From assembly GCF_001054325.1 (NCBI RefSeq), contig NZ_JVVM01000016.1, positions 1 through 64,000 of the forward strand: DNA of 64,000 nt, in the 5' to 3' direction. How positions within the stretch are numbered: the first letter of the stretch is position 1; every line of letters starts with the position of its first letter. Below the pieces are notes generated by a model, which was not told the origin of the DNA, ran no database searches, and saw only the letters and a program-made list of their open reading frames with translations. Made by a program: the position numbers and the translations under genes. This DNA comes from Corynebacterium vitaeruminis. Its GTDB lineage: Bacteria; Actinomycetota; Actinomycetes; Mycobacteriales; Mycobacteriaceae. Below, one piece after another: positions 1 through 64,000 of this stretch.

Positions 1-2
1 GC

Positions 3-293
3 ATCAACGCCGGGCTCAAACGCATCGCCGACGCGCATCGCGGCAGATCCGGAGAACGTCAACGAAAAATGCTCGAGTGGTACCTCCACTCGAAAACGCA
101 ACTGCCTGACGACCCGCTCAAGATCGCCAGGCAGTGCAATTTTGGCCAAGATCAACTCGCCAAAGTCAACGATCTTGCCGAAGAAGACCACAATAAAGCC
201 GACCAGGAAATAGGACGACCAGCCTTCTACGACAACGCTATCCCAACCGAGTACGAACACAACATAGGAATCAGAAAAGGACCAATGCAATAA
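3..293 (+). pseudogene. IS1249-like transposase, C-terminal fragment
   Basis: The reading frame is open from the left edge of the window to a TAA at 291-293, so only about 96 C-terminal residues are visible. The residues INAGLKRIADAHRGRS followed by a basic stretch and a WYL motif look like the C-terminal tail of IS256/IS1249-class transposases known from corynebacteria. That assignment is from memory of the family, not a search. The catalytic DDE core would lie outside the window, so it cannot be told whether the element is intact or a remnant. About 140 bp downstream is a tRNA-Tyr gene, a common neighbourhood for mobile DNA. Confidence 0.5.
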
Positions 294-394
294 AAAAGGG
301 CCCACCCAGCGACACGCCGAGCGGACACACTTTTTGTCACTTAACCCCCCGAACCCCTAGCCCGAACCCTGCCCCACCAACAGCCCCTACAAAC

Positions 395-426
395 AAAAAA
401 TCACCGCGAGAAAATTCTCGCGGTGA
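395..426 (-). terminator. Rho-independent terminator of tRNA-Tyr
   Basis: A perfect 12 bp stem (401-412 with 415-426) has a 2-nt spacer. On the minus strand it is followed by a run of T at 395-400. It begins about 9 nt beyond the 3' end of tRNA-Tyr and so fits termination of that transcript. Confidence 0.85.
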
Positions 427-434
427 TTTCACTG

Positions 435-516
435 TGCCAGATGATGGATTCGAACCAACGAAGGCAATGCCGACGGATTTACAATCCGCTCCCTTTGGCC
501 GCTCGGGCAATCTGGC
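435..516 (-). tRNA. tRNA-Tyr (GUA)
   Basis: On the minus strand an 82-nt class II tRNA can be read. The 7 bp acceptor stem pairs GCCAGAT (516-510) with ATCTGGC (442-436), followed by an A discriminator. The anticodon loop contains TTGTAAA, giving anticodon GUA. The T-arm carries GGTTCGAATCC. The long variable arm fits tyrosine tRNA. No CCA is encoded: the sequence after the discriminator is CAG. A strong terminator follows directly. Confidence 0.95.
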
Positions 517-696
517 GTGCACTCTTAAACGGTGCGAATGGAATGCTACCCACTACTCTGTCATTTACACAAATCGGCAGGTCGAGAGGATATTTTCCTA
601 CTTGGATTCACCCCTCAGCAGAGCTCAACTCTCAGCAGAGCTCAATCCAGAGCAGTGCTCGCCCCTAGGCTCATCACGCCGATGGAGCTCAATCCG

Positions 697-1752
697 CTAC
701 CCCACGCGCTCCACGGTATAGCGGGCAACGTGGCGCAGGGCCTCCTTGGCCGCACAGTCGGGAAGATCGGCGATGACGCGATCGGACTCATCCAGCAGTT
801 CGTTGACCTTCTCCATCGCACGAGCCACACCGTTGGTCTGGGCCAAAAGCTCGAGGGCCTCGTCGACAAGCGCGTCGTCAGAAACAGGGCCAACGAGAAT
901 CTCGCGGAGGCGGCCAGCGGCGGGGGTGTCCTCCTGCAGCGCGTAGAGAACCGGCAGCGTGAAGACACCCTCGCGCAGGTCGGTGCCCGGGGTCTTGCCG
1001 GACTGATCGGTGTTGGAGGAGATATCGATGATGTCGTCGACAATCTGGAAAACGATGCCGATTAGTTCACCGTAGCGTCGCAGCGCGCTGGAAATCTCGG
1101 CGGACGCGCCAGCGTGATAGGCGCCGAGATAACCGGCCGATGCGATAAGCACGCCAGTCTTTTCGGCGATGACCTGCAGGTAGCGTTCGATGCGCTCTTC
1201 GATTGGCAGGTCCAGGTCGTTGAGGCACTCGCGCATCTGGCCTGTGACCAACACGCCGAAGGTCTCGGCAAAGTGGGCAACGGTCTCAGAGCCGAGCTCT
1301 GCCAGCAGGCGGGATGCGGTGGCGAATAGGTAGTCACCCGCCAGAATGGCGACGGTGTTGTCCCAGCGCGCGTTGGCGGAGGGCACACCGCGACGCTTGT
1401 CCGCTTCATCCATAACGTCGTCGTGGTAGAGCGTCGCCAGGTGCGTCAACTCCAGCACAGTCGCAGCAGTGATGACGTTATCGCTCTCGGGGTTCTCGCC
1501 GAACTGCGCGGACAGCATGGTGAACATCGGGCGGAAGCGCTTGCCTCCGGCTTGAGCTAAGTGGGAGACCCGCTCGACCAGGAAGTCCTCGCCGCGCCCC
1601 AGCTCGGTAATCAGGAGGTCTTCGCTCTTACGCATTCCCTCGGTGATTATTGCTTCCAGCGCTTCATCAACGAAGTGAGAACTAGTGGCGGTGTGCTCAC
1701 CAGTGCCCTGAGCACTTCCGGAACTGAGCCCGGAGTAGTCTCCAGTACGCAT
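697..1752 (-). CDS. Polyprenyl diphosphate synthase (menaquinone side chain)
   Basis: A 351-residue trans-isoprenyl diphosphate synthase. It condenses isopentenyl diphosphate units onto an allylic primer to make the long isoprenoid tail that MenA attaches to the naphthoquinone ring. The first aspartate-rich motif (DDVMD, near residue 116) and the second (DDIID, near residue 239) are both intact, as is the GGKRFRP substrate-binding motif near residue 70. It corresponds in position to mycobacterial grcC1 (Rv0562), next to menJ and menG. Chain length cannot be read reliably from sequence. It is divergent from menJ across a 118 bp gap. Confidence 0.88.
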   Translation of the reverse strand: MRTGDYSGLSSGSAQGTGEHTATSSHFVDEALEAIITEGMRKSEDLLITELGRGEDFLVERVSHLAQAGGKRFRPMFTMLSAQFGENPESDNVITAATVLELTHLATLYHDDVMDEADKRRGVPSANARWDNTVAILAGDYLFATASRLLAELGSETVAHFAETFGVLVTGQMRECLNDLDLPIEERIERYLQVIAEKTGVLIASAGYLGAYHAGASAEISSALRRYGELIGIVFQIVDDIIDISSNTDQSGKTPGTDLREGVFTLPVLYALQEDTPAAGRLREILVGPVSDDALVDEALELLAQTNGVARAMEKVNELLDESDRVIADLPDCAAKEALRHVARYTVERVG

Positions 1753-1870
1753 TCGAGACCTGCCTAACTGACGATAAAAGATAAGAAACTGCTAAATAAA
1801 CTACCTTACGAGCATAGTTGCTAGCAGACCAGTTCCCATATTCGTTTCAACGTCGTTATACGCTGGGGCA

Positions 1871-3223
1871 ATGACTTCAAGCCCGATTTCGCGAGTCTCC
1901 CCCACGTTCGACGGCACCACTGCTCTACCCAGCAGCACTGATGTGCTCATTGTCGGCGCCGGCCCCACCGGCTCCGCCGCCGCGATTCACGCCGCCCACG
2001 CCGGTTTTTCGGTCACTGTGGTCGACTCGCAGCGCTTCCCGCGCGACAAGACTTGTGGCGACGGGCTCACTCCCCGCGCCATCGCTGAGCTGCGTCGTCT
2101 AGGGCTTGACGACGACCTCCTGCGCCGCAACCGCAACCGAGGACTCAAGCTTCACGGCTTCGGCGGCTCCATCACCGCCCCCTGGCCCGATGATGCCTCC
2201 GGCACTTTTCCCGCTGTCGGGTCCGCTATGCCGCGAGTTGAGCTGGACACCTTCCTGCTCAACGCCGCCACCGACGCCGGTGCACAGGTCTTTGATGGTG
2301 TCGCGGCGCGAAAGGTGGTTCTCGGGGCGCTGAGCGATGGTGGCACGCGGGGTCATGGCGTGCGCGCGGTGGAGCTCTCCAACCGCGAGGGCAAGCCACA
2401 CACCATCTCGGCCCGCTGGTTGCTCGTGGCCGATGGGCTCCGAAGTACCGTCGGCAAGCAGCTGGGGCGTGCGTGGCATCGCGACAGCGTCTTTGGCGTG
2501 GCGGCGCGGTCGTATGTCAGCTTCGCCAGCGCGGATGTGGCGGACGATTGGATTCACTCGCATCTGGAGCTGCGCGACTCCGAGGGGCAGACGCACCCGG
2601 GCTATGGCTGGATCTTCCCGCTGGGTGAAGGCCGGGCGAATGTGGGGTGTGGGGCGCTGGCGACGTCGTCACGCCCGGCGCGCACGAACGTGAAGAAGTT
2701 GCTGCGCGAGTACCACGGGCAAGTGCGCGATCAGTGGCAGATGAGCGAACCGGAGCACGTAACGTCTGCGCTGTTGCCGATGGGTGGTGCCGTGTCGAAT
2801 GTGGCGGGGCCGAACTGGGCGTTGCTCGGTGATGCTGCGTGCCTGGTCAATCCGCTCAACGGTGAGGGGATTGACTACGGTATGGAGTCGGCGCGACTGG
2901 CAGTGGAGCTGATTAGCTCAGTTGGTGCGGGCCGCGATGGGCTGACGTATGTCTGGCCCGCCCTGCTTCGCGAGCACTACGGCACCGGCTTCTCACTGGC
3001 CCGTAAATTGGCGTTGGCGTTGACGTACCCGAGCTTCCTGCCGACCGTCGGCCCGCTGACCATCGGCGCCCCGTGGGGCAGCCAGCTCATGGGAGTCGCC
3101 GCACGTCTGATGGGCAATCTGGTCACGGAACACGACCGCGATGTGGTGGCTCGCCTATGGCGTGCTTCTGGGCAGGCGGCACTGGCGTCCGATAAGTGGT
3201 TTGGGCGCCAGCCTTGGCAGTAG
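1871..3223 (+). CDS. menJ: Menaquinone reductase MenJ (geranylgeranyl reductase family)
   Basis: A 450-residue FAD-dependent oxidoreductase of the geranylgeranyl reductase family. The N-terminal dinucleotide-binding motif VGAGPTGSAAA is at about residues 29-39, and the later GD motif (LLGDAACLVNPLNGEGI) near residue 317 binds flavin. MenJ in mycobacteria (Rv0561c) saturates one double bond of the menaquinone tail, and the location beside the polyprenyl synthase and menG supports the same role here. It is convergent with menG. A TATA-rich stretch at 1856-1861 lies only about 10 bp before the ATG, so the transcript may have a very short leader. Confidence 0.85.
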   Translation: MTSSPISRVSPTFDGTTALPSSTDVLIVGAGPTGSAAAIHAAHAGFSVTVVDSQRFPRDKTCGDGLTPRAIAELRRLGLDDDLLRRNRNRGLKLHGFGGSITAPWPDDASGTFPAVGSAMPRVELDTFLLNAATDAGAQVFDGVAARKVVLGALSDGGTRGHGVRAVELSNREGKPHTISARWLLVADGLRSTVGKQLGRAWHRDSVFGVAARSYVSFASADVADDWIHSHLELRDSEGQTHPGYGWIFPLGEGRANVGCGALATSSRPARTNVKKLLREYHGQVRDQWQMSEPEHVTSALLPMGGAVSNVAGPNWALLGDAACLVNPLNGEGIDYGMESARLAVELISSVGAGRDGLTYVWPALLREHYGTGFSLARKLALALTYPSFLPTVGPLTIGAPWGSQLMGVAARLMGNLVTEHDRDVVARLWRASGQAALASDKWFGRQPWQ

Positions 3224-3228
3224 GAATC

Positions 3229-3239
3229 GCTTTACGACG
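3229..3239 (+). repeat. Dispersed GCTTNACGACG motif (intergenic copy; family described here)
   Basis: This is one of 24 exact matches found by eye to the split 11-mer GCTTNACGACG. Plus-strand copies start at 2104, 3229, 6526, 10944, 15237, 16263, 22128, 24174, 38113, 45531, 49008, 51386, 54381 and 57639. Minus-strand copies (read CGTCGTNAAGC) start at 8507, 10563, 12985, 15877, 19291, 23270, 28968, 31955, 60131 and 60949. The fifth base is free: T 8, G 7, C 5, A 4. Copies in genes fall in several reading frames (encoding LDD, LHD, LYD, VVK, RRK, FTT or SLS), and three are intergenic, so codon use does not explain them. Function unknown. Confidence 0.75.
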
Positions 3240-3301
3240 GCCTCAGCGGTCGGCACTTTGGAGCGCAGTTGTATGCGGCTGCGCTGCTGCCAGCTAGCGA
3301 G

Positions 3302-3994
3302 CTACTGCGCCGACTTGGTTGCCGAATGCAGCGCTGCGATGCCGAAAGTGAGGTTCTGCCACCCGGCATCTTCCCAGCCCGAGGCATTGATATCGCGGGC
3401 GAGCTGCGGCTGATTTGGCCAGGCGCGAATCGACTCCGCCAAGTACACGTAGGCCTCCGGGTTCGACGAGACGACCTTGGCGATCTGCGGCAACGCCCGC
3501 ATCAGGTATTCCTTGTAGAAGGTGCTGAACACCGGCACCACGGGGGTGGAGAACTCACAGACTGTCAGCTGGCCACCGGGCTTGGTCACGCGAGCTAGTT
3601 CGGCAAGGCCCGCTTTGTAGTCCACAATGTTGCGCAGACCGAAGCTGATGGTCACCGCGTCGAAAGTGTTGTCCGGGAATGGCAGCTTCATACCATCACC
3701 GCAGACCTTGGGAACATCGCGGTGCGCACCGGCCTTGAGCATGCCGCGGGAGAAGTCACAGGCAACGACGTATGCGCCGGACTTCGCCAACTCCACTGAG
3801 GAAACAGCCGTACCGGCGGCCAGGTCGAGAACCTTCTGGCCAGGCTGCAGGTTCAGGCGCTTTGCCGTGCGGACGCGCCAGTAGTGGTCAATACCACCGG
3901 TGAGCACGGTATTGGTGATGTCGTAATTCTTCCCTACACCGTCGAACATCGAGGCGACTTCGCTGGGATTTTTCGTTAAATCAGCCCTAGACAC
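3302..3994 (-). CDS. menG: Demethylmenaquinone methyltransferase
   Basis: Class I SAM-dependent methyltransferase of the UbiE/MenG family, 230 residues, performing the last ring methylation of menaquinone synthesis. Visible marks are [13 protein letters not shown] near the N terminus, the SAM-binding LDLAAGTA motif, and the FGLRNIVDY segment typical of UbiE. The GTG at 3994 is chosen because it gives [10 protein letters not shown], the usual family N terminus; the longer ATG start at 4060 would add 22 basic residues overlapping mgtA. The stop of mgtA is 10 bp upstream, so the two are probably co-transcribed. Confidence 0.9.
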
Positions 3995-4004
3995 GCTGTC
4001 CAGA

Positions 4005-5213
4005 TTACGCGACCGACTTCTGACGCGTAGCAACGCCCGCGTGGGAGGCGTTCGTGGCATCCGCTGCGACCTTGCTGGAAGTCTCGGCCGCGGAGACTCC
4101 TGAGACCTCCTCGTAGTGGCGAACCAGGTCAGCGCACAGCGCTCCCCAGGTGCGCTCTGTCACGGTGTCGCGGCAGCGGTTGCGCAGCTGCTTGCGAGCC
4201 AGCTCATCATCGACGAGCAGCAGCTTATCAACAGCGGCCGACAGGTCGCGAGTGAAAGTCTTCGGCTCCAGCAGATGGCCGTTGACGTCGTTGGTAATCA
4301 AGTCCCGCGGACCGCCTGCGTTCGGAGCGATGGCCGGCACACCAGAGGCGTGGGCTTCCTGGACGGCTTGGCAAAAGGTTTCAAAGTCACCGGTGTGGAC
4401 GAACACATCCAGGCTGGCGAAAGCGGCTGCCAACTTATCACCAGTGAGTTGTCCGGTGAAGACGGCATTCGGCATCAGCTTCTTCAGCTTCGGCATCTCC
4501 GGGCCGTTACCGACAATGACCACCTGGATATCATCGCGTCCGTTCAGCGCCGCCAGACGCTCAACCGACTTCTCCGCCGCCAGCCTGCCGACATAACCAA
4601 CAATCGGTTTGCCCTCCGGACTCCACTGCTTCCTGAGCTCTTCACTGCGCTTTGTCGGAGTGAAGCGAACCGCATCAACACCGCGACCCCAGCGATAGAT
4701 GTCACGAATCTTGTGATCCTGCAGGTCCTCAATAGTCGGCGAGGACGGCGCCAGCGTTCGTGCGCAGGAGTTGTGAATCACGCGCGTCCACAACCATGCT
4801 GCCGTGGAGAGCCCCGCCAACTTGTAGTTCTTGGCAAAACCCGCCACATCGGTCTGATAGATAGCGACAGCCGGGATACCCAGTGCCTTGGCAGTCAGCG
4901 CGCCCGCACCACCGAGAACAAATGGTGAGGCCAGGTGCACAACATCCGGCTTAAACCGAGTCAGCGCCGAAGCCACCCTGCGGTTCGGCACACCAATCGG
5001 TAGCGAATCAATCAGTGGCACCATCACAGTGGGCACGCGCTCAATGCGGTAGTCGCAGTAGAACTCTGCCTCTTCCTGCCCGTCCCGAGCACCCGGCGCA
5101 ATCACCAGCGCCTCGTGCCCCTCACGGCGTAAATGTTCCAACACCCGCAACACGGAGTTTGTCACTCCATTGATATTGGGTAAGAAGCTTTCAGCAATGA
5201 TGGCAACGCGCAT
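4005..5213 (-). CDS. mgtA: GDP-mannose-dependent alpha-mannosyltransferase MgtA
   Basis: A 402-residue GT4-family retaining glycosyltransferase. The N terminus [21 protein letters not shown] and the C-terminal [20 protein letters not shown] with its E-x7-E-type nucleotide-sugar signature are typical. Its place between menG and the DUF3592/menD genes equals Rv0557 (MgtA) and Corynebacterium glutamicum NCgl0452, which mannosylate a glucuronosyl-diacylglycerol anchor for lipomannan. The C-terminal tail is Ala/Ser/Thr-rich and variable. A PimB-like specificity cannot be excluded from sequence alone. It lies 4 bp downstream of the DUF3592 gene. Confidence 0.8.
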
Positions 5214-5217
5214 GGTG

Positions 5218-5709
5218 CTAGTTTTCCATCTCGTCGGAAAGCGAAAGTGACCCTCCGTTTACCTTTTGGGGATCTCTTTGTAAACGACGGGTAGCGCGCA
5301 TCGACAACCACCACAGCGGCGTGACAACAATGAACGCAACTACAGCGATACTGGTCGCCGGGAGAAGTGACAGCGTCCATGTGCGCCCGGCGACACGGAC
5401 GACGTTGGGATCAGTGCGGTCGTATTCGACGCGGACGCGCTGGCCTTCCTCAAGCCCGACGGGATATAGCAAGCCGGATGGCGGCGACTGAAAATCACCA
5501 TTCTCATCGACGAAATCAACCGTGGTGCGAAGAACCTCAACCGAGCGCACATCCGCTACGGACTGCCCCATATTCGACTCGATATTGCGGTCATTGATGA
5601 AGCAGCCAACCACAATAGCCAAGCACGACAACAGCAGGCAGATCATTACAAAGAGCAGTACCTGCCGAAGGAAGCGCGGCCAATTGGCCAGGGCAGTTTT
5701 CCACTGCAT
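5218..5709 (-). CDS. DUF3592 membrane protein
   Basis: A 163-residue protein with two membrane segments (about residues 14-38 and 113-137) flanking an extracytoplasmic stretch with the DUF3592 pattern, including YPVGLEEGQRVRVEYDRTDPNVVRV. The corresponding mycobacterial gene (Rv0556) also sits between menD and mgtA. No enzymatic motif is visible and the function is unknown. Tight spacing on both sides (64 bp to menD, 4 bp to mgtA) suggests a menD - DUF3592 - mgtA - menG transcript. Confidence 0.75.
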   Translation of the reverse strand: MQWKTALANWPRFLRQVLLFVMICLLLSCLAIVVGCFINDRNIESNMGQSVADVRSVEVLRTTVDFVDENGDFQSPPSGLLYPVGLEEGQRVRVEYDRTDPNVVRVAGRTWTLSLLPATSIAVVAFIVVTPLWWLSMRATRRLQRDPQKVNGGSLSLSDEMEN

Positions 5710-5755
5710 GGCGGTCGCGACCTCCTTATGCTGTCTCTGGTTGGATGTTGGTAGT

Positions 5756-5785
5756 CAGCTAGTGCTTGTCCAGCTAGTGCTTGTC
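5756..5785 (+). repeat. 15 bp tandem duplication across the menD stop
   Basis: CAGCTAGTGCTTGTC occurs twice head to tail (5756-5770 and 5771-5785). On the coding strand each copy contains the codons for Leu-Asp-Lys-His-stop. The second copy therefore lies just beyond the used TAG and repeats the protein end and its stop codon. Confidence 0.9.
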
Positions 5786-7690
5786 CAGCACTCCAATCTC
5801 CGCATTGTATGCCAGCTTGTGATGCAACTGCCTACGCGTCTCGCGCGTGGTCGCCACCTCGATGACGCGGATGCCATCGACATCGGTATCCGGGTGCAGT
5901 TGCGCGAGCAGGTCTGGGAGACGGTCAACACGCACGTGTTCGACCCCGTAGGCCTGGCAGATCCCCTCAAAGTCCACATCCTGCGGCGTGCCGAAGATGC
6001 GCTCGAAACTTCCTCGCAGAGCCGGGCTGCCCGCCTCCAGCGTCTCGAAGATACCGCCACCGGCATCGTTGGCCACCACGATGGTGAGGTTTTCCGGCCT
6101 CGGCTCCAGCGGCCCAATCGCCAACGCTGCGGAGTCGTGCTGGAAAGTCAGGTCCCCCATCAGCGCAATCGTGCGCGGTGGTCGGATTTCGTCGGCATAC
6201 TCGCGGTCGGATGCCAGCGCAATACCGATTGCTGTCGCCACCGTGCCGTCGATACCCGCAGCACCCCGTCCCGCATACGTGCTCACCCCAGGGAAAGGCA
6301 GGCCCGTGTACGACGCATCGCGCACCGGGTTCGACGCACCCAGCACCACATTGTCACCCGTGCGCAGGCTGTCCGTCAGCGCTGCCGCCACATGGAATCC
6401 GGTCAGCGGCTCCTCCGCCTCGATCGACTCGGCGAGCGTCTTCCGCACGGACTTCACCGCCAACTCACTGGCTGCCTCACAGATTTTCGTCCACTGCGGG
6501 TCCTGCTCCCCCACAGTCTGCACATGCTTTACGACGGCCCTTGCGTTCGCCGTCACATCCGGGAACTCCACCCCATAGCCGTGGTTTTCCGCATCCGAGA
6601 CGACCGTCAGCTCGATGTCCGGATTGGCCAGCAGCTTCGAGATACCTCGGTGCAGCGTCGGCCGCCCTACCAACACAATCTGCTCCGGCGGAATCTGCGC
6701 GAAAGTACCTGCCGCAAGCGGGTGAACTGGGTACGCCGGCGCATACGCATTCGGCTCCGCGATAGTTGGCAGATCCTCCAGCTCTGGCAGATGTGGGGCA
6801 TTCGAGCCCGCGATCACGAGTGTGCGGCGGCTGATGTCAATTGTGGCTGTGGTGGCCGCGGTGGCCGGGCTGGTTGCGGTGACCGAGTTGGTTGCAATGG
6901 CAGCCGCACCGACGTTGTTACTGGTAGTAGGCGCAATCGTGGTCCAGGGGCCGCCGTCGGCGCGGCCCTCGGGGATGTCGGCGACGGAGTCGTCGTCAGG
7001 CACAAGCGGTTCGACAAAACGAACATTGAGGTGGCCGGCGCCGGATGCCATGGCGGCGACGACGCGGTCGATGCGAGCACGAATCTGCGCGGCGGTGGCC
7101 TTCGTGACCGGGGCGGTGCCGTCGAGATCGAACTCGACTACGGAGGCATCGGCGAACAGGCGGTCCTGGACGATAGTCTGATTCGCACCGGTGCCGCGGT
7201 AGTGTGCGGGGCGGTCAGCGGTCAGTGCCAGCAGCGGAATACCCGACGCGGTGGCTTCCACCATGGCGGGCACGAGGTTCGCCACTGCTGTGCCGGACGT
7301 TGTAATTACCGGGGTCACCTTGCGGGTGCGCGATGCCAGGCCCAGGGCGAGGAAGGCGGCGGAGCGTTCATCGACACGCACATGGAGGCGCACCTTCGCC
7401 GCATCGGCGGCCTGAACCAGGGCGCGCGCCAGCGGGGCCGACCGGGAACCCGGGCACACCACGGCATCGACCATGCCAAGACGCAGCAGCTCATCGACGA
7501 TGAGACCCGCTACCACTGCGGATGGGGCTGCGGGAGTTGCAGGGGCCGCGGTGGATTGGGACGCCGGGGTTTTGGCTGCAGCGTCGGTTGCCGAGGCTGG
7601 GGTACCAGCATCGGTGGTGGCGGCATTGGTGATGTTGGCGCCCTGAGCGTGCGAAGTCTGGGAGGTGTCCTGGTTGTCGTTCACACTCAA
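5774..7690 (-). CDS. menD: SEPHCHC synthase MenD
   Basis: A 638-residue thiamine-diphosphate enzyme that joins 2-oxoglutarate-derived succinic semialdehyde to isochorismate, the first committed step of menaquinone synthesis. The N-terminal PYR domain shows VCPGSRSAPLA and VRVDERSAAFLALG (the activating glutamate); the C-terminal domain has the ThDP/Mg motif ALMGDLTFQHDSAAL and later VVANDAGGGIFE. It is longer than usual because of an Ala/Thr-rich N-terminal stretch of about 50 residues with no family counterpart. The start codon is TTG (7688-7690). A GTG shortly downstream (SVN) would change little; the true start could be nearer residue 55, just before the conserved core. Confidence 0.93.
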   Translation of the reverse strand: MSVNDNQDTSQTSHAQGANITNAATTDAGTPASATDAAAKTPASQSTAAPATPAAPSAVVAGLIVDELLRLGMVDAVVCPGSRSAPLARALVQAADAAKVRLHVRVDERSAAFLALGLASRTRKVTPVITTSGTAVANLVPAMVEATASGIPLLALTADRPAHYRGTGANQTIVQDRLFADASVVEFDLDGTAPVTKATAAQIRARIDRVVAAMASGAGHLNVRFVEPLVPDDDSVADIPEGRADGGPWTTIAPTTSNNVGAAAIATNSVTATSPATAATTATIDISRRTLVIAGSNAPHLPELEDLPTIAEPNAYAPAYPVHPLAAGTFAQIPPEQIVLVGRPTLHRGISKLLANPDIELTVVSDAENHGYGVEFPDVTANARAVVKHVQTVGEQDPQWTKICEAASELAVKSVRKTLAESIEAEEPLTGFHVAAALTDSLRTGDNVVLGASNPVRDASYTGLPFPGVSTYAGRGAAGIDGTVATAIGIALASDREYADEIRPPRTIALMGDLTFQHDSAALAIGPLEPRPENLTIVVANDAGGGIFETLEAGSPALRGSFERIFGTPQDVDFEGICQAYGVEHVRVDRLPDLLAQLHPDTDVDGIRVIEVATTRETRRQLHHKLAYNAEIGVLDKH

Positions 7691-7726
7691 TAGGCTACTT
7701 GTCTGGTCAGATATCGGACTTGTTGG

Positions 7727-7801
7727 GAGTTACTGACCCCGTTTATGACAGTTTGGAGCCGTTTTTCGAACTCAAAGTGTCATAAACGGGGTCAGTAACT
7801 C
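7727..7801. repeat. Perfect 24 bp inverted repeat, copy A
   Basis: Arms 7727-7750 and 7778-7801 are perfectly complementary over 24 bp and separated by a 27-nt loop. The inner end of the arm reads GTTTATGACA. It lies between the menC stop and the menD start, both on the minus strand. There is no T-run after either arm, so it is not a standard terminator. Its geometry is nearly the same as copy D at 62767-62839 (23-27-23). Confidence 0.9.
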
Positions 7802-7868
7802 TGGGTGTTCCGAGGGTTGATGCAGGTGGCGAGCAGCTACAGGTGGGATTAGACCGCCAAGTGCGCCA

Positions 7869-8885
7869 CTACAGGTAGGCATACGCCGCGCGGAGGCGGT
7901 CGAACCACCAATCGCGGCGGGATCCCGACGCAGCGAGCTCAGCCAGGCGGGAAAGGTCGGGCGCGGGGTTGGTGACGGGCAAACGGCCATCGATGAGCGG
8001 CCGGGGCTCGATGACGTCCTCAATAAACAGCGACGACGTGGCCAAACCCGCTGCGTTTGGCACCGGTTGCAGCTCGGTCACAGGCAGGGCCGCCGCCGTG
8101 AACAAACCGGCGGCCATGCCAACACCTGTATCCAAGGCGCTGGCGACGGTCACCTTCATCTCCAGCTCCTCGGCCAACCGAAGCAAACGGCGTGGCCCGC
8201 CGAGCGGCGCGACCTTCATTACGCCCACGTCAGCCGCCTGTTCGCGCGCAACCAAATACGGATCCTCAGCTTTGCGGATCGACTCATCGGCAGCAATCGG
8301 GCAAAACTCCCCCACTGCGTCGCGGACCGCGCGGAGCTCGGCGACAGTCGCAACAGGCTGCTCCATGTACTCCAGCGGACCCAACTCATGAGCGGCGCGG
8401 ATGGCCTGCTCCACCGACCAGCCACGATTCGCATCCACCCGCACCACAGGTTCATAGCCATAGGCTTCAGCCACCGCGGTACGGACGGCCGCTACGCGCT
8501 CGATGTCGTCGTTAAGCGATTGGCCACTCTCTGCGACCTTGACCTTGAACGTGCGGCACCCGGGGTAGCGCCCCACGACCTCCGGCACCTGCTCGGGCGC
8601 GACGGCGGGGATGGTGGCGTTGACCTCGACAAACTCGCGCTTCGGGGTGGGTAGGCCGACGTAGGCGCATTCGATAGCCGAACGCAACCATGCGGAAGCC
8701 TCCCGAGCCTCGTACTCCAGGAAGGGAGCGAACTCGCCCCAGGTAACGGGGCCGTCGATGAGAAGTGCTTCGCGGGTGGTGACGCCACGGAACTTCACAG
8801 CCATGGGCAGAGCCACGACGTGGGCGCGGTCGAGGATGTCGTCGATCGATGGAAGCGGGACGTTAGGCGCAGCGGACACAGACAT
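7869..8885 (-). CDS. menC: o-Succinylbenzoate synthase
   Basis: A 338-residue enolase-superfamily enzyme that dehydrates SHCHC to o-succinylbenzoate. The catalytic KVKV lysines, the metal ligands Asp (VRVDANRG), Glu (YMEQPV) and Asp (IAADES), and the second catalytic lysine in GVMKVAPLGG are all present. The ATG at 8885 gives MSVSAAPNVP, a normal family start; upstream in-frame ATGs would run into menB. It is divergent from menB with only a few dozen bases between the starts. A long perfect inverted repeat follows the stop before menD. Confidence 0.9.
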   Translation of the reverse strand: MSVSAAPNVPLPSIDDILDRAHVVALPMAVKFRGVTTREALLIDGPVTWGEFAPFLEYEAREASAWLRSAIECAYVGLPTPKREFVEVNATIPAVAPEQVPEVVGRYPGCRTFKVKVAESGQSLNDDIERVAAVRTAVAEAYGYEPVVRVDANRGWSVEQAIRAAHELGPLEYMEQPVATVAELRAVRDAVGEFCPIAADESIRKAEDPYLVAREQAADVGVMKVAPLGGPRRLLRLAEELEMKVTVASALDTGVGMAAGLFTAAALPVTELQPVPNAAGLATSSLFIEDVIEPRPLIDGRLPVTNPAPDLSRLAELAASGSRRDWWFDRLRAAYAYL

Positions 8886-8919
8886 ACCCCTCATGCTAGA
8901 GACCTTTATGCTGGAAGCC

Positions 8920-9888
8920 ATGACTGATACCGCGAAGTACTCGACCGATAACCCCTTCCGCCCTGAGCAGTGGAAGACGGTTGATGGTTTTGAGGATTTG
9001 ACCGACATCACCTACCACCGCCACGTCGGCGAGGGCCGCGAAAACGGCATTGTGCGCATTGCTTTTGATCGCCCGGAGGTTCGTAACGCGTTCCGCCCGC
9101 ACACTGTCGATGAGCTCTACCGCGCGCTCGACCACGCGCGTCGCACCCCGGATGTCGGCGTTGTGCTGCTGACCGGCAACGGTCCGAGCACCAAGGACGG
9201 TGGCTGGGCATTCTGTTCGGGTGGTGACCAGCGCATTCGTGGTCGTTCCGGCTACCAGTACGCAACGTCACACGAGCATGACGACGCCACCGCGGACGCA
9301 TCCACCATCGATACTGCGCGCGCCAAGGTCGAGGGAGGTCGCCTGCACATCCTGGAGGTGCAGCGCCTGATCCGCACCATGCCGAAGGTTGTTATTGCCG
9401 TGGTCAACGGTTGGGCCGCAGGTGGCGGACACTCCCTGCATGTGGTGTGTGACCTGACACTGGCATCGCGCCAAGAGGCCCGCTTTAAGCAGACCGACGC
9501 TGACGTAGGATCTTTCGATGCCGGCTATGGCTCGGCCTACCTGGCGAAGCAGGTTGGTCAGAAGTTTGCCCGCGAGATTTTCTTCCTCGGCCGCTCCTAC
9601 GACGCTGAGACCATGCACCGCATGGGCGCCGTCAACGAAGTCGCCGACCACGCTGAGCTGGAAGATGTCGCGGTCGAGTGGGGCCGCATGATCAACGGCA
9701 AGTCCCCGACGGCGCAGCGCATGCTGAAGTTCGCTTTCAACCTGACCGATGACGGACTGATGGGCCAGCAGGTCTTCGCGGGCGAGGCCACTCGCCTGGC
9801 GTACATGACCGACGAGGCCGTCGAGGGCAAGGAAGCGTTCTTGGAAAAGCGCGACCCGAACTGGGATGAGTTCCCGTTCTATTACTAG
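8920..9888 (+). CDS. menB: 1,4-Dihydroxy-2-naphthoyl-CoA synthase
   Basis: Crotonase-fold enzyme of 322 residues that closes the second ring of the naphthoquinone. Typical are FDRPEVRNAFRPHTVDEL, the oxyanion-hole segments WAFCSGGDQRIRG and GWAAGGGHSLH, the catalytic SFDAGYGSAYLA, and the C-terminal WDEFPFYY. The ATG at 8920 (MTDTAKYSTDNPF) matches corynebacterial MenB N termini. Alternatives at 8908 and 8893 are in frame but less like the family. The promoter must lie within or very near the 5' end of menC. Confidence 0.93.
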   Translation: MTDTAKYSTDNPFRPEQWKTVDGFEDLTDITYHRHVGEGRENGIVRIAFDRPEVRNAFRPHTVDELYRALDHARRTPDVGVVLLTGNGPSTKDGGWAFCSGGDQRIRGRSGYQYATSHEHDDATADASTIDTARAKVEGGRLHILEVQRLIRTMPKVVIAVVNGWAAGGGHSLHVVCDLTLASRQEARFKQTDADVGSFDAGYGSAYLAKQVGQKFAREIFFLGRSYDAETMHRMGAVNEVADHAELEDVAVEWGRMINGKSPTAQRMLKFAFNLTDDGLMGQQVFAGEATRLAYMTDEAVEGKEAFLEKRDPNWDEFPFYY

Positions 9889-9918
9889 GTGCTGGGGCTG
9901 GCCACAGCCCTACCCCAC

Positions 9919-10845
9919 CTACTGAACCTTCGTAACCTCAAACCGCTGCTCCGGGTGGACGTAGGCCTCCTGCGCGCGCACGAGCTCCAGCTCACCAGAG
10001 CCGGACTCGTGCGTAACCTTCAGCAGCTCAAAGATGCTGGCCGCGGTGTTGCCCAGCGCGACCGAGAGGTCACCGTCAATACCGCGACCGCGCAGCAGGT
10101 TGCCCGCAAACAGCGCGGCCGTGACATCGCCGGAGCCGTTGCGCTTCAGCGGCAGGTACGGCGTCGCCACCAGCCATGCACCGGAGCCATTGACGGCGAG
10201 CATCTCAATCTCGTCCTCCTTGCGCTCCGGACGCAGCACGCTGGTGACCAGCACGGCCTCCGGGCCGAGCTCCCGAGCAGCATGAGCTGCCGCAATGGTG
10301 GACTCCAGGTCGCTGACCTCGCGGCCCGTCAGGTATCCCAGCTCAAACTGGTTCGGCGTAATCACGTCTGCCACCGGCACGACCTTGTCGCGCAGCAGCG
10401 GCGGAATGTCTTCCGAGACGTGGCAGCCACTCTTGGCATTTCCCATCACCGGGTCACACGAGTAGATGGCCTTCGAGTTGCGCTCCTTGGTCAGCGCCAC
10501 GGCCTCGATGATGACATCCGCAATATCGCTACCGCCCTGGTAGCCGGAGATAATCGCGTCGACGTCGTCAAGCTTGCCCAGCTCATCGATACCCTTGATA
10601 ACCTCGCGCACATCCGTGGCTGGAATCATTGGGCCACGCCACTGGCCGTAGCCGGTGTGGTTGGAAAAATCGACGGTGTGGACCGGCCACACTTCAAAAC
10701 CTGCGCGCTGCAGCGGAAAGACGGCAGCGGAGTTACCCACATGGCCATAGCTCACATGCGACTGAATGGACAGGATCGAGGGCACGCGGTTGAACTCCGC
10801 GACGGCTTCAGCTGCCTTTTCGGTAGGGGCCTGATTTTCGTTCAT
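9919..10845 (-). CDS. pdxY: Pyridoxal kinase PdxY
   Basis: Ribokinase-family kinase of 308 residues that phosphorylates pyridoxal (vitamin B6 salvage). SILSIQSHVSYGHVGNSAA, ISGYQG, the substrate segment YSCDPVMGN, PNQFELGYLTG, and the anion-hole motif KRNGSGDVTAALFAG are all present. The ATG at 10845 is preferred: the open frame continues 146 codons upstream but there it is antisense-like, Ser/Pro/Arg-rich sequence overlapping the release-factor-like gene. It is convergent with menB and 40 bp downstream of arfB. Confidence 0.9.
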   Translation of the reverse strand: MNENQAPTEKAAEAVAEFNRVPSILSIQSHVSYGHVGNSAAVFPLQRAGFEVWPVHTVDFSNHTGYGQWRGPMIPATDVREVIKGIDELGKLDDVDAIISGYQGGSDIADVIIEAVALTKERNSKAIYSCDPVMGNAKSGCHVSEDIPPLLRDKVVPVADVITPNQFELGYLTGREVSDLESTIAAAHAARELGPEAVLVTSVLRPERKEDEIEMLAVNGSGAWLVATPYLPLKRNGSGDVTAALFAGNLLRGRGIDGDLSVALGNTAASIFELLKVTHESGSGELELVRAQEAYVHPEQRFEVTKVQ

Positions 10846-10885
10846 TCCTCTATATTGCAACGGATGCACGAAAATCCCATATCCC

Positions 10886-11329
10886 CTAGTAGGCGCTGGG
10901 GCGACGTCGGCTGGCTTTGAGTTCGGAGCGCCGCTGCTTCTGCGCTTTACGACGCGCAATCGAGGCTCGACTCGGCCGAGTCCGCCGGCGCCTCGGAGGC
11001 GGTGGCTGCACGGCTTCCCGAATGAGATCCGCCAGGCGACGCCGGGCTTCCGCGCGGTTGCGCACTTGGGAGCGCTGCGTGGTGACGGACACGGTGAGTG
11101 TGGTGCCGTCGAGTCGGTGGCTGAGGTTCTGGAGAGCGCGGCGGCGATGGACGTCGGAAAGCACGGTGAGCTCGGCAATATCGACCGATAGCTGCACCTT
11201 GGAGTCGGTGGTGTTAACGCCCTGACCGCCCGGTCCGCCGGAGCGCGCGAAGCGTTCGGTGAGCTCCGCTGAGGGGATGACAAGGCCCTTTGGGATGCCG
11301 GGACCTGGTGGAATCTTCAGGGGTTTCAT
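10886..11329 (-). CDS. arfB: Peptide-release-factor-like ribosome rescue protein (ArfB/YaeJ type)
   Basis: A 147-residue protein with the catalytic GGQ loop (RSGGPGGQGVNTTDSKVQL, near residue 30) of class I release factors and no codon-recognition domain. The C-terminal tail (from about residue 105) is strongly basic, as in ArfB, where it enters the empty mRNA channel of a stalled ribosome so that the GGQ can hydrolyse the peptidyl-tRNA. The ATG at 11329 (MKPLKIPPGPGIPKG) is chosen over an upstream ATG because it begins the conserved region. Confidence 0.87.
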   Translation of the reverse strand: MKPLKIPPGPGIPKGLVIPSAELTERFARSGGPGGQGVNTTDSKVQLSVDIAELTVLSDVHRRRALQNLSHRLDGTTLTVSVTTQRSQVRNRAEARRRLADLIREAVQPPPPRRRRTRPSRASIARRKAQKQRRSELKASRRRPSAY

Positions 11330-11413
11330 GATGGCCAGTGTAGTCAGGGCGCTCAGTAGCGGATGCTCGGTAACGGATGTTTCCCGAGGCCAGGAATTTA
11401 GCCACAAGTTGAG

Positions 11414-13996
11414 CTACAAGTACCGGCCGGTAACGCTTGCGGGGTTGGCCGCGACCTCACTCGGCGTACCGGTAGCGACAATGCGGCCACCGTCGACCCC
11501 GCCACCGGGACCGAGGTCAATGATGTAATCCGCATTGCGAATCAAATCCACGTCATGCTCAATGACCAGGATTGTCGCGCCCTTATCAATCAGCCGCTGC
11601 AGCACCTGCAGCAGCGTCTCCACATCCCGCGGATGCAGACCAACCGTTGGTTCATCAAAGACAAATAGCGCTCGGTTCTGCTTGCGATGCAGCTGCGAAA
11701 CCAACTTCAACCGCTGCGCCTCACCACCGGAAAGCGCCGGCGTGGCCTCATTCAAAGTCAGATAACCAAGACCAACATCGCTCATGGCCTGCAGAGTGCG
11801 ACGAACAGCACCAAAACGCTTATCGACGGCCTCAACATCAGCAACCCATTCGAGCGCTTCCGCCACTGTCTTAGCCAACAGAGTTGGCAGCGACAGGCCC
11901 GCCACCAGGCAGGACTCAGCCTCCGACGAGTAACGAGAGCCACCGCAATCCGGACAGGTGATATCCACATCCGGCAGGAACTGCACATCCAACGAAATGG
12001 TGCCCGTCCCCTCACAGGCCGGGCATTTTAGGATGCCGGTGTTGAAGGAAAACGCACCGGGCTTCAGCTTTTTACCATCGCTGGCCAGCGTACCGGCATT
12101 GGCACCTGCATAGATGCGTCGCAAAACATCCAGCACACCGGTATATGTACCAACCGTGGAGCGCACATTGGCCCCAATAGGTGTGGCATCAACGACGTGC
12201 ACGGTATCAATCCCGGCAGCATCAACTACACGCACGTGCTCTGGTTTTCCGCCCTCCGCTGCGCCTTGTACAGCAGGGACCAGTGACTCCAGCACCATGG
12301 TGGTTTTGCCAGAGCCAGAAGGACCCGTCACCACTGTCATCTTCCCCAGTGGCACGTCAACGTCCAGGGCCTGCACGGTGTGGATTGGCGTGGTTTCCAT
12401 GTGAATGGCGCCAAGGCCGACATCAGCGTCCGCGCGCGCACCAGAGTCAGCGTCAGCACCAGGCACAGCCGCCGATTCAGTATTGGCCGCAGCCTCCCCA
12501 CGCACCGCAACCTTCGTCCGACCGGTGATATAGCCGCCGATCAGGCTGTCAGCCACCTGCTCAATCGCACCCTGCGCGGTCACTTCCCCGCCATCGCGGC
12601 CCGAACCAGGACCAATCTCAATTAGATGGTCCGCCGCTGCGAGTACCGCAGGATCGTGGTCCACCATCACCACAGTGTTGCCACCGCGCAGCAAATCGCG
12701 AATCACGCCGTGCAGCCCCTCAATATTCGCTGGATGCAAGCCAATCGAGGGTTCATCAAGCACATACAGCACACCCGTGGTTTCATTGCGCACCGCACGA
12801 GCCAATTGCACACGCTGCCGCTCACCCGTCGACAATGTCGCCCCCGCGCGGTCCAACGACAGGTATCCCAAGCCAAGTTCCACTAGTCGCTCCGCCATCG
12901 ACTGCAGCGTGACGACGAGTGTCTCCGCCATGCTGCGCATCGGTGCGGGCACCTCAGTGGCCACGGTGGTTGACCACTCCAGGACGTCGTCAAGCGCTAA
13001 TGCCGTGATGTCAGCTAGGTTGTCATCGCCGATTAGCGGTGTGCGAGCGGTGGCGGACAGGCGTGTGCCGTGGCATTTCGGGCACGTGCGCTCAGTGAGG
13101 AAGCGGGAGACTTTGGCCAGGCGTTTGTCGTTGTCGGCACGTTTGAGTTCTTCGGTGACAGTCAGGCGGGCGTTGCGGAACGTGAAGTCTAGTTCGTGGA
13201 TTCCCTTTTTCGAGGTGACGGTGATGTGCTTCTTTTCCTCCGGACCGGCGAAGACGATTTCGCGCTCATGATCGGTGAGGTCTCGCCAGGGCACGTCGGT
13301 GCGCACACCGAATTCGCGAGCGATGGCCGGTTGAACGTTGAAGCCGAAAGTCTGCCAGGGCAAAACGGTGCCATCGTCGATGGAGAGGTCTGGATCCTTA
13401 ATCAAGGCGGTATCGTCGACCTCGCGGATGGTGCCGATGCCCTCGCAGGTCTCACAGGCGCCGCGGGAGTTGAATGCGAGGTCCTCCGCACCTGGCGGAT
13501 AGAATTCAACCCCGCATTCGGCGCAGGTCAACGGTTTCTCTGCAGCAACGGCGAGGGTTGGCTGGTGGTAGTGACCATTCGGGCAGCGGTGGCGACCGAG
13601 CCGGGAGAACATCAAACGGATGACATTCAGCAGCTCAGTGGCGGTGCCGAATGTGGAGCGCACACCCGGCGTTGGCGGACGCTGCCGCAGTGCCAGGGCG
13701 GCCGGGACATGGGTGACTCGGTCAACATCTGCCCGAGTGGCCTGCCACATTCGACGGCGCGTGTAGGTCGACAGCGCCTCGATATAGCGACGCGAGCCTT
13801 CGGCGTACAAAACACCCATGGCCAGCGAGGATTTACCCGAACCAGACACGCCAGCAATGGCGGTGAGCTGCTGCAGCGGAATATCGACATCAATATTCTT
13901 CAGGTTATTAACTCGGGCACCGTGCACTTCAATGTGCGTGGGTTGGTCAGCCGCCGGTCGATTCTGAACAGTGTCGCGAGCTGTCATCCGAGTCAT
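11414..13996 (-). CDS. UvrA2-type excinuclease-like ABC ATPase
   Basis: An 860-residue UvrA homologue with two ABC ATPase halves: Walker A GVSGSGKSSLAMG near residue 50 and GPSGSGKTTMVLE in the second half, each with its signature (LSTGERQRV, LSGGEAQRL) and Walker B DEPSIGLHP/DEPTVGLHP. Zinc-finger cysteines are present (CETCEG; CPACEG...CPDCGG). Between CPNGH and CAECG only about 20 residues remain where UvrA carries its roughly 120-residue UvrB-binding domain. That is the hallmark of UvrA2/DrrC proteins, linked to tolerance of DNA-binding drugs and DNA damage rather than UvrABC repair. A second in-frame ATG lies at 13987. Confidence 0.85.
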   Translation of the reverse strand: MTRMTARDTVQNRPAADQPTHIEVHGARVNNLKNIDVDIPLQQLTAIAGVSGSGKSSLAMGVLYAEGSRRYIEALSTYTRRRMWQATRADVDRVTHVPAALALRQRPPTPGVRSTFGTATELLNVIRLMFSRLGRHRCPNGHYHQPTLAVAAEKPLTCAECGVEFYPPGAEDLAFNSRGACETCEGIGTIREVDDTALIKDPDLSIDDGTVLPWQTFGFNVQPAIAREFGVRTDVPWRDLTDHEREIVFAGPEEKKHITVTSKKGIHELDFTFRNARLTVTEELKRADNDKRLAKVSRFLTERTCPKCHGTRLSATARTPLIGDDNLADITALALDDVLEWSTTVATEVPAPMRSMAETLVVTLQSMAERLVELGLGYLSLDRAGATLSTGERQRVQLARAVRNETTGVLYVLDEPSIGLHPANIEGLHGVIRDLLRGGNTVVMVDHDPAVLAAADHLIEIGPGSGRDGGEVTAQGAIEQVADSLIGGYITGRTKVAVRGEAAANTESAAVPGADADSGARADADVGLGAIHMETTPIHTVQALDVDVPLGKMTVVTGPSGSGKTTMVLESLVPAVQGAAEGGKPEHVRVVDAAGIDTVHVVDATPIGANVRSTVGTYTGVLDVLRRIYAGANAGTLASDGKKLKPGAFSFNTGILKCPACEGTGTISLDVQFLPDVDITCPDCGGSRYSSEAESCLVAGLSLPTLLAKTVAEALEWVADVEAVDKRFGAVRRTLQAMSDVGLGYLTLNEATPALSGGEAQRLKLVSQLHRKQNRALFVFDEPTVGLHPRDVETLLQVLQRLIDKGATILVIEHDVDLIRNADYIIDLGPGGGVDGGRIVATGTPSEVAANPASVTGRYL

Positions 13997-14120
13997 GCCT
14001 CCAGCGTACGACAGGGGCCGGATTGGCCAATCCGCTGTTAAACAACAAATGCTCATCTAAGCTGACGAATAACATTTATCCACTTATAAAAACAGCAAGA
14101 AAAGGCAGGATTGAGGCATC

Positions 14121-14903
14121 ATGGCCACTTCTGATTCCCCGTCCATTTTCATCTCCGGCGGCGCACAGGGCATTGGCCGCGCGGTGGCCGAGAAGTTCCT
14201 GGCTGCAGGCTGGACCGTAGGTGTCTACGACATCAACGAGGACGCCCTGGCGAAGCTCAAGGCTGAACGCCCGGAGGTAATCGTCGGCAAGCTGGACGTG
14301 ACGGACTTTAAGCAGTGGGAGGACGCGCTTGCGGACTTCACCTCCCACACCGGCGGCAAGCTGACAGTGCTGGACAATAACGCGGGCATCATCGGCGATG
14401 GCGATATCACCGACCAGTCGCCGGAGATTATTCGCGCACAGGTGGACATCAACTGCACCGGCCTGACACTGGGCGCGAAGGCGGCACATCCGTACCTGAA
14501 GCGCACCAAGGGATCTCACCTGGTCAACATGGGTTCGGCTTCGGGTATCTACGGTCAGCCGCACATCGCGCCGTACTCCGCGTCGAAGTTTTACGTCTCT
14601 GGTCTGACGCAGGCTCTGGATCTGGAATGGCGCAAGGACAAGATCCGCGTCGTCGCAATCATGCCGCTGTGGGCGAAGACCAAGCTGGCGGACGTTTCCG
14701 CTGGTTCGACCCGCCGTCTTGGCGTGCGCATCACACCGGACCAGGTCGCTGATGCCGTGTGGAAGGCAACGCACCCGCAGAACTTCATCGAGCGCCAGCG
14801 CCACTTCTACTCGGTGTCAGCAGCGGACTTCATCCTGCGCTACCTGGGCAAGATTGGCCCGCAGTTCCTGTCCCGCCCGGTTAACGCAATCATCGCGGGT
14901 TAA
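14121..14903 (+). CDS. SDR family oxidoreductase
   Basis: A 260-residue classical short-chain dehydrogenase/reductase. The cofactor motif SGGAQGIGRAV (a TGxxxGxG variant) is near residue 12, the NNAG motif near residue 89, the catalytic Ser in MGSASGIYG, and YSASK (Tyr/Lys) near residue 153. Asp in VYDIN after the second strand suggests NAD preference. The C-terminal region is longer and hydrophobic, hinting at membrane association. The substrate cannot be named. It is divergent from the UvrA2 gene and followed after 16 bp by alkB, probably one transcript. Confidence 0.8.
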   Translation: MATSDSPSIFISGGAQGIGRAVAEKFLAAGWTVGVYDINEDALAKLKAERPEVIVGKLDVTDFKQWEDALADFTSHTGGKLTVLDNNAGIIGDGDITDQSPEIIRAQVDINCTGLTLGAKAAHPYLKRTKGSHLVNMGSASGIYGQPHIAPYSASKFYVSGLTQALDLEWRKDKIRVVAIMPLWAKTKLADVSAGSTRRLGVRITPDQVADAVWKATHPQNFIERQRHFYSVSAADFILRYLGKIGPQFLSRPVNAIIAG

Positions 14904-14919
14904 GAGACAAACTAGACCT

Positions 14920-15600
14920 ATGCTCTTTGATCAACTCCCGCGCGACGATGCCCGCATCACGCCGGGAGTTGTTCATCTGCCGGGGTGGCTTCCACTGGAC
15001 CGGCAGGCCGGCATCATCACGCAACTCCGCGACATCGCCCGCGACGTTGCCGGCACTCCCCTGGCTATGACTCGCCCGCGGCTCAAAAGTGGTCAGATGC
15101 AAGTCTTCATGCTGCACCTCGGCCGCATGTGGGCCACAAATCCGTACCGCTACGTCACGCACGCAGGCGGCGTTCGCGTCCCGCCTGTGCCTGACAATCT
15201 GCTACAGCTCGCCACCGAAGCACTTCGTGCCGCCGCGCTTTACGACGAATCCCTCAGCCAGTGGCCCGCCACTTTTCGGCCCGACATGGCGTTGGTCAAC
15301 TACTACCCACCCGGGGCCACCATGGGGATGCACCAGGATCGCAACGAAAACTCCCCTGCCCCAATTGTGTCGCTCTCTATCGGCGACGAGGCCCTGTTCC
15401 GCATTGGCGGGACTGAAAACCGCAACAAGCCCTGGGATGACGTGACTCTCGCCAGCGGGGATGTGATCGTGTTTGGTGGCCCCAAGCGGCTTGCGTTTCA
15501 CGGTGTGCCCAAGACTCGTCCGGGCACTCTGCCGGAGAGGTGCGGGCTTAAAGAGGGCCGCATCAACATCACGTTTCGGCAAGTGGAAAACTCACACTAA
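14920..15600 (+). CDS. alkB: AlkB-type alpha-ketoglutarate-dependent dioxygenase
   Basis: A 226-residue Fe(II)/2-oxoglutarate dioxygenase that repairs N-alkylated bases by oxidative dealkylation. The iron ligands HxD are in GMHQDRNE, the third histidine in RLAFHGVPK, and the 2-oxoglutarate-binding RxNxTFR in RINITFRQV at the C terminus. The substrate loop YYPPGATMGMHQD is typical. ATG 14920 (MLFDQLPRD) starts the conserved region; the longer frame upstream overlaps the SDR gene out of frame. Its place beside a UvrA2-type ATPase makes a small DNA-damage neighbourhood. Confidence 0.9.
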   Translation: MLFDQLPRDDARITPGVVHLPGWLPLDRQAGIITQLRDIARDVAGTPLAMTRPRLKSGQMQVFMLHLGRMWATNPYRYVTHAGGVRVPPVPDNLLQLATEALRAAALYDESLSQWPATFRPDMALVNYYPPGATMGMHQDRNENSPAPIVSLSIGDEALFRIGGTENRNKPWDDVTLASGDVIVFGGPKRLAFHGVPKTRPGTLPERCGLKEGRINITFRQVENSH

Positions 15601-15633
15601 ACCGCGCAAGCCACCGACCGCTAGCCTAGACAC

Positions 15634-16887
15634 ATGCAGCGCACCGCTTCCTCCATGCACGCACAGTCTGCCACCACGCAGACTCCTGCCCCACTCGACT
15701 GGCGCAGCCGGGTGCGTTTCTTTGTCGGCCCGTTCCCAGCTGCCGACCTCGCTATTGCGGCTACCTTCCTGCTGTGCTGCTGGGTGAGCATGACACCGCT
15801 ACTTACTTATGGCCCGAGCTTCACTTATGTCACCAATGTGGTTCTGTCCGCGATGATTGCCGGAGCCGCAGCGTTTCGTCGTAAAGCAGTGCGCGCATCG
15901 TTTGTGGTTACGTACAGCGCCCTAGCGGGCCTCGCCTTGCTGGTGTGGCTATCCCCGGTGAACCTTGGGCTAGACCCTATTATTGTTGCTGCCCCACTAT
16001 CACTATGGGCTGTGACCAGGTGGGAACAGAATCGCACCTGGGGCATAGTTGGGCTCTTTTTAGGGTTGATTGGCAGTTTCCTCAACCCAGCGGTTCCAGC
16101 CTTCGGTTTTACTCCGGAACGGCTGTTGGTTTTCGGTCTGCCGGCGGTGCTCATCACGGCGAGCGCGTACGCAGTGCCGCTGTGGCTGCGCATCAACGCC
16201 GAGGAACATGCCGCGGAGTTGGAGAACGTCGTGGCGCTCAACAAGCTGGAGTTGTCCAGGGAGCTTCACGACGTCGTGGGGCACGGACTCACCTCTATTA
16301 AGGTTCAGTCCCAAACCGCGCTGTACCTGGCGGAGATGAATGACTCACGAGCGGAACGCGCTGCTGAAAAGACCACGCTGGAAGGTATTGCCGAGACCGC
16401 AGAACAATCGTTGCGAGATGTGCATGCGCTTGTCGATGCACTACGTGATGGCGGCGAGATTAGCGCTGACCCGAATGATATTCCCCGTCTGGTTGCGGCT
16501 ACCTGTCCGCCGGGGCGCGATGTATCGGTGACTCTGCCGGAGTCTTATGCGGCGCTGGCGGATTGGCCGCTTGCGAAGCGTTTGACTTTGGTGCGGGCCG
16601 TTGCGGAGTTGGCTGCGAATATGGCTAAGCACTCATCGGGTGCTGGTCAGTTCACATTGGCGATTGAGTCGCCTACTGAGTCGCCTATTGCCCCATCTGC
16701 CGATGCCGATATCAGCCCGGCACGGGTTCATTTGATAACCGTAAACCGGGCTAAGAATGAGTTCGCGGAGCACGGAAAACGAGCTGGTGCCGGGTTGATT
16801 GGCCTGAATGAGCGCGTGGCGGAGCTGGGTGGCGAGATGACTTATGGTGAAAGCGACGGCATGTTCTGCGTCAGTATTCGGCTGTAA
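15634..16887 (+). CDS. NarL-family sensor histidine kinase
   Basis: A 417-residue membrane sensor. Five or so hydrophobic segments occupy residues about 30-190, with little extracytoplasmic sequence. A HisKA_3 dimerisation/phosphoacceptor domain follows, with RELHDVVGHGLT (phospho-acceptor His212), then a HATPase region with the N-box-like VAELAANMAKHS and a C-terminal GLIGLNERVAELGG. This intramembrane-sensing layout with a LuxR-type regulator and an adjacent ABC exporter resembles cell-envelope or antibiotic-stress systems (LiaS-like). The signal is unknown. The partner regulator starts 52 bp downstream. Confidence 0.87.
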   Translation: MQRTASSMHAQSATTQTPAPLDWRSRVRFFVGPFPAADLAIAATFLLCCWVSMTPLLTYGPSFTYVTNVVLSAMIAGAAAFRRKAVRASFVVTYSALAGLALLVWLSPVNLGLDPIIVAAPLSLWAVTRWEQNRTWGIVGLFLGLIGSFLNPAVPAFGFTPERLLVFGLPAVLITASAYAVPLWLRINAEEHAAELENVVALNKLELSRELHDVVGHGLTSIKVQSQTALYLAEMNDSRAERAAEKTTLEGIAETAEQSLRDVHALVDALRDGGEISADPNDIPRLVAATCPPGRDVSVTLPESYAALADWPLAKRLTLVRAVAELAANMAKHSSGAGQFTLAIESPTESPIAPSADADISPARVHLITVNRAKNEFAEHGKRAGAGLIGLNERVAELGGEMTYGESDGMFCVSIRL

Positions 16888-16939
16888 GCGGTTTGGCCAA
16901 AGCAGGTCTAACTATTGACACTGCATAGAAAGACGAGCA

Positions 16940-17647
16940 ATGGGTGTAATTCGAGTTTTAGTCGCTGAAGATCAAGCGCTGATTCGACAGTCTTTTGCGC
17001 AACTTATTGATGCCCACCCACAGATGAAAGTCATTGGTGCCGTGGGCGACGGCGCCGAGGCTGTGCGCCTTGCCTCCGGCTCGGATGTGGTCGTCATGGA
17101 CATTCGCATGCCTGTGATGGACGGTATCGAGACCACGCGGCAGATCGTGCGAGGGGAATCGTCCGGAGGCGCGACTCGCGCATCCGCTCCGAAAGTCCTG
17201 GTACTGACCACTTTCCGCGAAGAATCCCTTGTACTCGGAGCTTTAGAGGCTGGTGCCGCAGGCTTTTTACTCAAAGACTCCGATCCCCGCGAGCTACTTT
17301 CAGCCATCATGCGCATCCACCGTGGTGAAGGAGTCATCGATCCGAAGGTGACACCGATGGTGTTGCGACACGTTTCACCGCGTACAACCCTTTTCGAGCA
17401 GCCAGCAAGCGCATCCTCGGCCAGTGGCTCTAGCTCAGACCCCACCGACGCAGGACCCCAGTTCACACCCCGCGAACAGGAGATTTTGGACCTCGTCTGC
17501 CAAGGGCTTTCCAATGATGAGATCGCTCGCAGGTTGGTGGTCGCCACGACGACCGTGAAAACCCATGTGAAAGCCCTGTTGACCAAGACGGGCTCACGCA
17601 GTCGTGTGAATCTTGTCATTTGGGCTGCGAAAAACGGAATGCTTTAG
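16940..17647 (+). CDS. LuxR/NarL-family response regulator
   Basis: A 235-residue regulator with an N-terminal receiver (VLVAEDQALIRQSF; phospho-acceptor Asp54 in VVMDIRMP; Lys in LLKDSDP) and a C-terminal LuxR HTH (TPREQEILDLVCQGLSNDEI, KTHVKALLTK). A Ser/Ala-rich linker of about 25 residues separates them. It pairs with the upstream kinase and probably controls the downstream ABC genes, before which two palindromes lie (17684-17725). Confidence 0.92.
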   Translation: MGVIRVLVAEDQALIRQSFAQLIDAHPQMKVIGAVGDGAEAVRLASGSDVVVMDIRMPVMDGIETTRQIVRGESSGGATRASAPKVLVLTTFREESLVLGALEAGAAGFLLKDSDPRELLSAIMRIHRGEGVIDPKVTPMVLRHVSPRTTLFEQPASASSASGSSSDPTDAGPQFTPREQEILDLVCQGLSNDEIARRLVVATTTVKTHVKALLTKTGSRSRVNLVIWAAKNGML

Positions 17648-17683
17648 ATTCTCTTCACTGGTGCCGTCACCCTCGCTAGCGCC

Positions 17684-17725
17684 TCCTCCCTAGGGAGGAT
17701 ATTTCCGCCAACTCATCCTTAAGGA
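17684..17725. promoter_or_regulatory. Two palindromes before the ABC transporter (candidate operator)
   Basis: TCCTCCCTAGGGAGGA (17684-17699) is a perfect 16 bp palindrome. TCCTTAAGGA (17716-17725) is a perfect 10 bp palindrome sharing the TCCT/AGGA ends, centred 29 bp further on. They lie between the response-regulator gene and the ABC ATPase start, about 40-80 bp before the latter. They could be paired binding sites for the LuxR-type regulator; this is inference. Confidence 0.5.
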
Positions 17726-17763
17726 GGGCGCGAACCGAACCGGCCATGCCTACTACTTAAGGC

Positions 17764-18519
17764 ATGACCGCACCAATCCCTACTTCAGGCCCTACCTCAG
17801 GCCATTCCGCAGATGCCGCCGCTGCCCTTCTTCAGCTGCGCGGCATCACTGTCTCCTACGGCAAGAACGAACCGGTCCTGAACGGTCTCGACATGAGCGT
17901 TCGTGCCGGTGAGGTCTACGGACTTTTGGGTCTCAACGGCGCCGGTAAGTCCACGCTGATGAGCACGGTGCTTGGGCTTATTCCCTACTCCGGTGAAATC
18001 AGCATCGCGGGACACCCGTGGTCAATTGAAGACCTAGACCACATCGGCGCCTCCATCAATGGCCCGGCGTTCTACCCACAACTCTCGGCCACCGACAACC
18101 TCAAAGTGCACGCACATTTGACCGGCACGGATAAGCACCGTATCGCCGAGGTCCTGGACATGGTCGGCCTGCACTCGGGCAACAAGCGCGCGCGTGCATT
18201 CTCCACCGGCATGAAGGTTCGTCTCTCGCTGGCGATGGCTCTGCTCACCGACCCCGATATTGTGCTTCTCGACGAGCCCACCAACGGCCTCGATCCGGAA
18301 GCTATCGTGGGCCTGCGCACCTTGTTGCGAAATCTCGCCGCTAGTGGCAAGGCCGTCGTGGTGTCCTCCCATCAACTCGGAGAGGTCGAAAAGAGCGTTG
18401 ACCACCTTGGCGTCCTTGCTGGTGGCCGGCTGGTCTACGAAGGCCCGCTGACTGGCTTTGCGGCTGCTGGTCAATCCCTCGAGCAGGCTTTCTTCACCGC
18501 AGTAGGTGTTGACCGATGA
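17764..18519 (+). CDS. ABC transporter ATP-binding protein
   Basis: A 251-residue ATPase of the bacitracin/lantibiotic-exporter class (CcmA/DrrA type). Walker A is GLNGAGKSTLMS, the signature is the variant FSTGMKVRLSLAMAL, Walker B VLLDEPTNGLDPE, and the H-loop SSHQLGEVE. The stop overlaps the permease start by 4 bp (ATGA), so the two are translationally coupled. It follows the two-component genes in the same direction after a 116 bp gap containing two palindromes. Export of an antimicrobial peptide or envelope-active compound is plausible but unproven. Confidence 0.9.
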   Translation: MTAPIPTSGPTSGHSADAAAALLQLRGITVSYGKNEPVLNGLDMSVRAGEVYGLLGLNGAGKSTLMSTVLGLIPYSGEISIAGHPWSIEDLDHIGASINGPAFYPQLSATDNLKVHAHLTGTDKHRIAEVLDMVGLHSGNKRARAFSTGMKVRLSLAMALLTDPDIVLLDEPTNGLDPEAIVGLRTLLRNLAASGKAVVVSSHQLGEVEKSVDHLGVLAGGRLVYEGPLTGFAAAGQSLEQAFFTAVGVDR

Positions 18520-19949
18520 GCGCTCAACCGCACACACGCACTCTTAACACGCACGCTGTTCCTACGCGCCACTACTTCCGCGCCGAGCTACTGCAGGCGA
18601 AGTGGTCACTCACCATGTTTCTGCCCGCCATCATGGTGGCAATCGCTTTGGTCAGCATGGTCTTTTCTACAGGTGTTGACGCCACCCCCATGGCAAGCGC
18701 CCACATCTATTCGCTGATTCTGCTTCCTCCGCTAGCGACGATTACGGCCGTCATTGGCCAAAACCGTGAAGAAAAGCTCCGCCACGGCGGCCTAATCTGG
18801 CGCAATATTTCGAGCATTCGAGTGCTCCTTGCGCGCACCGCTACTGTCATTGCCTCCGCGGCCCTCGGTCACGCCTTAATGGCTGCGCTCCTTGCGAGAA
18901 GCATGACCAACGCATTGCAATTCACGCTCTTTAGCACGTTGTCATTCTTCGTGTTCTGGACATTCGGTCTTGCCCTATGGCACCTCATACCCCGCTCAGC
19001 TCTCTTCCTCGCCCCACTCACAGCCATCGCTTGGGCCATCGCAGGAACACTGGATGCCATGAGTCCGTCCTGGCTACTTCGCCCGTGGACCTGGGCCATT
19101 CGTCCGACACTGCCCATCCACGGCGTGCAGGCCAATTCCATCACGGCTCCCGCAAACAGCGAGATCTGGAACATCGCCATCCTGCCACCAGCGCTGCTGC
19201 ACTTGCTCCTCGGACTGGGCTTCTTTGCCATCGCATTGCTGGCACACGGAAAGACCCTCAGCTTGCCGACGGGCCGGGAGCGCAGCGCTTCGTCGTTAAG
19301 CCATGGCATGAGCGCGACCTTGCCCTGGCGCACCTGGTGGAGCCTCGCAGCGCTAATGCTTGCCGGCCTTGCAGTCGTGCGTGTGGTGTGGTCCCCGGAT
19401 TATGCGCTGGGGCTACTGAGTTTCGTCTGCGTGCCGACGGCCGCAACCGTGGTCGCCATCATGACGTGGACCTCGCAAGCTGATGCCTGGCCAGCGCTGA
19501 TGTATCGACGCTCGCGGGGGAGCATCACGCTCCGACTGTTTGCCTTGGATATGGCGTTTCTCGTACCAGTGCTCGTGGTTGCGGTAATCATCAGTAGCGC
19601 AGGCGGCGAGACCAATAGCCAGACCGGCACTAACCCCTGGCCGTATCAGGCAATCGTTGCACCTCTTGTGGCCGCAATGATTGTGGCCGTGACCGGCTTA
19701 ATCGCGCGTCGAAGCGTGGCGGCTGCAATTTTTGCCTCGGTCGCGCTCGGCGGTTGGGCGGTGATGGTTGGCGGTGATGTCCTCAGTGCCTCACCACTGT
19801 GGTGGACCTCAGAATGGGGATGGACCTGGGTGGTCCGTGATTACCCCGAGCGGTGGCCGCTGATGGTTCTGGCATCCGCCATTGCGATTGTGGCGTTCGT
19901 GGCCTGGGCGCGGGCGACATCATTGAAGGCGATCCGATCCCAAGACTGA
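18516..19949 (+). CDS. ABC transporter permease (lantibiotic-exporter type)
   Basis: A 477-residue polytopic membrane protein with about 12 hydrophobic segments and no ATPase motif. It starts with a hydrophilic stretch then FRAELLQAKWS, as in ABC2-type permeases of the lantibiotic immunity group (EpiE/EpiG-like), which are usually half this size and act in pairs. The length suggests two permease units fused in one chain. It is coupled to the ATPase by a 4 bp overlap and ends convergent to the YkvI-type gene 24 bp away. Confidence 0.78.
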   Translation: MSAQPHTRTLNTHAVPTRHYFRAELLQAKWSLTMFLPAIMVAIALVSMVFSTGVDATPMASAHIYSLILLPPLATITAVIGQNREEKLRHGGLIWRNISSIRVLLARTATVIASAALGHALMAALLARSMTNALQFTLFSTLSFFVFWTFGLALWHLIPRSALFLAPLTAIAWAIAGTLDAMSPSWLLRPWTWAIRPTLPIHGVQANSITAPANSEIWNIAILPPALLHLLLGLGFFAIALLAHGKTLSLPTGRERSASSLSHGMSATLPWRTWWSLAALMLAGLAVVRVVWSPDYALGLLSFVCVPTAATVVAIMTWTSQADAWPALMYRRSRGSITLRLFALDMAFLVPVLVVAVIISSAGGETNSQTGTNPWPYQAIVAPLVAAMIVAVTGLIARRSVAAAIFASVALGGWAVMVGGDVLSASPLWWTSEWGWTWVVRDYPERWPLMVLASAIAIVAFVAWARATSLKAIRSQD

Positions 19950-19972
19950 CAGCGGAGCCAAGAACACCGCCC

Positions 19973-21154
19973 CTACTCCTCGATAGCCTCGCGAACTTCT
20001 TCGACGCTGAGGTTGGAGTCTTCGATTTCCTCGCGAGCTTCCTTCTTCCGACCACGGCGGACCAGACGGAAGATGCGCTTACGGCGAGAAGTCTCTTCAC
20101 TGATGCGCTCACGACCGCGCAGCCAAGCAATGACCATAACGGTAATGAGCAGCAGTCCGATGTAGCCCAGGATTGGGTAGACCCAACCAATCAGATTCTG
20201 GAAGCCCATGAAACTCAAGGCGAAACCGAGCAGAACCAGACCGACGTAAACGATCTTGAACTTTTCCGGGTGATTTGCGGTGACGCGGCGACCCAGCGCA
20301 TAAAACATGCCAAGTGCCGTGTTGAAAATCATGCCAAGGATCACCACGGCCATGGCTTGCCCCAGCCACGGATGCAGGCGGTTGATGACGGTGAGCATCG
20401 GCACAGCGTCGGTGGCGACGGTACCAACAGTGTGGAACAGCGTGGTGGTGGTAATCAGCAGCATTGCGGAGTACACCAAACCGCCAACGAAACCACCGGC
20501 ACCTGCGGCACGGGGATTGAACAGGTTGCCGCCAATAACGATTGCCATGGAGACCGCAACCATCAGGTTAAAACCGACATAGTTCACTGCGGCGACAACC
20601 CAGTTCGGCAGAGTAGTCGGGACTTCTGCGATGGCAGCTGCCTGCTCCGCGGCCGGGGTGGCATCGGTAAACGCCAGCGTATAAATACTGGCCAGCAGGA
20701 TAAAGCCGACGATAAACGGCGTGATGGAACCAATCACGGTGGTCACGCGGTCAACATCGAGGAAACCGGCTCCAATGGTCACCAGCACCATCATCACGGC
20801 ACCGATCCAAACAGGGATGCCCCACTGCTGCTCCATATTGGCACCCTCACCGGCGAACATGACGAACCCGGTGGCGAAGAGCGTGATAATCACACCGATG
20901 TCCAGTACGCGCGAGAAGATTGGATGCGATACGCGTCGGAAAACTTCGCCGTGTTCGGTGGCCTGGAAATAGCTTCCGAGCTGCAGAATAATCATTGCCA
21001 TCAGGCTCATGATCACCGCTGAGAGAACGGCACCCCAGACACCATTGATGCCAAAGGCGACGAAGTATTGCATGATTTCCTGACCAGTCGCAAAGCCCGC
21101 GCCGACGACTACGCCGACGAAAGCGAATGCAACGCGCAGTACTTGCTTCACCAC
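19973..21154 (-). CDS. YkvI-type polytopic membrane transporter
   Basis: A 393-residue protein with about ten membrane segments beginning VLRVAFAFVGVVVGAGFATGQEIMQYF, the characteristic opening of YkvI-like proteins, distant relatives of the amino-acid/sodium-symporter fold. The GAGFATGQE turn resembles the unwound TM1 substrate site of LeuT-fold carriers. The C-terminal 45 residues are charged and cytoplasmic. The substrate is unknown. Confidence 0.72.
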   Translation of the reverse strand: MVKQVLRVAFAFVGVVVGAGFATGQEIMQYFVAFGINGVWGAVLSAVIMSLMAMIILQLGSYFQATEHGEVFRRVSHPIFSRVLDIGVIITLFATGFVMFAGEGANMEQQWGIPVWIGAVMMVLVTIGAGFLDVDRVTTVIGSITPFIVGFILLASIYTLAFTDATPAAEQAAAIAEVPTTLPNWVVAAVNYVGFNLMVAVSMAIVIGGNLFNPRAAGAGGFVGGLVYSAMLLITTTTLFHTVGTVATDAVPMLTVINRLHPWLGQAMAVVILGMIFNTALGMFYALGRRVTANHPEKFKIVYVGLVLLGFALSFMGFQNLIGWVYPILGYIGLLLITVMVIAWLRGRERISEETSRRKRIFRLVRRGRKKEAREEIEDSNLSVEEVREAIEE

Positions 21155-21253
21155 AAGGGTTCACTCCTATTCGACTATCTGATTGATATAACCACCTTAC
21201 TTTTCTCAGTGAGTTTTACTAATCGCGGCTGACCGTTCTAAAAAGCTTCGCCT

Positions 21254-21910
21254 TTAAATCCCGCAGGCCACGCCGGTTGAATGCACCGGGCAGTAGCCAT
21301 TCGGATTCTTAAACAAGTACTGCTGGTGCTCGTCCTCGGCTCGGTAGTACTCCCCTGCCGGAGTCTCAGCGAGTGGCTTAATCTCCGTGGTGATGGGGCC
21401 CAGGCCAGCGTCGGCAAGCTTCGGCGCGTACGCATCGGCGATTTCCTGCGCCCGGCGCGCTTGCTCGGGCGTCGTCGTGTAAATCGCGGAACGGTACTGC
21501 GTGCCGACGTCATTACCCTGACGGTAGCCCTGCGTGGGGTCGTGGGCCTCGAAGGCCTTCGCGATCAGCTGGTCGAAGCTAATCTGCTCCGGGTCGTAGA
21601 CGACCTCCACAATCTCGGTGTGGTTGGTCCGTCCGGTGCAGGATTCGCGGTAAGTAGGATTTGGCGTCACGCCACCGGCGAACCCGACCGACGTGCTGAG
21701 CACACCCGGTGTTTCCCAAAACAGCTTCTCAGCACCCCAGTAGCAGCCAATACCGATGTAGACGACCTCCTGGCCATCCTCCCATGGGCCGGTAATCGGC
21801 GTGCCGAGCACCGCATGCGGCTTCGGGTTTTCCAGCACCGGGTGCGAGCCGCCCTTCAGCGCCTCACCTTCCGGCACCAGCTCCGCTGACCTGCCAAAAA
21901 ACCAACCCAT
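21254..21910 (-). CDS. msrA: Peptide-methionine (S)-S-oxide reductase MsrA
   Basis: A 218-residue MsrA that reduces methionine-S-sulfoxide in proteins. The catalytic motif GIGCYWGAEKLFW holds the reactive cysteine near residue 53. EVVYDPEQISFDQL and the C-terminal GYCPVHSTGVACGI, which has two further cysteines for resolving the disulfide, are also seen. Its length matches the actinobacterial form. It is a single gene, divergent from menE. Confidence 0.95.
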   Translation of the reverse strand: MGWFFGRSAELVPEGEALKGGSHPVLENPKPHAVLGTPITGPWEDGQEVVYIGIGCYWGAEKLFWETPGVLSTSVGFAGGVTPNPTYRESCTGRTNHTEIVEVVYDPEQISFDQLIAKAFEAHDPTQGYRQGNDVGTQYRSAIYTTTPEQARRAQEIADAYAPKLADAGLGPITTEIKPLAETPAGEYYRAEDEHQQYLFKNPNGYCPVHSTGVACGI

Positions 21911-22011
21911 CTTCGATGCCTTTCTATCTATGACTGCCTATGTCTGCGCAACGCGTCCGAGGCATCGATTGTTCCGTTCCTGTCACCAGAAGTTACGGCA
22001 CAACTCCGGCT

Positions 22012-23160
22012 ATGGTTTGGGTTGTGCGTACGCTCAGTCTGCTTTCCGTCAATCCCCACGACCCGACCGCCATCCTGCCCGACCTCCGCGCCGCGCTGGA
22101 CGGCGAGGTCTCCTTGCTTCCCGTTCCGCTTCACGACGGCACGCGCGCCTCAATCTTGCGGAACTCGCAACGCGCAGGTGAGCCGATTGATGATTCCATC
22201 GCACTTGTTGTCGGCACCTCCGGTTCCACCGGCACACCGAAGGGTGCACAGCTGACGGTGGAGAACTTGGTCTCCTCTGCTGCCGCTACACATCAGTGGC
22301 TCGGCGGTGAAGGACAGTGGCTGCTGGCGATGCCGGCCTACCATATCGCTGGCCTGCAGGTTCTCATTCGATCTCTGCTCGCGGGCACGGATCCGCTGTG
22401 CGTGGATGTGACAGACGGTTTTGATGTAGCCGCATTCGCCGACGGCGCCGAGGCCCTCACCGCCGACCGCGCTTACACTTCACTGGCTCCTATGCAGCTG
22501 GCCAAGGCCATGGAAGAACCCTTTGGTGCGGCCGCCTTGCGCCGTTTCGACGCCGTCCTCGTCGGCGGCGCGGCCTTGAACCCGCAGGTAGCAGCGCGCG
22601 CGGAGGAGCTCGGCATCAATGTTGTAACCACCTACGGTTCCTCCGAGACAGCCGGCGGCTGCGTCTATGACGGACAGCCCATCGAGGGTGCACAGGTCGC
22701 CATCGAAAATGATCGCGTTTGGCTGGGCGGACCGATGATTGCACACGGTTACCGCAACGCGCCCGGTCACGAGGCTTTCCATAAACCAGATTGGTTCGCC
22801 ACCTCCGATGCGGGCGAGATCCGCGATGGCCGACTCGTCATCACGGGACGATTGGACACCATTATCGACTCCGGCGGGTTGAAGCTGCATCCCGAAGTCC
22901 TCGAACGTGAACTGCTCGCCATCGACGGCGTTACGGGAGCCTGCGTGGTGGGCGTGCCACACCCACGGCTCGGTCACGCCATTGTCGCAGCGTATGAAGG
23001 TACCGCGGAGCTCGGCGATATTATGGACGGCCTCGGCGATGCCGAAGATGCCGGGCGAATCAATCACTGGATGATTCCCAAGGACCTGCGACGCGTGGAT
23101 GCTCTGCCGCTGATTGGGCCGGGCAAGGTCGACCGGAAGAAAGTCGCGGCGCTCTTTTAA
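22012..23160 (+). CDS. menE: o-Succinylbenzoate-CoA ligase
   Basis: A 382-residue acyl-CoA synthetase-fold (ANL) enzyme, shorter than fatty-acyl ligases, as is usual for actinobacterial MenE. The P-loop VGTSGSTGTPKGA is near residue 66, the TYGSSETAGG motif near residue 210, ITGRLDTIIDSGG near residue 284, and the adenylation lysine in GPGKVDRKKV at the end. ATG 22012 (MVWVVRTLSLL) is taken; a GTG at 22024 is equally possible. It activates OSB for MenB. menA follows after 78 bp in the same direction. Confidence 0.9.
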   Translation: MVWVVRTLSLLSVNPHDPTAILPDLRAALDGEVSLLPVPLHDGTRASILRNSQRAGEPIDDSIALVVGTSGSTGTPKGAQLTVENLVSSAAATHQWLGGEGQWLLAMPAYHIAGLQVLIRSLLAGTDPLCVDVTDGFDVAAFADGAEALTADRAYTSLAPMQLAKAMEEPFGAAALRRFDAVLVGGAALNPQVAARAEELGINVVTTYGSSETAGGCVYDGQPIEGAQVAIENDRVWLGGPMIAHGYRNAPGHEAFHKPDWFATSDAGEIRDGRLVITGRLDTIIDSGGLKLHPEVLERELLAIDGVTGACVVGVPHPRLGHAIVAAYEGTAELGDIMDGLGDAEDAGRINHWMIPKDLRRVDALPLIGPGKVDRKKVAALF

Positions 23161-23202
23161 TCTTTTGCCTTCCAGCCTTTAAGCCACTCGAACCCGCGTT
23201 AG

Positions 23203-23232
23203 TTCAAGGCATTTGGTGTCACGTCCTATTAT
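23203..23232 (+). promoter_or_regulatory. Candidate menA promoter giving a leaderless transcript
   Basis: TTCAAG (23203-23208) and TATTAT (23227-23232) are spaced by 18 bp. The -10-like hexamer ends 6 bp before the menA ATG at 23239, so transcription would start at or next to the start codon. No Shine-Dalgarno-like sequence is visible upstream of that ATG, which fits a leaderless mRNA. Confidence 0.35.
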
Positions 23233-23238
23233 TAATTC

Positions 23239-24135
23239 ATGTCTGAAGCACCAAAGAGTCCTGCAACGGCGTCGTTAAGCGATTGGCTGGAAGGCGCGCG
23301 CCCCCATACCTGGGCGAATGCGTTTGCGCCGGTCATAGTCGGTGTCGGAGCGGCATCGGCACACGCGCCGATTATTTGGGGGCGTGCGGTGCTCGCGCTG
23401 ATTGTCGCGTGGGCGCTGATTGTGGGCGTGAACTTCGCCAACGACTATTCCGACGGCATCCGCGGCACTGACGATGACCGCTCAGGCCCGCTGCGCCTGA
23501 CTGGTTCTGGGCTGGTGGAGCCGAAGGTTGTGAAGTACGCGGCATTCGGCGCCTTTGGTGTCGCGGGTCTTGCCGGTGTGGCGCTGTCTTTGATGAGCGC
23601 GTGGTGGCTCATTCTGGTTGGCGCGCTGTGCATCGCGGCGGCGTGGTTCTACACCGGCGGTAAAAATCCTTACGGTTATCGCGGTCTTGGCGAGGTCTCG
23701 GTTTTCGTTTTCTTCGGTCTCGTCGCGGTGCTTGGCACAGAGTTCACTCAGACTGGCTCGCTGTCCTGGGTCGGCTTGGCCTGCGCAATTGGTATCGGTT
23801 CGGTGTCCTCTGCCGTAAACCTGGCGAACAACTTGCGCGACATCCCCACCGACGCCGCTACCGGCAAGATCACCCTGGCGGTTCGCCTAGGCGACTTCCG
23901 CACCCGCATCGTCTGGCAGATTCTCGCCATCATGCCTGCCCTGGCCAGCATTTTTATCGCTTTCTGGCATCCGTGGGCGTTGGTGGGTCTACTCATCGTG
24001 CCGCTGTGGGTGAAGGCCTCCGAGCCGATCCGCATGCATAAGAAGGGCAAGGCACTCATCCCGGTACTGGGGCTTACCGGCAAGATGATGCTCGCGTGGT
24101 CCGTCATCACGGCGCTGGCACTTGCACTCAGCTAA
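23239..24135 (+). CDS. menA: 1,4-Dihydroxy-2-naphthoate polyprenyltransferase
   Basis: A 298-residue UbiA-superfamily integral membrane enzyme that attaches the polyprenyl tail to DHNA. The first Asp-rich motif NDYSDGIRGTDDDR is near residue 62 and the second, NLRDIPTDAATGK, near residue 197. About eight hydrophobic helices are visible. It uses the product of the polyprenyl synthase at 697-1752. The hydrolase gene starts 9 bp downstream, suggesting an operon. Confidence 0.94.
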   Translation: MSEAPKSPATASLSDWLEGARPHTWANAFAPVIVGVGAASAHAPIIWGRAVLALIVAWALIVGVNFANDYSDGIRGTDDDRSGPLRLTGSGLVEPKVVKYAAFGAFGVAGLAGVALSLMSAWWLILVGALCIAAAWFYTGGKNPYGYRGLGEVSVFVFFGLVAVLGTEFTQTGSLSWVGLACAIGIGSVSSAVNLANNLRDIPTDAATGKITLAVRLGDFRTRIVWQILAIMPALASIFIAFWHPWALVGLLIVPLWVKASEPIRMHKKGKALIPVLGLTGKMMLAWSVITALALALS

Positions 24136-24144
24136 GGAGTACCG

Positions 24145-25314
24145 ATGGACTTCCGCGCACTGACGCACAAGACGCTTGACGACGTCCAGAAGGCTACAAC
24201 CCGAATAGGTGACACAGCAGCCAAGGCTCCAGCTTTCGTCCGCAGCGCTGCTCTGCGTTTGACCAGTTCGGGACGTCGACGACTGGCACTGGAGCACGGC
24301 GCGCTGCATTCACAGACCCGTGAACCGGGCCTGACTGATCTTACGGCCACCGGTGTAGTAGATATCAAGACCACACCGGTCACAGCCGACATTGCGGCCA
24401 AGGATGATGAGCGGGAGGCCAGTGACAAACCGGATACTGTCACCACCGATATTCCGGTGCACTGGTATGAGGTTGAGCCTGAAAACCCCGCCAACGACCC
24501 CGTGACCATCGTCTTTATCCACGGCTTCACCCTGGCTGGCGAGTCCTGGTACCGGCAGTTCAACGCGCTGCGGAAGTCACACCCGGAAGCACACCTGTTG
24601 ACTATGGATCTACGCGGCCACGGCCAGACCGGTGCGGTTCCGGCTTCACTCTGTACGGTCGAGGGTGCTGCGGCCGATGCGCTAGCCGTGATTGCGGAGC
24701 GTGCCGCGACCGGAAAACTCATCGTGGTTGGGCATTCGCTCGGCGGTTTGATTGCACTGCACATGGCGCGGGCTGCCGAGGAAAGCATTCGCTGTCGGAT
24801 AGCGGGTGTGGTGTTGATTTCCACGTCCATCGACAAGCTTGCCGCCCAGGGGGTACCGCAGATTCTCGCTTCCCCGGTAGCGGATGCGGCACGCAATGCG
24901 ATTGAGTCCTCGCCGAAGGAGATTCGCAAGTTCCGCGAGGCAATCGCAGCATTGATGGCGCCGTCGTTGGCAGTCGCCGTGTTCGCCCGGCGCACGGACT
25001 ACGAAATCATCGAATTCCATGCGGCCATGATTAATGAGACACCGCTGGAGACTTTCGTAGGCTACCTCGATGACCTGCAGGACCATGACGAGTTCGCTGC
25101 CGGACCTTACTTGGCGGGGTTACCGGGAGCGGTGCTGGTGGGCACGAAGGACGATGTCACTCCCCGCAAGCAAGCAGACCTCATTATGGAAAAGTGGCCG
25201 GACGCCGAACTGGTGGAAGTCGACGGTGCCGGCCACATGTTGCCGCTGGAAGCGCCGGATGCGGTGAACCGGGCAATCGAGCGGGTGCTGGAAAAGGTGC
25301 AGGAAAGCAGCTAG
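24145..25314 (+). CDS. Alpha/beta hydrolase
   Basis: A 389-residue alpha/beta-hydrolase-fold protein. An N-terminal extension of about 105 residues precedes the fold, which starts near VTIVFIHGFTLAG (oxyanion HG motif). The nucleophile elbow is GHSLGG, the acid is probably the Asp of VGTKDDVTP, and the catalytic His is in VDGAGHMLPLE. The close arrangement behind menA suggests co-expression. The fold also occurs in MenH, but the extension and location argue only for a lipid or ester hydrolase; the substrate is unknown. Confidence 0.75.
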   Translation: MDFRALTHKTLDDVQKATTRIGDTAAKAPAFVRSAALRLTSSGRRRLALEHGALHSQTREPGLTDLTATGVVDIKTTPVTADIAAKDDEREASDKPDTVTTDIPVHWYEVEPENPANDPVTIVFIHGFTLAGESWYRQFNALRKSHPEAHLLTMDLRGHGQTGAVPASLCTVEGAAADALAVIAERAATGKLIVVGHSLGGLIALHMARAAEESIRCRIAGVVLISTSIDKLAAQGVPQILASPVADAARNAIESSPKEIRKFREAIAALMAPSLAVAVFARRTDYEIIEFHAAMINETPLETFVGYLDDLQDHDEFAAGPYLAGLPGAVLVGTKDDVTPRKQADLIMEKWPDAELVEVDGAGHMLPLEAPDAVNRAIERVLEKVQESS

Positions 25315-25323
25315 AGCAGAGCG

Positions 25324-25725
25324 CTAGTTTTCCTCGCGGTCCTTAATCTGCTGCGCGATGTATTCCTTGTGTGCGCGGCGATTCTCCGACCACACGGCAA
25401 CCGATTCATTGGCCTGGACGCGCAGCTTCGGGAACACAAAAACCGACAGCGGCATCGAAATAATCAGCGCAAACACAGCCGTAATTGCCGCCGGAATCCG
25501 CACGTTTACGAAGTAAATGATGGCGAGCAGAATGAAGAAAAGCACCAGGAACAGCAGCAGACGAGCAAGGCCGTACCAGAACAGACCCTTCATGGCATTG
25601 CCGCGACCAGCATTCTTGGAGCCAGGAGTTGATGGCTTCGAAGCTTCTCTAGTCGAAGCCGGAGCCGGAGTCGACTCCCCTTCAGCCTCAGAAGCCAACT
25701 TGTCCTGCTCTGCTGGATTGGTCAT
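25324..25725 (-). CDS. DUF4229 membrane protein
   Basis: A 133-residue protein with a 45-residue Ser/Thr/Pro/Glu-rich N-terminal stretch and two hydrophobic segments (about 52-72 and 79-99), followed by a charged C-terminal tail (NRRAHKEYIAQQIKDREEN). This is the DUF4229 pattern. The mycobacterial equivalent (Rv0531) also sits between the cytochrome c maturation genes and menA. Function unknown. It is convergent with the hydrolase gene. Confidence 0.7.
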   Translation of the reverse strand: MTNPAEQDKLASEAEGESTPAPASTREASKPSTPGSKNAGRGNAMKGLFWYGLARLLLFLVLFFILLAIIYFVNVRIPAAITAVFALIISMPLSVFVFPKLRVQANESVAVWSENRRAHKEYIAQQIKDREEN

Positions 25726-25918
25726 TAAACCCTCACCTCTACGTGTTACGCCTGTGCTGCGCCCGACGTTGTTAGCGCCCCATGGCTGTTAGTGTCCAAC
25801 GTTCCTTTGTACCCTAACGAGCTCTGTACGCCGTACCGCCTGCGGTGCGATACCCCTCGTGGGCACTACGGGACTCGTTGCGTATTCTAGTCGGTAAATC
25901 CAGGAGGTTAGCTATTAC

Positions 25919-26212
25919 ATGGGTCGGCTCATTCTGCTGCTGTTCATCATCCTTGTCGTAGTCATGCTGTGGAAAGCATTTGGCCCCGGCAGTCGCGGCA
26001 ACGGCATGCGACGTATTTCTGCTCCGCAACCGGAACCCCGTCCACTCGCTCCCGACGATGATCCGGAGTTCCTCTGGAAGCTCAAGAAGGCCGAATTCGA
26101 TCGCCGCAAGCGTGAGCAAGAGCTACAGGAACGTCGCGAACGCGAGCAGCGCGACCAAGGCAACCAGGGCGACGTGCCCAATAGCCCCGATGATTCCGGC
26201 GAAACCGACTAA
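25919..26212 (+). CDS. Small single-pass membrane protein
   Basis: A 97-residue protein with one N-terminal membrane helix (about residues 3-20, [15 protein letters not shown]) and a charged cytoplasmic tail. The tail contains the phrase [25 protein letters not shown] and is probably helical or coiled coil. A good Shine-Dalgarno AGGAGG (25902-25907) supports the start. Its last 4 bp overlap the 3' end of rmlA tail to tail. I do not recognise a named family. Confidence 0.65.
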
Positions 26213-27084
26213 ACGTCCTTACCGCGCAGCAACAACTGCTGCAGGTACTCCCCGTAGCCGCTGGCGCTGAGGGCATCGGCACGCACGCTAAGCGCTGCAT
26301 CGTCGATGAATCCCATGCGCCACGCCACCTCTTCCGGCGAACCAATCTTTAAACCCTGGCGCTGCTCAATCGTGCGCACGAAATCACCCGCGGCCATCAG
26401 ATTGTCCACCGTGCCCGTATCCAGCCACGCCGTGCCGCGCGGCAGCACCTCTACCCGTAGTTTTCCGCGCTCCAAGTAGGCGCGGTTAACATCCGTGATT
26501 TCCAATTCGCCGCGTGACGACGGTTCCAGCGAGCGAGCTATTTCAACAACATCGGCGTCATAAAAGTACAAACCCGGCACCGCGAAGTGGCTGCGAGGTT
26601 TCTTCGGCTTCTCCTGAATCGCCACGGCCTTGCCGCTTTGGTCGAAGTCCACTACTCCATAGGCGGTGGGATCTGCGACCCAGTAGGCGAAGATTGCTCC
26701 GCCATCGACGTCATGGAAGCGACGCAGCTGCGTGCCCAGGCCGGCGCCGTAGAAAATATTGTCACCGAGGATGAGCGCAACGGAGTCATCGCCGATGTGA
26801 TCCGCGCCGATGATGAACGCTTCTGCGAGACCACGAGGCTCATCTTGGGTGGCAAAGGTGAGGTTGAGGCCCCACTGCGAGCCGTCGCCAAGCAAGCGCT
26901 CAAACTGCGGGGCATCATGTGGCGTGGTGATGACGAGGATGTCCCTGATTCCCGCGAGCATCAGTGTGCTCAGCGGGTAATAAATCATCGGCTTGTCATA
27001 GACGGGAACCAGCTGCTTGCTGACACCAAGCGTGATTGGAAACAGCCGAGAACCCGTGCCACCTGCGAGGATGATTCCCTTCAT
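26209..27084 (-). CDS. rmlA: Glucose-1-phosphate thymidylyltransferase
   Basis: A 291-residue nucleotidyltransferase, first step of dTDP-L-rhamnose synthesis. The N-terminal [18 protein letters not shown] and [18 protein letters not shown] are signature motifs; [10 protein letters not shown] and [15 protein letters not shown] follow. ATG 27084 is chosen because it begins the canonical motif. dTDP-rhamnose links arabinogalactan to peptidoglycan in this order, so the product is expected to serve cell-wall assembly. It lies 20 bp after rmlC. Confidence 0.94.
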
Positions 27085-27104
27085 AGTGCTCGCGCCTTTC
27101 TGCC

Positions 27105-27794
27105 TTACTGCCCAGCCGCTTCGTTGGCGATGGCCCACTCGTCGCGAGCCATGTTCTCAAGGTCCTTGCAGTCAAACTCACTGGGGAGCTTATTGCCCTG
27201 CGCCTCGAACTGCTCGATGGTCGGAGCTTTCTGATCGCGCTCGGAGAGAATCATGTCCGCTTCGATGAGACCCCCCTTGGCCAGCAGTGCGGCCAGGTCA
27301 ATTCCGAGAGTCGGGTCCTGGATACTGACAGCACGCTCAGCCTCCGGGTTGTAGCCGGTGGAAGTGAGGTAGGTGAGCACGGAGTCGTCGGCAAGCGAAA
27401 CGAAACCATGACCGATGCCGTTGGGCAGATAGACCACGCGGCGGGTCTTGCTGTCGAGCTCGAAGACCTCAACCTTGCCGAAGGTATCCGAGCCGCGACG
27501 CAGATCAACCGCAATGTCGAGGATGTGGCCCGCGGGACAGGTGACCAGCTTCGCCTGGCCGGGGTGACCATCTAGCGCGGTACTGACGTCTGCGAAGTGA
27601 AGGCCACGGACAACACCCGCCGCGGAGACACTCATGTTGGCCTGCTCCGGAAAGAACGGGTAGCCCGTGGCCTCGCCGAATGCGTCGAGGCGATACCACT
27701 CGTGGAAACTACCGCGGCTGTCGCCGTGGATGACCGGCTCGAAGGTGAAAACGCCATCGATGGAAGTGGGCTGGAATGTGCTCTTAGGGCTCAT
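27105..27794 (-). CDS. rmlC: dTDP-4-dehydrorhamnose 3,5-epimerase
   Basis: A 229-residue cupin-fold epimerase. The catalytic His is in VRGLHFADV and the catalytic Tyr in [22 protein letters not shown] is typical of the C-terminal strand. ATG 27794 ([10 protein letters not shown]) is chosen over an upstream ATG at 27890. In C. glutamicum RmlC is fused to RmlD (RmlCD); here the chain ends after about 229 residues with no RmlD domain, and no rmlD occurs in the window. Confidence 0.92.
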
Positions 27795-27837
27795 GGGTAA
27801 CAAGTGTAGACGCGAGGGACGGGTTCGGACTGGTGGT

Positions 27838-27856
27838 GGGTTGGGTATGGGCTGGG
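27838..27856 (+). other. G-quadruplex-capable sequence upstream of rmlC
   Basis: GGGTTGGGTATGGGCTGGG has four G3 runs with loops of 2, 3 and 2 nt on the plus strand. This is the non-coding strand partner of the rmlC leader region, 44 bp before the rmlC start. Confidence 0.7.
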
Positions 27857-27907
27857 TAGTCGCCGAGCCGAAATTAGCGTTTAACGGCATTCATGCGGGG
27901 GTTGTTG

Positions 27908-28003
27908 CCCTAAGGTCTCGATTTGTGTGTCCTTTTAAGTGAACCCACACTTCTTGACCTGGGAGTTTCTAATCTGAAGCCCACACAAATCGAGACCTTA
28001 GGG
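27908..28003. repeat. Perfect 22 bp inverted repeat, copy B1
   Basis: Arms 27908-27929 and 27982-28003 are perfectly complementary over 22 bp, with a 52-nt loop. The loop segment next to the right arm (from about 27954 to 27981) reappears in the opposite orientation next to the left arm of B2. The arms of B1 and B2 are unrelated to each other. Confidence 0.9.
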
Positions 28004-28087
28004 AAAAATGGCCCGAATTTGAGGCTTATTTGTTAATCCTGAATACGAAAACAACGTTTAACGCCATTCACAAGGGGTGTTTTGACG

Positions 28088-28177
28088 CAGACTCGCATGT
28101 TTGGTGGGCTTCAGATTAGAAACTCCCAGGTCAGATTCACCCAAAAGCCCGAAAATGCCACCAAACATGCGAGTCTG
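28088..28177. repeat. Perfect 20 bp inverted repeat, copy B2
   Basis: Arms 28088-28107 and 28158-28177 are perfectly complementary over 20 bp, with a 50-nt loop. About 28 nt of the loop (28107-28134) is the reverse complement of the B1 loop segment, so the loop is inverted relative to B1 while the flanking CGTTTAACGNCATTCA block keeps its direction. Confidence 0.9.
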
Positions 28178-28256
28178 GGTATTTTGGGCCTGTTTTGAGC
28201 CCTTTACCTGGTGCGCATGGGAACTATATTGCAGGGCGTGGCTGAAGTGACGCATA

Positions 28257-28310
28257 GGGCGTACCAAGTAACTGGGGCGTACCAAGTAACCGGGGTGCAC
28301 CAGGTAACCG
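28257..28310 (+). repeat. 18 bp tandem repeat, three units
   Basis: Three head-to-tail units (28257-28274, 28275-28292, 28293-28310) share the form GGGYGYACCARGTAACYG, with only a few substitutions. A partial fourth unit (GGGTGCTGG) follows. It is 3' of rmlB. Confidence 0.85.
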
Positions 28311-28327
28311 GGGTGCTGGCTAGGCAG

Positions 28328-28371
28328 AGCCCAACCAACCCAAAACCAGCCCAACCAACCCAAACCAGCCC
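28328..28371 (-). repeat. C-rich tandem repeat; G-quadruplex potential on the rmlB coding strand
   Basis: Two units (28328-28347 and 28348-28366) plus a partial third. On the minus strand, which is the rmlB mRNA sense, five GGG runs appear with loops of 7, 6, 8 and 6 nt. The repeat begins 9 bp beyond the rmlB stop codon, so it would sit at the start of the 3' untranslated region. Confidence 0.7.
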
Positions 28372-28379
28372 AGCCAGAA

Positions 28380-29372
28380 CTACAACTCCTGCTCGCGCTC
28401 AGCGTAGCCAGTCTCAGCGGCATCGTAGGCCACGGCCCACCAGGACTCGTTGGCGCGATACCAGTCGATGGTCTCGGCGAGGCCTGCCGAAAAGTCCTGA
28501 TAACGCGGCTGCCAGCCAAGGCTGCGGATGGATGCAGGATCAATCGCATAACGACGGTCATGCCCCGGGCGGTCAGTGACATGAACGAAGTCAGTGCGCG
28601 CGCGACCGAAGCCCTCCAAGATGTCACCGACCACGTCGAGGTTGGAACGCTCACCATCGGCACCAATGAGGTAGGTCTCCCCCACCTCACCGGAATCCAG
28701 GATTATCCAGACCGCATCGTTGTGGTCATCGACGTGAATCCAGTCCCGAACATTTTCACCGGTGCCGTACACGCGAGGCCTGCGCCCACGGAGCAGACCA
28801 CAAATCTGCCGGGGAATCAGCTTCTCCGGATGCTGCCTAGGACCGTAGTTGTTCGAGCAGTTACTAATCGTCGCAGCCAGCCCAAAGCTACGCACCCACG
28901 CCCGGACAAAGTGGTCCGCAGAAGCCTTAGAGGCCGAATAGGGGCTAGAGGGTTTGTACGCGGTGGCCGTCGTAAAGCGTGCTGGATCGTCGAGAGCAAG
29001 ATCGCCGAAGACCTCATCAGTGGAGATGTGGTGGAGGCGAACATCGTGGGTGGCGCAGGCCTTCGCCAGATTCACGGTGCCCAGCACATTGGTGGTGACA
29101 AATGGATCGGCATTCACCAGCGAGTTGTCGTTGTGGCTCTCGGCGGCGAAGTGGACGACGGCATCGAAGCGGGGCACGAGGCGATCGATCAGCTCCGCGT
29201 CACGAACATCGCCGCGGATGATCTCACAGTCCGTGCCTTCCAAGCTCGCTGGGTTCGCGGCATAGGTGAAAGCGTCAAGTACCGTGACATTCACATCGGG
29301 CCGTGTAGCCAGAGTGCGGAGAACAAAGTTGGAACCAATAAAGCCGGCACCACCGGTGACGAGAACGCGCAT
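28380..29372 (-). CDS. rmlB: dTDP-glucose 4,6-dehydratase
   Basis: A 330-residue extended SDR enzyme. The NAD motif VTGGAGFIGSNF is at residues 4-15; the catalytic Tyr and Lys are in YSASKASAD; HISTDEVFG carries the active-site Thr-Asp-Glu. NCSNNYGPRQHPEKLIP is a family signature. It supplies the substrate for RmlC. It is separated from rmlC by a 585 bp repeat-rich gap and lies 52 bp downstream of ccsB, so it may also be read from the cytochrome c operon. Confidence 0.94.
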   Translation of the reverse strand: MRVLVTGGAGFIGSNFVLRTLATRPDVNVTVLDAFTYAANPASLEGTDCEIIRGDVRDAELIDRLVPRFDAVVHFAAESHNDNSLVNADPFVTTNVLGTVNLAKACATHDVRLHHISTDEVFGDLALDDPARFTTATAYKPSSPYSASKASADHFVRAWVRSFGLAATISNCSNNYGPRQHPEKLIPRQICGLLRGRRPRVYGTGENVRDWIHVDDHNDAVWIILDSGEVGETYLIGADGERSNLDVVGDILEGFGRARTDFVHVTDRPGHDRRYAIDPASIRSLGWQPRYQDFSAGLAETIDWYRANESWWAVAYDAAETGYAEREQEL

Positions 29373-29424
29373 GGAAGCGATTCTAGTTCACCCGGCGATG
29401 CCGGCTTGTACGTGTGTGATTGGC

Positions 29425-30435
29425 TTAGTTCAGGCCAGCGTAGGAGTGCAGACCCGAGACCACCATATTGATGAAGAAGAGGTTGAACACCATGGTCGCA
29501 AAACCGAAGATGTTAATCCACGCGGCCTTAGTGTTGCGCCAGCCAGAGGTTGCGCGAGCGTGCAGGTACAGGGCGTAGACGATCCAGGAGATCAGAGCCG
29601 TGGTCTCCTTCGGATCCCAGCCCCAGTAACGCCCCCATGCGGACTCCGCCCAGATAGCGCCCAGCACAATGCCCAGGCCGAACAGCGGGAAGGACCAAAT
29701 AGCGGTGCGGTAGGCAATCGCATCCAGCTTCTGCGCGTCCGGTAGCGGCGAGACCAGCTTGCCCAGGAAACCCTTTTCGCTGCCCTTGCGGTTGTACATC
29801 CGCAGCATGTAGAGAATCGACGCAACACCCGAAATCAGTGCAATACTGCAGCCGATAGCGATGATGGACACGTGAATCGGCAGCCAAATCGACTGCAGTG
29901 CCGGCACCACCGGTGCAGCCTCAGCGTAGAGCTTCCTACCGCCGTAGAACATCAGAGCCAGAATTGGAGCCAGCATCCACGGCCAGAACACACGCATGGT
30001 CTCGCGGTGCAGGACACCCGCACCAACGACCATCGCAAACAGAATGGAGACCGAAATGTACTCGTAGAGGTTGCCCCACGGGAAACGCTGCACAGCCAGG
30101 CCACGCAGTAGCACCGATGCAAAGTGCACGGCTACACCGACGTAAATCAGCATTTCCGCCACAACGCCAAGCTTCTGTGTCAGCGCCTGATTCTTAACGA
30201 CGCTTGCCGATGCCTTCGTCTCCGACTCCACCGAGTTAGCGACACTAGCGGTGGTAGCTCCATCACCAGCACCAGCGGCTACCAGCTCGCGTTCCGCAAC
30301 CTGGCTCTTAGCTTCAGCGACCGCGATACGACGGCTGTAGTAGGCAATGGAAACAACAAAGGCCACAAGATAAAAGGCGAAGGCCGTGAAGTACGACCAG
30401 TCCGAAAACTGCGCCAGTGTCTTATTGACGAGCAT
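29425..30435 (-). CDS. ccsB: System II cytochrome c maturation protein CcsB/ResC
   Basis: A 336-residue polytopic membrane protein of the heme handling protein family. The conserved tryptophan-rich segment WGRYWGWDPKETTALISW near residue 270 binds haem at the outer face. About eight membrane helices are visible, with an Ala/Ser-rich loop near residues 45-75. With ResB it carries haem across the membrane and attaches it to apocytochrome c. It is 173 bp downstream of resB. Confidence 0.92.
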   Translation of the reverse strand: MLVNKTLAQFSDWSYFTAFAFYLVAFVVSIAYYSRRIAVAEAKSQVAERELVAAGAGDGATTASVANSVESETKASASVVKNQALTQKLGVVAEMLIYVGVAVHFASVLLRGLAVQRFPWGNLYEYISVSILFAMVVGAGVLHRETMRVFWPWMLAPILALMFYGGRKLYAEAAPVVPALQSIWLPIHVSIIAIGCSIALISGVASILYMLRMYNRKGSEKGFLGKLVSPLPDAQKLDAIAYRTAIWSFPLFGLGIVLGAIWAESAWGRYWGWDPKETTALISWIVYALYLHARATSGWRNTKAAWINIFGFATMVFNLFFINMVVSGLHSYAGLN

Positions 30436-30608
30436 GTACTTGGCTCCAAAGTGTGGAATTAGCGGAATACTTCTTCAAACCCTAGTACTAAAGCGGGGCT
30501 AAGCAAAAGGGGGCCGGACACGGAGGACACGAAAGAGTTGCGTGGAGGTGCAATCTTCACCCCCGCGCATTCACCCCCTGCAGTGGATGAATCGGCCTTA
30601 GCGGCTAG

Positions 30609-32327
30609 TTAGTTGTTGGCTCTCTTGCCTTTACTGTCCTCGTCATCACTACCGTTGTCCGCCGCATCAATGTCCACAGTGTCCTGGTCGGCAGAGTCGG
30701 CGTCATCGCTGTCGCGTTCCAGGATGTCATCCACGATGTACTGGAACTCCTCGCCCCAACCGGCCTTGTCCGTGCGAGCCAGGCCACCGAACTCAACGCG
30801 AGTGCGGCCATCTTCCAGCGGGAACATGCGCACCCACACGCGCCGACGCTTAATACCCAGCGACATCACCATGCCCGCCAGTGCAGCCACAGTCGCCACC
30901 AGCACCCAGAACTGCGTGGGATCGTGCGAGATCTGCAAGTTGACAAATTCCTTCGCGCCGAGGAATTCAATCTTGGTGCCGTCGGCAAGCTCGGTGGATT
31001 CGCCCTGCTTGAGGTTGACGCGGGCTTCCTTGGCTAGCTGACCCGAGTGCATCAGGTCGCGGTCGAGGGAGAACAGGCCCTGCGAGCGACCAGTGTCCAG
31101 GCCCGCGTCGCCACGGTAGATATCGACAGCCACGGCCGGGTCTTGCATAGCCGGGTAAGAGGACTGCAGCAGAGCACCCTTTTCACCGGTGAACTCGGCC
31201 GTCGGAGCGAACAGGCCCTCGATGGCGATCTGGTTCTGGCGGCGCTCGAACAGGTCCGGGTACATGCCTGCCGGCGGATCGAAGCGCAGCGCGCCTGAAG
31301 ACAGGAAGAAGGTCGGGTCATCCGGGCGGAACTGAACAATCGAGGTACGCGACTCACCATTCGGCCAGGTCACCTTGAATGCCGGTGCAAAGCCGTGCCC
31401 CTGCAGATACACACGGTCACCGGCGATGCGCAGAGGGTGGTTGACCTGCAGAGTGGTCTTCTCCCACTCATCGACCGGCTTACGCATATCCTCCTCTTCT
31501 GCGAATCGGATGTGCGAGGTAAACATCTTGGCCTGGCCGTTCGGCAGGTAATCGGCAGCAAAGTCCTCGACCTGAATACAGAACGGGTTCAGAGTCGTAC
31601 CGTCGAAGGTGTTGCCCGAGCGCAGCGAGTCATAGTTCGCCGCAGCGGTGTTACAGAACGGAACGCCCACCGCGCTGTTGACGTTGTCATCAGAAATTTC
31701 GGTGCCGGTGTTGGTCAGCAAAATGACCTGGCCCTCGTAATAAATCATGCGGCCCAAGCCGACGATGATGATCAGCAGCGCAATGCCCAGGTGGAATACC
31801 AAGTTGCCAAGCTCACGCAGGTAGCCCTTCTCCGCGGAAAAGGAGCGTGCCCCGGCGCGGTCTTCATCTGCTGGGGTTTCGGTCAACGCCCACTTGTTCA
31901 GGCGCTCACGCACCCGCTCAGAAACTTCGTCCGCGGAAGCATCGACCACGGCTTCGTCGTGAAGCGGAAGACGCGCCAACCGTTTCGGCGCCCTAGCCGG
32001 TGGCGTCTTCATGGCCTTGTAGTGGTCGATGGTGCGCGGAATAATGCAGCCGACCAGGGAAATCAGTAGCAATGCCACGATGGCGACGAACCAGACGGAC
32101 GAGAAGACATCGAAAAGCTGCAGCTTATCCATGATCTCGGCGGTCTTGCCGTTGGCGGCAAGATACTGGTCGACCTTGTCCTTATTCAGCGAGCGCTGCG
32201 GCAACAGGGCGCCGGGAACCGCTGCGAAAGCGAGGATGAACAGCAGAATCAGCGCCGTACGCATGCTGGTCAACCAGTTCCAGACCTGCTGGAAGGGCTG
32301 TCGTACCTTATTCCAATTCACCGACAT
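30609..32327 (-). CDS. resB: Cytochrome c maturation protein ResB
   Basis: A 572-residue ResB-family protein with three N-terminal membrane helices (including SMRTALILLFILAFAAVPGALLPQRSLN), a further helix near residue 170, a large extracytoplasmic domain, and a last helix near residue 480. It ends in a strongly acidic tail (DSDDADSADQDTVDID) of about 40 residues. Together with CcsB it forms the System II haem exporter/ligase. It starts 15 bp after ccdA. Confidence 0.92.
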   Translation of the reverse strand: MSVNWNKVRQPFQQVWNWLTSMRTALILLFILAFAAVPGALLPQRSLNKDKVDQYLAANGKTAEIMDKLQLFDVFSSVWFVAIVALLLISLVGCIIPRTIDHYKAMKTPPARAPKRLARLPLHDEAVVDASADEVSERVRERLNKWALTETPADEDRAGARSFSAEKGYLRELGNLVFHLGIALLIIIVGLGRMIYYEGQVILLTNTGTEISDDNVNSAVGVPFCNTAAANYDSLRSGNTFDGTTLNPFCIQVEDFAADYLPNGQAKMFTSHIRFAEEEDMRKPVDEWEKTTLQVNHPLRIAGDRVYLQGHGFAPAFKVTWPNGESRTSIVQFRPDDPTFFLSSGALRFDPPAGMYPDLFERRQNQIAIEGLFAPTAEFTGEKGALLQSSYPAMQDPAVAVDIYRGDAGLDTGRSQGLFSLDRDLMHSGQLAKEARVNLKQGESTELADGTKIEFLGAKEFVNLQISHDPTQFWVLVATVAALAGMVMSLGIKRRRVWVRMFPLEDGRTRVEFGGLARTDKAGWGEEFQYIVDDILERDSDDADSADQDTVDIDAADNGSDDEDSKGKRANN

Positions 32328-32342
32328 TGAAAAAATCTTTCA

Positions 32343-33218
32343 TTAAATTGGCGTTACCGTATCAGTAATAAAAGCGGCCTGAACCCAGGCAACAAAAACA
32401 TCCCACAGTCCTGTGACCAGGGCAATTCCCACCAGCACCAGCGCCACACCACCGATGATCTGAATGGTTCGCGAGTGCTTGCGCAGAAAATCCACTCCCC
32501 GCATCGCACGTGCCGACCCCAGCGCCACCAAAATGAACGGCAGCCCCAGCCCCAGGCAGTAGGCGATAATAAGTGCCACTCCTCTGGCCGCGGTCATGCC
32601 CTGCGTACCTGCGGACACCGAAATAATTGCAGTCAGTGTCGGCCCCAGACACGGCGTCCACCCCAGCGCGAACACTGCGCCGAGTAGTGGCGCTCCCAGC
32701 CACGTGGTCCAGCGCTTCGGCGTCATGCGGGTGTCCTTCTGCAGGGCTGGCACCATGCCCATGAAGGCGAGTCCCATCACGATGGTCACCACGCCACCGA
32801 CAATCGTCAGCGTGCGCGCCTGCAAACGCAATGTGGACACGAGCCCGAAAATCGAGGCCGACCCCAGCACGAAAATGACAGTAAAGCCCAACACGAACAG
32901 CAACGCAGCCAGGCCGACGCGGGCAGTTGCGGAACGCTTGCCACGGCCTCCATCGCTGTCACGCTTATCGACGGCGGTTGCGTCCGCAATGTCCGTCGTC
33001 ACGCCATTGCCCTGCGCCCCCGATGCTCCGGAAATACCGGTGAGATATGAGACATAGCCGGGCACGAGCGGGATGACGCACGGGCTGGCGAAGGAGACCA
33101 GACCGGCCAGCGCAGCGGCGAGTAACCCCAACAGAATGGGGCCGCCGGTGGCGGCATCGGCGAACTGTTGGCCGATGCCATCGGCAAGAAAGGTCGTGTC
33201 CATGGCAAGAGTTCCCAT
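32343..33218 (-). CDS. ccdA: Thiol-disulfide transporter CcdA
   Basis: A 291-residue DsbD-core membrane protein with six or more helices. The two redox cysteines appear in SFASPCVIPLVPGY and LGWTPCLGPTLTAI. It passes electrons from cytoplasmic thioredoxin to the outside, where the TlpA/ResA protein keeps the CXXCH motif of apocytochrome c reduced. A charged Asp/Arg/Lys loop (about residues 75-95) separates the first helices. The tlpA gene ends 8 bp upstream, indicating a tight operon. Confidence 0.92.
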   Translation of the reverse strand: MGTLAMDTTFLADGIGQQFADAATGGPILLGLLAAALAGLVSFASPCVIPLVPGYVSYLTGISGASGAQGNGVTTDIADATAVDKRDSDGGRGKRSATARVGLAALLFVLGFTVIFVLGSASIFGLVSTLRLQARTLTIVGGVVTIVMGLAFMGMVPALQKDTRMTPKRWTTWLGAPLLGAVFALGWTPCLGPTLTAIISVSAGTQGMTAARGVALIIAYCLGLGLPFILVALGSARAMRGVDFLRKHSRTIQIIGGVALVLVGIALVTGLWDVFVAWVQAAFITDTVTPI

Positions 33219-33226
33219 GCTGGGGC

Positions 33227-33853
33227 CTAGCCCTCCGCCTTCACTTCATTGACGGCCTTCATCAGCATGGTGTGGTCGACCTCGCGGAGGAAAACCTTGG
33301 CCGGGCGGTGCTGCTTGTCCAGGATGATGGTCGTCGGAATCACCGATGCCGGGATACCGCCGAGCGCGGCGGCGTTGACGAATGCCGGGTCATAGATGGA
33401 CGGGTAAGTAATACCGTTGTCCTTCACAAAGTCGACGGGGGCTTGGCGGACGTTGTCGCGGACGTTGATGCCGAGGACAGTGCCGATGCCTTCCTCTTCC
33501 ATCTGTTCCTGGACGTACTGCAGGTCATCGGATTCAGAGCGACACGGTGCACACCACTGTCCCCATGCATTGAGGACCACAATCTGATCCTTGAAGTCAT
33601 CGAGGGAGATCTTCTTGTCGTCGTCCTCCAGAGAAGGACCGAAGACATTGCCGACCGGCTTGCGCTCCTCCGGTGCGTAATCAATGATCTGCTGACCACC
33701 CGGAGAAACGAACTCGAACTGACCGCCGACGGCAACGGCGTCGTGTCCCACTGACTCTCCGGGGTTACATGCTGCGAGCGACAGAGACAGAGTTGCTGCC
33801 GCTAGCGTTGCTGCAATTCGGGACGATGAGACCTTGGCCACCTGGGGTGCCAC
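33227..33853 (-). CDS. TlpA/ResA-like thiol-disulfide reductase lipoprotein
   Basis: A 208-residue thioredoxin-fold protein. The signal peptide ends in a lipobox, LSLAACNPG (Cys near residue 29), so it should be anchored as a lipoprotein on the outer side of the membrane. The active site is WCAPCR near residue 107, and a cis-Pro lies in GIPASVIPTTIIL. It matches the redox partner of CcdA in cytochrome c maturation; mycobacterial Rv0526 occupies the same place. Confidence 0.9.
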   Translation of the reverse strand: MAPQVAKVSSSRIAATLAAATLSLSLAACNPGESVGHDAVAVGGQFEFVSPGGQQIIDYAPEERKPVGNVFGPSLEDDDKKISLDDFKDQIVVLNAWGQWCAPCRSESDDLQYVQEQMEEEGIGTVLGINVRDNVRQAPVDFVKDNGITYPSIYDPAFVNAAALGGIPASVIPTTIILDKQHRPAKVFLREVDHTMLMKAVNEVKAEG

Positions 33854-33896
33854 CTTCCGGGGGTCAGTGAAACTTCAACAAAACTATTTATTCACC

Positions 33897-34607
33897 TTAC
33901 AGGTGACCGGCTGGCTCACTGTAGCGCACGTCGACAATGGTGTCGCCGACGAAGACAAAGGAGGTCACACTAGCCAGATCACACTGTCTGGTTGCCGGGT
34001 TGTGAGCCAGCTTCAAGTACCGCGCACGACGCTGAGCGGCGATGATGCACAGCTGGTGGGTCACCAGAACTGCTTCTGCGCCCTCGGCGGCCTCACGGGC
34101 GCGCTCGATGGCATAGAACATGCGATCCGCGATCTCCTCGTACGGTTCGCCCCAACTCGGCACACTCGGACGACGCAGCCGTGGCCAGTACTTCGGATTC
34201 CACAGTGCAGAGTCAATGCCCTTGATGTGCAAGCCCTCAAAGGTGTTGCCAGCCTCCAGGAGATCTTCATCCAGGATTGGTTTCGTACCAATTACCTCGG
34301 TGAATGGCTTAGAGGTCTCCTGCGTGCGCTGCAGCGGAGAGCAGGCGAAGTAGCGGATGCCGTGGCCTTCGAAGGACGAGGCCGTGGCTGCTGCCTGGCG
34401 CTGACCGCGCTCAGACAGGTGCCAGCCGGGCAGGCGTCCATAGAGAATTTTATCCGGGTTATAAACCTCGCCGTGGCGGACGAGATGTACAACCGTGGTC
34501 TTGGCGTGCTTTGTTGCACGCTTAGACGTCTGATTCTCCGGCTGCGTCGGCTGCGGTTCCTGCTGTGCTGCCTGCTGCGCGGCCTGCGAATTGGTCTTGT
34601 TCGACAC
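33897..34607 (-). CDS. Histidine phosphatase family protein
   Basis: A 236-residue phosphoglycerate-mutase-like phosphatase. The phospho-accepting VHLVRHGEVYNP is near residue 42, and the second catalytic histidine is in VLVTHQLCI. A Gln-rich N-terminal stretch of about 35 residues precedes the fold. It corresponds to Rv0525, between hemL and the tlpA gene. The substrate is unknown; it ends 43 bp from tlpA and starts 7 bp after hemL. Confidence 0.82.
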   Translation of the reverse strand: MSNKTNSQAAQQAAQQEPQPTQPENQTSKRATKHAKTTVVHLVRHGEVYNPDKILYGRLPGWHLSERGQRQAAATASSFEGHGIRYFACSPLQRTQETSKPFTEVIGTKPILDEDLLEAGNTFEGLHIKGIDSALWNPKYWPRLRRPSVPSWGEPYEEIADRMFYAIERAREAAEGAEAVLVTHQLCIIAAQRRARYLKLAHNPATRQCDLASVTSFVFVGDTIVDVRYSEPAGHL

Positions 34608-34614
34608 GTGTCAC

Positions 34615-35961
34615 CTACTCCGGCTTGGCAGCTGCCGCCGCCTCTGCCGCACGGGCTGCCGCACGCTCGATAATCTCGAAGTCAGCGTCGGTGAGTGCGG
34701 CGGAGACGAACCAGGTTTCGTAGCAGGAAGCCGGCGGGTAGACACCATTGGCCAGCAGGGCATGGAAGAAGGCGGGGTAGCGGAAAGTATCCGCTGCCTG
34801 CATCTGCTCAAAGTTGTGGCCCTCGCCCTCGGCGAAGCGCGGCGAGAGCATAGTGCCCGCGCGCTGAATATGGTGGGCAACACCCTGCTTGGTCAGGGCA
34901 TCGGACAGAATCGTGGCCAGGCGATCTGCGTTGGCCGCAACGGTGTCATAGACATCCTTCGTGGCGTTTTCCAGGTTGGCCAGGCCAGCTGCCATAGCGA
35001 CCGGGTTACCGGAGAGCGTGCCTGCCTGGTACACCGGACCGTTCGGGGCCAGGTATTCCATGACATCGCGGCGACCGCCGAAGGCGGCTGCGGGGAGACC
35101 ACCGGAGACGACCTTGCCGAAGGTGGTCAGGTCACCGGCCACACCATCAATGCCGTACCAGCCGTTGTAAGAAGTACGGAAGCCGGTCATAACCTCGTCG
35201 AGAATCAGCAGCGCGCCGTCGGCGTGGCAGATTTCCTTCAGCTTCGCGTTGAAGTTGTCCTGCGGTGCGACGGTGCCCATGTTGCCCGCTGCCGCCTCGG
35301 TGATAACACAGGCAATTTCGCCCGGGTTCTCAGCGAATGCGGCCTTGACGGCCTCATTGTCGTTGTACGGAACGACAATGGTGTCGGCGGCCGATGCACC
35401 GGTGACACCCGGCGAATCCGGCAGACCAAAAGTAGCGACACCAGAACCGGCCGATGCCAGCAGCGCATCCACGTGACCGTGGTAACAGCCGGCGAACTTG
35501 ATGATTTTGGAACGGCCAGTGAAACCGCGAGCCAGACGAACTGCGGACATGGTGGCCTCAGTGCCCGAGTTGACCAGACGCACCTCATCCACCGACGTGC
35601 GCTCAACGATGTGACGAGCCAGGTCGGTCTCGGCCGTCGTCGGAGCGCCGAAAGACAGACCGCGGGTGGCGGCACTCTGAACGGCCTCCACCACTGCCGG
35701 GTGCGCGTGGCCCAGAATCATCGGACCCCAGGAGCAGACCAGGTCCACGTATTCATTGCCATCAACATCCACGAGACGAGAGCCCGTGGCGTGGTCAATG
35801 AAACGTGGGGTGCCACCGACGGAGCCGAAGGCGCGCACCGGCGAGTTCACGCCACCCGGCGTAACCGCCTGAGCCTGCGTAAAGAACTCTGCCGAACGAT
35901 CGGTGAGCTCGACGTTTTCTGGGACATGAGGAGCATTAATGTCTTGAGTCACGGTGACCAT
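34615..35961 (-). CDS. hemL: Glutamate-1-semialdehyde 2,1-aminomutase
   Basis: A 448-residue class III PLP aminotransferase making 5-aminolevulinate, the second step of the C5 haem pathway after HemA. Visible are [30 protein letters not shown], the PLP-binding [11 protein letters not shown], and the Schiff-base lysine in [19 protein letters not shown] near residue 280. The C-terminal Ala/Lys-rich tail is variable. Confidence 0.95.
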
Positions 35962-35996
35962 CGTAGACGGCCACCCGGATCAAGGGCTACCCTGTC

Positions 35997-38588
35997 CTAC
36001 CAACGCCCCAGCTTCACCCTGAACAGATGCTTGCGGCGAGACGACACTCGACGGGAACGCCAATCAATCCACAGGCTGGAGAAAACCATCAGTAGCGATG
36101 CCAACAGCGGATGAATCAGACCGGTCATGCCCAGCAGGATGACCGCAACGTTGTAAAACCACGCAAAGTAGATATTGGAGTCCATCATTCGCGCCACAGC
36201 GCGAGCGATTTCAATGGCCTCCGGAATCGACAACACGTTGTTGCGCAGTGCCACAACATCTGCGTAATCGACATCAAGGTCCTGCTTACCTTCGGTGTTG
36301 TCCATCAACACACCCACATCAGCGGCACGCAGACAGTCTCGGACATCCTTGTCACCAACCATCACGACTGTCTCGCCGTCACTGTGAACTGAACGCACCG
36401 CAATGGCCTTGCGGGGAGCAATAATGCCCGCGAATACGCGCGAGATATTCAGTCGATCCGCAAAACGACGAGCCACTGGGTACGGATCTCGCGTGATCAT
36501 CATGGTGTCCACGCCCATGTCCTCCAGCTGGTCAATGCTCTCAACCGCATCGGGCTTGATGTCCTCACCAATGGTGATGACACCACGGACCTTGCCACGC
36601 CACGACACCACCATCGGAGTACCGCCACTGAGCGCAGCCACGGCCATTTTCTCGCTGAGTGCCGTGAGATCACGCGGACGCCAAACACGCGCTTCGACAA
36701 AGCGCATCTCCAGGTTGTCGTCGGAGTCCTTCACCGGAATTTCAACCTGGCCCACGAACGCACCGTCATCGGCAATAGCGACATGCACCGTCTCAATCCA
36801 GTGCGGCACCTCGCCACCACCGGAGCCCGCATCGCGGGAAACACGGCACGCACGCACGATAGCTGCCGATGCCGGGTGGTTGCTCTCCATCATGAGAGCG
36901 CCTGCCACGCGCAGAACCAAATCCGGGTTTTCATTACGTTCGGCGGCGACATCGAGCACGTGGGTGTCGCCCTCGGTCAGCGTTCCAACGCGGTTAAAGA
37001 TCACCACATCGGCGGTAGCCAACTTGCGGAAAGTCTCGTTGCCACGAATCAAAATTCCGTTATTGGCACCGGCCAGAATGCCGATGCGCTGCACGGTCGA
37101 CGTTGACATTGCCAACGCCACCGGTGCGATGCCGGAAAGCATAGCCAGCGCCACCGCGAGAGCACCGCTCATTGTGCCCGTCGCCAGCCACCAACCGCAA
37201 AATGCCACGCCCGCCAACGACAGCGCCCACGGCACCAGCTCTGATGCCGAGCGCACTGCGGTCTGGTGCATCACCGTTTCTTCTCGAACCGCCTGACGCA
37301 GCCAGCGCGCCATCGATGACGCCCGGGTCTTAGAACCGGTGCGCTCCACGCGCACCTTGAGCTCCGAATCCAGGTTGATCGCGCCGGCCCAAACTTTGGA
37401 GTTGACCTTGACCTTCTGTGGCTCAACGCCGATACCGAGTAGCTGCGCATCCATCGTGGACGCACCACCGATGACCGAACCATCGACCGGAATCACCGAG
37501 TTTGATGGAACCACGATGTCATCGCCGATATTGAGCTCCGCGACCGTCACTTCCACCCGTTTTGGCTCTGCGGACTTGGCGCTCTTGCGCACCACCGTCA
37601 CGTTTCGCTCAGCTGGAATCCGCAGGTTGCGCATGATCTGTCCAGTGCGCACCTTGTTGTAGCGCGTAAACATGCGGCCTGTTAGCAGCAGTACGGTCAG
37701 GCCGCAGGCAACGTCGAAGAACACCTCCGCCGAGGCACTCTCTCGATAATTGAAGGCAAACCACGTGGGCGCAGTGGTATATCCAATCTGCCCTGCCTGC
37801 CCGAAGATAAGCTGCACCAGCGACCACAACCACGCCAGCAGAATTGCAATGGAGCTCGCCCCATCCAGCGCCGACATCCGCCGACGCAGGGACGCCGCCA
37901 TTGCGCGGTGGAACGGCCAGCCGCCCCACCACACCACAATCGTGGTCAGAACAATGCACATCCACTGCCAGCCCGGGAACTGCCAGTTGACGTTCAACGA
38001 CGTCGCCAGCACCGGAATCGACAAGAGCAGACTTCCCCAAAATCGCTGCTTGGTCACCAGTTCACGCGCTGTGAACAGTACCTCCGCACCGCCGCCGTTT
38101 TGGCGCAAGGCCGCTTCACGACGGCGAATGCGCTCTTCCTCATTCTGCTGTGCGGCAGCCGGAACAGCGGGACGGCGGTGCTGCGACACATCCAGCCGAG
38201 TTGCGCGACGTCTAAGCGTGCTGCGCGTGAGATATGAATCGACTCCAATTTCGCGGAGAGCTTCGATGAACTGATTCGGATCGATGGCATCGGGTGCGGT
38301 AATCCACGCACGACCGGGCTTGTACACGACAGACGCCGTCACTCCCGGAAAGGATTCCAAAACATGCTCAGCACGCTCAGCGCTCTCGGCATTTTCCATG
38401 TTTTCCAGGATGAGCGCGAAAGCTGTGTTGGATTGGCCTCTGCGGTGTGCAAGCCGCTGATGAGCACTTTCATCCTCGATATTTTGACGGCTTCGTGGCA
38501 ATGCCTTACGAGCTGCGACCTTGGCATCCACAATCGCTTGTTCAACGCGATTGTCCAGAGAGGTATCAAACTCACCGGTGTTACTCAT
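35997..38588 (-). CDS. Catalytically degenerate P1B-type ATPase homologue
   Basis: An 863-residue protein with the full layout of a metal-transporting P1B ATPase: an N-terminal HMA-like domain (about residues 55-115), some eight membrane helices, an actuator domain, and P and N domains (SNHPASAAIV retained). The residues needed for transport and phosphorylation are gone. The HMA lacks CxxC (ENMENAESAER), the TGE loop reads LGIG, the CPC metal site reads APV (488-490), the phosphorylated DKTGT is NRVGT (Asn532), and GDGxND is GDKDVRD. The frame is intact. It sits between hemL and hemB, so a non-catalytic role linked to haem or cytochrome biogenesis is possible but unproven. Confidence 0.85.
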   Translation of the reverse strand: MSNTGEFDTSLDNRVEQAIVDAKVAARKALPRSRQNIEDESAHQRLAHRRGQSNTAFALILENMENAESAERAEHVLESFPGVTASVVYKPGRAWITAPDAIDPNQFIEALREIGVDSYLTRSTLRRRATRLDVSQHRRPAVPAAAQQNEEERIRRREAALRQNGGGAEVLFTARELVTKQRFWGSLLLSIPVLATSLNVNWQFPGWQWMCIVLTTIVVWWGGWPFHRAMAASLRRRMSALDGASSIAILLAWLWSLVQLIFGQAGQIGYTTAPTWFAFNYRESASAEVFFDVACGLTVLLLTGRMFTRYNKVRTGQIMRNLRIPAERNVTVVRKSAKSAEPKRVEVTVAELNIGDDIVVPSNSVIPVDGSVIGGASTMDAQLLGIGVEPQKVKVNSKVWAGAINLDSELKVRVERTGSKTRASSMARWLRQAVREETVMHQTAVRSASELVPWALSLAGVAFCGWWLATGTMSGALAVALAMLSGIAPVALAMSTSTVQRIGILAGANNGILIRGNETFRKLATADVVIFNRVGTLTEGDTHVLDVAAERNENPDLVLRVAGALMMESNHPASAAIVRACRVSRDAGSGGGEVPHWIETVHVAIADDGAFVGQVEIPVKDSDDNLEMRFVEARVWRPRDLTALSEKMAVAALSGGTPMVVSWRGKVRGVITIGEDIKPDAVESIDQLEDMGVDTMMITRDPYPVARRFADRLNISRVFAGIIAPRKAIAVRSVHSDGETVVMVGDKDVRDCLRAADVGVLMDNTEGKQDLDVDYADVVALRNNVLSIPEAIEIARAVARMMDSNIYFAWFYNVAVILLGMTGLIHPLLASLLMVFSSLWIDWRSRRVSSRRKHLFRVKLGRW

Positions 38589-38607
38589 GGCCTTTAAAAC
38601 TTTCCGT

Positions 38608-38988
38608 CTAATCCTGCGGCTGATTGGCGCGCGTGAGCGTTAATTCACGATAGAGCAACAGTAGTCCACATGCCATTACCAAGCTTGGCACAATAACCCA
38701 CACGGTCAGCGCGCCAGCCATAATGGCGAAAAACATGGCGAGAGCCGTGATAATCACCATGATGAGCAGGCAGTTCCGGGAAAGTTTGAACTCGGTGGCC
38801 GTCGGCAAGCAGCCACTGCCGATCAGCGAGCAGACCAGCGTCACGCTAGCAACGATGTAGATGTCGCGGCCAACGGCGGCGGGAGCCTGCGAGTAGTCGC
38901 CGGTGACCAGTATCAAGCTCAGGACAATCTGGGCGATGAGTGCGACGAAGAGCACCCACTGCCAGGGGCGACTCGGGAGGGACATCAT
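38608..38988 (-). CDS. Four-helix membrane protein, unknown
   Basis: A 126-residue hydrophobic protein with four likely helices (about residues 10-28, 42-62, 68-90 and 92-112) and short tails. No catalytic or metal motif is seen. It overlaps the upstream gene by 4 bp and precedes the degenerate ATPase gene by 19 bp, implying a hemB-to-hemL operon. Small membrane proteins downstream of hemB are also found in other actinobacteria (Rv0513 and corynebacterial equivalents); their role is unknown. Confidence 0.7.
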   Translation of the reverse strand: MMSLPSRPWQWVLFVALIAQIVLSLILVTGDYSQAPAAVGRDIYIVASVTLVCSLIGSGCLPTATEFKLSRNCLLIMVIITALAMFFAIMAGALTVWVIVPSLVMACGLLLLYRELTLTRANQPQD

Positions 38989-39620
38989 TGCTTGGACTCC
39001 TCGGACTGCTTGGGTTGTGGCTGATCAAGCTGCTGTTTCTGCTTTGAATCAGCGCCATGCTTCGAAGCCTTCGGCAGATGCGAATCCGAGGCGTGCGGAG
39101 TCCATGGCTTCGAGGGCCGCTGATGGTCGAAGTAGTCCTTGGACTCCTTCGACGCGGCCAGCACCAGACCAGCCACCGCGGCAGTGGCGGAGGCGATGCG
39201 CACGATTCCGCTGATGAGCACGAGAGATGCCGGCACCCCCGCTTCAGAAGCCGTAGACGAGAAGAAAGACATCAGCGCCGACAACGCCAGGTAAATCGAG
39301 CCGATGACCAGCACCGTGCGCGCACCCTCGCTGCCCTTGCGCATGCGCTCGATGATGGCGAAGAACGCGATGCAGATACCCATCGCGAAAAGGAAAGCGA
39401 TAACGATAGTCGCCTTCATGGCGGCATCGATTTGGCCCTCGCTGAAACCCGGGAAATTCTCCTTGGCGGTTTCGGGGCTAATCAGCATTTCCGGATGCAA
39501 CCAATAGGTCACCGTCGCCACTGCGGCAAGGAGCAGCTGCAACAGGGCCGTGACCCGCCACGCCTGCCTAGCGCCTTCGACCTGCTCGGGAATTGCGGGC
39601 TTCTTCTCTTCTTTAGTCAT
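38985..39620 (-). CDS. Membrane protein with Gln/Lys-rich tail, unknown
   Basis: A 211-residue protein with four helices between residues about 20 and 160, preceded by a charged N terminus (MTKEEKKPAIPEQVEGARQ). A hydrophilic tail rich in Gln, Lys and Ser follows (about residues 170-211). I do not recognise the family. It lies 45 bp after hemB and overlaps the following small membrane gene by 4 bp, so the two are probably translated together. Confidence 0.7.
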   Translation of the reverse strand: MTKEEKKPAIPEQVEGARQAWRVTALLQLLLAAVATVTYWLHPEMLISPETAKENFPGFSEGQIDAAMKATIVIAFLFAMGICIAFFAIIERMRKGSEGARTVLVIGSIYLALSALMSFFSSTASEAGVPASLVLISGIVRIASATAAVAGLVLAASKESKDYFDHQRPSKPWTPHASDSHLPKASKHGADSKQKQQLDQPQPKQSEESKQ

Positions 39621-39665
39621 CCGTCCACTTCTCGATATTAATTACTGCACTTTCACCCCAGTGGA

Positions 39666-40724
39666 TTAGAACTGGGCACGCAGCTTCTTCGCCAAGTCCA
39701 CCGCTGCGTAGGTCAAAATCTGCTCCGCACCGGCACGGCGAATACTCAGTACTGCTTCCATCATCGCAGCATCCAGGTCAATCCACCCGTTGGCGGCAGC
39801 GGCGTGAATCATCGCGTACTCACCGGAAACCTGGTAGGCGGCGACTGGCACCGGCGACATATCCGCAACCTCGCGCAGAATGTCCAGGTAGCTCATGGCC
39901 GGCTTGACCATCACCATGTCTGCGCCCTCGTCAACGTCGAGCTGCACTTCAAGCAGAGACTCACGACGGTTTGCCGGATCCTGCTGGTAGGTACGACGAT
40001 CGCCCTTAAGCGAGCTGCCCACGGCTTCACGGAATGGACCGTAGAAGGCGGAGGCGTACTTTGCCGAGTACGCCATGATGGAGACATCCTCATGACCAGC
40101 GGCGTCCAGGCCCTCGCGGATGGCGGCGATCTGACCGTCCATCATGCCCGATGGCGACACGATGTGCGCACCAGCATCGGCCTGAGCAACCGCCATCTTG
40201 ACGTAATTAATCAGCGTGCGGTCATTTTCAACGACCGTGTTGCCGAAACGGTCCGTTGCCAGAACACCACAGTGACCGTGATCGGTGAACTCATCCAGGC
40301 AAGTGTCGGCCATGATTAGAATGTCATCACCGAACTCGTCGCGGAGACGACGCAGAGCGCGGTTGAGAACGCCCTCCGGATTCCAGGACTCAGAGCCTTC
40401 ACCATCCTTATCCGCATCCAGCGGGACACCGAAGAGGTCAACCGCCGAGATACCTGCCTCGACAGCCTCTCGCACAGCCTCCACCAGGGAGTCCTCGGTG
40501 TGCTGAACTACTCCGGGGAGGGAGCTGATTGGCTTCGGCTCATCAATCCCATCCGCCACAAACATCGGCAGGATGAGGTTCTTCGGAGTCAGTGTCGTCT
40601 CCGCCGTCATCGCACGCATCACCGGGTTGGTGCGCAGCCTGCGCGGGCGACGAATCGGGATAGGAAATCCAAACTGGTCGAAATCGATTTCGCGGGATGA
40701 TTCAGAAGCTCCAGATGTAGTCAT
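39666..40724 (-). CDS. hemB: Delta-aminolevulinic acid dehydratase
   Basis: A 352-residue porphobilinogen synthase. The metal-site segment reads DTCLDEFTDHGHCG with two cysteines and an Asp where zinc enzymes have the middle Cys, so a magnesium-type or mixed site is possible. The catalytic lysines are in YSAKYASAFYGPFR and VKPAMSYLDI. ATG 40724 (MTTSGASES) is chosen over one six codons upstream. It lies 47 bp after the hemD-type gene. Confidence 0.95.
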   Translation of the reverse strand: MTTSGASESSREIDFDQFGFPIPIRRPRRLRTNPVMRAMTAETTLTPKNLILPMFVADGIDEPKPISSLPGVVQHTEDSLVEAVREAVEAGISAVDLFGVPLDADKDGEGSESWNPEGVLNRALRRLRDEFGDDILIMADTCLDEFTDHGHCGVLATDRFGNTVVENDRTLINYVKMAVAQADAGAHIVSPSGMMDGQIAAIREGLDAAGHEDVSIMAYSAKYASAFYGPFREAVGSSLKGDRRTYQQDPANRRESLLEVQLDVDEGADMVMVKPAMSYLDILREVADMSPVPVAAYQVSGEYAMIHAAAANGWIDLDAAMMEAVLSIRRAGAEQILTYAAVDLAKKLRAQF

Positions 40725-40771
40725 AAAGACAACCTTAATCAAAACGCGAACTCGCCCCGATTCGCCCCGGC

Positions 40772-42439
40772 TTAGGCCTTGGTCTTACGCGAACGACGAC
40801 GCTTTTTGCGCGGCGGTGGCAGTTGCCCTGCAGCCCGCAATTGCGCAACATGCTCTGCCAGCGCGTCCACCAGCTCCGGGATGCTTGCTCGCTCCGGCAC
40901 GACATCTACACGCAGGCCGTACTCGCGGGCAGTGGCTGCGGCCATCGGCCCGATGCAGGCGATGATAGTGCGAGCATGCGGCTTGCCAGCAATGCCGACC
41001 AGGTTCTTCACCGTCGAACCCGAGGTAAAGCACACGGCATCAAAGCCACCGGACTTAATCATGTCGCGGATATCCGCACTCGGTGGTGCTGCCCGCACGG
41101 TACGGTAAGCGACCACATCATCAACTTCCCAGCCCAGGTCAATCAGACCGTCGACAAGCACGTCGGTGCCGATGTCGGCGCGCGGCAGCAGAACGCGGTT
41201 GACCGGATCGAGGTCTTCGATGTACTCCGGGAACACGTCGACGATGCCCGCGGCGTTCTGACGGGTGTCATCCGGAAGCAACTCCGGAGTGATGCCGAGA
41301 TCGCGAATAGCAGCGGCGGTGCGGTGACCGACGGCTGCGATGCGAACCCCAGCGAAAGAGCGCGCATCCAAGCCGAATGCCTGGAACTTCTCCCACACTG
41401 CGTTGACAGCGTTGACCGAAGTGAAGACAACCCACTGGTAGCGGCCGTCGACAAGCCCCTTGATGGCGCGTTCCATCTGCGCCGGGCTGCGCGGCGGCTC
41501 AATCGAGATGGTCGGCACCTCGATTGGGATAGCGCCGTGGCCAACGAGACGAGCACTCATCGGTCCCGCCTGCGCCTTGGCGCGTGGGACCAGCACCTTC
41601 CAGCCGTAGAGGGCGCGGTTTTCCCACCACGAGTACTTTGAACGATTGTCCACGCCCTTGCCAAGTGTGACCACCAGCGGACCGGTCAGGTCTCCCGAGA
41701 GCTGCGCCAAGGTGCCCAGCGTGACATCGTAGGTGCGCTGCAGCCGAGTCGTACCGTTGACAGTCACCGACACCGGCAATGCTGATGGCAGCCCACGTTC
41801 ACTGAGCTCAGTAGCAATAGCGGACAGATCATCCTGCACAGCCTGCAGCACCAGCGGCTGCGGTGCCTGTGCCAGCTCGTCCCAGTCCACATCGGCTCGT
41901 CCCAGGTCGGTTTCCGTGTACGTCGAGCCCAACGCGATACCGGCAAATGCCGGAACGGTGGAGGGCACGGACATGCCCGGAACGATCTGGAACTCTACCT
42001 CGGCGTGCGAGACCTCGTTGATCTCGGCCAGCAGCGAATCGTTGGTCAGCGGATTGCCCGCAACCAGGCGCACCACATCATTGCCCTTGGCTGCCTCTTC
42101 GACGAGCAGGTCGGCCATCTTCTTGGAATCGTCGATAGGCGTGCGCAGATCTGCGGCGGTCGGCGGTGCCGGACGTGGCGGCTTACGACGAGATCCCTTG
42201 GCTTTGGCGGCGGCGCACATGCGCTCGTACTCTTCCTCGGCTTCTTTCAGCAGCTCGGGAGGAACGGGCACATCGGTAGCGATGAGTTCTCGAACCCCCG
42301 GCATGACATCGGCGTCGACGTAGGCGATAGCGGTGTCTGCGAGAATCTCACGGGCGCGAAGCGTCAGCAGGTCGGGATTTCCAGGACCAGCGCCGACGAA
42401 CAGGATGCGTCCCGTTGCTGAGGGGAGGGAGGTGTTCAT
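40772..42439 (-). CDS. hemD: Uroporphyrinogen-III synthase fused to a SUMT-like domain
   Basis: A 555-residue two-domain protein. Residues about 8-270 follow the tetrapyrrole methylase fold (VGAGPGNPDLLTLRAREIL), but the usual GGDP loop reads VAGNP and the dimer/SAM segments are loosely kept. Residues about 280-525 are a HemD domain (VLVPRAKAQAGPMSARL, FTSVNAVNAVWEK, FTSGSTVKNLV). The C-terminal tail is very basic (RKKRRRSRKTK). HemD closes the tetrapyrrole ring after HemC. Fused or SUMT-like N-terminal domains are common in actinobacterial HemD, so siroheme activity here should not be assumed. Confidence 0.88.
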   Translation of the reverse strand: MNTSLPSATGRILFVGAGPGNPDLLTLRAREILADTAIAYVDADVMPGVRELIATDVPVPPELLKEAEEEYERMCAAAKAKGSRRKPPRPAPPTAADLRTPIDDSKKMADLLVEEAAKGNDVVRLVAGNPLTNDSLLAEINEVSHAEVEFQIVPGMSVPSTVPAFAGIALGSTYTETDLGRADVDWDELAQAPQPLVLQAVQDDLSAIATELSERGLPSALPVSVTVNGTTRLQRTYDVTLGTLAQLSGDLTGPLVVTLGKGVDNRSKYSWWENRALYGWKVLVPRAKAQAGPMSARLVGHGAIPIEVPTISIEPPRSPAQMERAIKGLVDGRYQWVVFTSVNAVNAVWEKFQAFGLDARSFAGVRIAAVGHRTAAAIRDLGITPELLPDDTRQNAAGIVDVFPEYIEDLDPVNRVLLPRADIGTDVLVDGLIDLGWEVDDVVAYRTVRAAPPSADIRDMIKSGGFDAVCFTSGSTVKNLVGIAGKPHARTIIACIGPMAAATAREYGLRVDVVPERASIPELVDALAEHVAQLRAAGQLPPPRKKRRRSRKTKA

Positions 42440-42510
42440 CGTTGCGGAGTGATTTCTTTTCTATTGGTTGTTCACTTTTCGTGCCGATGAGTCACTAAGG
42501 AAGAAAGCGG

Positions 42511-42562
42511 ACATGCGACAGCGCATGTGAGCGGCAGGCAGACCCCTGAATTCTCACATGCG
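42511..42562. promoter_or_regulatory. Nested inverted repeats in the hemC-hemD gap
   Basis: CGCATGTGAG (42522-42531) pairs perfectly with CTCACATGCG (42553-42562). The first arm also pairs with ACATGCG at 42511-42517, giving two alternative hairpins. They lie in the 205 bp gap downstream of hemC and about 75-120 bp before the hemD start, where a terminator, processing site or operator could act. No T-run follows. Confidence 0.45.
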
Positions 42563-42644
42563 AGCGCACGAAGGGAGCCCTTATCCCAACGGCATGCATA
42601 CAGGCCTATTAGCATAAAGGGTTTGAGCCAAATTAACTAACCGG

Positions 42645-43577
42645 CTACTTTTGAGATTCCCGCAGGGTATCGCCCATTACCTCATGAGCACCCCGTTCGA
42701 GCAGGGCTGCCGCAACCTTCCGGCCAAGCTCATCGGCCTTATCCACGGTTGCGGTAGCGGTCTCAAGCAACTGGCGCGAACCGTCCAGAGCAAACACCCC
42801 CGCCCGCAGGGTGAGTTCACCACCATCACTCACGGTTGTGTAGGCGGCAACGGGAGCGGTGCAGCCCGCCTCCAGCTCATTGAGTACTGCGCGCTCAGCG
42901 ACAGCGCGGGCATGGGACACCGGGTGGTCGATCTTGCGCAGAACATCCACAATTTCACGGTCAGCGGTGCGGCACTCCAGCGCCAGGGCGCCCTGAGCCG
43001 GGGCCGGCATGAGGACGTCTACATCCAGGGATTCCGCAATCTCCCCGAGGCGACCCGTGCGTTCCAGGCCGGCGCGCGCCAAAATGACAGCGTCCAAGTC
43101 CTCAGAGACGCGCCCCATGCGGGTTTCGATGTTTCCGCGCAGTGGTACAAGTTCCAAATCGGAGCGCAGCGCGCGCAGCTGCGAGACTCGACGCGGTGCG
43201 GAGGTCCCCACACGAGCGCCCTCCGGCAGATCCATCAGCGGTGTGGCATCGCGGGAAATCAGCGCCTCACGCGGATCGACGCGCTCCGGCACTGCGGCGA
43301 CGCTCATGTCGTCTTCCGGCAGGGTCGGCAGATCCTTAAACGAGTGGACGATAATGTCACACACACCCTCGCGCAGTGCGTGACGCAGCGCCTGAGTGAA
43401 GACACCGATGCCAATCTTTTCCACCGGATCGTGGCGATTGTGGTCGCCGGCGGTTTTTACAATCACCAGCTCTGCAGGCTGTCCCAGCTCAATCAGTGCA
43501 TCACGGACGTGTCCGGCCTGCGTAGTGGCCAGTTCCGAGCCCCTGGTACCGATTCGAATAGTCGCTGGGTCAGGCAT
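42645..43577 (-). CDS. hemC: Porphobilinogen deaminase
   Basis: A 310-residue hydroxymethylbilane synthase. RIGTRGSELATTQAGHV opens the chain, HSFKDLPT and RVGTSAPRRVSQL form the active site, and the cysteine carrying the dipyrromethane cofactor is in LEAGCTAPVAAY near residue 240. It converts four porphobilinogens to hydroxymethylbilane. It follows hemA after 15 bp and is separated from hemD by an unusually long 205 bp gap with inverted repeats. Confidence 0.96.
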   Translation of the reverse strand: MPDPATIRIGTRGSELATTQAGHVRDALIELGQPAELVIVKTAGDHNRHDPVEKIGIGVFTQALRHALREGVCDIIVHSFKDLPTLPEDDMSVAAVPERVDPREALISRDATPLMDLPEGARVGTSAPRRVSQLRALRSDLELVPLRGNIETRMGRVSEDLDAVILARAGLERTGRLGEIAESLDVDVLMPAPAQGALALECRTADREIVDVLRKIDHPVSHARAVAERAVLNELEAGCTAPVAAYTTVSDGGELTLRAGVFALDGSRQLLETATATVDKADELGRKVAAALLERGAHEVMGDTLRESQK

Positions 43578-43592
43578 GTTTTCCTCCGGGTG

Positions 43593-45035
43593 TTAATTTT
43601 TGGTGGTTTCAGCAGCGCCTTCAATGATGGCACTACTGTCAAGACCGTACTGCTCAAATCCCTGCATCCGCCCAATTCGGCCCTCGACCATGAGGTCTGC
43701 GGGGATATCGGTGTCAGCATACAGGCCTGTGGGGGTGGATAGGGGCAGGTCGAAGAGCTTCTGCAGCGCAAGCGCGTAGTTGCCCCCACCTTGCTGACTA
43801 GAAAGCTTCTTAACCTGCACCGTTGGTGCATGCAGGAGCTTATCGACGACGCGGCGAACCGTGGACTCGACTTCGCGACGTTCCTTTTGAGTGAGGCCCG
43901 GTGTCTTCGCCTCCAGGCGAGCGAGTTCTGCTGCAGCCACCCCCGCTGCACGCTCACGCAGAGCGCGAACAGTCGGAGCTACCTCGTTTGCGCGCTGCGC
44001 CGTGAGGTAGGACTCCAGCTCTTCAGCCACAATGTCACGCGCTGCAGCCTCATCATCACGGCCCGGAACCTCCGTGCGGGTCATCTGCAGCAGTTCGATG
44101 TTGAATAGTGCGATACCCGCCAGTCCGGAGACATCCTCCGCGACGTCGCGAGGCATAGACAGGTCAACGATGGCGAGCGGACCGTGGTCGATGACGTCGG
44201 CAGCTGAAACCACTGGAGTCATGGCTCCGGTGGCGCTGACGAGAATGTCCACATCATCGAGAACGTCAGCGAAATCATCCAATGCAATTGCGGTAGCGGG
44301 GATGCCTGCTTCGATGGAGTGGTTGGCCAGGGTCTGCGCCCGGTCAACGGTGCGGTTGGCGATGATCAAACGGTCAATGCCGCATCGCCCCAGGTAGCTG
44401 GCGGCCAGCGAGCTCATCGCACCAGCACCGAGAATCAGAGCCGAACGACCGGCCAGGATGTCGGTGCCCTCGGCCACGTCGACACCGGAGTTGAACCCTG
44501 GGTGTAGTGCGGCAATCGCCTCGTCGATGGCCACGGAGACCATCGAAGCACCAGCGTTATCAATCAGAGTTTCACTGTGCACGCGCTTACCCGTGTGCAG
44601 CGCCTTCTGCGCCAAGTCATGCAGCAGGCGACCGACCGTGCCGGCTTCGTCCGCTTCCTGGTAAGCGTTGCGAATCTGACCGATAATCTGCTGCTCTCCC
44701 AGCACCATCGAGTCCAGACCTGCACACACCGAGAATGCATGCTCCGCTGCGGCCTGTGCGTACCGGACATAGAGATGCGGTGTCAGTTCATCGAGATCGA
44801 GCCCGGTTCGACTGACGATTTCACGAACCACAGCCGATAGCCCCGAGTGGAAGCCGTCGACCACCACGTAGTACTCAACGCGGTTACAGGTCGACAGCAG
44901 CATCGCCTCGCTAATCGCCTCATCTGCGACCAAACGAGCCAAAATAGCCTCTCGCTCAGCTTCACCGACAGAAACCTTTTCAAGCAGGGTCACCGGTGCA
45001 GACCGGTACGACATTCCGACGAGAAGCACACTCAC
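43593..45035 (-). CDS. hemA: Glutamyl-tRNA reductase
   Basis: A 480-residue enzyme, first committed step of the C5 haem pathway. The nucleophilic cysteine is in LLSTCNRVEYY near residue 50, the NADPH segment ILGAGAMSSLAASYL near residue 200, and the C-terminal dimerisation helices carry REVESTVRRVVDKLLHAPTV. The start is GTG (45035). A hairpin in the leader (45066-45083) lies about 30 nt before the start. Confidence 0.95.
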   Translation of the reverse strand: MSVLLVGMSYRSAPVTLLEKVSVGEAEREAILARLVADEAISEAMLLSTCNRVEYYVVVDGFHSGLSAVVREIVSRTGLDLDELTPHLYVRYAQAAAEHAFSVCAGLDSMVLGEQQIIGQIRNAYQEADEAGTVGRLLHDLAQKALHTGKRVHSETLIDNAGASMVSVAIDEAIAALHPGFNSGVDVAEGTDILAGRSALILGAGAMSSLAASYLGRCGIDRLIIANRTVDRAQTLANHSIEAGIPATAIALDDFADVLDDVDILVSATGAMTPVVSAADVIDHGPLAIVDLSMPRDVAEDVSGLAGIALFNIELLQMTRTEVPGRDDEAAARDIVAEELESYLTAQRANEVAPTVRALRERAAGVAAAELARLEAKTPGLTQKERREVESTVRRVVDKLLHAPTVQVKKLSSQQGGGNYALALQKLFDLPLSTPTGLYADTDIPADLMVEGRIGRMQGFEQYGLDSSAIIEGAAETTKN

Positions 45036-45065
45036 CGCTCAATCACCGCTCTATTGCTCCTTCAC

Positions 45066-45083
45066 AAGCCCCGCCACGGGCTT
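45066..45083. promoter_or_regulatory. GC-rich hairpin in the hemA leader
   Basis: AAGCCC (45066-45071) pairs with GGGCTT (45078-45083) around a 6-nt loop. On the plus strand it is followed by TTT, so it could stop rightward transcription. On the minus strand it forms a hairpin about 30 nt upstream of the hemA GTG start, where it could influence translation. Confidence 0.4.
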
Positions 45084-45258
45084 TTTCACACAGCTATGAC
45101 TGTTAACGCTAGACAACTCTGGCATCTCGCCACAACAAAGGCATACTTAACTTAGCCTCTACCTCGCTGTTCGCAGCGCTCTACACTCTCGTCACTGCTA
45201 AACACATTCTGCCATGTCTCCGCAGCTCTTCGCAGTTCGACAAAGCTGCCTTGCGCGC

Positions 45259-45501
45259 CTATTCAGCCTCCGCGATTGCTTCCAGGAGCTCATCATCATC
45301 GATCTCCCAGCAGGCGATTTCCTCATCATTGACCAAAATCACCGGCACGCGATCGCCAAATTCCATGGCCAAATCTGGGTCCGTATCGACATCTTCCACC
45401 TGGAACTGCGCATTTTGGCTTTGCACCAGTGGCTCGATCTGCGCAATTACGCGCGCACACGAGCCGCACGTCTTCCTACTCATCACCGTCACAGTCACCA
45501 T
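45259..45501 (-). CDS. Glutaredoxin-like protein
   Basis: An 80-residue thioredoxin-fold protein with a CGSC active site (residues 13-16), the cis-Pro in RVPVILVNDEE, and a highly acidic C terminus. The corresponding mycobacterial gene (Rv0508) also precedes hemA. In an organism using mycothiol rather than glutathione, the physiological reductant is uncertain. A 223 bp gap separates it from hemA. Confidence 0.85.
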   Translation of the reverse strand: MVTVTVMSRKTCGSCARVIAQIEPLVQSQNAQFQVEDVDTDPDLAMEFGDRVPVILVNDEEIACWEIDDDELLEAIAEAE

Positions 45502-45530
45502 AAGGGTCAGTCTAAAAGGTCGATCGTCTC

Positions 45531-45541
45531 GCTTTACGACG
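45531..45541 (+). repeat. GCTTNACGACG motif, intergenic copy
   Basis: GCTTTACGACG lies in the gap between the divergent glutaredoxin and HAD phosphatase genes. It belongs to the dispersed family described at 3229-3239. Confidence 0.75.
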
Positions 45542-45717
45542 CCCCCTTCTCCACCTTTTCCCGAAAAATGCGACTCTTCTTATCTGTGTCTGATCTGCTC
45601 CTTGTCTTTCGGCGCGCAGCTTCGCCTAAAGAGCGGATACTATTCAACAAGAGCTTCCGATTACGGATGTCGGTTGCATCTTTATTGGAAGACAATTGAA
45701 AGCCATCCGAAATCACT

Positions 45718-46824
45718 GTGGAAAGAGATTTTCGTGCCGTGAGTGAGTTCAGTGCCGACAACCGCTCCCCCTTCCCCATCGACATTCTGGGAGACCTTGC
45801 GTCTTCGCAGGGTAACGTCCGTAATTTTCTCGAGCAGGTAGCGCTCGCTCCGCTCAATGACGAAGCACAGGAGGAAGCTGGCGCTGCAGCGGCCGCCAAT
45901 GCACTGAAAGCACTCGGTGAGGTCTACGACGTCGGCGGCGAAGAGTTGGCTACTGGGTTCCGCAGTGTAGCCGGCGCCGAGGATGCCGCAGGCGGTGCGC
46001 GTGTGCTCTCTCAGCCCATTCCAGGTGTCGAACGCGATCAAGGTGCCGCCGCTTTCTTCGACGTGGACAACACCCTTGTCCAGGGCGCGTCAATCTTCCT
46101 ATTTGCCATGGGCTTGGTCGAGCGCGGATTCATCAAGAAGCGCGATTTGGCCGGCATGATTTGGAAGCAGCTGAAATTCCGAATCTCGGGTGCAGAAAAC
46201 GCCGCCGACGTGGCCAAGGCTCGCGAGCAGGCGCTGGAATTTTTCGCTGGCCACGACGTGAATGAGATGGTCAAGCTCGGCGAAGAGATTTTTGAAGAAA
46301 AGATCAGCGACCGCGTTTACCAGGGCACGCGCGATCTAGCGGAACTGCACATCCAGGCTGGCCAAGAGGTCTGGCTGGTCACCGCTACCCCGGTGCAGCT
46401 GGCTCAGGTTATCGCTAAGCGGATCGGTCTCACCGGTGCGCTCGGTACCGTTGCCGAGGTCAAAGACGGCAAGTTCACCGGCCGCCTGGTAGGCGATATT
46501 CTCCACGGCCCAGGTAAGAAGCATGCGGTTGCAGCTCTGGCGGCCTCATCCGGGTTGGACATGTCGCGCTGCACGGCATACTCGGATTCCGCCAACGATA
46601 TTCCCATGCTGTCCATGGTGGGCACCGCCGTGGCCATCAACCCGGATCGCAAACTGCGCCACTACGCCCAGGAAATGGGCTGGACTATCTACGACTACCG
46701 TCACTTCCGCTCCGCGACCTTTGCCACGATGCGGTGGCTCTCCATCGGAGCACTACTGGCAGGAGTTGTTGGGGGCGCGGGACTCGTCGGCAAGCGACTG
46801 TGGGACGCGAACAAGGAAAGCTAA
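45718..46824 (+). CDS. HAD-IB family phosphatase (SerB-like)
   Basis: A 368-residue protein. An N-terminal region of about 105 residues rich in Ala/Glu has no clear family. The HAD core starts at AAFFDVDNTLVQGAS (catalytic DxD), with motif II in VWLVTATP, the lysine in GKKHAVAAL and motif IV in AYSDSANDIPML. The C terminus has a hydrophobic helix (about residues 343-360) followed by a basic end, suggesting membrane anchoring. It corresponds to Rv0505c (SerB1). Phosphoserine is a possible but unproven substrate. Starts at GTG 45718. Confidence 0.82.
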   Translation: MERDFRAVSEFSADNRSPFPIDILGDLASSQGNVRNFLEQVALAPLNDEAQEEAGAAAAANALKALGEVYDVGGEELATGFRSVAGAEDAAGGARVLSQPIPGVERDQGAAAFFDVDNTLVQGASIFLFAMGLVERGFIKKRDLAGMIWKQLKFRISGAENAADVAKAREQALEFFAGHDVNEMVKLGEEIFEEKISDRVYQGTRDLAELHIQAGQEVWLVTATPVQLAQVIAKRIGLTGALGTVAEVKDGKFTGRLVGDILHGPGKKHAVAALAASSGLDMSRCTAYSDSANDIPMLSMVGTAVAINPDRKLRHYAQEMGWTIYDYRHFRSATFATMRWLSIGALLAGVVGGAGLVGKRLWDANKES

Positions 46825-46887
46825 GCGCTGCTAGGAGTACTTTTTGCTACTTATCCCGTACTCGGCAGCCCACCCCCCCCAACGGCG

Positions 46888-46923
46888 AAACCCGCCCGAT
46901 CTCAACGAGACTGGGCGGGTTTT
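46888..46923. terminator. Bidirectional rho-independent terminator
   Basis: AAACCCGCCC (46888-46897) pairs with GGGCGGGTTT (46913-46922) around a 15-nt loop. T residues follow on the plus strand and the arm begins with A residues that become T on the minus strand. It sits between the convergent HAD and bS22 genes and can serve both. Confidence 0.8.
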
Positions 46924-46987
46924 GCTGTCTAAAAACGTGTACGCGACGCAGCACGCGCGCTCCTGCGATAACGGCAGGAATGCTGGC

Positions 46988-47089
46988 TTACTTGCCGAGC
47001 TTACGACGCTGCACGCGGGTACGGCGAAGCATCTTGCGGTGCTTCTTCTTCGACATGCGCTTGCGACGCTTCTTAATGACGGAACCCAT
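46988..47089 (-). CDS. Ribosomal protein bS22-like (AURKAIP1/Cox24 domain)
   Basis: A 33-residue very basic protein reading [20 protein letters not shown] and ending [12 protein letters not shown]. It is almost the sequence expected for the small actinobacterial ribosomal protein (Rv0500B in M. tuberculosis) bound on the 30S subunit. It is too short for standard gene finding. The HTH gene upstream and proC beyond it keep the order seen in mycobacteria. A terminator lies 65 bp downstream. Confidence 0.93.
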
Positions 47090-47332
47090 CGGCTCGACCT
47101 CGCTATTCGTTGACGGAAAATTCTTTTCTTGCACAATGGCGGCGTCTTCAATGCGGCCTTACAACCGCCGAGACGTCACGCCCTTTTTTTCCTTCCGCCT
47201 TCACAGCTTGATAGCTCATGGCTTGAAGACGATAGGAAACAGGGGCGCAGCATGACACCACGTACTAATCGGATTAATCATAGCGGGGACATATGCGTTC
47301 AGGTCAAACAGCCCCGCTTAAAGGCAGAAAAA

Positions 47333-47524
47333 TTAACCCGCGTTGTAGAAGGATGAGTCCAGGTATTCCTTGACTGCGGACTCATGGACGCGGAAAGAAC
47401 GACCAACGCGCACTGCCGGCAGCTCGCCAGCGTGAACCAGGCGGTAGACGGTCATCTTGGATACGCGCATGATGTCAGCAACTTCCGCAACAGTCAGAAA
47501 GGTGCCTTTATCTGCATTCTGCAT
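47333..47524 (-). CDS. Small HTH DNA-binding protein (BldC/excisionase type)
   Basis: A 63-residue MerR-like winged HTH: FLTVAEVADIMRVSKMTVYRL forms the helix-turn-helix and VGRSFRVHESAVKEYL the wing. It corresponds to Rv0500A and is a conserved neighbour of bS22 and proC. Proteins of this class (BldC) bind direct repeats cooperatively. Its targets here are unknown. In the leader, CTGCAGG/CCTGCAG (47557-47563 with 47572-47578) can fold around a GGAGGGGAA-containing loop on the minus strand. Confidence 0.88.
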   Translation of the reverse strand: MQNADKGTFLTVAEVADIMRVSKMTVYRLVHAGELPAVRVGRSFRVHESAVKEYLDSSFYNAG

Positions 47525-47608
47525 TAGTAACTATTCCCTTCAGCGCACGCGACGCGCTGCAGGCTTCCCCTCCTGCAGAAAATCGTGACACGCACGTGCT
47601 TTTCATAT

Positions 47609-47620
47609 CCTACCGGTAGG
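47609..47620. promoter_or_regulatory. 12 bp palindrome upstream of the HTH gene
   Basis: CCTACCGGTAGG is a perfect palindrome 85 bp before the HTH start. Read on the minus strand, TAGGAT within and next to it resembles a -10 hexamer, so it may be a promoter-overlapping operator. Confidence 0.35.
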
Positions 47621-47789
47621 CAAGGTGCCGGTGCGATTTTTGATAAAAAATAGGGGCATTGGCGAATGGTGTGACAGTTGTGACTAACCCATCGTCCCTG
47701 CGTATCGGATTAGCTACTGCCCCCTCGCCATTCCCAACGCCCCAAATATTGGGGTTACTTGTACACCCCGCGCTCACTCGGCGAAATGC

Positions 47790-48599
47790 TTATTTCCCCA
47801 TCTCGTTCGCCTTGTCGTAGCAAGCCTGCAGCGCGCGATGCACCGCGCGGCGAATGCCCTCCTCCTCGAAAACTCTGGTGGCCGCAGCCGTTGTACCACC
47901 CGGCGAGGTGACATCGGCACGCAACGCAGTCGGGTCAGCGCCCTCCTGCATCATCATCTCAGCCGCACCAGCAGCCGTGGCCGACGCGAGACGCTTAGCT
48001 TGATCACGCTTGAGGCCCAGATTCACACCGGCATCGGTCATCGCCTCGACGAACTGGAAGAAGTAAGCCGGACCAGATCCCGAGACTGCAGTGACTGCAG
48101 ACATCAGCGACTCATCAACAACCTCAACGCTGCCGACCTTCTCCAGCAGTCCGACAACCTCGTCTGTCTGGTTCTCCGTGACAAAGCGACCCGGCGCGAC
48201 TGCGCAGACACCCTTACCCACCAGCATCGGGGTATTCGGCATAACACGGATCACCGGAGTGCCGACAGCACAGACACCTTCCATCTTGTCCAACGTGATG
48301 CCAGCCGCCATCGACACCACAATGGTGTCGACCTCAGAGTCATCGAGCACGTCGGCGATTTTCTCGAGCATGTCGATAATCAGGTACGGCTTTACGCACA
48401 AGAACACCACGTCGGCACCGTCGACTGCGCCTACCGGGTCGTCGGTATCGACAATGCCGTAGGTCTCCTTCAGACCGGCCAGGCTCTCCTTGGTGCGTCC
48501 CACCACATAAATTGAGGAAGGCGAGACACCTCCGTCGATGAGACCACCGACGAGTGCGCCACCAATCTTTCCGCCACCAATTACAGCAATTCTTGTCAT
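47790..48599 (-). CDS. proC: Pyrroline-5-carboxylate reductase
   Basis: A 269-residue NAD(P)-dependent enzyme for the last step of proline synthesis. The Rossmann motif IAVIGGGKIGGALVGGLI is at residues 4-21, VIRVMPNTPMLVGKG near residue 120, and the C-terminal LRADVTSPGGTTAAATRVFE is the ProC signature. ATG 48599 begins the conserved region; the open frame extends upstream without similarity. Confidence 0.95.
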   Translation of the reverse strand: MTRIAVIGGGKIGGALVGGLIDGGVSPSSIYVVGRTKESLAGLKETYGIVDTDDPVGAVDGADVVFLCVKPYLIIDMLEKIADVLDDSEVDTIVVSMAAGITLDKMEGVCAVGTPVIRVMPNTPMLVGKGVCAVAPGRFVTENQTDEVVGLLEKVGSVEVVDESLMSAVTAVSGSGPAYFFQFVEAMTDAGVNLGLKRDQAKRLASATAAGAAEMMMQEGADPTALRADVTSPGGTTAAATRVFEEEGIRRAVHRALQACYDKANEMGK

Positions 48600-48699
48600 G
48601 GTGGCTAAGTGTGCCAAAACTGGCCCACACATGCTAATGCAGGAGCCGGAAAACTTCGCTTCCGCCCCCTGCATCAGGTGATGATTCTTTATTGCCCCA

Positions 48700-50007
48700 C
48701 TACAGCTGGAAAATAATCCAGGGGCCAAATGTCAGCGCCAAACCGACGAGACCAGCCAGCACCGGTGTTAGCTTGTCCTTCTCGCGGCGCACGTAGTTTG
48801 CAATTCCCGCGAAACCACCAGTGACCACCAGAGCCATGATGACAACCACAATCTTCGGCAGCGATGACCACGCCATGGTGAAGCCCAGGAACACCAACGC
48901 ACCGACAATTAGGCCCACGAAGACCTGGATCAGCAGCAAAGGCACCGAAAGGGAATTGTCCTCGGCGTAGTCTTCGCGCGCGGCGTCCTTGCTCTTGGAC
49001 TCTTCACGCTTTACGACGTCCCGAGACTGCGGCTTCTTCTCATCAGCGGCGGCCTCCGTCGGAGTGGCCTCGGCCGGTGTGGTCTCCGACGGTACATCCT
49101 CAGCCTGCTCAGCATCAGACGGCGCGCCCTCAGCCTGAGCGACTTCAGGAGCGACAGCGGCCGCTACTGCCGTCTCGGAAGCTGCAGCGGTATCGGTGTC
49201 GGTGTCGGTGTCATCCGATTCAACAGACGCTTCGGGCACTTCAGACGACTCGGGAGCTTCGCCGAGGTTGTCCTGGACAACCGGAATGGACGCAGTTGGA
49301 CGGTCGTCGTAGGCATTGGAACCGGTGAGGACTGCGCGAGCAACCGGGCCCGGCTCTCCAATCTTGCGCGAATCGTCAGCCATGTCACGCAGTTCGGTGA
49401 ATGTGTAGGTAATCTCCGAACGCTCGGAGTTAACCATGACCGGACGAGGCTCCATCGGGATTGCCAATGGCACTGCCGGAGCTGTCGGCTGCGCAGTTGG
49501 TGCGCTCTGTGCAGCTTGCTCCTGTTGCGGAGCTGCCGGAGCTGCCGGAGCTTCGGCCTCATCCTCTGCAACTTCGCCGTCAGCCTCAGCTACCTCTGGC
49601 TCATCCTCTTCCTGAACAGCAGCTTCGGCTTCCGCTTCAGCTTGAACCTCAGGCTCCGAAGAATCCGGCTCTTCGACAACTACCTCCGACCCGGCAGCGG
49701 TCTCCGGCTGTTCCGGGGCTTCTGTCTCCGGCTCGGTCGCCTGCGCTTCTTCGGCGGCATTGGCCGCAGCTTCGTCGGCAAGCAAATCGCTCGCCGTCGT
49801 CTGATCGTCGTCGGCGTTGGAAAGAGCGTGAGCACCACGTCGCGGTTCGTCAGCCTTTACGCGAGGGATTGAGCCGGTGAGTTCCTGAACGGACACACCG
49901 CCTTCTTCTAGGCTGCGACGACGGCGGCGCCGCGGTGGTTCAGAGGGGGCTCCCTCCTTCTGCCGCCGCGCCAGCAGTTCGGCAACGGTGAGCTTTTCCT
50001 CGCTCAT
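48700..50007 (-). CDS. Acidic low-complexity membrane protein
   Basis: A 435-residue protein. The N terminus MSEEKLTVAELLARRQKEG and a basic patch (PPRRRRRRSLEEGG) are followed by about 260 residues made mostly of Ala, Glu, Asp, Pro and Thr, including SDDTDTDTDTAA, encoded by a short GGTGTC-type repeat near 49190-49210. A Lys/Arg/Asp region precedes two or three membrane helices at the C terminus. It corresponds to Rv0497 in position. The long flexible acidic domain is probably cytoplasmic. Function unknown. Its ATG at 50007 lies 1 bp beyond the end of ppx (50009). Confidence 0.72.
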   Translation of the reverse strand: MSEEKLTVAELLARRQKEGAPSEPPRRRRRRSLEEGGVSVQELTGSIPRVKADEPRRGAHALSNADDDQTTASDLLADEAAANAAEEAQATEPETEAPEQPETAAGSEVVVEEPDSSEPEVQAEAEAEAAVQEEDEPEVAEADGEVAEDEAEAPAAPAAPQQEQAAQSAPTAQPTAPAVPLAIPMEPRPVMVNSERSEITYTFTELRDMADDSRKIGEPGPVARAVLTGSNAYDDRPTASIPVVQDNLGEAPESSEVPEASVESDDTDTDTDTAAASETAVAAAVAPEVAQAEGAPSDAEQAEDVPSETTPAEATPTEAAADEKKPQSRDVVKREESKSKDAAREDYAEDNSLSVPLLLIQVFVGLIVGALVFLGFTMAWSSLPKIVVVIMALVVTGGFAGIANYVRREKDKLTPVLAGLVGLALTFGPWIIFQL

Positions 50008-50008
50008 C

Positions 50009-50947
50009 TCAACCCTTTCCGTATAGGTCGCTGTCCAGTCGTCGGAAGATAATGCCCTCGCGCAGAGCCCAAGGACAAATCTCAACCTTCTCTAACCCCA
50101 ATGCTCGCATACTAGCCTCTGCGACGAGGGCACCCGCGACAATTTGGTGAGAACGATTCGCACTAACCCCCTCAAGTTCAGCACGGTCAGCGGCCGTCAT
50201 GCGCGAAATAAACGCAATCAGTTGGCGCAAACCAGCGGCAGTCAGGGTGCGCTTAACGCGCGGACCAGCAGCGGAAGGAGCTGCACCGGTCAGACGGGCG
50301 AGAGTACGGAAAGTCTTCGAGGTAGCGACAGCTAAGTCCGGGTCGCCAAGCGTGCGCAGATGACGAGCCGGCTCAGCGAGCTCAGCATCAATGTAATCCC
50401 GCAGCAAGTCAATCTTCTTGCGCTCCGGCGGATCGGTCTCGAACCACTCGTGAGTCAGACGACCAGCACCGAGCAGCAGCGAGTACGCAGCCTCCGGATC
50501 CTCATCGGTACCCGACGTCAGCTCGAGAGAACCACCACCGATATCCAGATTGATTAGACGACCAGCAGACCAGCCGTACCAGCGGCGCACTGCCAAAAAT
50601 GTCAGACGAGCCTCGTCCTCACCGGAGAGAATCTGCAGCTTAATGCCGGTTTCCTTCTCAACGTGGGCGAGAACCTCGTCCGCGTTTGCGGCATCGCGAA
50701 CAGCCGAAGTGGCGAAGCTAATCATCTCTTCGCACTTCATCTGCTCAACCAATTCCTTGGATTCAGCGACGTAGCCCGTTAGCTTGTCAATGCCCTTTTT
50801 GGACAGGTTGTTGTCCTTATCCAGGTACTCGACCAGCTTCATCGTCGACTTGGAATCGCTCATCGGAGTCGGATGTCCGCCCCGGCGGGCGTCCACCATC
50901 ACCAAGTGGACGGTATTACTACCTACATCTAATACACCTAATCTCAC
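50009..50947 (-). CDS. ppx: Ppx/GppA-family exopolyphosphatase
   Basis: A 312-residue ASKHA-fold phosphatase acting on polyphosphate or (p)ppGpp. [17 protein letters not shown] is the first phosphate loop, [15 protein letters not shown] the second, and [14 protein letters not shown] the third. It starts at GTG 50947. The short length fits the Ppx2-type actinobacterial enzymes rather than the two-domain E. coli form. It corresponds to Rv0496, near SenX3-RegX3 phosphate-responsive regulators. Confidence 0.9.
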
Positions 50948-50981
50948 TCTTAGTAGGTTAGACGGTCTACGGTGTATTGGT

Positions 50982-51914
50982 GTGAATCAACCCCACCCCC
51001 GTCCCGGTCGCGGACCGCAACCTTCCCCGGCGGAAGTCGCCTATGACTTTCCCCGAGAGTGGTTCGAGTTCGCCCACCCAGAGGACCCAGAACACATCAT
51101 CACCTGCGACCTAACCTGGCTGATGAGCTCCTACCAATGTGCCTTCGGCACCTCCGCTTGTCTGGGCATCGACTCCGCGAACGCGGATGTCGGATGCTGC
51201 GGCCATGGCGCCTTTATCACCGACGACGAAGACCGCGAGAGGGTTATTGACGTCGTACAGCGAATGGAAGGCGACTCCGCAGAGCCCCAGTGGTGGCAGA
51301 ACCGTCCCCAGCAGACGCTGAAGTGGCTCGCGACCTACGAGACCGACCCCGCGGAACCGTTGGAACCGTGGTTAGTGTGGGACGAGCTTGACGACGAAAA
51401 CGGAGAGCCTGAGCCGGCTCTGAAAACAAAGGTCGTGAAGAACGCCTGCATTTTTGCCAACCGTGAGGGGTGGCGAAATGGTGCGGGCTGTGCCATCCAC
51501 CAGTGGGCTATGGCCAACGACATCGACCCCGTGAAGGTCAAGCCGGATGTGTGCTGGCAGGTGCCGCTGCGTCGACTGGAGGACTGGGAAGAACGACCGG
51601 ACGGACAGGAGATTCTGCGCACAACTATTACTGAGTACGACCGACGCGCATGGGGCGATGGCGGCGAGGACTTTGAGTGGTTCTGCACGGGCGCGCCGGC
51701 CACGCATGCCGGTGGCGAGCCAATGTGGCGCACGCACAAATCGGAGCTGATTGAGCTCATCGGCGAAGAGTGCTACGAGATTCTGGCGGAGCACTGCCGG
51801 GCTCGTGAGGCAGCAGGCGCGGCCAAGGCCTTCGGACCGAGTGGCTACCCACTGCTGGCGATTCACCCGGCCACGCGCGCAGCGGCTGAGGGGCTGTCCC
51901 CAGACGAGGTTTAG
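50982..51914 (+). CDS. Conserved Cys-rich protein (YkgJ-like metal-binding pattern)
   Basis: A 310-residue protein from GTG 50982, corresponding to Rv0495c. Cysteines occur in [53 protein letters not shown] and WFCTG. The CxFxNR...GCAIH block resembles the cysteine motif of YkgJ-type zinc/iron-sulfur proteins, so a metal or Fe-S site is likely. No enzymatic assignment is possible. It is divergent from ppx, with 34 bp between the starts. Confidence 0.72.
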
Positions 51915-51967
51915 CCTGGAGTTCGAACCTGGCCGCCGGCGCTAATCGTCTGCAGCAGTCGGCTGCG

Positions 51968-52663
51968 CTAGTCCTCGAACTTGTAACCCAAGCCGCGAAC
52001 GGTGACCAGGAACTCCGGCGAGGAAGGATTGCGCTCAATCTTGGAGCGCAGGCGCTTGATGTGCACGTCCAGCGTCTTGGTGTCGCCGACGTAGTCGGAG
52101 CCCCAGACGCGGTCGATGAGCTGGCCGCGGGTGAGCACACGACCGCGGTTGCGCAACAGGTACTCCAGCAGGTCGAACTCCTTGAGAGGCATTGCAACAT
52201 CTTCGCCGTCAACGGTGACAACGTGGCGCTCAACGTCCAGCACAACTGGGCCACCGCGCAAAACCTCTTCGTAGAGATCCTCGACATCGTCGGACTCTTC
52301 GTGGCGACCGCGGCGCAGCACAGCTCGGATGCGAGCAATGAGTTCGCGGGAGGAATACGGCTTGGTCACATAGTCATCCGCACCAATTTCCAAGCCCACG
52401 ACCTTGTCAATCTCGGTGTCACGAGCAGTGACCATGATAACCGGGACAGAGGACTTGAGGCGGATGTTCTTGCAGACCTCAGTGCCACTCATTCCTGGCA
52501 GCATGAGGTCCAGCAGCACAATGTCCGGTTCTGCCTTGGAGAATTCTGCCAGTGCTTCCTGACCGTCAGCGGCCATCCGCACCTCGAAGCCCTCGCGCTG
52601 CAGCAGAAACGCGAGCGGCTCCGCCAAAGCCGTCTCGTCTTCGACAATAAGTACCTCAGTCAC
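51968..52663 (-). CDS. regX3: Response regulator RegX3 (OmpR/PhoB family)
   Basis: A 231-residue regulator with receiver domain (phospho-acceptor Asp52 in LLDLMLPGMSG, acidic pocket Glu8-Asp9, Lys in YVTKPYSSREL) and an OmpR winged HTH (LKEFDLLEYLLRNRGRVLTR, RLRSKIE). Next to senX3 and gpm, it is the orthologue by position of RegX3, which controls phosphate-starvation responses. It starts 3 bp after senX3. Confidence 0.92.
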   Translation of the reverse strand: MTEVLIVEDETALAEPLAFLLQREGFEVRMAADGQEALAEFSKAEPDIVLLDLMLPGMSGTEVCKNIRLKSSVPVIMVTARDTEIDKVVGLEIGADDYVTKPYSSRELIARIRAVLRRGRHEESDDVEDLYEEVLRGGPVVLDVERHVVTVDGEDVAMPLKEFDLLEYLLRNRGRVLTRGQLIDRVWGSDYVGDTKTLDVHIKRLRSKIERNPSSPEFLVTVRGLGYKFED

Positions 52664-52666
52664 GGA

Positions 52667-53974
52667 TTACTTCATTCCTTCCTTGGAATCCTTGTTCCGG
52701 GAATCCTTATCCTTGCCACGGGTTTTGCCCGTACCACGCTGCGCGTTTTTCTTAGCTGCAAGTTTACCCGCAGGCGGGGTGTGCCCGATCGGCAAACGTG
52801 CAGATACATCGCCATCATTCGGCGCGGAACCGTTCTTTTCCATCAGCGGGAGCTCAATGGTGAAGGTCGATCCTGTGCCCAGCCGACTCCACAGCTTGAC
52901 GGTTCCCTTGTGGTTCGCTGCGACGTGCTTGACAATTGCCAAGCCCAAACCTGTTCCACCCGTTGCCCGCGAGCGCGCCTTGTCCGCGCGGAAAAAACGC
53001 TCGAAAATCCGCTTCTGGTTCGCCTGGGAAATGCCGATACCGCGGTCAGTTACGCGGATAGCAACGGTGTCGTTACCCTCCTTGACAGCAGTCACGGACA
53101 CGGGCGAGGCCTCTGGCGAGTAATTGATGGCATTCGAAATCAGATTGGATACCGCAGTAATTAGCAGACTGCGCTCACCTTCAACGACCAGGTCCGGGTC
53201 ACAGTCAACGGTGATCTCAATCCCCGCCTGCTCCGAGAGCATCTGATTACGACGCACTGCACCCTGGACAATATCTTCGACCTTCACCGGCGACATATCC
53301 GGCAAAGGCTCAGCGCCCTGCAGCTTCGACAGCGAGATGAGCTCCGTGATCATCGTCGACATCCGCTTGGACTCCTGCGTCAGGCTCTCACTAAAGTGAC
53401 GCACGGCAACCGGGTCGTCGGTAGCTTCATTTAGCGCCTCGACCAGAAGACTAATGGCTCCCACCGGGGTCTTGAGCTCGTGGGAAACGTTGGCCACAAA
53501 GTCACGTCGTGCGGCTTCCATGCGGGCCTGCTCGGAGACATCGGTCGCGTAAATCACCACAAAACGGTCATCCACCAGCGACAATGGAGTCAGCTGACAA
53601 CGGACAATCGTGTCCGGCGCTCCTGCCCGGCGCGACGGCAGCACCAGGGTCAGCTCCTCGTCCTCCTGCGAGTCAAATACCTTGACCGCGGCGTCCCAGC
53701 CCACATCATTCAGGTGACGCTCATAGACCAGCCCCAACTTGTGCGCCATGGAGTTCGACAAAATCAAATCACGCGAAATGTCAACGACCACCACGCCCGT
53801 TGGAGACTTCTGAATGGCCAGGTGCATGACCTGCGCCATGGTGGTTATTGAACTTTCCTCGTCGCTCTTCTGACGCCGAGCGGCGTTATAGGCGCCCGAG
53901 ACAGCTCCACCGAGAATCAGCACAGCTGCCATAACCGCAGCACCTAGTAGAGCAGCGATAATGATTTTTGACAC
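52667..53974 (-). CDS. senX3: Sensor histidine kinase SenX3
   Basis: A 435-residue kinase with one N-terminal membrane helix (residues 4-28), a PAS-like region (about 45-150), HisKA with FVANVSHELKTPVGAIS (His165), and HATPase motifs (N-box LISNAINYS, RVTDRGIGI, GGTGLGLAIVKH). The C-terminal tail is basic, rich in Lys and Arg. The single short anchor agrees with SenX3-type PhoR proteins that depend on Pst/PhoU for sensing. Confidence 0.92.
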   Translation of the reverse strand: MSKIIIAALLGAAVMAAVLILGGAVSGAYNAARRQKSDEESSITTMAQVMHLAIQKSPTGVVVVDISRDLILSNSMAHKLGLVYERHLNDVGWDAAVKVFDSQEDEELTLVLPSRRAGAPDTIVRCQLTPLSLVDDRFVVIYATDVSEQARMEAARRDFVANVSHELKTPVGAISLLVEALNEATDDPVAVRHFSESLTQESKRMSTMITELISLSKLQGAEPLPDMSPVKVEDIVQGAVRRNQMLSEQAGIEITVDCDPDLVVEGERSLLITAVSNLISNAINYSPEASPVSVTAVKEGNDTVAIRVTDRGIGISQANQKRIFERFFRADKARSRATGGTGLGLAIVKHVAANHKGTVKLWSRLGTGSTFTIELPLMEKNGSAPNDGDVSARLPIGHTPPAGKLAAKKNAQRGTGKTRGKDKDSRNKDSKEGMK

Positions 53975-54046
53975 GGGTCTTACCCTAAGCTCTTTTCACA
54001 GTCCGCGCGCGCTGAAAAATCATTGCGCTAGCTAGCTCTAAATAGA

Positions 54047-54069
54047 CCAAGGAGCACAGCCCACCTTGG
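54047..54069 (-). terminator. Weak hairpin after gpmA
   Basis: CCAAGG (54047-54052) pairs with CCTTGG (54064-54069) around an 11-nt loop. On the minus strand it is followed by TCTATTT. It lies 37 bp beyond the gpmA stop and could be a weak terminator before senX3. Confidence 0.35.
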
Positions 54070-54105
54070 CTGCGCCCCTTATCGACCTATCCATAACCTA
54101 CATAT

Positions 54106-54852
54106 TTACTTGTTACCCTGAGCAGCAACAGCAGCTGCACCTGCAGCTGCAGCTTCCGGATCCAGGTAGGTGCCACCCGGGTTCTGAACCTTGCCCTCAG
54201 CATCGAAATCGTAGACCAGCGGGATACCGGTCGGGATGTTCAGAGCGGCAATGTCCTCGTCCGAGATGTTATCCAGGTGCTTGACCAGTGCACGCAGCGA
54301 GTTACCGTGAGCTGCCACCATGACAGTCTCACCAGCCTTCAGACGCGGCAGGATTTCCTCTTCAAAGTAAGGAATGAAACGCTTGACGACGTCCAGGAGG
54401 CACTCCGTGCGCGGAACCTCATCCAGGTTGGCGTAACGCGGGTCATTGGCCTGCGAGAACTCGCTGTCATCCGACAGCTCCGGCGGCGGAGTGTCATAGG
54501 AACGACGCCAGGACATGAACTGATCCTCGCCGTACTTCTCCTTGGTCTCTGCCTTGTTCAGACCCTGCAGAGCACCGTAGTGGCGCTCGTTCAGACGCCA
54601 GTCACGGATAACCGGAATCCACACCAGGTCAGCGGTGTCCAGGGCAATGTGTGCAGTGTTAATTGCGCGACGCAGCAGCGACGTGTAGAGAACCTGCGGC
54701 TTCAGGCCTGCCTCTACGAGCATCTTACCGGCACGTACTGCCTCAGCGCGGCCCTTGTCGGTCAGTGCAACGTCGACCCAGCCCGTGAACTGGTTGGAGG
54801 CGTTCCACTCACTCTGGCCATGACGGACAAGAATCAGTTTTCCATTGCTCAT
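54106..54852 (-). CDS. gpmA: 2,3-bisphosphoglycerate-dependent phosphoglycerate mutase
   Basis: A 248-residue glycolytic mutase. The phospho-histidine motif [12 protein letters not shown] is at residues 6-17, the second histidine in [16 protein letters not shown], and [14 protein letters not shown] and [12 protein letters not shown] are dPGM signatures. It interconverts 3- and 2-phosphoglycerate. Order gpm - senX3 - regX3 as in mycobacteria. Confidence 0.96.
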
Positions 54853-54922
54853 GCCCCCAATTGTGCCCCAAAACTGGAAAGTCCGCCGTTCGTTGCCCCG
54901 CTATGTGGGTTACTACCCCCGA

Positions 54923-55408
54923 CTACTCAACCATGTGGCGGAACTGCTCCAGATTGGCCAGGTTTTCCCCACGGTCGACCCGCCACTCCCACTCGCGCTT
55001 GATTGCCGACGCAAAGCCGCGTTCGAGAATCTGGTTAAAGTCCCCATCGGCCGTCTCTAGCAGCTGACCGAGGAGGCGGTCGAGGTCATCGTCGGAAAGC
55101 TCGGCGGGCAGTTGGCCGACCAGGTAGATGTCGCCGGCGGCGTCGATGGTGTAACCGATACCGAACAGACGACGGTTGCGCTGCAGCAACCACTTGTAGA
55201 CGGCCTCGTGGTTTTCTTCGACCGCGCGACAGACGAAGGCTTCGACACGCAGAGAGTCAGGCGCCGGGATGAGGCCGACGACGGTCTTCAACTTCTTCTT
55301 GCCAGGCAGAACCACCACAGCGGCATTGTCTGCGATGCCATGCTCAACACCGAGGCGTTCCAGCTGCTCGCCGAGGGATTTCAGCTGTGCTTGAATGTCC
55401 GTGCTCAT
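54923..55408 (-). CDS. YbjN domain-containing protein
   Basis: A 161-residue protein with the YbjN/T3SS-chaperone-like fold pattern: LESLGV-type start, VEAFVCRAVEENHEAVYKWLLQRNR and FGIGYTIDAAGDIYLVGQLP. It sits between mshA and gpmA as in other corynebacteria and mycobacteria. The molecular role is unknown. Confidence 0.82.
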   Translation of the reverse strand: MSTDIQAQLKSLGEQLERLGVEHGIADNAAVVVLPGKKKLKTVVGLIPAPDSLRVEAFVCRAVEENHEAVYKWLLQRNRRLFGIGYTIDAAGDIYLVGQLPAELSDDDLDRLLGQLLETADGDFNQILERGFASAIKREWEWRVDRGENLANLEQFRHMVE

Positions 55409-55467
55409 CGTGAATCATCTCCCTGTTTATGTGGCTACGGCCCTGGCGCTGCTGAACCTAACGAAAC

Positions 55468-56823
55468 CTACCGGGAGCCGCCCGCATCCCGGATAGAGCC
55501 GGGACAATTTTCCTTTTGGAGTTCGGTTCGATGATAGACATCGGCCAATCGATCCACGGTCTTTTGCCAGGAAAACTCCATGGAGTGCTCGCGTGCCTGC
55601 GTGGCCAACTTGATCCGCAGCTCGTCGTCCTGCACCAGGCGACCGAGGGCATCGGCCCAGGCTGCGGGCTCGTGACCGTCGACAAGCAAACCGCTGACCC
55701 CATCGTCGACGGCGATGGAGAGCCCGCCGACATTCGCCGCGACGACGGGCGTTCCGGTGGCCTGAGCCTCCATCGCCACCAGCCCGAAGGTCTCGTTGTA
55801 ACTGGGCACGGCGACAATGTCTGCGGCCTGGTAGAGCTTCGCCAGGTCCTGCGGCCGGCGCGGGGGCATGAAACGAACCAGGTGGTCGATACCCTCTTCT
55901 GCTGCGAGATTGGTGAACTCGTCGGGCGCGTGCAGCCCCGAACCGGACAGGCCGCCGCAGATAATCACGCGGACATTGGTTGCGGGATCGCGACGCATGA
56001 GCTCGCCGACCCCGCGCAGCAGCACCTGCGGACCCTTGAGCCGTTGCAGCCTGCCGACGAACAAAATGACCTTAGTGTGCAACGGAATACCCAGCTCACG
56101 ACGGGACCGCTCGGTGGCGCGATCACTACCCGGGGAAAAGAGCCCCACGTCCACCCCGGGTGGAACGACATCGATGCGCCACGGGTCGGCATCGTGGAGA
56201 TCCGCCAGCTGCTTAGCCTCGGCATCTGTGTTGACGATGAGGCGGCATGCGTTGTCCACAATCTGCTGCTCACAGATACGTCGCGACTCCGGCTCCGGCT
56301 TATCCCCCGCCGCCAGGTGGAGGTTTTTCACCGCGGCCAGCGTATGCGCCGTGTGAACGAAAGGAATGTCGCGCAAATCCGACAACAACCAACCAACCTG
56401 GCCGGAGAGCCAGTAGTGCGAATGAATCAGGTCGTATTCAATCCCCTGTTCGCGGGCGAATTCAATGACGCCACCGGCAAAAGCCGGCATCTGCGTGGCC
56501 AGATCCGACTTCTCCAACCCCTCATATGGGCCAGCCACAATGTTGATGACGCGAAAGTTCTCACTGACCTGAATAATCTGCCCATCGCTGGAACGAGTGG
56601 CGCGAGTGAAAACATCCACCTTCACACCGCGTCGGGCGAGCTCCTCGCAGGTGCGCAGCACGTAGACGTTCATGCCACCTGCGTCACCGATGCCCGGTTG
56701 CTCCAGCGGCGAGGTATGCATGGAAATCATCGCGATACGGTTCGGCAGGGCCGGGGAATTAGAGGTGGTGTTTGGGGTGGCGGCGTCTGCGCCCGCCGTT
56801 GCCGACGGAAATGTTTCGGTCAT
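55468..56823 (-). CDS. mshA: D-inositol-3-phosphate glycosyltransferase MshA
   Basis: A 451-residue GT4 enzyme that transfers GlcNAc from UDP-GlcNAc to 1-L-myo-inositol 1-phosphate, first step of mycothiol synthesis. [13 protein letters not shown] near residue 49 and [12 protein letters not shown] near residue 130 bind the acceptor phosphate; [21 protein letters not shown] carries the E-x7-E motif. ATG 56823 (MTETFPSAT) begins a short Ala/Thr-rich leader. It is divergent from fadD. Confidence 0.93.
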
Positions 56824-56934
56824 ACTGCCCAGAGTGCCTATTCCAAGGGCAACCCCGCAAATGAGTACCTCAAATACGTGTATAGAAATCCCGGCAATGC
56901 AGAGCGACGTACGGCACAATAGGGGTCGATACCT

Positions 56935-56970
56935 ACTACGTCGTAAGTTATTATCACCTCACGACGTGGT
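56935..56970. promoter_or_regulatory. Imperfect inverted repeat upstream of fadD
   Basis: ACTACGTCGT (56935-56944) and ACGACGTGGT (56961-56970) pair at nine of ten positions across 16 nt. They lie 30-65 bp before the fadD start, overlapping the likely promoter, and could be an operator for a TetR-type fatty-acid regulator. A Shine-Dalgarno AGGAGG (56990-56995) follows. Confidence 0.4.
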
Positions 56971-57000
56971 CAGGTCACACACAAAAACTAGGAGGACCCC

Positions 57001-58836
57001 ATGGCCGATACATCCAGCTCGCACGCCGAAAAAAACTCTGCCCCAGCTAACGGTTCGACACCCAACGCTGCTATTTCCAAGGCCTGGCTGAACCTGTATC
57101 CGGAGTGGACCCCGCCTCACATTGACTACAACTTCGATACCCTCCTGGATGTCTACCGCCACACCCTGAGCAACCATCCGCGCCGCAAGGCGCTGACCTT
57201 TTTCGGTCGCTCCACCTCGTATGCCGAGCTGGATGCCAAGGTCCGCAGCGTTGCCGCTGGTCTGCGTGCACTCGGTGTACGCAAGGGCGATCGCGTGGCC
57301 CTGCTTATGCCGAACTGCCCGCAGCATGTCATCGCTTACTGGGCAGTTCTGCACCTCGGCGCTGTTGCCGTAGAGCACAATCCTCTCTACACCGCCCATG
57401 AGCTGCGCCACCCGTTCAACGACCACGGCGCTCGCTTTGCCATCTGCTGGGACAAGATTGTCCCCGTACTTGAAGACCTTCGCAGCAACACCCCGCTCGA
57501 GACCATCATTGCGGTCAACATGCTGCAGGATCTGCCGTTTGTCATGCGCACCGCCCTGTCCATCCCGCTGCCGAAGCTCCGCGCCGCCCGCGCTAAGCTG
57601 CACTCCTCCGCACCGCAAGTTATGGGTTTTGACGCCTTGCTTCACGACGCCGTCGGCGGAGACGGCCACGACCTCCAGGCCGATGACTCCATCACTGCTG
57701 ATGACACTGCAGTGATGATGTACACCTCCGGTACCACGGGCTCGCCGAAGGGCGCGCAGCTGAGCCACCGCGGGCTGGTCGCCAACATTCTGCAGGGCAA
57801 GGCCTGGGTGCCGGGCCTTGGCAAGGAGCGCGAAATCTCCCTTGGCATCCTACCGATGTTCCATGCCTACGGCCTGACCATTGTCACCAACTTGTCCATG
57901 CTGATTGGCGCTGAACTGGTGCTGGTGCCGGCACCAGAGATTCCGCTGATTATGAAGGTGATGAAGAACAACCGCCCGACGTGGGTTCCTGGTGTACCGA
58001 CTCTCTACGAGAAGATTGTCGAAGCCGCCGAGCGCGATAATGTCGACCTCTCTGGCGTGAAGTTCGCCTTCTGCGGTGCTGCTACCCTGCCGGTTTCCCT
58101 TGTACAGAAGTGGGAGAAGCTCACTGGAGGTCGTCTCGTCGAGGGCTACGGCCTCACTGAAACTTCACCGATTATCGTCGGCAACCCCATGGATGGTAAC
58201 CGCCGCCCAGGCTACGTTGGCCTGCCATTCCCTGACACCGAGGTCGCCATCGTTGACCCCGATGATCCCACCAAGCTCTGCGCTGATGGCGAGGAGGGCG
58301 AGGTCATCGTCCGAGGCCCGCAGGTTTTCGCTGGTTATCTCAACCTCCCGGAGGCAACGGAGAAGTCCTTCACCGATGGGCCTGCTGAGCTTCCCGCTGG
58401 CGATCGCTGGTACCGCACCGGCGATGTCGGAGTCATGGAGTCGGACGGCTTCATCAAGCTGGTTGCCCGCATCAAGGAGGTCATCATCACCGGTGGCTTC
58501 AATGTTTACCCGGCCGAGGTCGAGGAAGTACTGCTCTCCCACCCGGACATCACCGATGCCACGGTCGTCGGCCTGCCGAAGAGCGACGGCTCCGAGATGG
58601 TCGTAGCCGCCATCACTCTGGCTGACTACGCCCGCCTGGATTCCGACGCCTACCGTGACCACTGCTACGACAACCTGACCCGATACAAGGTGCCGCGCGC
58701 ATTCTTCCACCTGGAGGAACTGCCTCGCGACCAGATGGGCAAGGTCCGCCGCCGCGACGTCCGCGACGTACTTCTCAAGCAGCTGGAGCAGAAGGGCCAG
58801 AGCGTCGATTCGCTGAACCACCGCAAGCACCATTAG
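57001..58836 (+). CDS. Long-chain fatty-acid-CoA ligase (FadD)
   Basis: A 611-residue ANL-family acyl-CoA synthetase. The P-loop MMYTSGTTGSPKGAQLSHRG is near residue 240, EGYGLTETSPI near residue 381, the hinge LVARIKEVIITGGFNVYP near residue 490, and the catalytic lysine in DQMGKVRRRDV near residue 582. It activates fatty acids with CoA or AMP. An AGGAGG ribosome site supports the ATG at 57001. The exact substrate length cannot be inferred. Confidence 0.88.
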   Translation: MADTSSSHAEKNSAPANGSTPNAAISKAWLNLYPEWTPPHIDYNFDTLLDVYRHTLSNHPRRKALTFFGRSTSYAELDAKVRSVAAGLRALGVRKGDRVALLMPNCPQHVIAYWAVLHLGAVAVEHNPLYTAHELRHPFNDHGARFAICWDKIVPVLEDLRSNTPLETIIAVNMLQDLPFVMRTALSIPLPKLRAARAKLHSSAPQVMGFDALLHDAVGGDGHDLQADDSITADDTAVMMYTSGTTGSPKGAQLSHRGLVANILQGKAWVPGLGKEREISLGILPMFHAYGLTIVTNLSMLIGAELVLVPAPEIPLIMKVMKNNRPTWVPGVPTLYEKIVEAAERDNVDLSGVKFAFCGAATLPVSLVQKWEKLTGGRLVEGYGLTETSPIIVGNPMDGNRRPGYVGLPFPDTEVAIVDPDDPTKLCADGEEGEVIVRGPQVFAGYLNLPEATEKSFTDGPAELPAGDRWYRTGDVGVMESDGFIKLVARIKEVIITGGFNVYPAEVEEVLLSHPDITDATVVGLPKSDGSEMVVAAITLADYARLDSDAYRDHCYDNLTRYKVPRAFFHLEELPRDQMGKVRRRDVRDVLLKQLEQKGQSVDSLNHRKHH

Positions 58837-58853
58837 TTCGGGGTGGTAGCTGA

Positions 58854-58884
58854 GATAGGGGCCTGAGTAGTGCTGGCCCCTATC
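58854..58884. terminator. Hairpin after fadD
   Basis: GATAGGGGCC (58854-58863) pairs perfectly with GGCCCCTATC (58875-58884) around an 11-nt loop, 18 bp past the fadD stop. There is no T-run, so it may protect the transcript end or act as a weak terminator. Inverted repeat C follows 30 bp later. Confidence 0.5.
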
Positions 58885-58915
58885 CCCTTAAGGCGGATCC
58901 CCGGCCCCCAGACTT

Positions 58916-58980
58916 AGTGACTAGGTTTATGACAAAAAACTGCGAGTGAATGCAATTCACGCGTCATAAACCTAGTCACT
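58916..58980. repeat. Perfect 18 bp inverted repeat, copy C
   Basis: Arms 58916-58933 and 58963-58980 are perfectly complementary. The 29-nt loop contains a smaller hairpin (GTGAAT/ATTCAC). The inner arm end, GTTTATGAC, equals that of copy A. It is located between the convergent fadD and murB genes. Confidence 0.9.
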
Positions 58981-59120
58981 TTCTCTATCCCCGCCCATTG
59001 AGAGAAGGCCCGGGAGCGCAAGCTGAGGACTACCCAGCGGTTCTGTCAGCCCCAGCGACCCCATCAGTCACGCCAGTCTCTCCAGTCCGCCCCCCTGGCC
59101 ATCAGCCACCTGCCGCGGGC

Positions 59121-60344
59121 CTAATCAATGCTCACGCCGACCCACACTGGCTCGGGCACCAGGGTCACGCCGAAGGCCTTTTCCACACCAGCGCGCACAT
59201 CACGAGCCAAAGCCACCAAGTCGGCGGCGGTCGTAGGCGTACCGTCGCCGGACTCCCCGCGGTTGGTCAGCGCCAGGGTGTGCTTAGTCGACAGTCGTGC
59301 GGGCGCACCGTCACCGGGGTAGCCCTTGGGGAACCCGGCGCGCTCGATAAGCCACGCCGCCGAGAGCTTCACACACCCCTCGTGGCCGGGGCCAGCGGGG
59401 AATGCGGGCATAGTCGCAGCCTCGTCAGCCCCACGCAGCGCGGCAACCTTTGCACGCACGGCCTCCACCGAGCTCTCCGGAATGATCGGGTTGGTAAAGA
59501 AAGAACCCGCCGACCAGGTATCCCGGTCTGCCTCATCGAGGACCATGCCCTTGCCGCGGCGCAGCTCAAGCACCTTTTCGCGCACCAGCTCAGCCGGCCT
59601 GCGAATCTCACCAGCCGCGGCCTCGGCCTCGTCGACACCCAGGCGCCGCGCCAGTTCGCCATAGCGAAGTGGCGCGGACATGCCGTCCACACTGAGCTCA
59701 AACCGCACAGCCAGCACCACTGCCCGTGCGGTGAACTTCAGGTTCGAATAGCGGTAGGAAAGGTCGAGCGACTCCGGTTCCACCCACTCGACTGAGCCGG
59801 TCGCGCGATCGTAAAGCTGCACCGAGTCCAGGACCTGCGATACCTCAGCGCCGTATGCACCAACGTTCTGCACCGGCGTAGCCCCAGCCGAACCCGGAAT
59901 ACCCGACAGGCATTCCAGGCCGCCAAACCCGGCATCAACACTCATCTCCACGACCTCGTCCCAGACCGCACCGGCCTCGGCCTCCACAATCGCCGACACA
60001 GACTCCAGCCCGTGTCCGCGAGTGCTCATAGTCACGTTGTCAGCCTCGATCACCACGGCCACCAGCGGCTCGAGTTCATCGGCCACCACCAGGTTGGATC
60101 CGCCTCCCACGATGAGGAGGGGCACGTTAGCGTCGTCAAGCGTGCGAACCACGTCAACAACGGCATCCGTGGTGGTACACCGGGCAACCGCTCGCGGCAC
60201 CCCGCCGAGGCGGAGCGTCGTCAAATCCGAGAAAGCGGTATGCGTGCTGAGCTCCACCCCCTCTAGCCCCGCAAGCCCATTGATGGCTTCTTCCATGTCG
60301 GAGGTCAGATGAATTGGGTTCGGCGATTGGTCGAGATTTTCCAC
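59121..60344 (-). CDS. murB: UDP-N-acetylenolpyruvoylglucosamine reductase
   Basis: A 407-residue flavoenzyme that reduces the enolpyruvyl group to form UDP-MurNAc. TTLRLGGVPRAV and LIVGGGSNLVVAD form the FAD site, SGIPGSAGATPVQNVGAYG follows, and the catalytic Ser is in WSAGSFFTNPI. GTG 60344 is taken as the start (VENLDQSPNP); an ATG at 60296 is possible. It is divergent from the DUF2505 gene, 38 bp from that start. Confidence 0.93.
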   Translation of the reverse strand: MENLDQSPNPIHLTSDMEEAINGLAGLEGVELSTHTAFSDLTTLRLGGVPRAVARCTTTDAVVDVVRTLDDANVPLLIVGGGSNLVVADELEPLVAVVIEADNVTMSTRGHGLESVSAIVEAEAGAVWDEVVEMSVDAGFGGLECLSGIPGSAGATPVQNVGAYGAEVSQVLDSVQLYDRATGSVEWVEPESLDLSYRYSNLKFTARAVVLAVRFELSVDGMSAPLRYGELARRLGVDEAEAAAGEIRRPAELVREKVLELRRGKGMVLDEADRDTWSAGSFFTNPIIPESSVEAVRAKVAALRGADEAATMPAFPAGPGHEGCVKLSAAWLIERAGFPKGYPGDGAPARLSTKHTLALTNRGESGDGTPTTAADLVALARDVRAGVEKAFGVTLVPEPVWVGVSID

Positions 60345-60381
60345 GCCCCTAGCGTAGTGCAAATTACGTATTATCAAGCGC

Positions 60382-60879
60382 ATGACTACGACTAACACGC
60401 ACACCGTCAACTTCGACCAGCCGATTGAGAAGGTTTACGAGGCCCTCACCGACGCCGGTTTCTGGGAGAAGGTCGCAAACCGTTTCTCGGCAGCTGACGG
60501 CAAGGTGGAGAAGTTCGAGACCACTGACGCTGGCACGACCGTCGTGATTCGTCAGACCGTCGCTGCGGACAAGATTCCGGCGCAGGCCCAGAAGTTCGTG
60601 AAGTCCGGAGTCGGCATGACGCGCACGTTCGTCATCAGCCCGCTTACCGACGACGGCGCGAGCTCCACCGTGACCACGGAAACCTCGGGCGTACCGGCAT
60701 CCTTCAACGCGTCGCAGAAGCTCACCGCTCAGGGCGAAGGCGCGGTGCTGACCACCAACTCCGAGTTCGCCATCAAGGTGCCGCTGGTCGGTGGCAAGCT
60801 CGAGGAAAAGGCAGCTCCGTACCTGGAGCGTGTCCTCGATGCTGAGACCGCTGTGCTGGCGGACTACGTCGCTAAGTAG
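60382..60879 (+). CDS. DUF2505 protein
   Basis: A 165-residue protein of the START/SRPBCC-like DUF2505 family: HTVNFDQPIEKVYEALTDAGFWEKVA at the N terminus and a C-terminal helix ending ETAVLADYVAK. The fold has a hydrophobic cavity for a lipophilic ligand, but none is known. The neighbouring gene murB is divergent, as in related genomes. Confidence 0.8.
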   Translation: MTTTNTHTVNFDQPIEKVYEALTDAGFWEKVANRFSAADGKVEKFETTDAGTTVVIRQTVAADKIPAQAQKFVKSGVGMTRTFVISPLTDDGASSTVTTETSGVPASFNASQKLTAQGEGAVLTTNSEFAIKVPLVGGKLEEKAAPYLERVLDAETAVLADYVAK

Positions 60880-60948
60880 GTAGCGCACCGGGGGGCTTGC
60901 CGGGCTCGCGTGCGGATACCGGGTGGAGGAAAGTGGTAGCGACGGGGC

Positions 60949-60959
60949 CGTCGTTAAGC
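60949..60959 (-). repeat. GCTTNACGACG motif, intergenic copy
   Basis: CGTCGTTAAGC (reverse complement GCTTAACGACG) lies 14 bp before the DUF2993 start. It belongs to the dispersed family described at 3229-3239. Confidence 0.75.
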
Positions 60960-60972
60960 AAGACTGGGAACC

Positions 60973-61743
60973 ATGAGTTCTGCTAAACGCTCGTCGAGCG
61001 TCAAAGTCCTGCCCACTGTCCTCGGTGTCATCGTCGTGGTGGCGCTCATTGCGATTGCCGGGGAAATCGGCGTCCGGATGTTCGTGAGCAAGGAGATTTC
61101 CGACGGTTACCGCACGTCCGCCGAAGAGCGCGGTGTGACCGTGACCGAGGACCCGAGCGTTTCCTTCGGTGCCCGCCCGATGCTGTTCGCGTTGGCAACG
61201 AAGTCCGTGCCCGCAATGGACTTAACTACTCCGGACACGTTGGAGGTCAAGAATCCGGAGGCGCTGAGTGGCGAGCCGGAAATTTCCGGCGACCCGGCGA
61301 CGGAAGTGCACCTGGAAGACGTGGATCTGAGCAATCGCGCGGATCCGACTGCAGGGTCACTGCGAGTAGATGTCACAATTCCACCGCAGCTGCTGCAGGC
61401 GCTGATTAACCGGGAAAGTGGAGCGCGCGCCACCACGCTCACGCCGCTTCCGGACGAAGGCCTGTTCAACATCGAGTTTTCCTCCGGATTTGCGACGTCC
61501 AAATTCCGCCCGATACCCAACGGCGGAAACATCGAAATCAACCTGGAGGGCGGCTCCGTTCTCGGTTTGAACCTCGACGGCCTGGCCAGGTGGCTCGGGG
61601 AAGCCAGCGGCACCCTACTGAGCTATGAGATCGGCCATGGCATGCAGGTGGAGGAAGCACATGTCACCGGGGAGGGGCTGGCGCTGACGCTGACGGGCGC
61701 AAATCTGCCTTTGTCGACCGTGCGCGAACTTACCTTTAGCTAG
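60973..61743 (+). CDS. LmeA-like phospholipid-binding protein (DUF2993)
   Basis: A 256-residue protein with one N-terminal membrane segment or uncleaved signal (about residues 12-35, VLGVIVVVALIAIAGEIGV) and an extracytoplasmic DUF2993 domain. The mycobacterial member LmeA binds phosphatidylinositol and is needed for lipomannan elongation. With mgtA in the same window a lipoglycan role is possible, but this is inference. purU starts 17 bp downstream. Confidence 0.75.
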   Translation: MSSAKRSSSVKVLPTVLGVIVVVALIAIAGEIGVRMFVSKEISDGYRTSAEERGVTVTEDPSVSFGARPMLFALATKSVPAMDLTTPDTLEVKNPEALSGEPEISGDPATEVHLEDVDLSNRADPTAGSLRVDVTIPPQLLQALINRESGARATTLTPLPDEGLFNIEFSSGFATSKFRPIPNGGNIEINLEGGSVLGLNLDGLARWLGEASGTLLSYEIGHGMQVEEAHVTGEGLALTLTGANLPLSTVRELTFS

Positions 61744-61760
61744 CAGGTAAGATACCGAGA

Positions 61761-62666
61761 ATGACTCGCTCTCTCATCACCGCAAATAGCGGTACTCCCA
61801 CCGAGCGCCAGTACATCTTCTCGCTCGGCTGCCCAGACCGTACCGGTATCGTCTCCACTCTGTCGACATTCCTGTCCGACATTGGTGCGTGGATTACCGA
61901 GGCGGACTTCTTCTCCGACCCGGAGACCGGATGGTTTTTCACTCGCCAGGCTGTCCGCGCCGACGCGCTCGACCTGACTGTAGAAGAGCTGCGCGAGAAG
62001 TTCGCTGAGCTCGTCGGCGATTGGGGTCCTGAGGTCCGTTGGAAGGTCACCGACAACGCTGTTCCGAAGCGCGCTGTCATTCTGGTGACGAAGGAGGGCC
62101 ACTGCCTACAAGACCTGCTCGGCCGCGTCGCGCAGTCCGACTACCCGATGGAAATCGCTGCAGTCGTGGGTAACCACCGCAATCTGGAGCCCCTGGCCGC
62201 AGCGTATGATATTCCTTTTCACCACGTGCCCTTCCCCAAGGATGCCGTCGGCAAGCGCAAGGCATTCGACGAGGTCGCCGAGATCGTTGACGCCGAGAAC
62301 CCGGATGCCATCGTGCTCGCGCGCTTTATGCAGATCCTGCCGCCGGATCTGTGCGAGAAGTGGGAAGGCCGCGCCATCAATATCCACCACAGCTTCCTGC
62401 CGTCGTTCATGGGCGCGCGCCCGTACCTGCAGGCTTATCGACGTGGTGTGAAGCTCATTGGTGCCACCTGCCACTACGCCACTGAAGACCTCGACGACGG
62501 CCCGATTATCGAGCAGGACGTCATGCGTGTCTCCCACAAGTACACTGCTGCGGACATGCAGCGTGAGGGTCGCGATGCGGAGAAGCAGGTCCTCGCCCGT
62601 GGTCTGCGCTGGCATCTGGAAGACCGTGTGCAGGTCTACGGCAACCGCACTGTGGTGTTCCAGTAG
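61761..62666 (+). CDS. purU: Formyltetrahydrofolate deformylase
   Basis: A 301-residue enzyme releasing formate from 10-formyl-THF. An N-terminal ACT domain (residues about 15-95; FSLGCPDRTGIVSTLSTFL) allows amino-acid control. The formyltransferase-fold domain has LARFMQILPPDLC, NIHHSFLPSFMGARPY (catalytic His), and GATCHYATEDLDDGPII with the catalytic Asp. It is convergent with the DUF2516 gene across inverted repeat D. Confidence 0.95.
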   Translation: MTRSLITANSGTPTERQYIFSLGCPDRTGIVSTLSTFLSDIGAWITEADFFSDPETGWFFTRQAVRADALDLTVEELREKFAELVGDWGPEVRWKVTDNAVPKRAVILVTKEGHCLQDLLGRVAQSDYPMEIAAVVGNHRNLEPLAAAYDIPFHHVPFPKDAVGKRKAFDEVAEIVDAENPDAIVLARFMQILPPDLCEKWEGRAINIHHSFLPSFMGARPYLQAYRRGVKLIGATCHYATEDLDDGPIIEQDVMRVSHKYTAADMQREGRDAEKQVLARGLRWHLEDRVQVYGNRTVVFQ

Positions 62667-62766
62667 GTGTCTGTGGTGATTCAGTAGGTTTTTGGGGCGC
62701 CAGACTTGGTCCACAAGGCCGGTCGGGTCTACACGCCTATGAAGCCGGTCCCGGCCTACGCCACAA

Positions 62767-62839
62767 AGAAAGTGTGCGCGCTTATGGCAGTTTCTGGGTG
62801 AAAAACCCAGTTGTTTTGCCATAAGCGCGCACACTTTCT
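62767..62839. repeat. Perfect 23 bp inverted repeat, copy D
   Basis: Arms 62767-62789 and 62817-62839 pair perfectly over 23 bp with a 27-nt loop. The loop contains its own hairpin (CTGGGT/ACCCAG). The inner arm end CTTATGGCA is a variant of the TTTATGACA found in copies A and C. It lies between the convergent purU and DUF2516 genes. Confidence 0.9.
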
Positions 62840-62895
62840 CGGCTTTACGGGCTAATACTCGCCCTTAACCGCCTGAGACTAATACCCGCCTGAGG

Positions 62896-63207
62896 TTAGT
62901 ATCCGCCCTGTGCGTTGGACAGAATGTCCTTGATCTGTGGGCGGACATCGAGCCAGTAAATACCCGTGATGACCAGCCCGGCAATCAGCGGGATGCCCAG
63001 CATTGCCCAACCGAGCCACGGCAGCAGCAGGAAGATAGCCGAACCGACCAGCATGCCAGCCCAGACATTGCGGCTCTTGCGGTCTGCAGCGTCAAAGGCG
63101 TCCGCGCGGGTGGTGATGACAAGCACCGCACCAATCAGCGCCAAAATGCCAATAACAAACGGGATGGCGAACTGAAACAGGACGTCCACGTAAACGGAAA
63201 TCGCCAT
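62896..63207 (-). CDS. DUF2516 membrane protein
   Basis: A 103-residue protein with three hydrophobic segments (about residues 9-30, 46-62 and 63-84) and the ending IYWLDVRPQIKDILSNAQGGY, typical of DUF2516. ATG 63207 (MAISVYVDVL) is chosen over an upstream ATG that adds 15 residues. Function unknown. Confidence 0.75.
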   Translation of the reverse strand: MAISVYVDVLFQFAIPFVIGILALIGAVLVITTRADAFDAADRKSRNVWAGMLVGSAIFLLLPWLGWAMLGIPLIAGLVITGIYWLDVRPQIKDILSNAQGGY

Positions 63208-63331
63208 AAGCGGCGAATCCGTAAAGCTGGGCAAAGATGGTAACAGGCGCACCGGGGGAACAACTCCTTTAACAGGTATGCATTGCTTTTTACATGCTAA
63301 CGCACACCGTCGGACGTGCTGGGTTGTGCTG

Positions 63332-64000
63332 CTAAATAACCCCGAATACTAAGGTCGACAGGGTGTAGATAGCCAAACCGGCCAGTGATCCGACAACCGT
63401 GCCGTTAACGCGAATGAACTGCAGGTCGCGGCCGACCATCAGTTCAATTTTGTCGGAAGCTTCATCGGCATCCCAGCGCTCGACGGTCTCGGAAATAATC
63501 GAGGTGATCTCGCCTGCGTAGTTTTCAGCGATGAAGACGACAGCCGCTTCCAGACGGCGGTCCATTCGCTTGCGCAACTCTGAATCGGACTGGACCCGCT
63601 CGCCGTAGCGGGCGGCCGTTTCCGAGACCTTTCGGCGGAGCAGGGAGTTCGGGTCGCGGGCCGCGTCGACAAGCTTTGCGGATGTTGACGCCCAAATCTT
63701 CGCCGGTGCCTGGGTAACGGCAGCGGACGAAAGAATGTCAGTCTTAATTTCTTCGACCTTGGCGATTGTTTTCTCGTCGTTCTGCAGGTCATTGGCTAGC
63801 TGCGTGAGGAAGCGGTGGAGCGCCAGACGTGCGTCGTGCTGCGGGTCGTGCTGCACCTGCCAGGTCCAATCGACCAGTTCGCGATAGACCTTGTCGCCGA
63901 TGAGATCGTTGACAAAGCTAGGAGCCCAGGATGGGGCGCGCTCTCCGACGAGGCGGTCGATAAGGTTCTGCGAGCCCAGAGACTTCCGGTGCAGCCACTC
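63332..64000 (-). CDS. DUF445 membrane-associated protein, 5' end outside the window
   Basis: The frame is open to the right edge; the visible part is about 222 C-terminal residues. The pattern of amphipathic helices (QNLIDRLVGERAPSWAPSFV, FIAENYAGEITSIISETVER) followed by IELMVGRDLQFIRVNGTVVG and a final membrane helix (LAGLAIYTLSTLVFGVI) is characteristic of DUF445 proteins. An internal ATG at 63856 is not the start, because conserved sequence continues upstream. Function unknown. Confidence 0.8.
   Translation of the reverse strand, partial: EWLHRKSLGSQNLIDRLVGERAPSWAPSFVNDLIGDKVYRELVDWTWQVQHDPQHDARLALHRFLTQLANDLQNDEKTIAKVEEIKTDILSSAAVTQAPAKIWASTSAKLVDAARDPNSLLRRKVSETAARYGERVQSDSELRKRMDRRLEAAVVFIAENYAGEITSIISETVERWDADEASDKIELMVGRDLQFIRVNGTVVGSLAGLAIYTLSTLVFGVI

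Follow-up and report, generated by a model that had tools for sequence, protein, structure and literature searches.

What does a P1B-type ATPase stripped of its transport residues do in the middle of a haem locus? The question arises from a minus-strand gene in the window, the 64,000-nucleotide stretch of Corynebacterium vitaeruminis DNA analysed here. Its frame runs from an ATG to a stop codon (38588..35997) and encodes 863 amino acids with no internal stop, so that the intact 863-codon frame reported in the preliminary description of 35997..38588 is borne out. The product, referred to below as the pseudo-ATPase, comprises a degenerate HMA-like domain (residues about 53–121), membrane helices, an A domain, a P/N head and two last helices.

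The gene lies in a row of minus-strand genes in the order hemB (porphobilinogen synthase, 39666..40742), memA (38985..39620), memB (38608..38988), pseudo-ATPase, hemL (glutamate-1-semialdehyde aminomutase, 34615..35961) and gpm (phosphoglycerate-mutase-like), followed by the cytochrome c maturation genes ccsX, ccdA, ccsB and ccsA, with gpm to ccsA together occupying 29425..34607. The identities of hemB, hemL, gpm, ccsX, ccdA, ccsB and ccsA were assigned from their sequences and are presumptive. The names memA and memB were coined here for two hydrophobic proteins of 211 and 126 amino acids, for which no Pfam family scored above the cut-off. Successive gaps from hemB to gpm measure 45, −4, 19, 35 and 7 bp, which places memB 19 bp upstream and hemL 35 bp downstream of the pseudo-ATPase. 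Judged from strand and spacing, the row from hemB to the ccs genes looks like a single operon. The arrangement around hemL varies between genomes: hemL directly follows the pseudo-ATPase in the window (34615–38588), hemE and hemY intervene at another orthologue locus (L049, 2477–4986), and hemL is 4–6 kb away at many others.

Pfam searches recognised an E1-E2_ATPase domain (PF00122, E = 5.4e-26) and a HAD hydrolase domain (E = 3e-12), and the HMA model stayed under the cut-off (E = 0.14). The nearest NCBIfam model was TIGR01525 (heavy-metal P-type ATPase), whose cut-off was missed; the general P-type ATPase model TIGR01494 alone was passed. All 22 pseudo-ATPase members of set A2, which excludes L148 with a stop within its stretch, match these models at E = 1e-10 or better. 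Since the general model accepts the pseudo-ATPase, annotation likely hides the family.

The AlphaFold model (mean pLDDT 78.5, pTM 0.65) begins with a ferredoxin-like fold at the place expected for an HMA domain. Among solved structures it is closest to copper P1B ATPases, with 7r0g in first place (Z 32.5, rmsd 3.2, 617 aligned residues). Homology and predicted fold thus place the protein in the P1B-type ATPase superfamily; the domain models, the predicted structure and the 7r0g match agree with the earlier statement that domain order and helices are retained. The P1B-1 copper ATPases of the CopA/CtpV type (7r0g, 3rfu) share with it the domain order, predicted fold, HMA-like start, PFHRA stretch, the Pro of the CPC site, and YN and M..S in the last helices. 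Unlike it, they possess the catalytic Asp, CxxC, CPC, TGES, TGD, GxGV and GDGxND, whereas the pseudo-ATPase carries invariant motifs of its own.

An orthologue was present in 119 of the 151 sampled Corynebacterium genomes; the remaining 32 were separated by score, and the best match, read in 30 of them, contained DKTGT each time. At 114 of the 119 loci hemB and/or hemL stood on the expected side and strand, no locus showed a contrary arrangement, and at five neither was seen in the fetched stretch. Six loci were flagged as not plainly full-length. Three of these had stops outside the gene proper, L063 reaches a contig end, L119 contains ambiguous bases, and L117, from a 77%-complete genome, is the only truly broken frame among the orthologues.

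We counted motifs in 117 aligned orthologues, leaving out L117 for its broken frame and L119 for its ambiguous bases, and in 97 canonical proteins found by similarity to the pseudo-ATPase or near hemB, which do not sample the P1B ATPases at random. DKTG at the phosphorylation site, the CPC-type membrane metal site, the HMA CxxC, TGD, GxGV and the GDGxND hinge each occurred in none of the 117 orthologues and in all 97 canonical proteins. The CxxC of the HMA domain is not regarded as universal among P1B ATPases. The string TGE survives in two orthologues, as TGER and TGET, vs 97 of 97 canonical proteins, and TGES in no orthologue. In the window, LLGIG stands in place of TGE, GDKDV in place of the hinge, and APV (residues 488–490, 37119..37127) in place of CPC. 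The former DKTGT loop reads FNRVGTL (residues 531–537, 36978..36998), with Asp replaced by Asn532 and Lys by Arg533, and the former TGDN loop reads MITRDPYPVARR (residues 697–708, 36465..36500), with Gly replaced by Arg700; these minus-strand coordinates were computed from the residue numbers. The letters DKTG do occur in L082, elsewhere in the protein than at the phosphorylation site.

The losses are accompanied by gains. NR.G and RD.Y.V occur in 117/117 orthologues vs 0/97 canonical proteins, and W.P in the N domain and a DVAC-type string in the second core helix in 115/117 each vs 0/97. L119, outside the count, reads NRVGAL in its second piece. Other ancestral features are retained: SxH of the HP motif (108/117 orthologues, 96/97 canonical), Lys727 (117/117, 97/97) and Tyr-Asn in the fifth core helix (114/117, 97/97), together with Asp701, Asp746 and Pro489. 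The preliminary description was therefore right about APV, about Asn532 in NRVGT and about the loss of CxxC, TGE and GDGxND, but its wording that every residue class needed for transport is replaced goes too far: the catalytic motifs are gone, and SxH, Lys727, Tyr-Asn, Asp701, Asp746 and Pro489 remain.

In the N domain, a Trp replaces a Gly that canonical relatives keep. The Gly-x-Gly stretch and that Gly presumably correspond to adenine-pocket positions of ATP7B; with the former lost in all 117 orthologues and the latter exchanged for Trp, it is doubtful whether the protein binds ATP. A ligand that bears phosphate could still be bound through the HP-motif His, Lys727, Asp701 and Asp746. From the motif pattern we infer that the protein no longer transports or turns over ATP.

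The gene is evidently under purifying selection. NG86 estimates of dN/dS were 0.014–0.142 in 21 of 22 orthologue pairs, and the remaining pair, with 53% identity, gave 0.357; the pairs were hand-picked, some share a member, and the ratios are rough in the several pairs with synonymous change near or above one per site. For hemL and hemB the values are of the same order, with the pseudo-ATPase above them in some pairs and below them in others. The preliminary description had proposed a maintained pseudo-transporter, and had reasoned that homologues retaining DKTGT and CPC at this locus would instead mark a recent decay in one strain. No such homologue was found among the 117, and recent decay in one strain is ruled out by motif losses fixed in all of them. 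Maintenance is strongly supported by these losses and by the purifying selection. Catalytic residues lost across orthologues that remain under purifying selection point to an old pseudoenzyme, which probably now serves a new function other than pumping.

The distribution of conservation suggests where that function lies. After thinning at 80% identity (69 pseudo and 54 canonical rows), residues 531–537 and 697–708, which make up the former active-site loops FNRxG and [ST]RDxYPVARR, rank at the 99.9th and 100th percentile among windows of equal length and belong to the most constrained parts of the pseudo-ATPase. The loop that was once TGES ranks at the 8th percentile, and the stretch that once held CxxC at the 29th. 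Domain levels, which are not on one scale and are to be read as a pattern only (the canonical rows span several orders, the pseudo rows one genus), were 0.63 in the pseudo rows vs 0.48 in the canonical rows for the N domain, 0.61 vs 0.89 for the last two helices, 0.61 vs 0.83 for the second core helix and 0.53 vs 0.74 for the A domain. Constraint thus appears to have left the transport path in favour of the cytosolic head.

The explanation we favour, with somewhat better than even confidence, is that a transport-dead P1B ATPase persists as a membrane protein with a structural or regulatory role in the haem/cytochrome c gene row. A P1B-type ATPase would have lost phosphorylation, metal transport and probably ATP binding before the sampled Corynebacterium species diverged, and would then have been retained in this capacity. 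The old helix bundle would hold the cytosolic P/N head at the membrane, and the head would now serve as a docking or ligand-sensing module for the tetrapyrrole or cytochrome assembly proteins encoded by its neighbours. A scaffold or regulator role in haem or cytochrome c assembly is the best reading of gene position and of the placement of conservation. The more specific scaffold or sensor for haem or metal that the preliminary description suggested derives from gene position and is tentative. A functional analogy is offered by HemX, a membrane protein of the hem operons of Bacillota (Bacillus subtilis, Staphylococcus aureus), which is reported to affect the level of the early enzyme HemA/GtrR (PMC10991733).

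The conserved loops are also compatible with a haem or tetrapyrrole carrier or sensor, in which a cationic P-domain pocket formed by Arg533, Arg700, Arg707 and Lys727 would hold propionate groups. We consider this reading unlikely. The position of the gene fits it, as do the invariance of Arg533, Arg700 and Lys727 (117/117), the occurrence of Arg707 in at least 95% of orthologues and the fact that the loops bearing these residues rank with the family's best-conserved stretches; however, no known haem-binding motif was recognised in the protein, and 32 of the 151 genomes manage without it. In a more speculative form, which we would give little weight, the phosphorylation pocket has become a predicted Arg/Lys-lined tetrapyrrole site, and the protein would be a pseudoenzyme anchored in the membrane, where it would sense the level of haem precursors or hand them over for cytochrome c maturation.

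Alternatively, the dead copy might pair or compete with a copper pump, so that an active P-type ATPase would have it as a regulatory or dominant-negative partner. P1B ATPases are generally regarded as acting as monomers, which argues against such pairing, as does the company of hem genes at 114 of 119 loci, and we regard this alternative as improbable. Possible partners exist, since five other proteins of the window's genome match E1-E2_ATPase, each with DKTGT. A copper connection is likewise consistent with this alternative: C. glutamicum cg0518, cg0519, cg0520, cg0522 and cg0524 (hemL to ccsB) are 3.6–4.6-fold up in copper excess (PMC3140484). The passage that lists these copper-induced genes names none between hemB and hemL, and this counts against the structural or regulatory role that we prefer.

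Residual transport, whether by a slow or non-phosphorylating transporter or through a passive channel, would require a rebuilt ligand path, for which Asp292, Cys295, Met834 and Glu842, each present in at least 90% of orthologues, are candidates; Cys295 and Glu842 are innovations compared with canonical enzymes, and the DVAC-type string is nearly invariant (115/117). Against this stand the missing catalytic Asp, TGES, GxGV and GDGxND, and the Trp at the N-domain position where canonical enzymes keep Gly (W.P in 115/117), and we judge continued transport quite improbable. A decaying pseudogene, to which the lost catalytic motifs and the absence of the gene at hemB in 32 of 151 genomes might point, is rejected on the open frames, only one of 119 being truly broken, on dN/dS well below 1 in all 22 pairs (at most 0.357) and on two new invariant motifs.

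In the open-licence literature, searches for this gene or for an inactive P-type ATPase turned up nothing on the gene, nor any precedent for a superfamily member that is dead yet retained in the greater part of a genus; the word ATPase is likewise absent from the main text of one DtxR/HrrA paper. The pseudo-ATPase offers a natural test of what the P-type ATPase fold does without pumping, and it adds an uncharacterised membrane component to the set of Corynebacterium genes for haem and cytochrome c.

The 32 genomes that lack the gene all possess hemB, mostly with hemE, hemY or hemL beside it, and in none of them did the stretch read beside hemB contain a pseudo or canonical ATPase match. The pseudo-ATPase is dispensable in some lineages; since hemB is kept without it, haem synthesis does not require it in every lineage. 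In 31 of these 32 genomes hemB is followed by a memA match, so memA is not tied to the pseudo-ATPase. In a midpoint-rooted hemB tree of 125 rows with all 32 absences, presence and absence change at least six times as drawn, only two of the changes being forced by well-supported forks; in an earlier hemB tree, with 20 of the 32 absences, carriers lie on both sides of the deepest drawn fork. Both trees exclude rows with fewer than 200 amino acids of hemB, including the closest relatives of the window's genome. Given carriers on both sides of that fork and several changes on the tree, the gene is probably ancestral in the genus and was lost more than once. The row nearest to the window's hemB, closer relatives having been left out for their partial hemB, belongs to a genome that has lost the pseudo-ATPase (G079; L250, 445–3706); there hemL lies about 1.1 kb after hemB, with no memA or memB match between them.

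No such pseudo-ATPase was found outside Corynebacterium among the order, class and family genomes and the contig-scan matches listed. Matches at E = 1e-94 or better occurred in 3 of 249 genomes of the order and 1 of 246 of the class, all Corynebacterium, in searches that scored three candidates per genome and could miss a distant pseudo copy. Within the family, matches from genera other than Corynebacterium start at 4.7e-93 at best, and the 21 with loci (L219–L239) keep DKTGT. Among the matches listed in the contig scan (at least 80 loci), 22 carry NR.G and RD.Y.V, all of them Corynebacterium, and 58 carry DKTGT. The nearest proteins read outside the genus are canonical, and the 18 pseudo rows in the tree form one side of a branch with SH-aLRT 100.

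Canonical P1B ATPases begin 2.3–2.7 kb downstream of hemB at six loci in two other genera of the same family (L270, L271, L273, L275, L276 and L277). Unlike the pseudo family, they keep GMTCASC, CPC, DKTGT, TGD and GDGVND. The full tree joins this hemB-linked group, the pseudo family and the long-branched row L288 with SH-aLRT 99; in a smaller tree without L288, the pseudo family and the hemB-linked group alone are not one clade in the best tree, and their union is not rejected (p-AU 0.164). The pseudo-family profile ranks the group 1, 4, 6, 14, 17, 58 and 62 of 96, and 10 of the 119 orthologues have their best BLAST hit in it, where the group as used includes L272 (both trees, profile and BLAST) and L274 (full tree), whose hemB is outside the fetched stretch. 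Origin from a haem-linked copper ATPase is an attractive, unproven possibility. The row L288 itself (G153, 3869–9108) comes from a 1.9-Mb genome of another genus and encodes a P1B ATPase about 1.9 kb from a phosphoglycerate-mutase-like gene; the hemB match of that genome spans only 81 amino acids, and L288 is perhaps the remnant of a lost hem locus.
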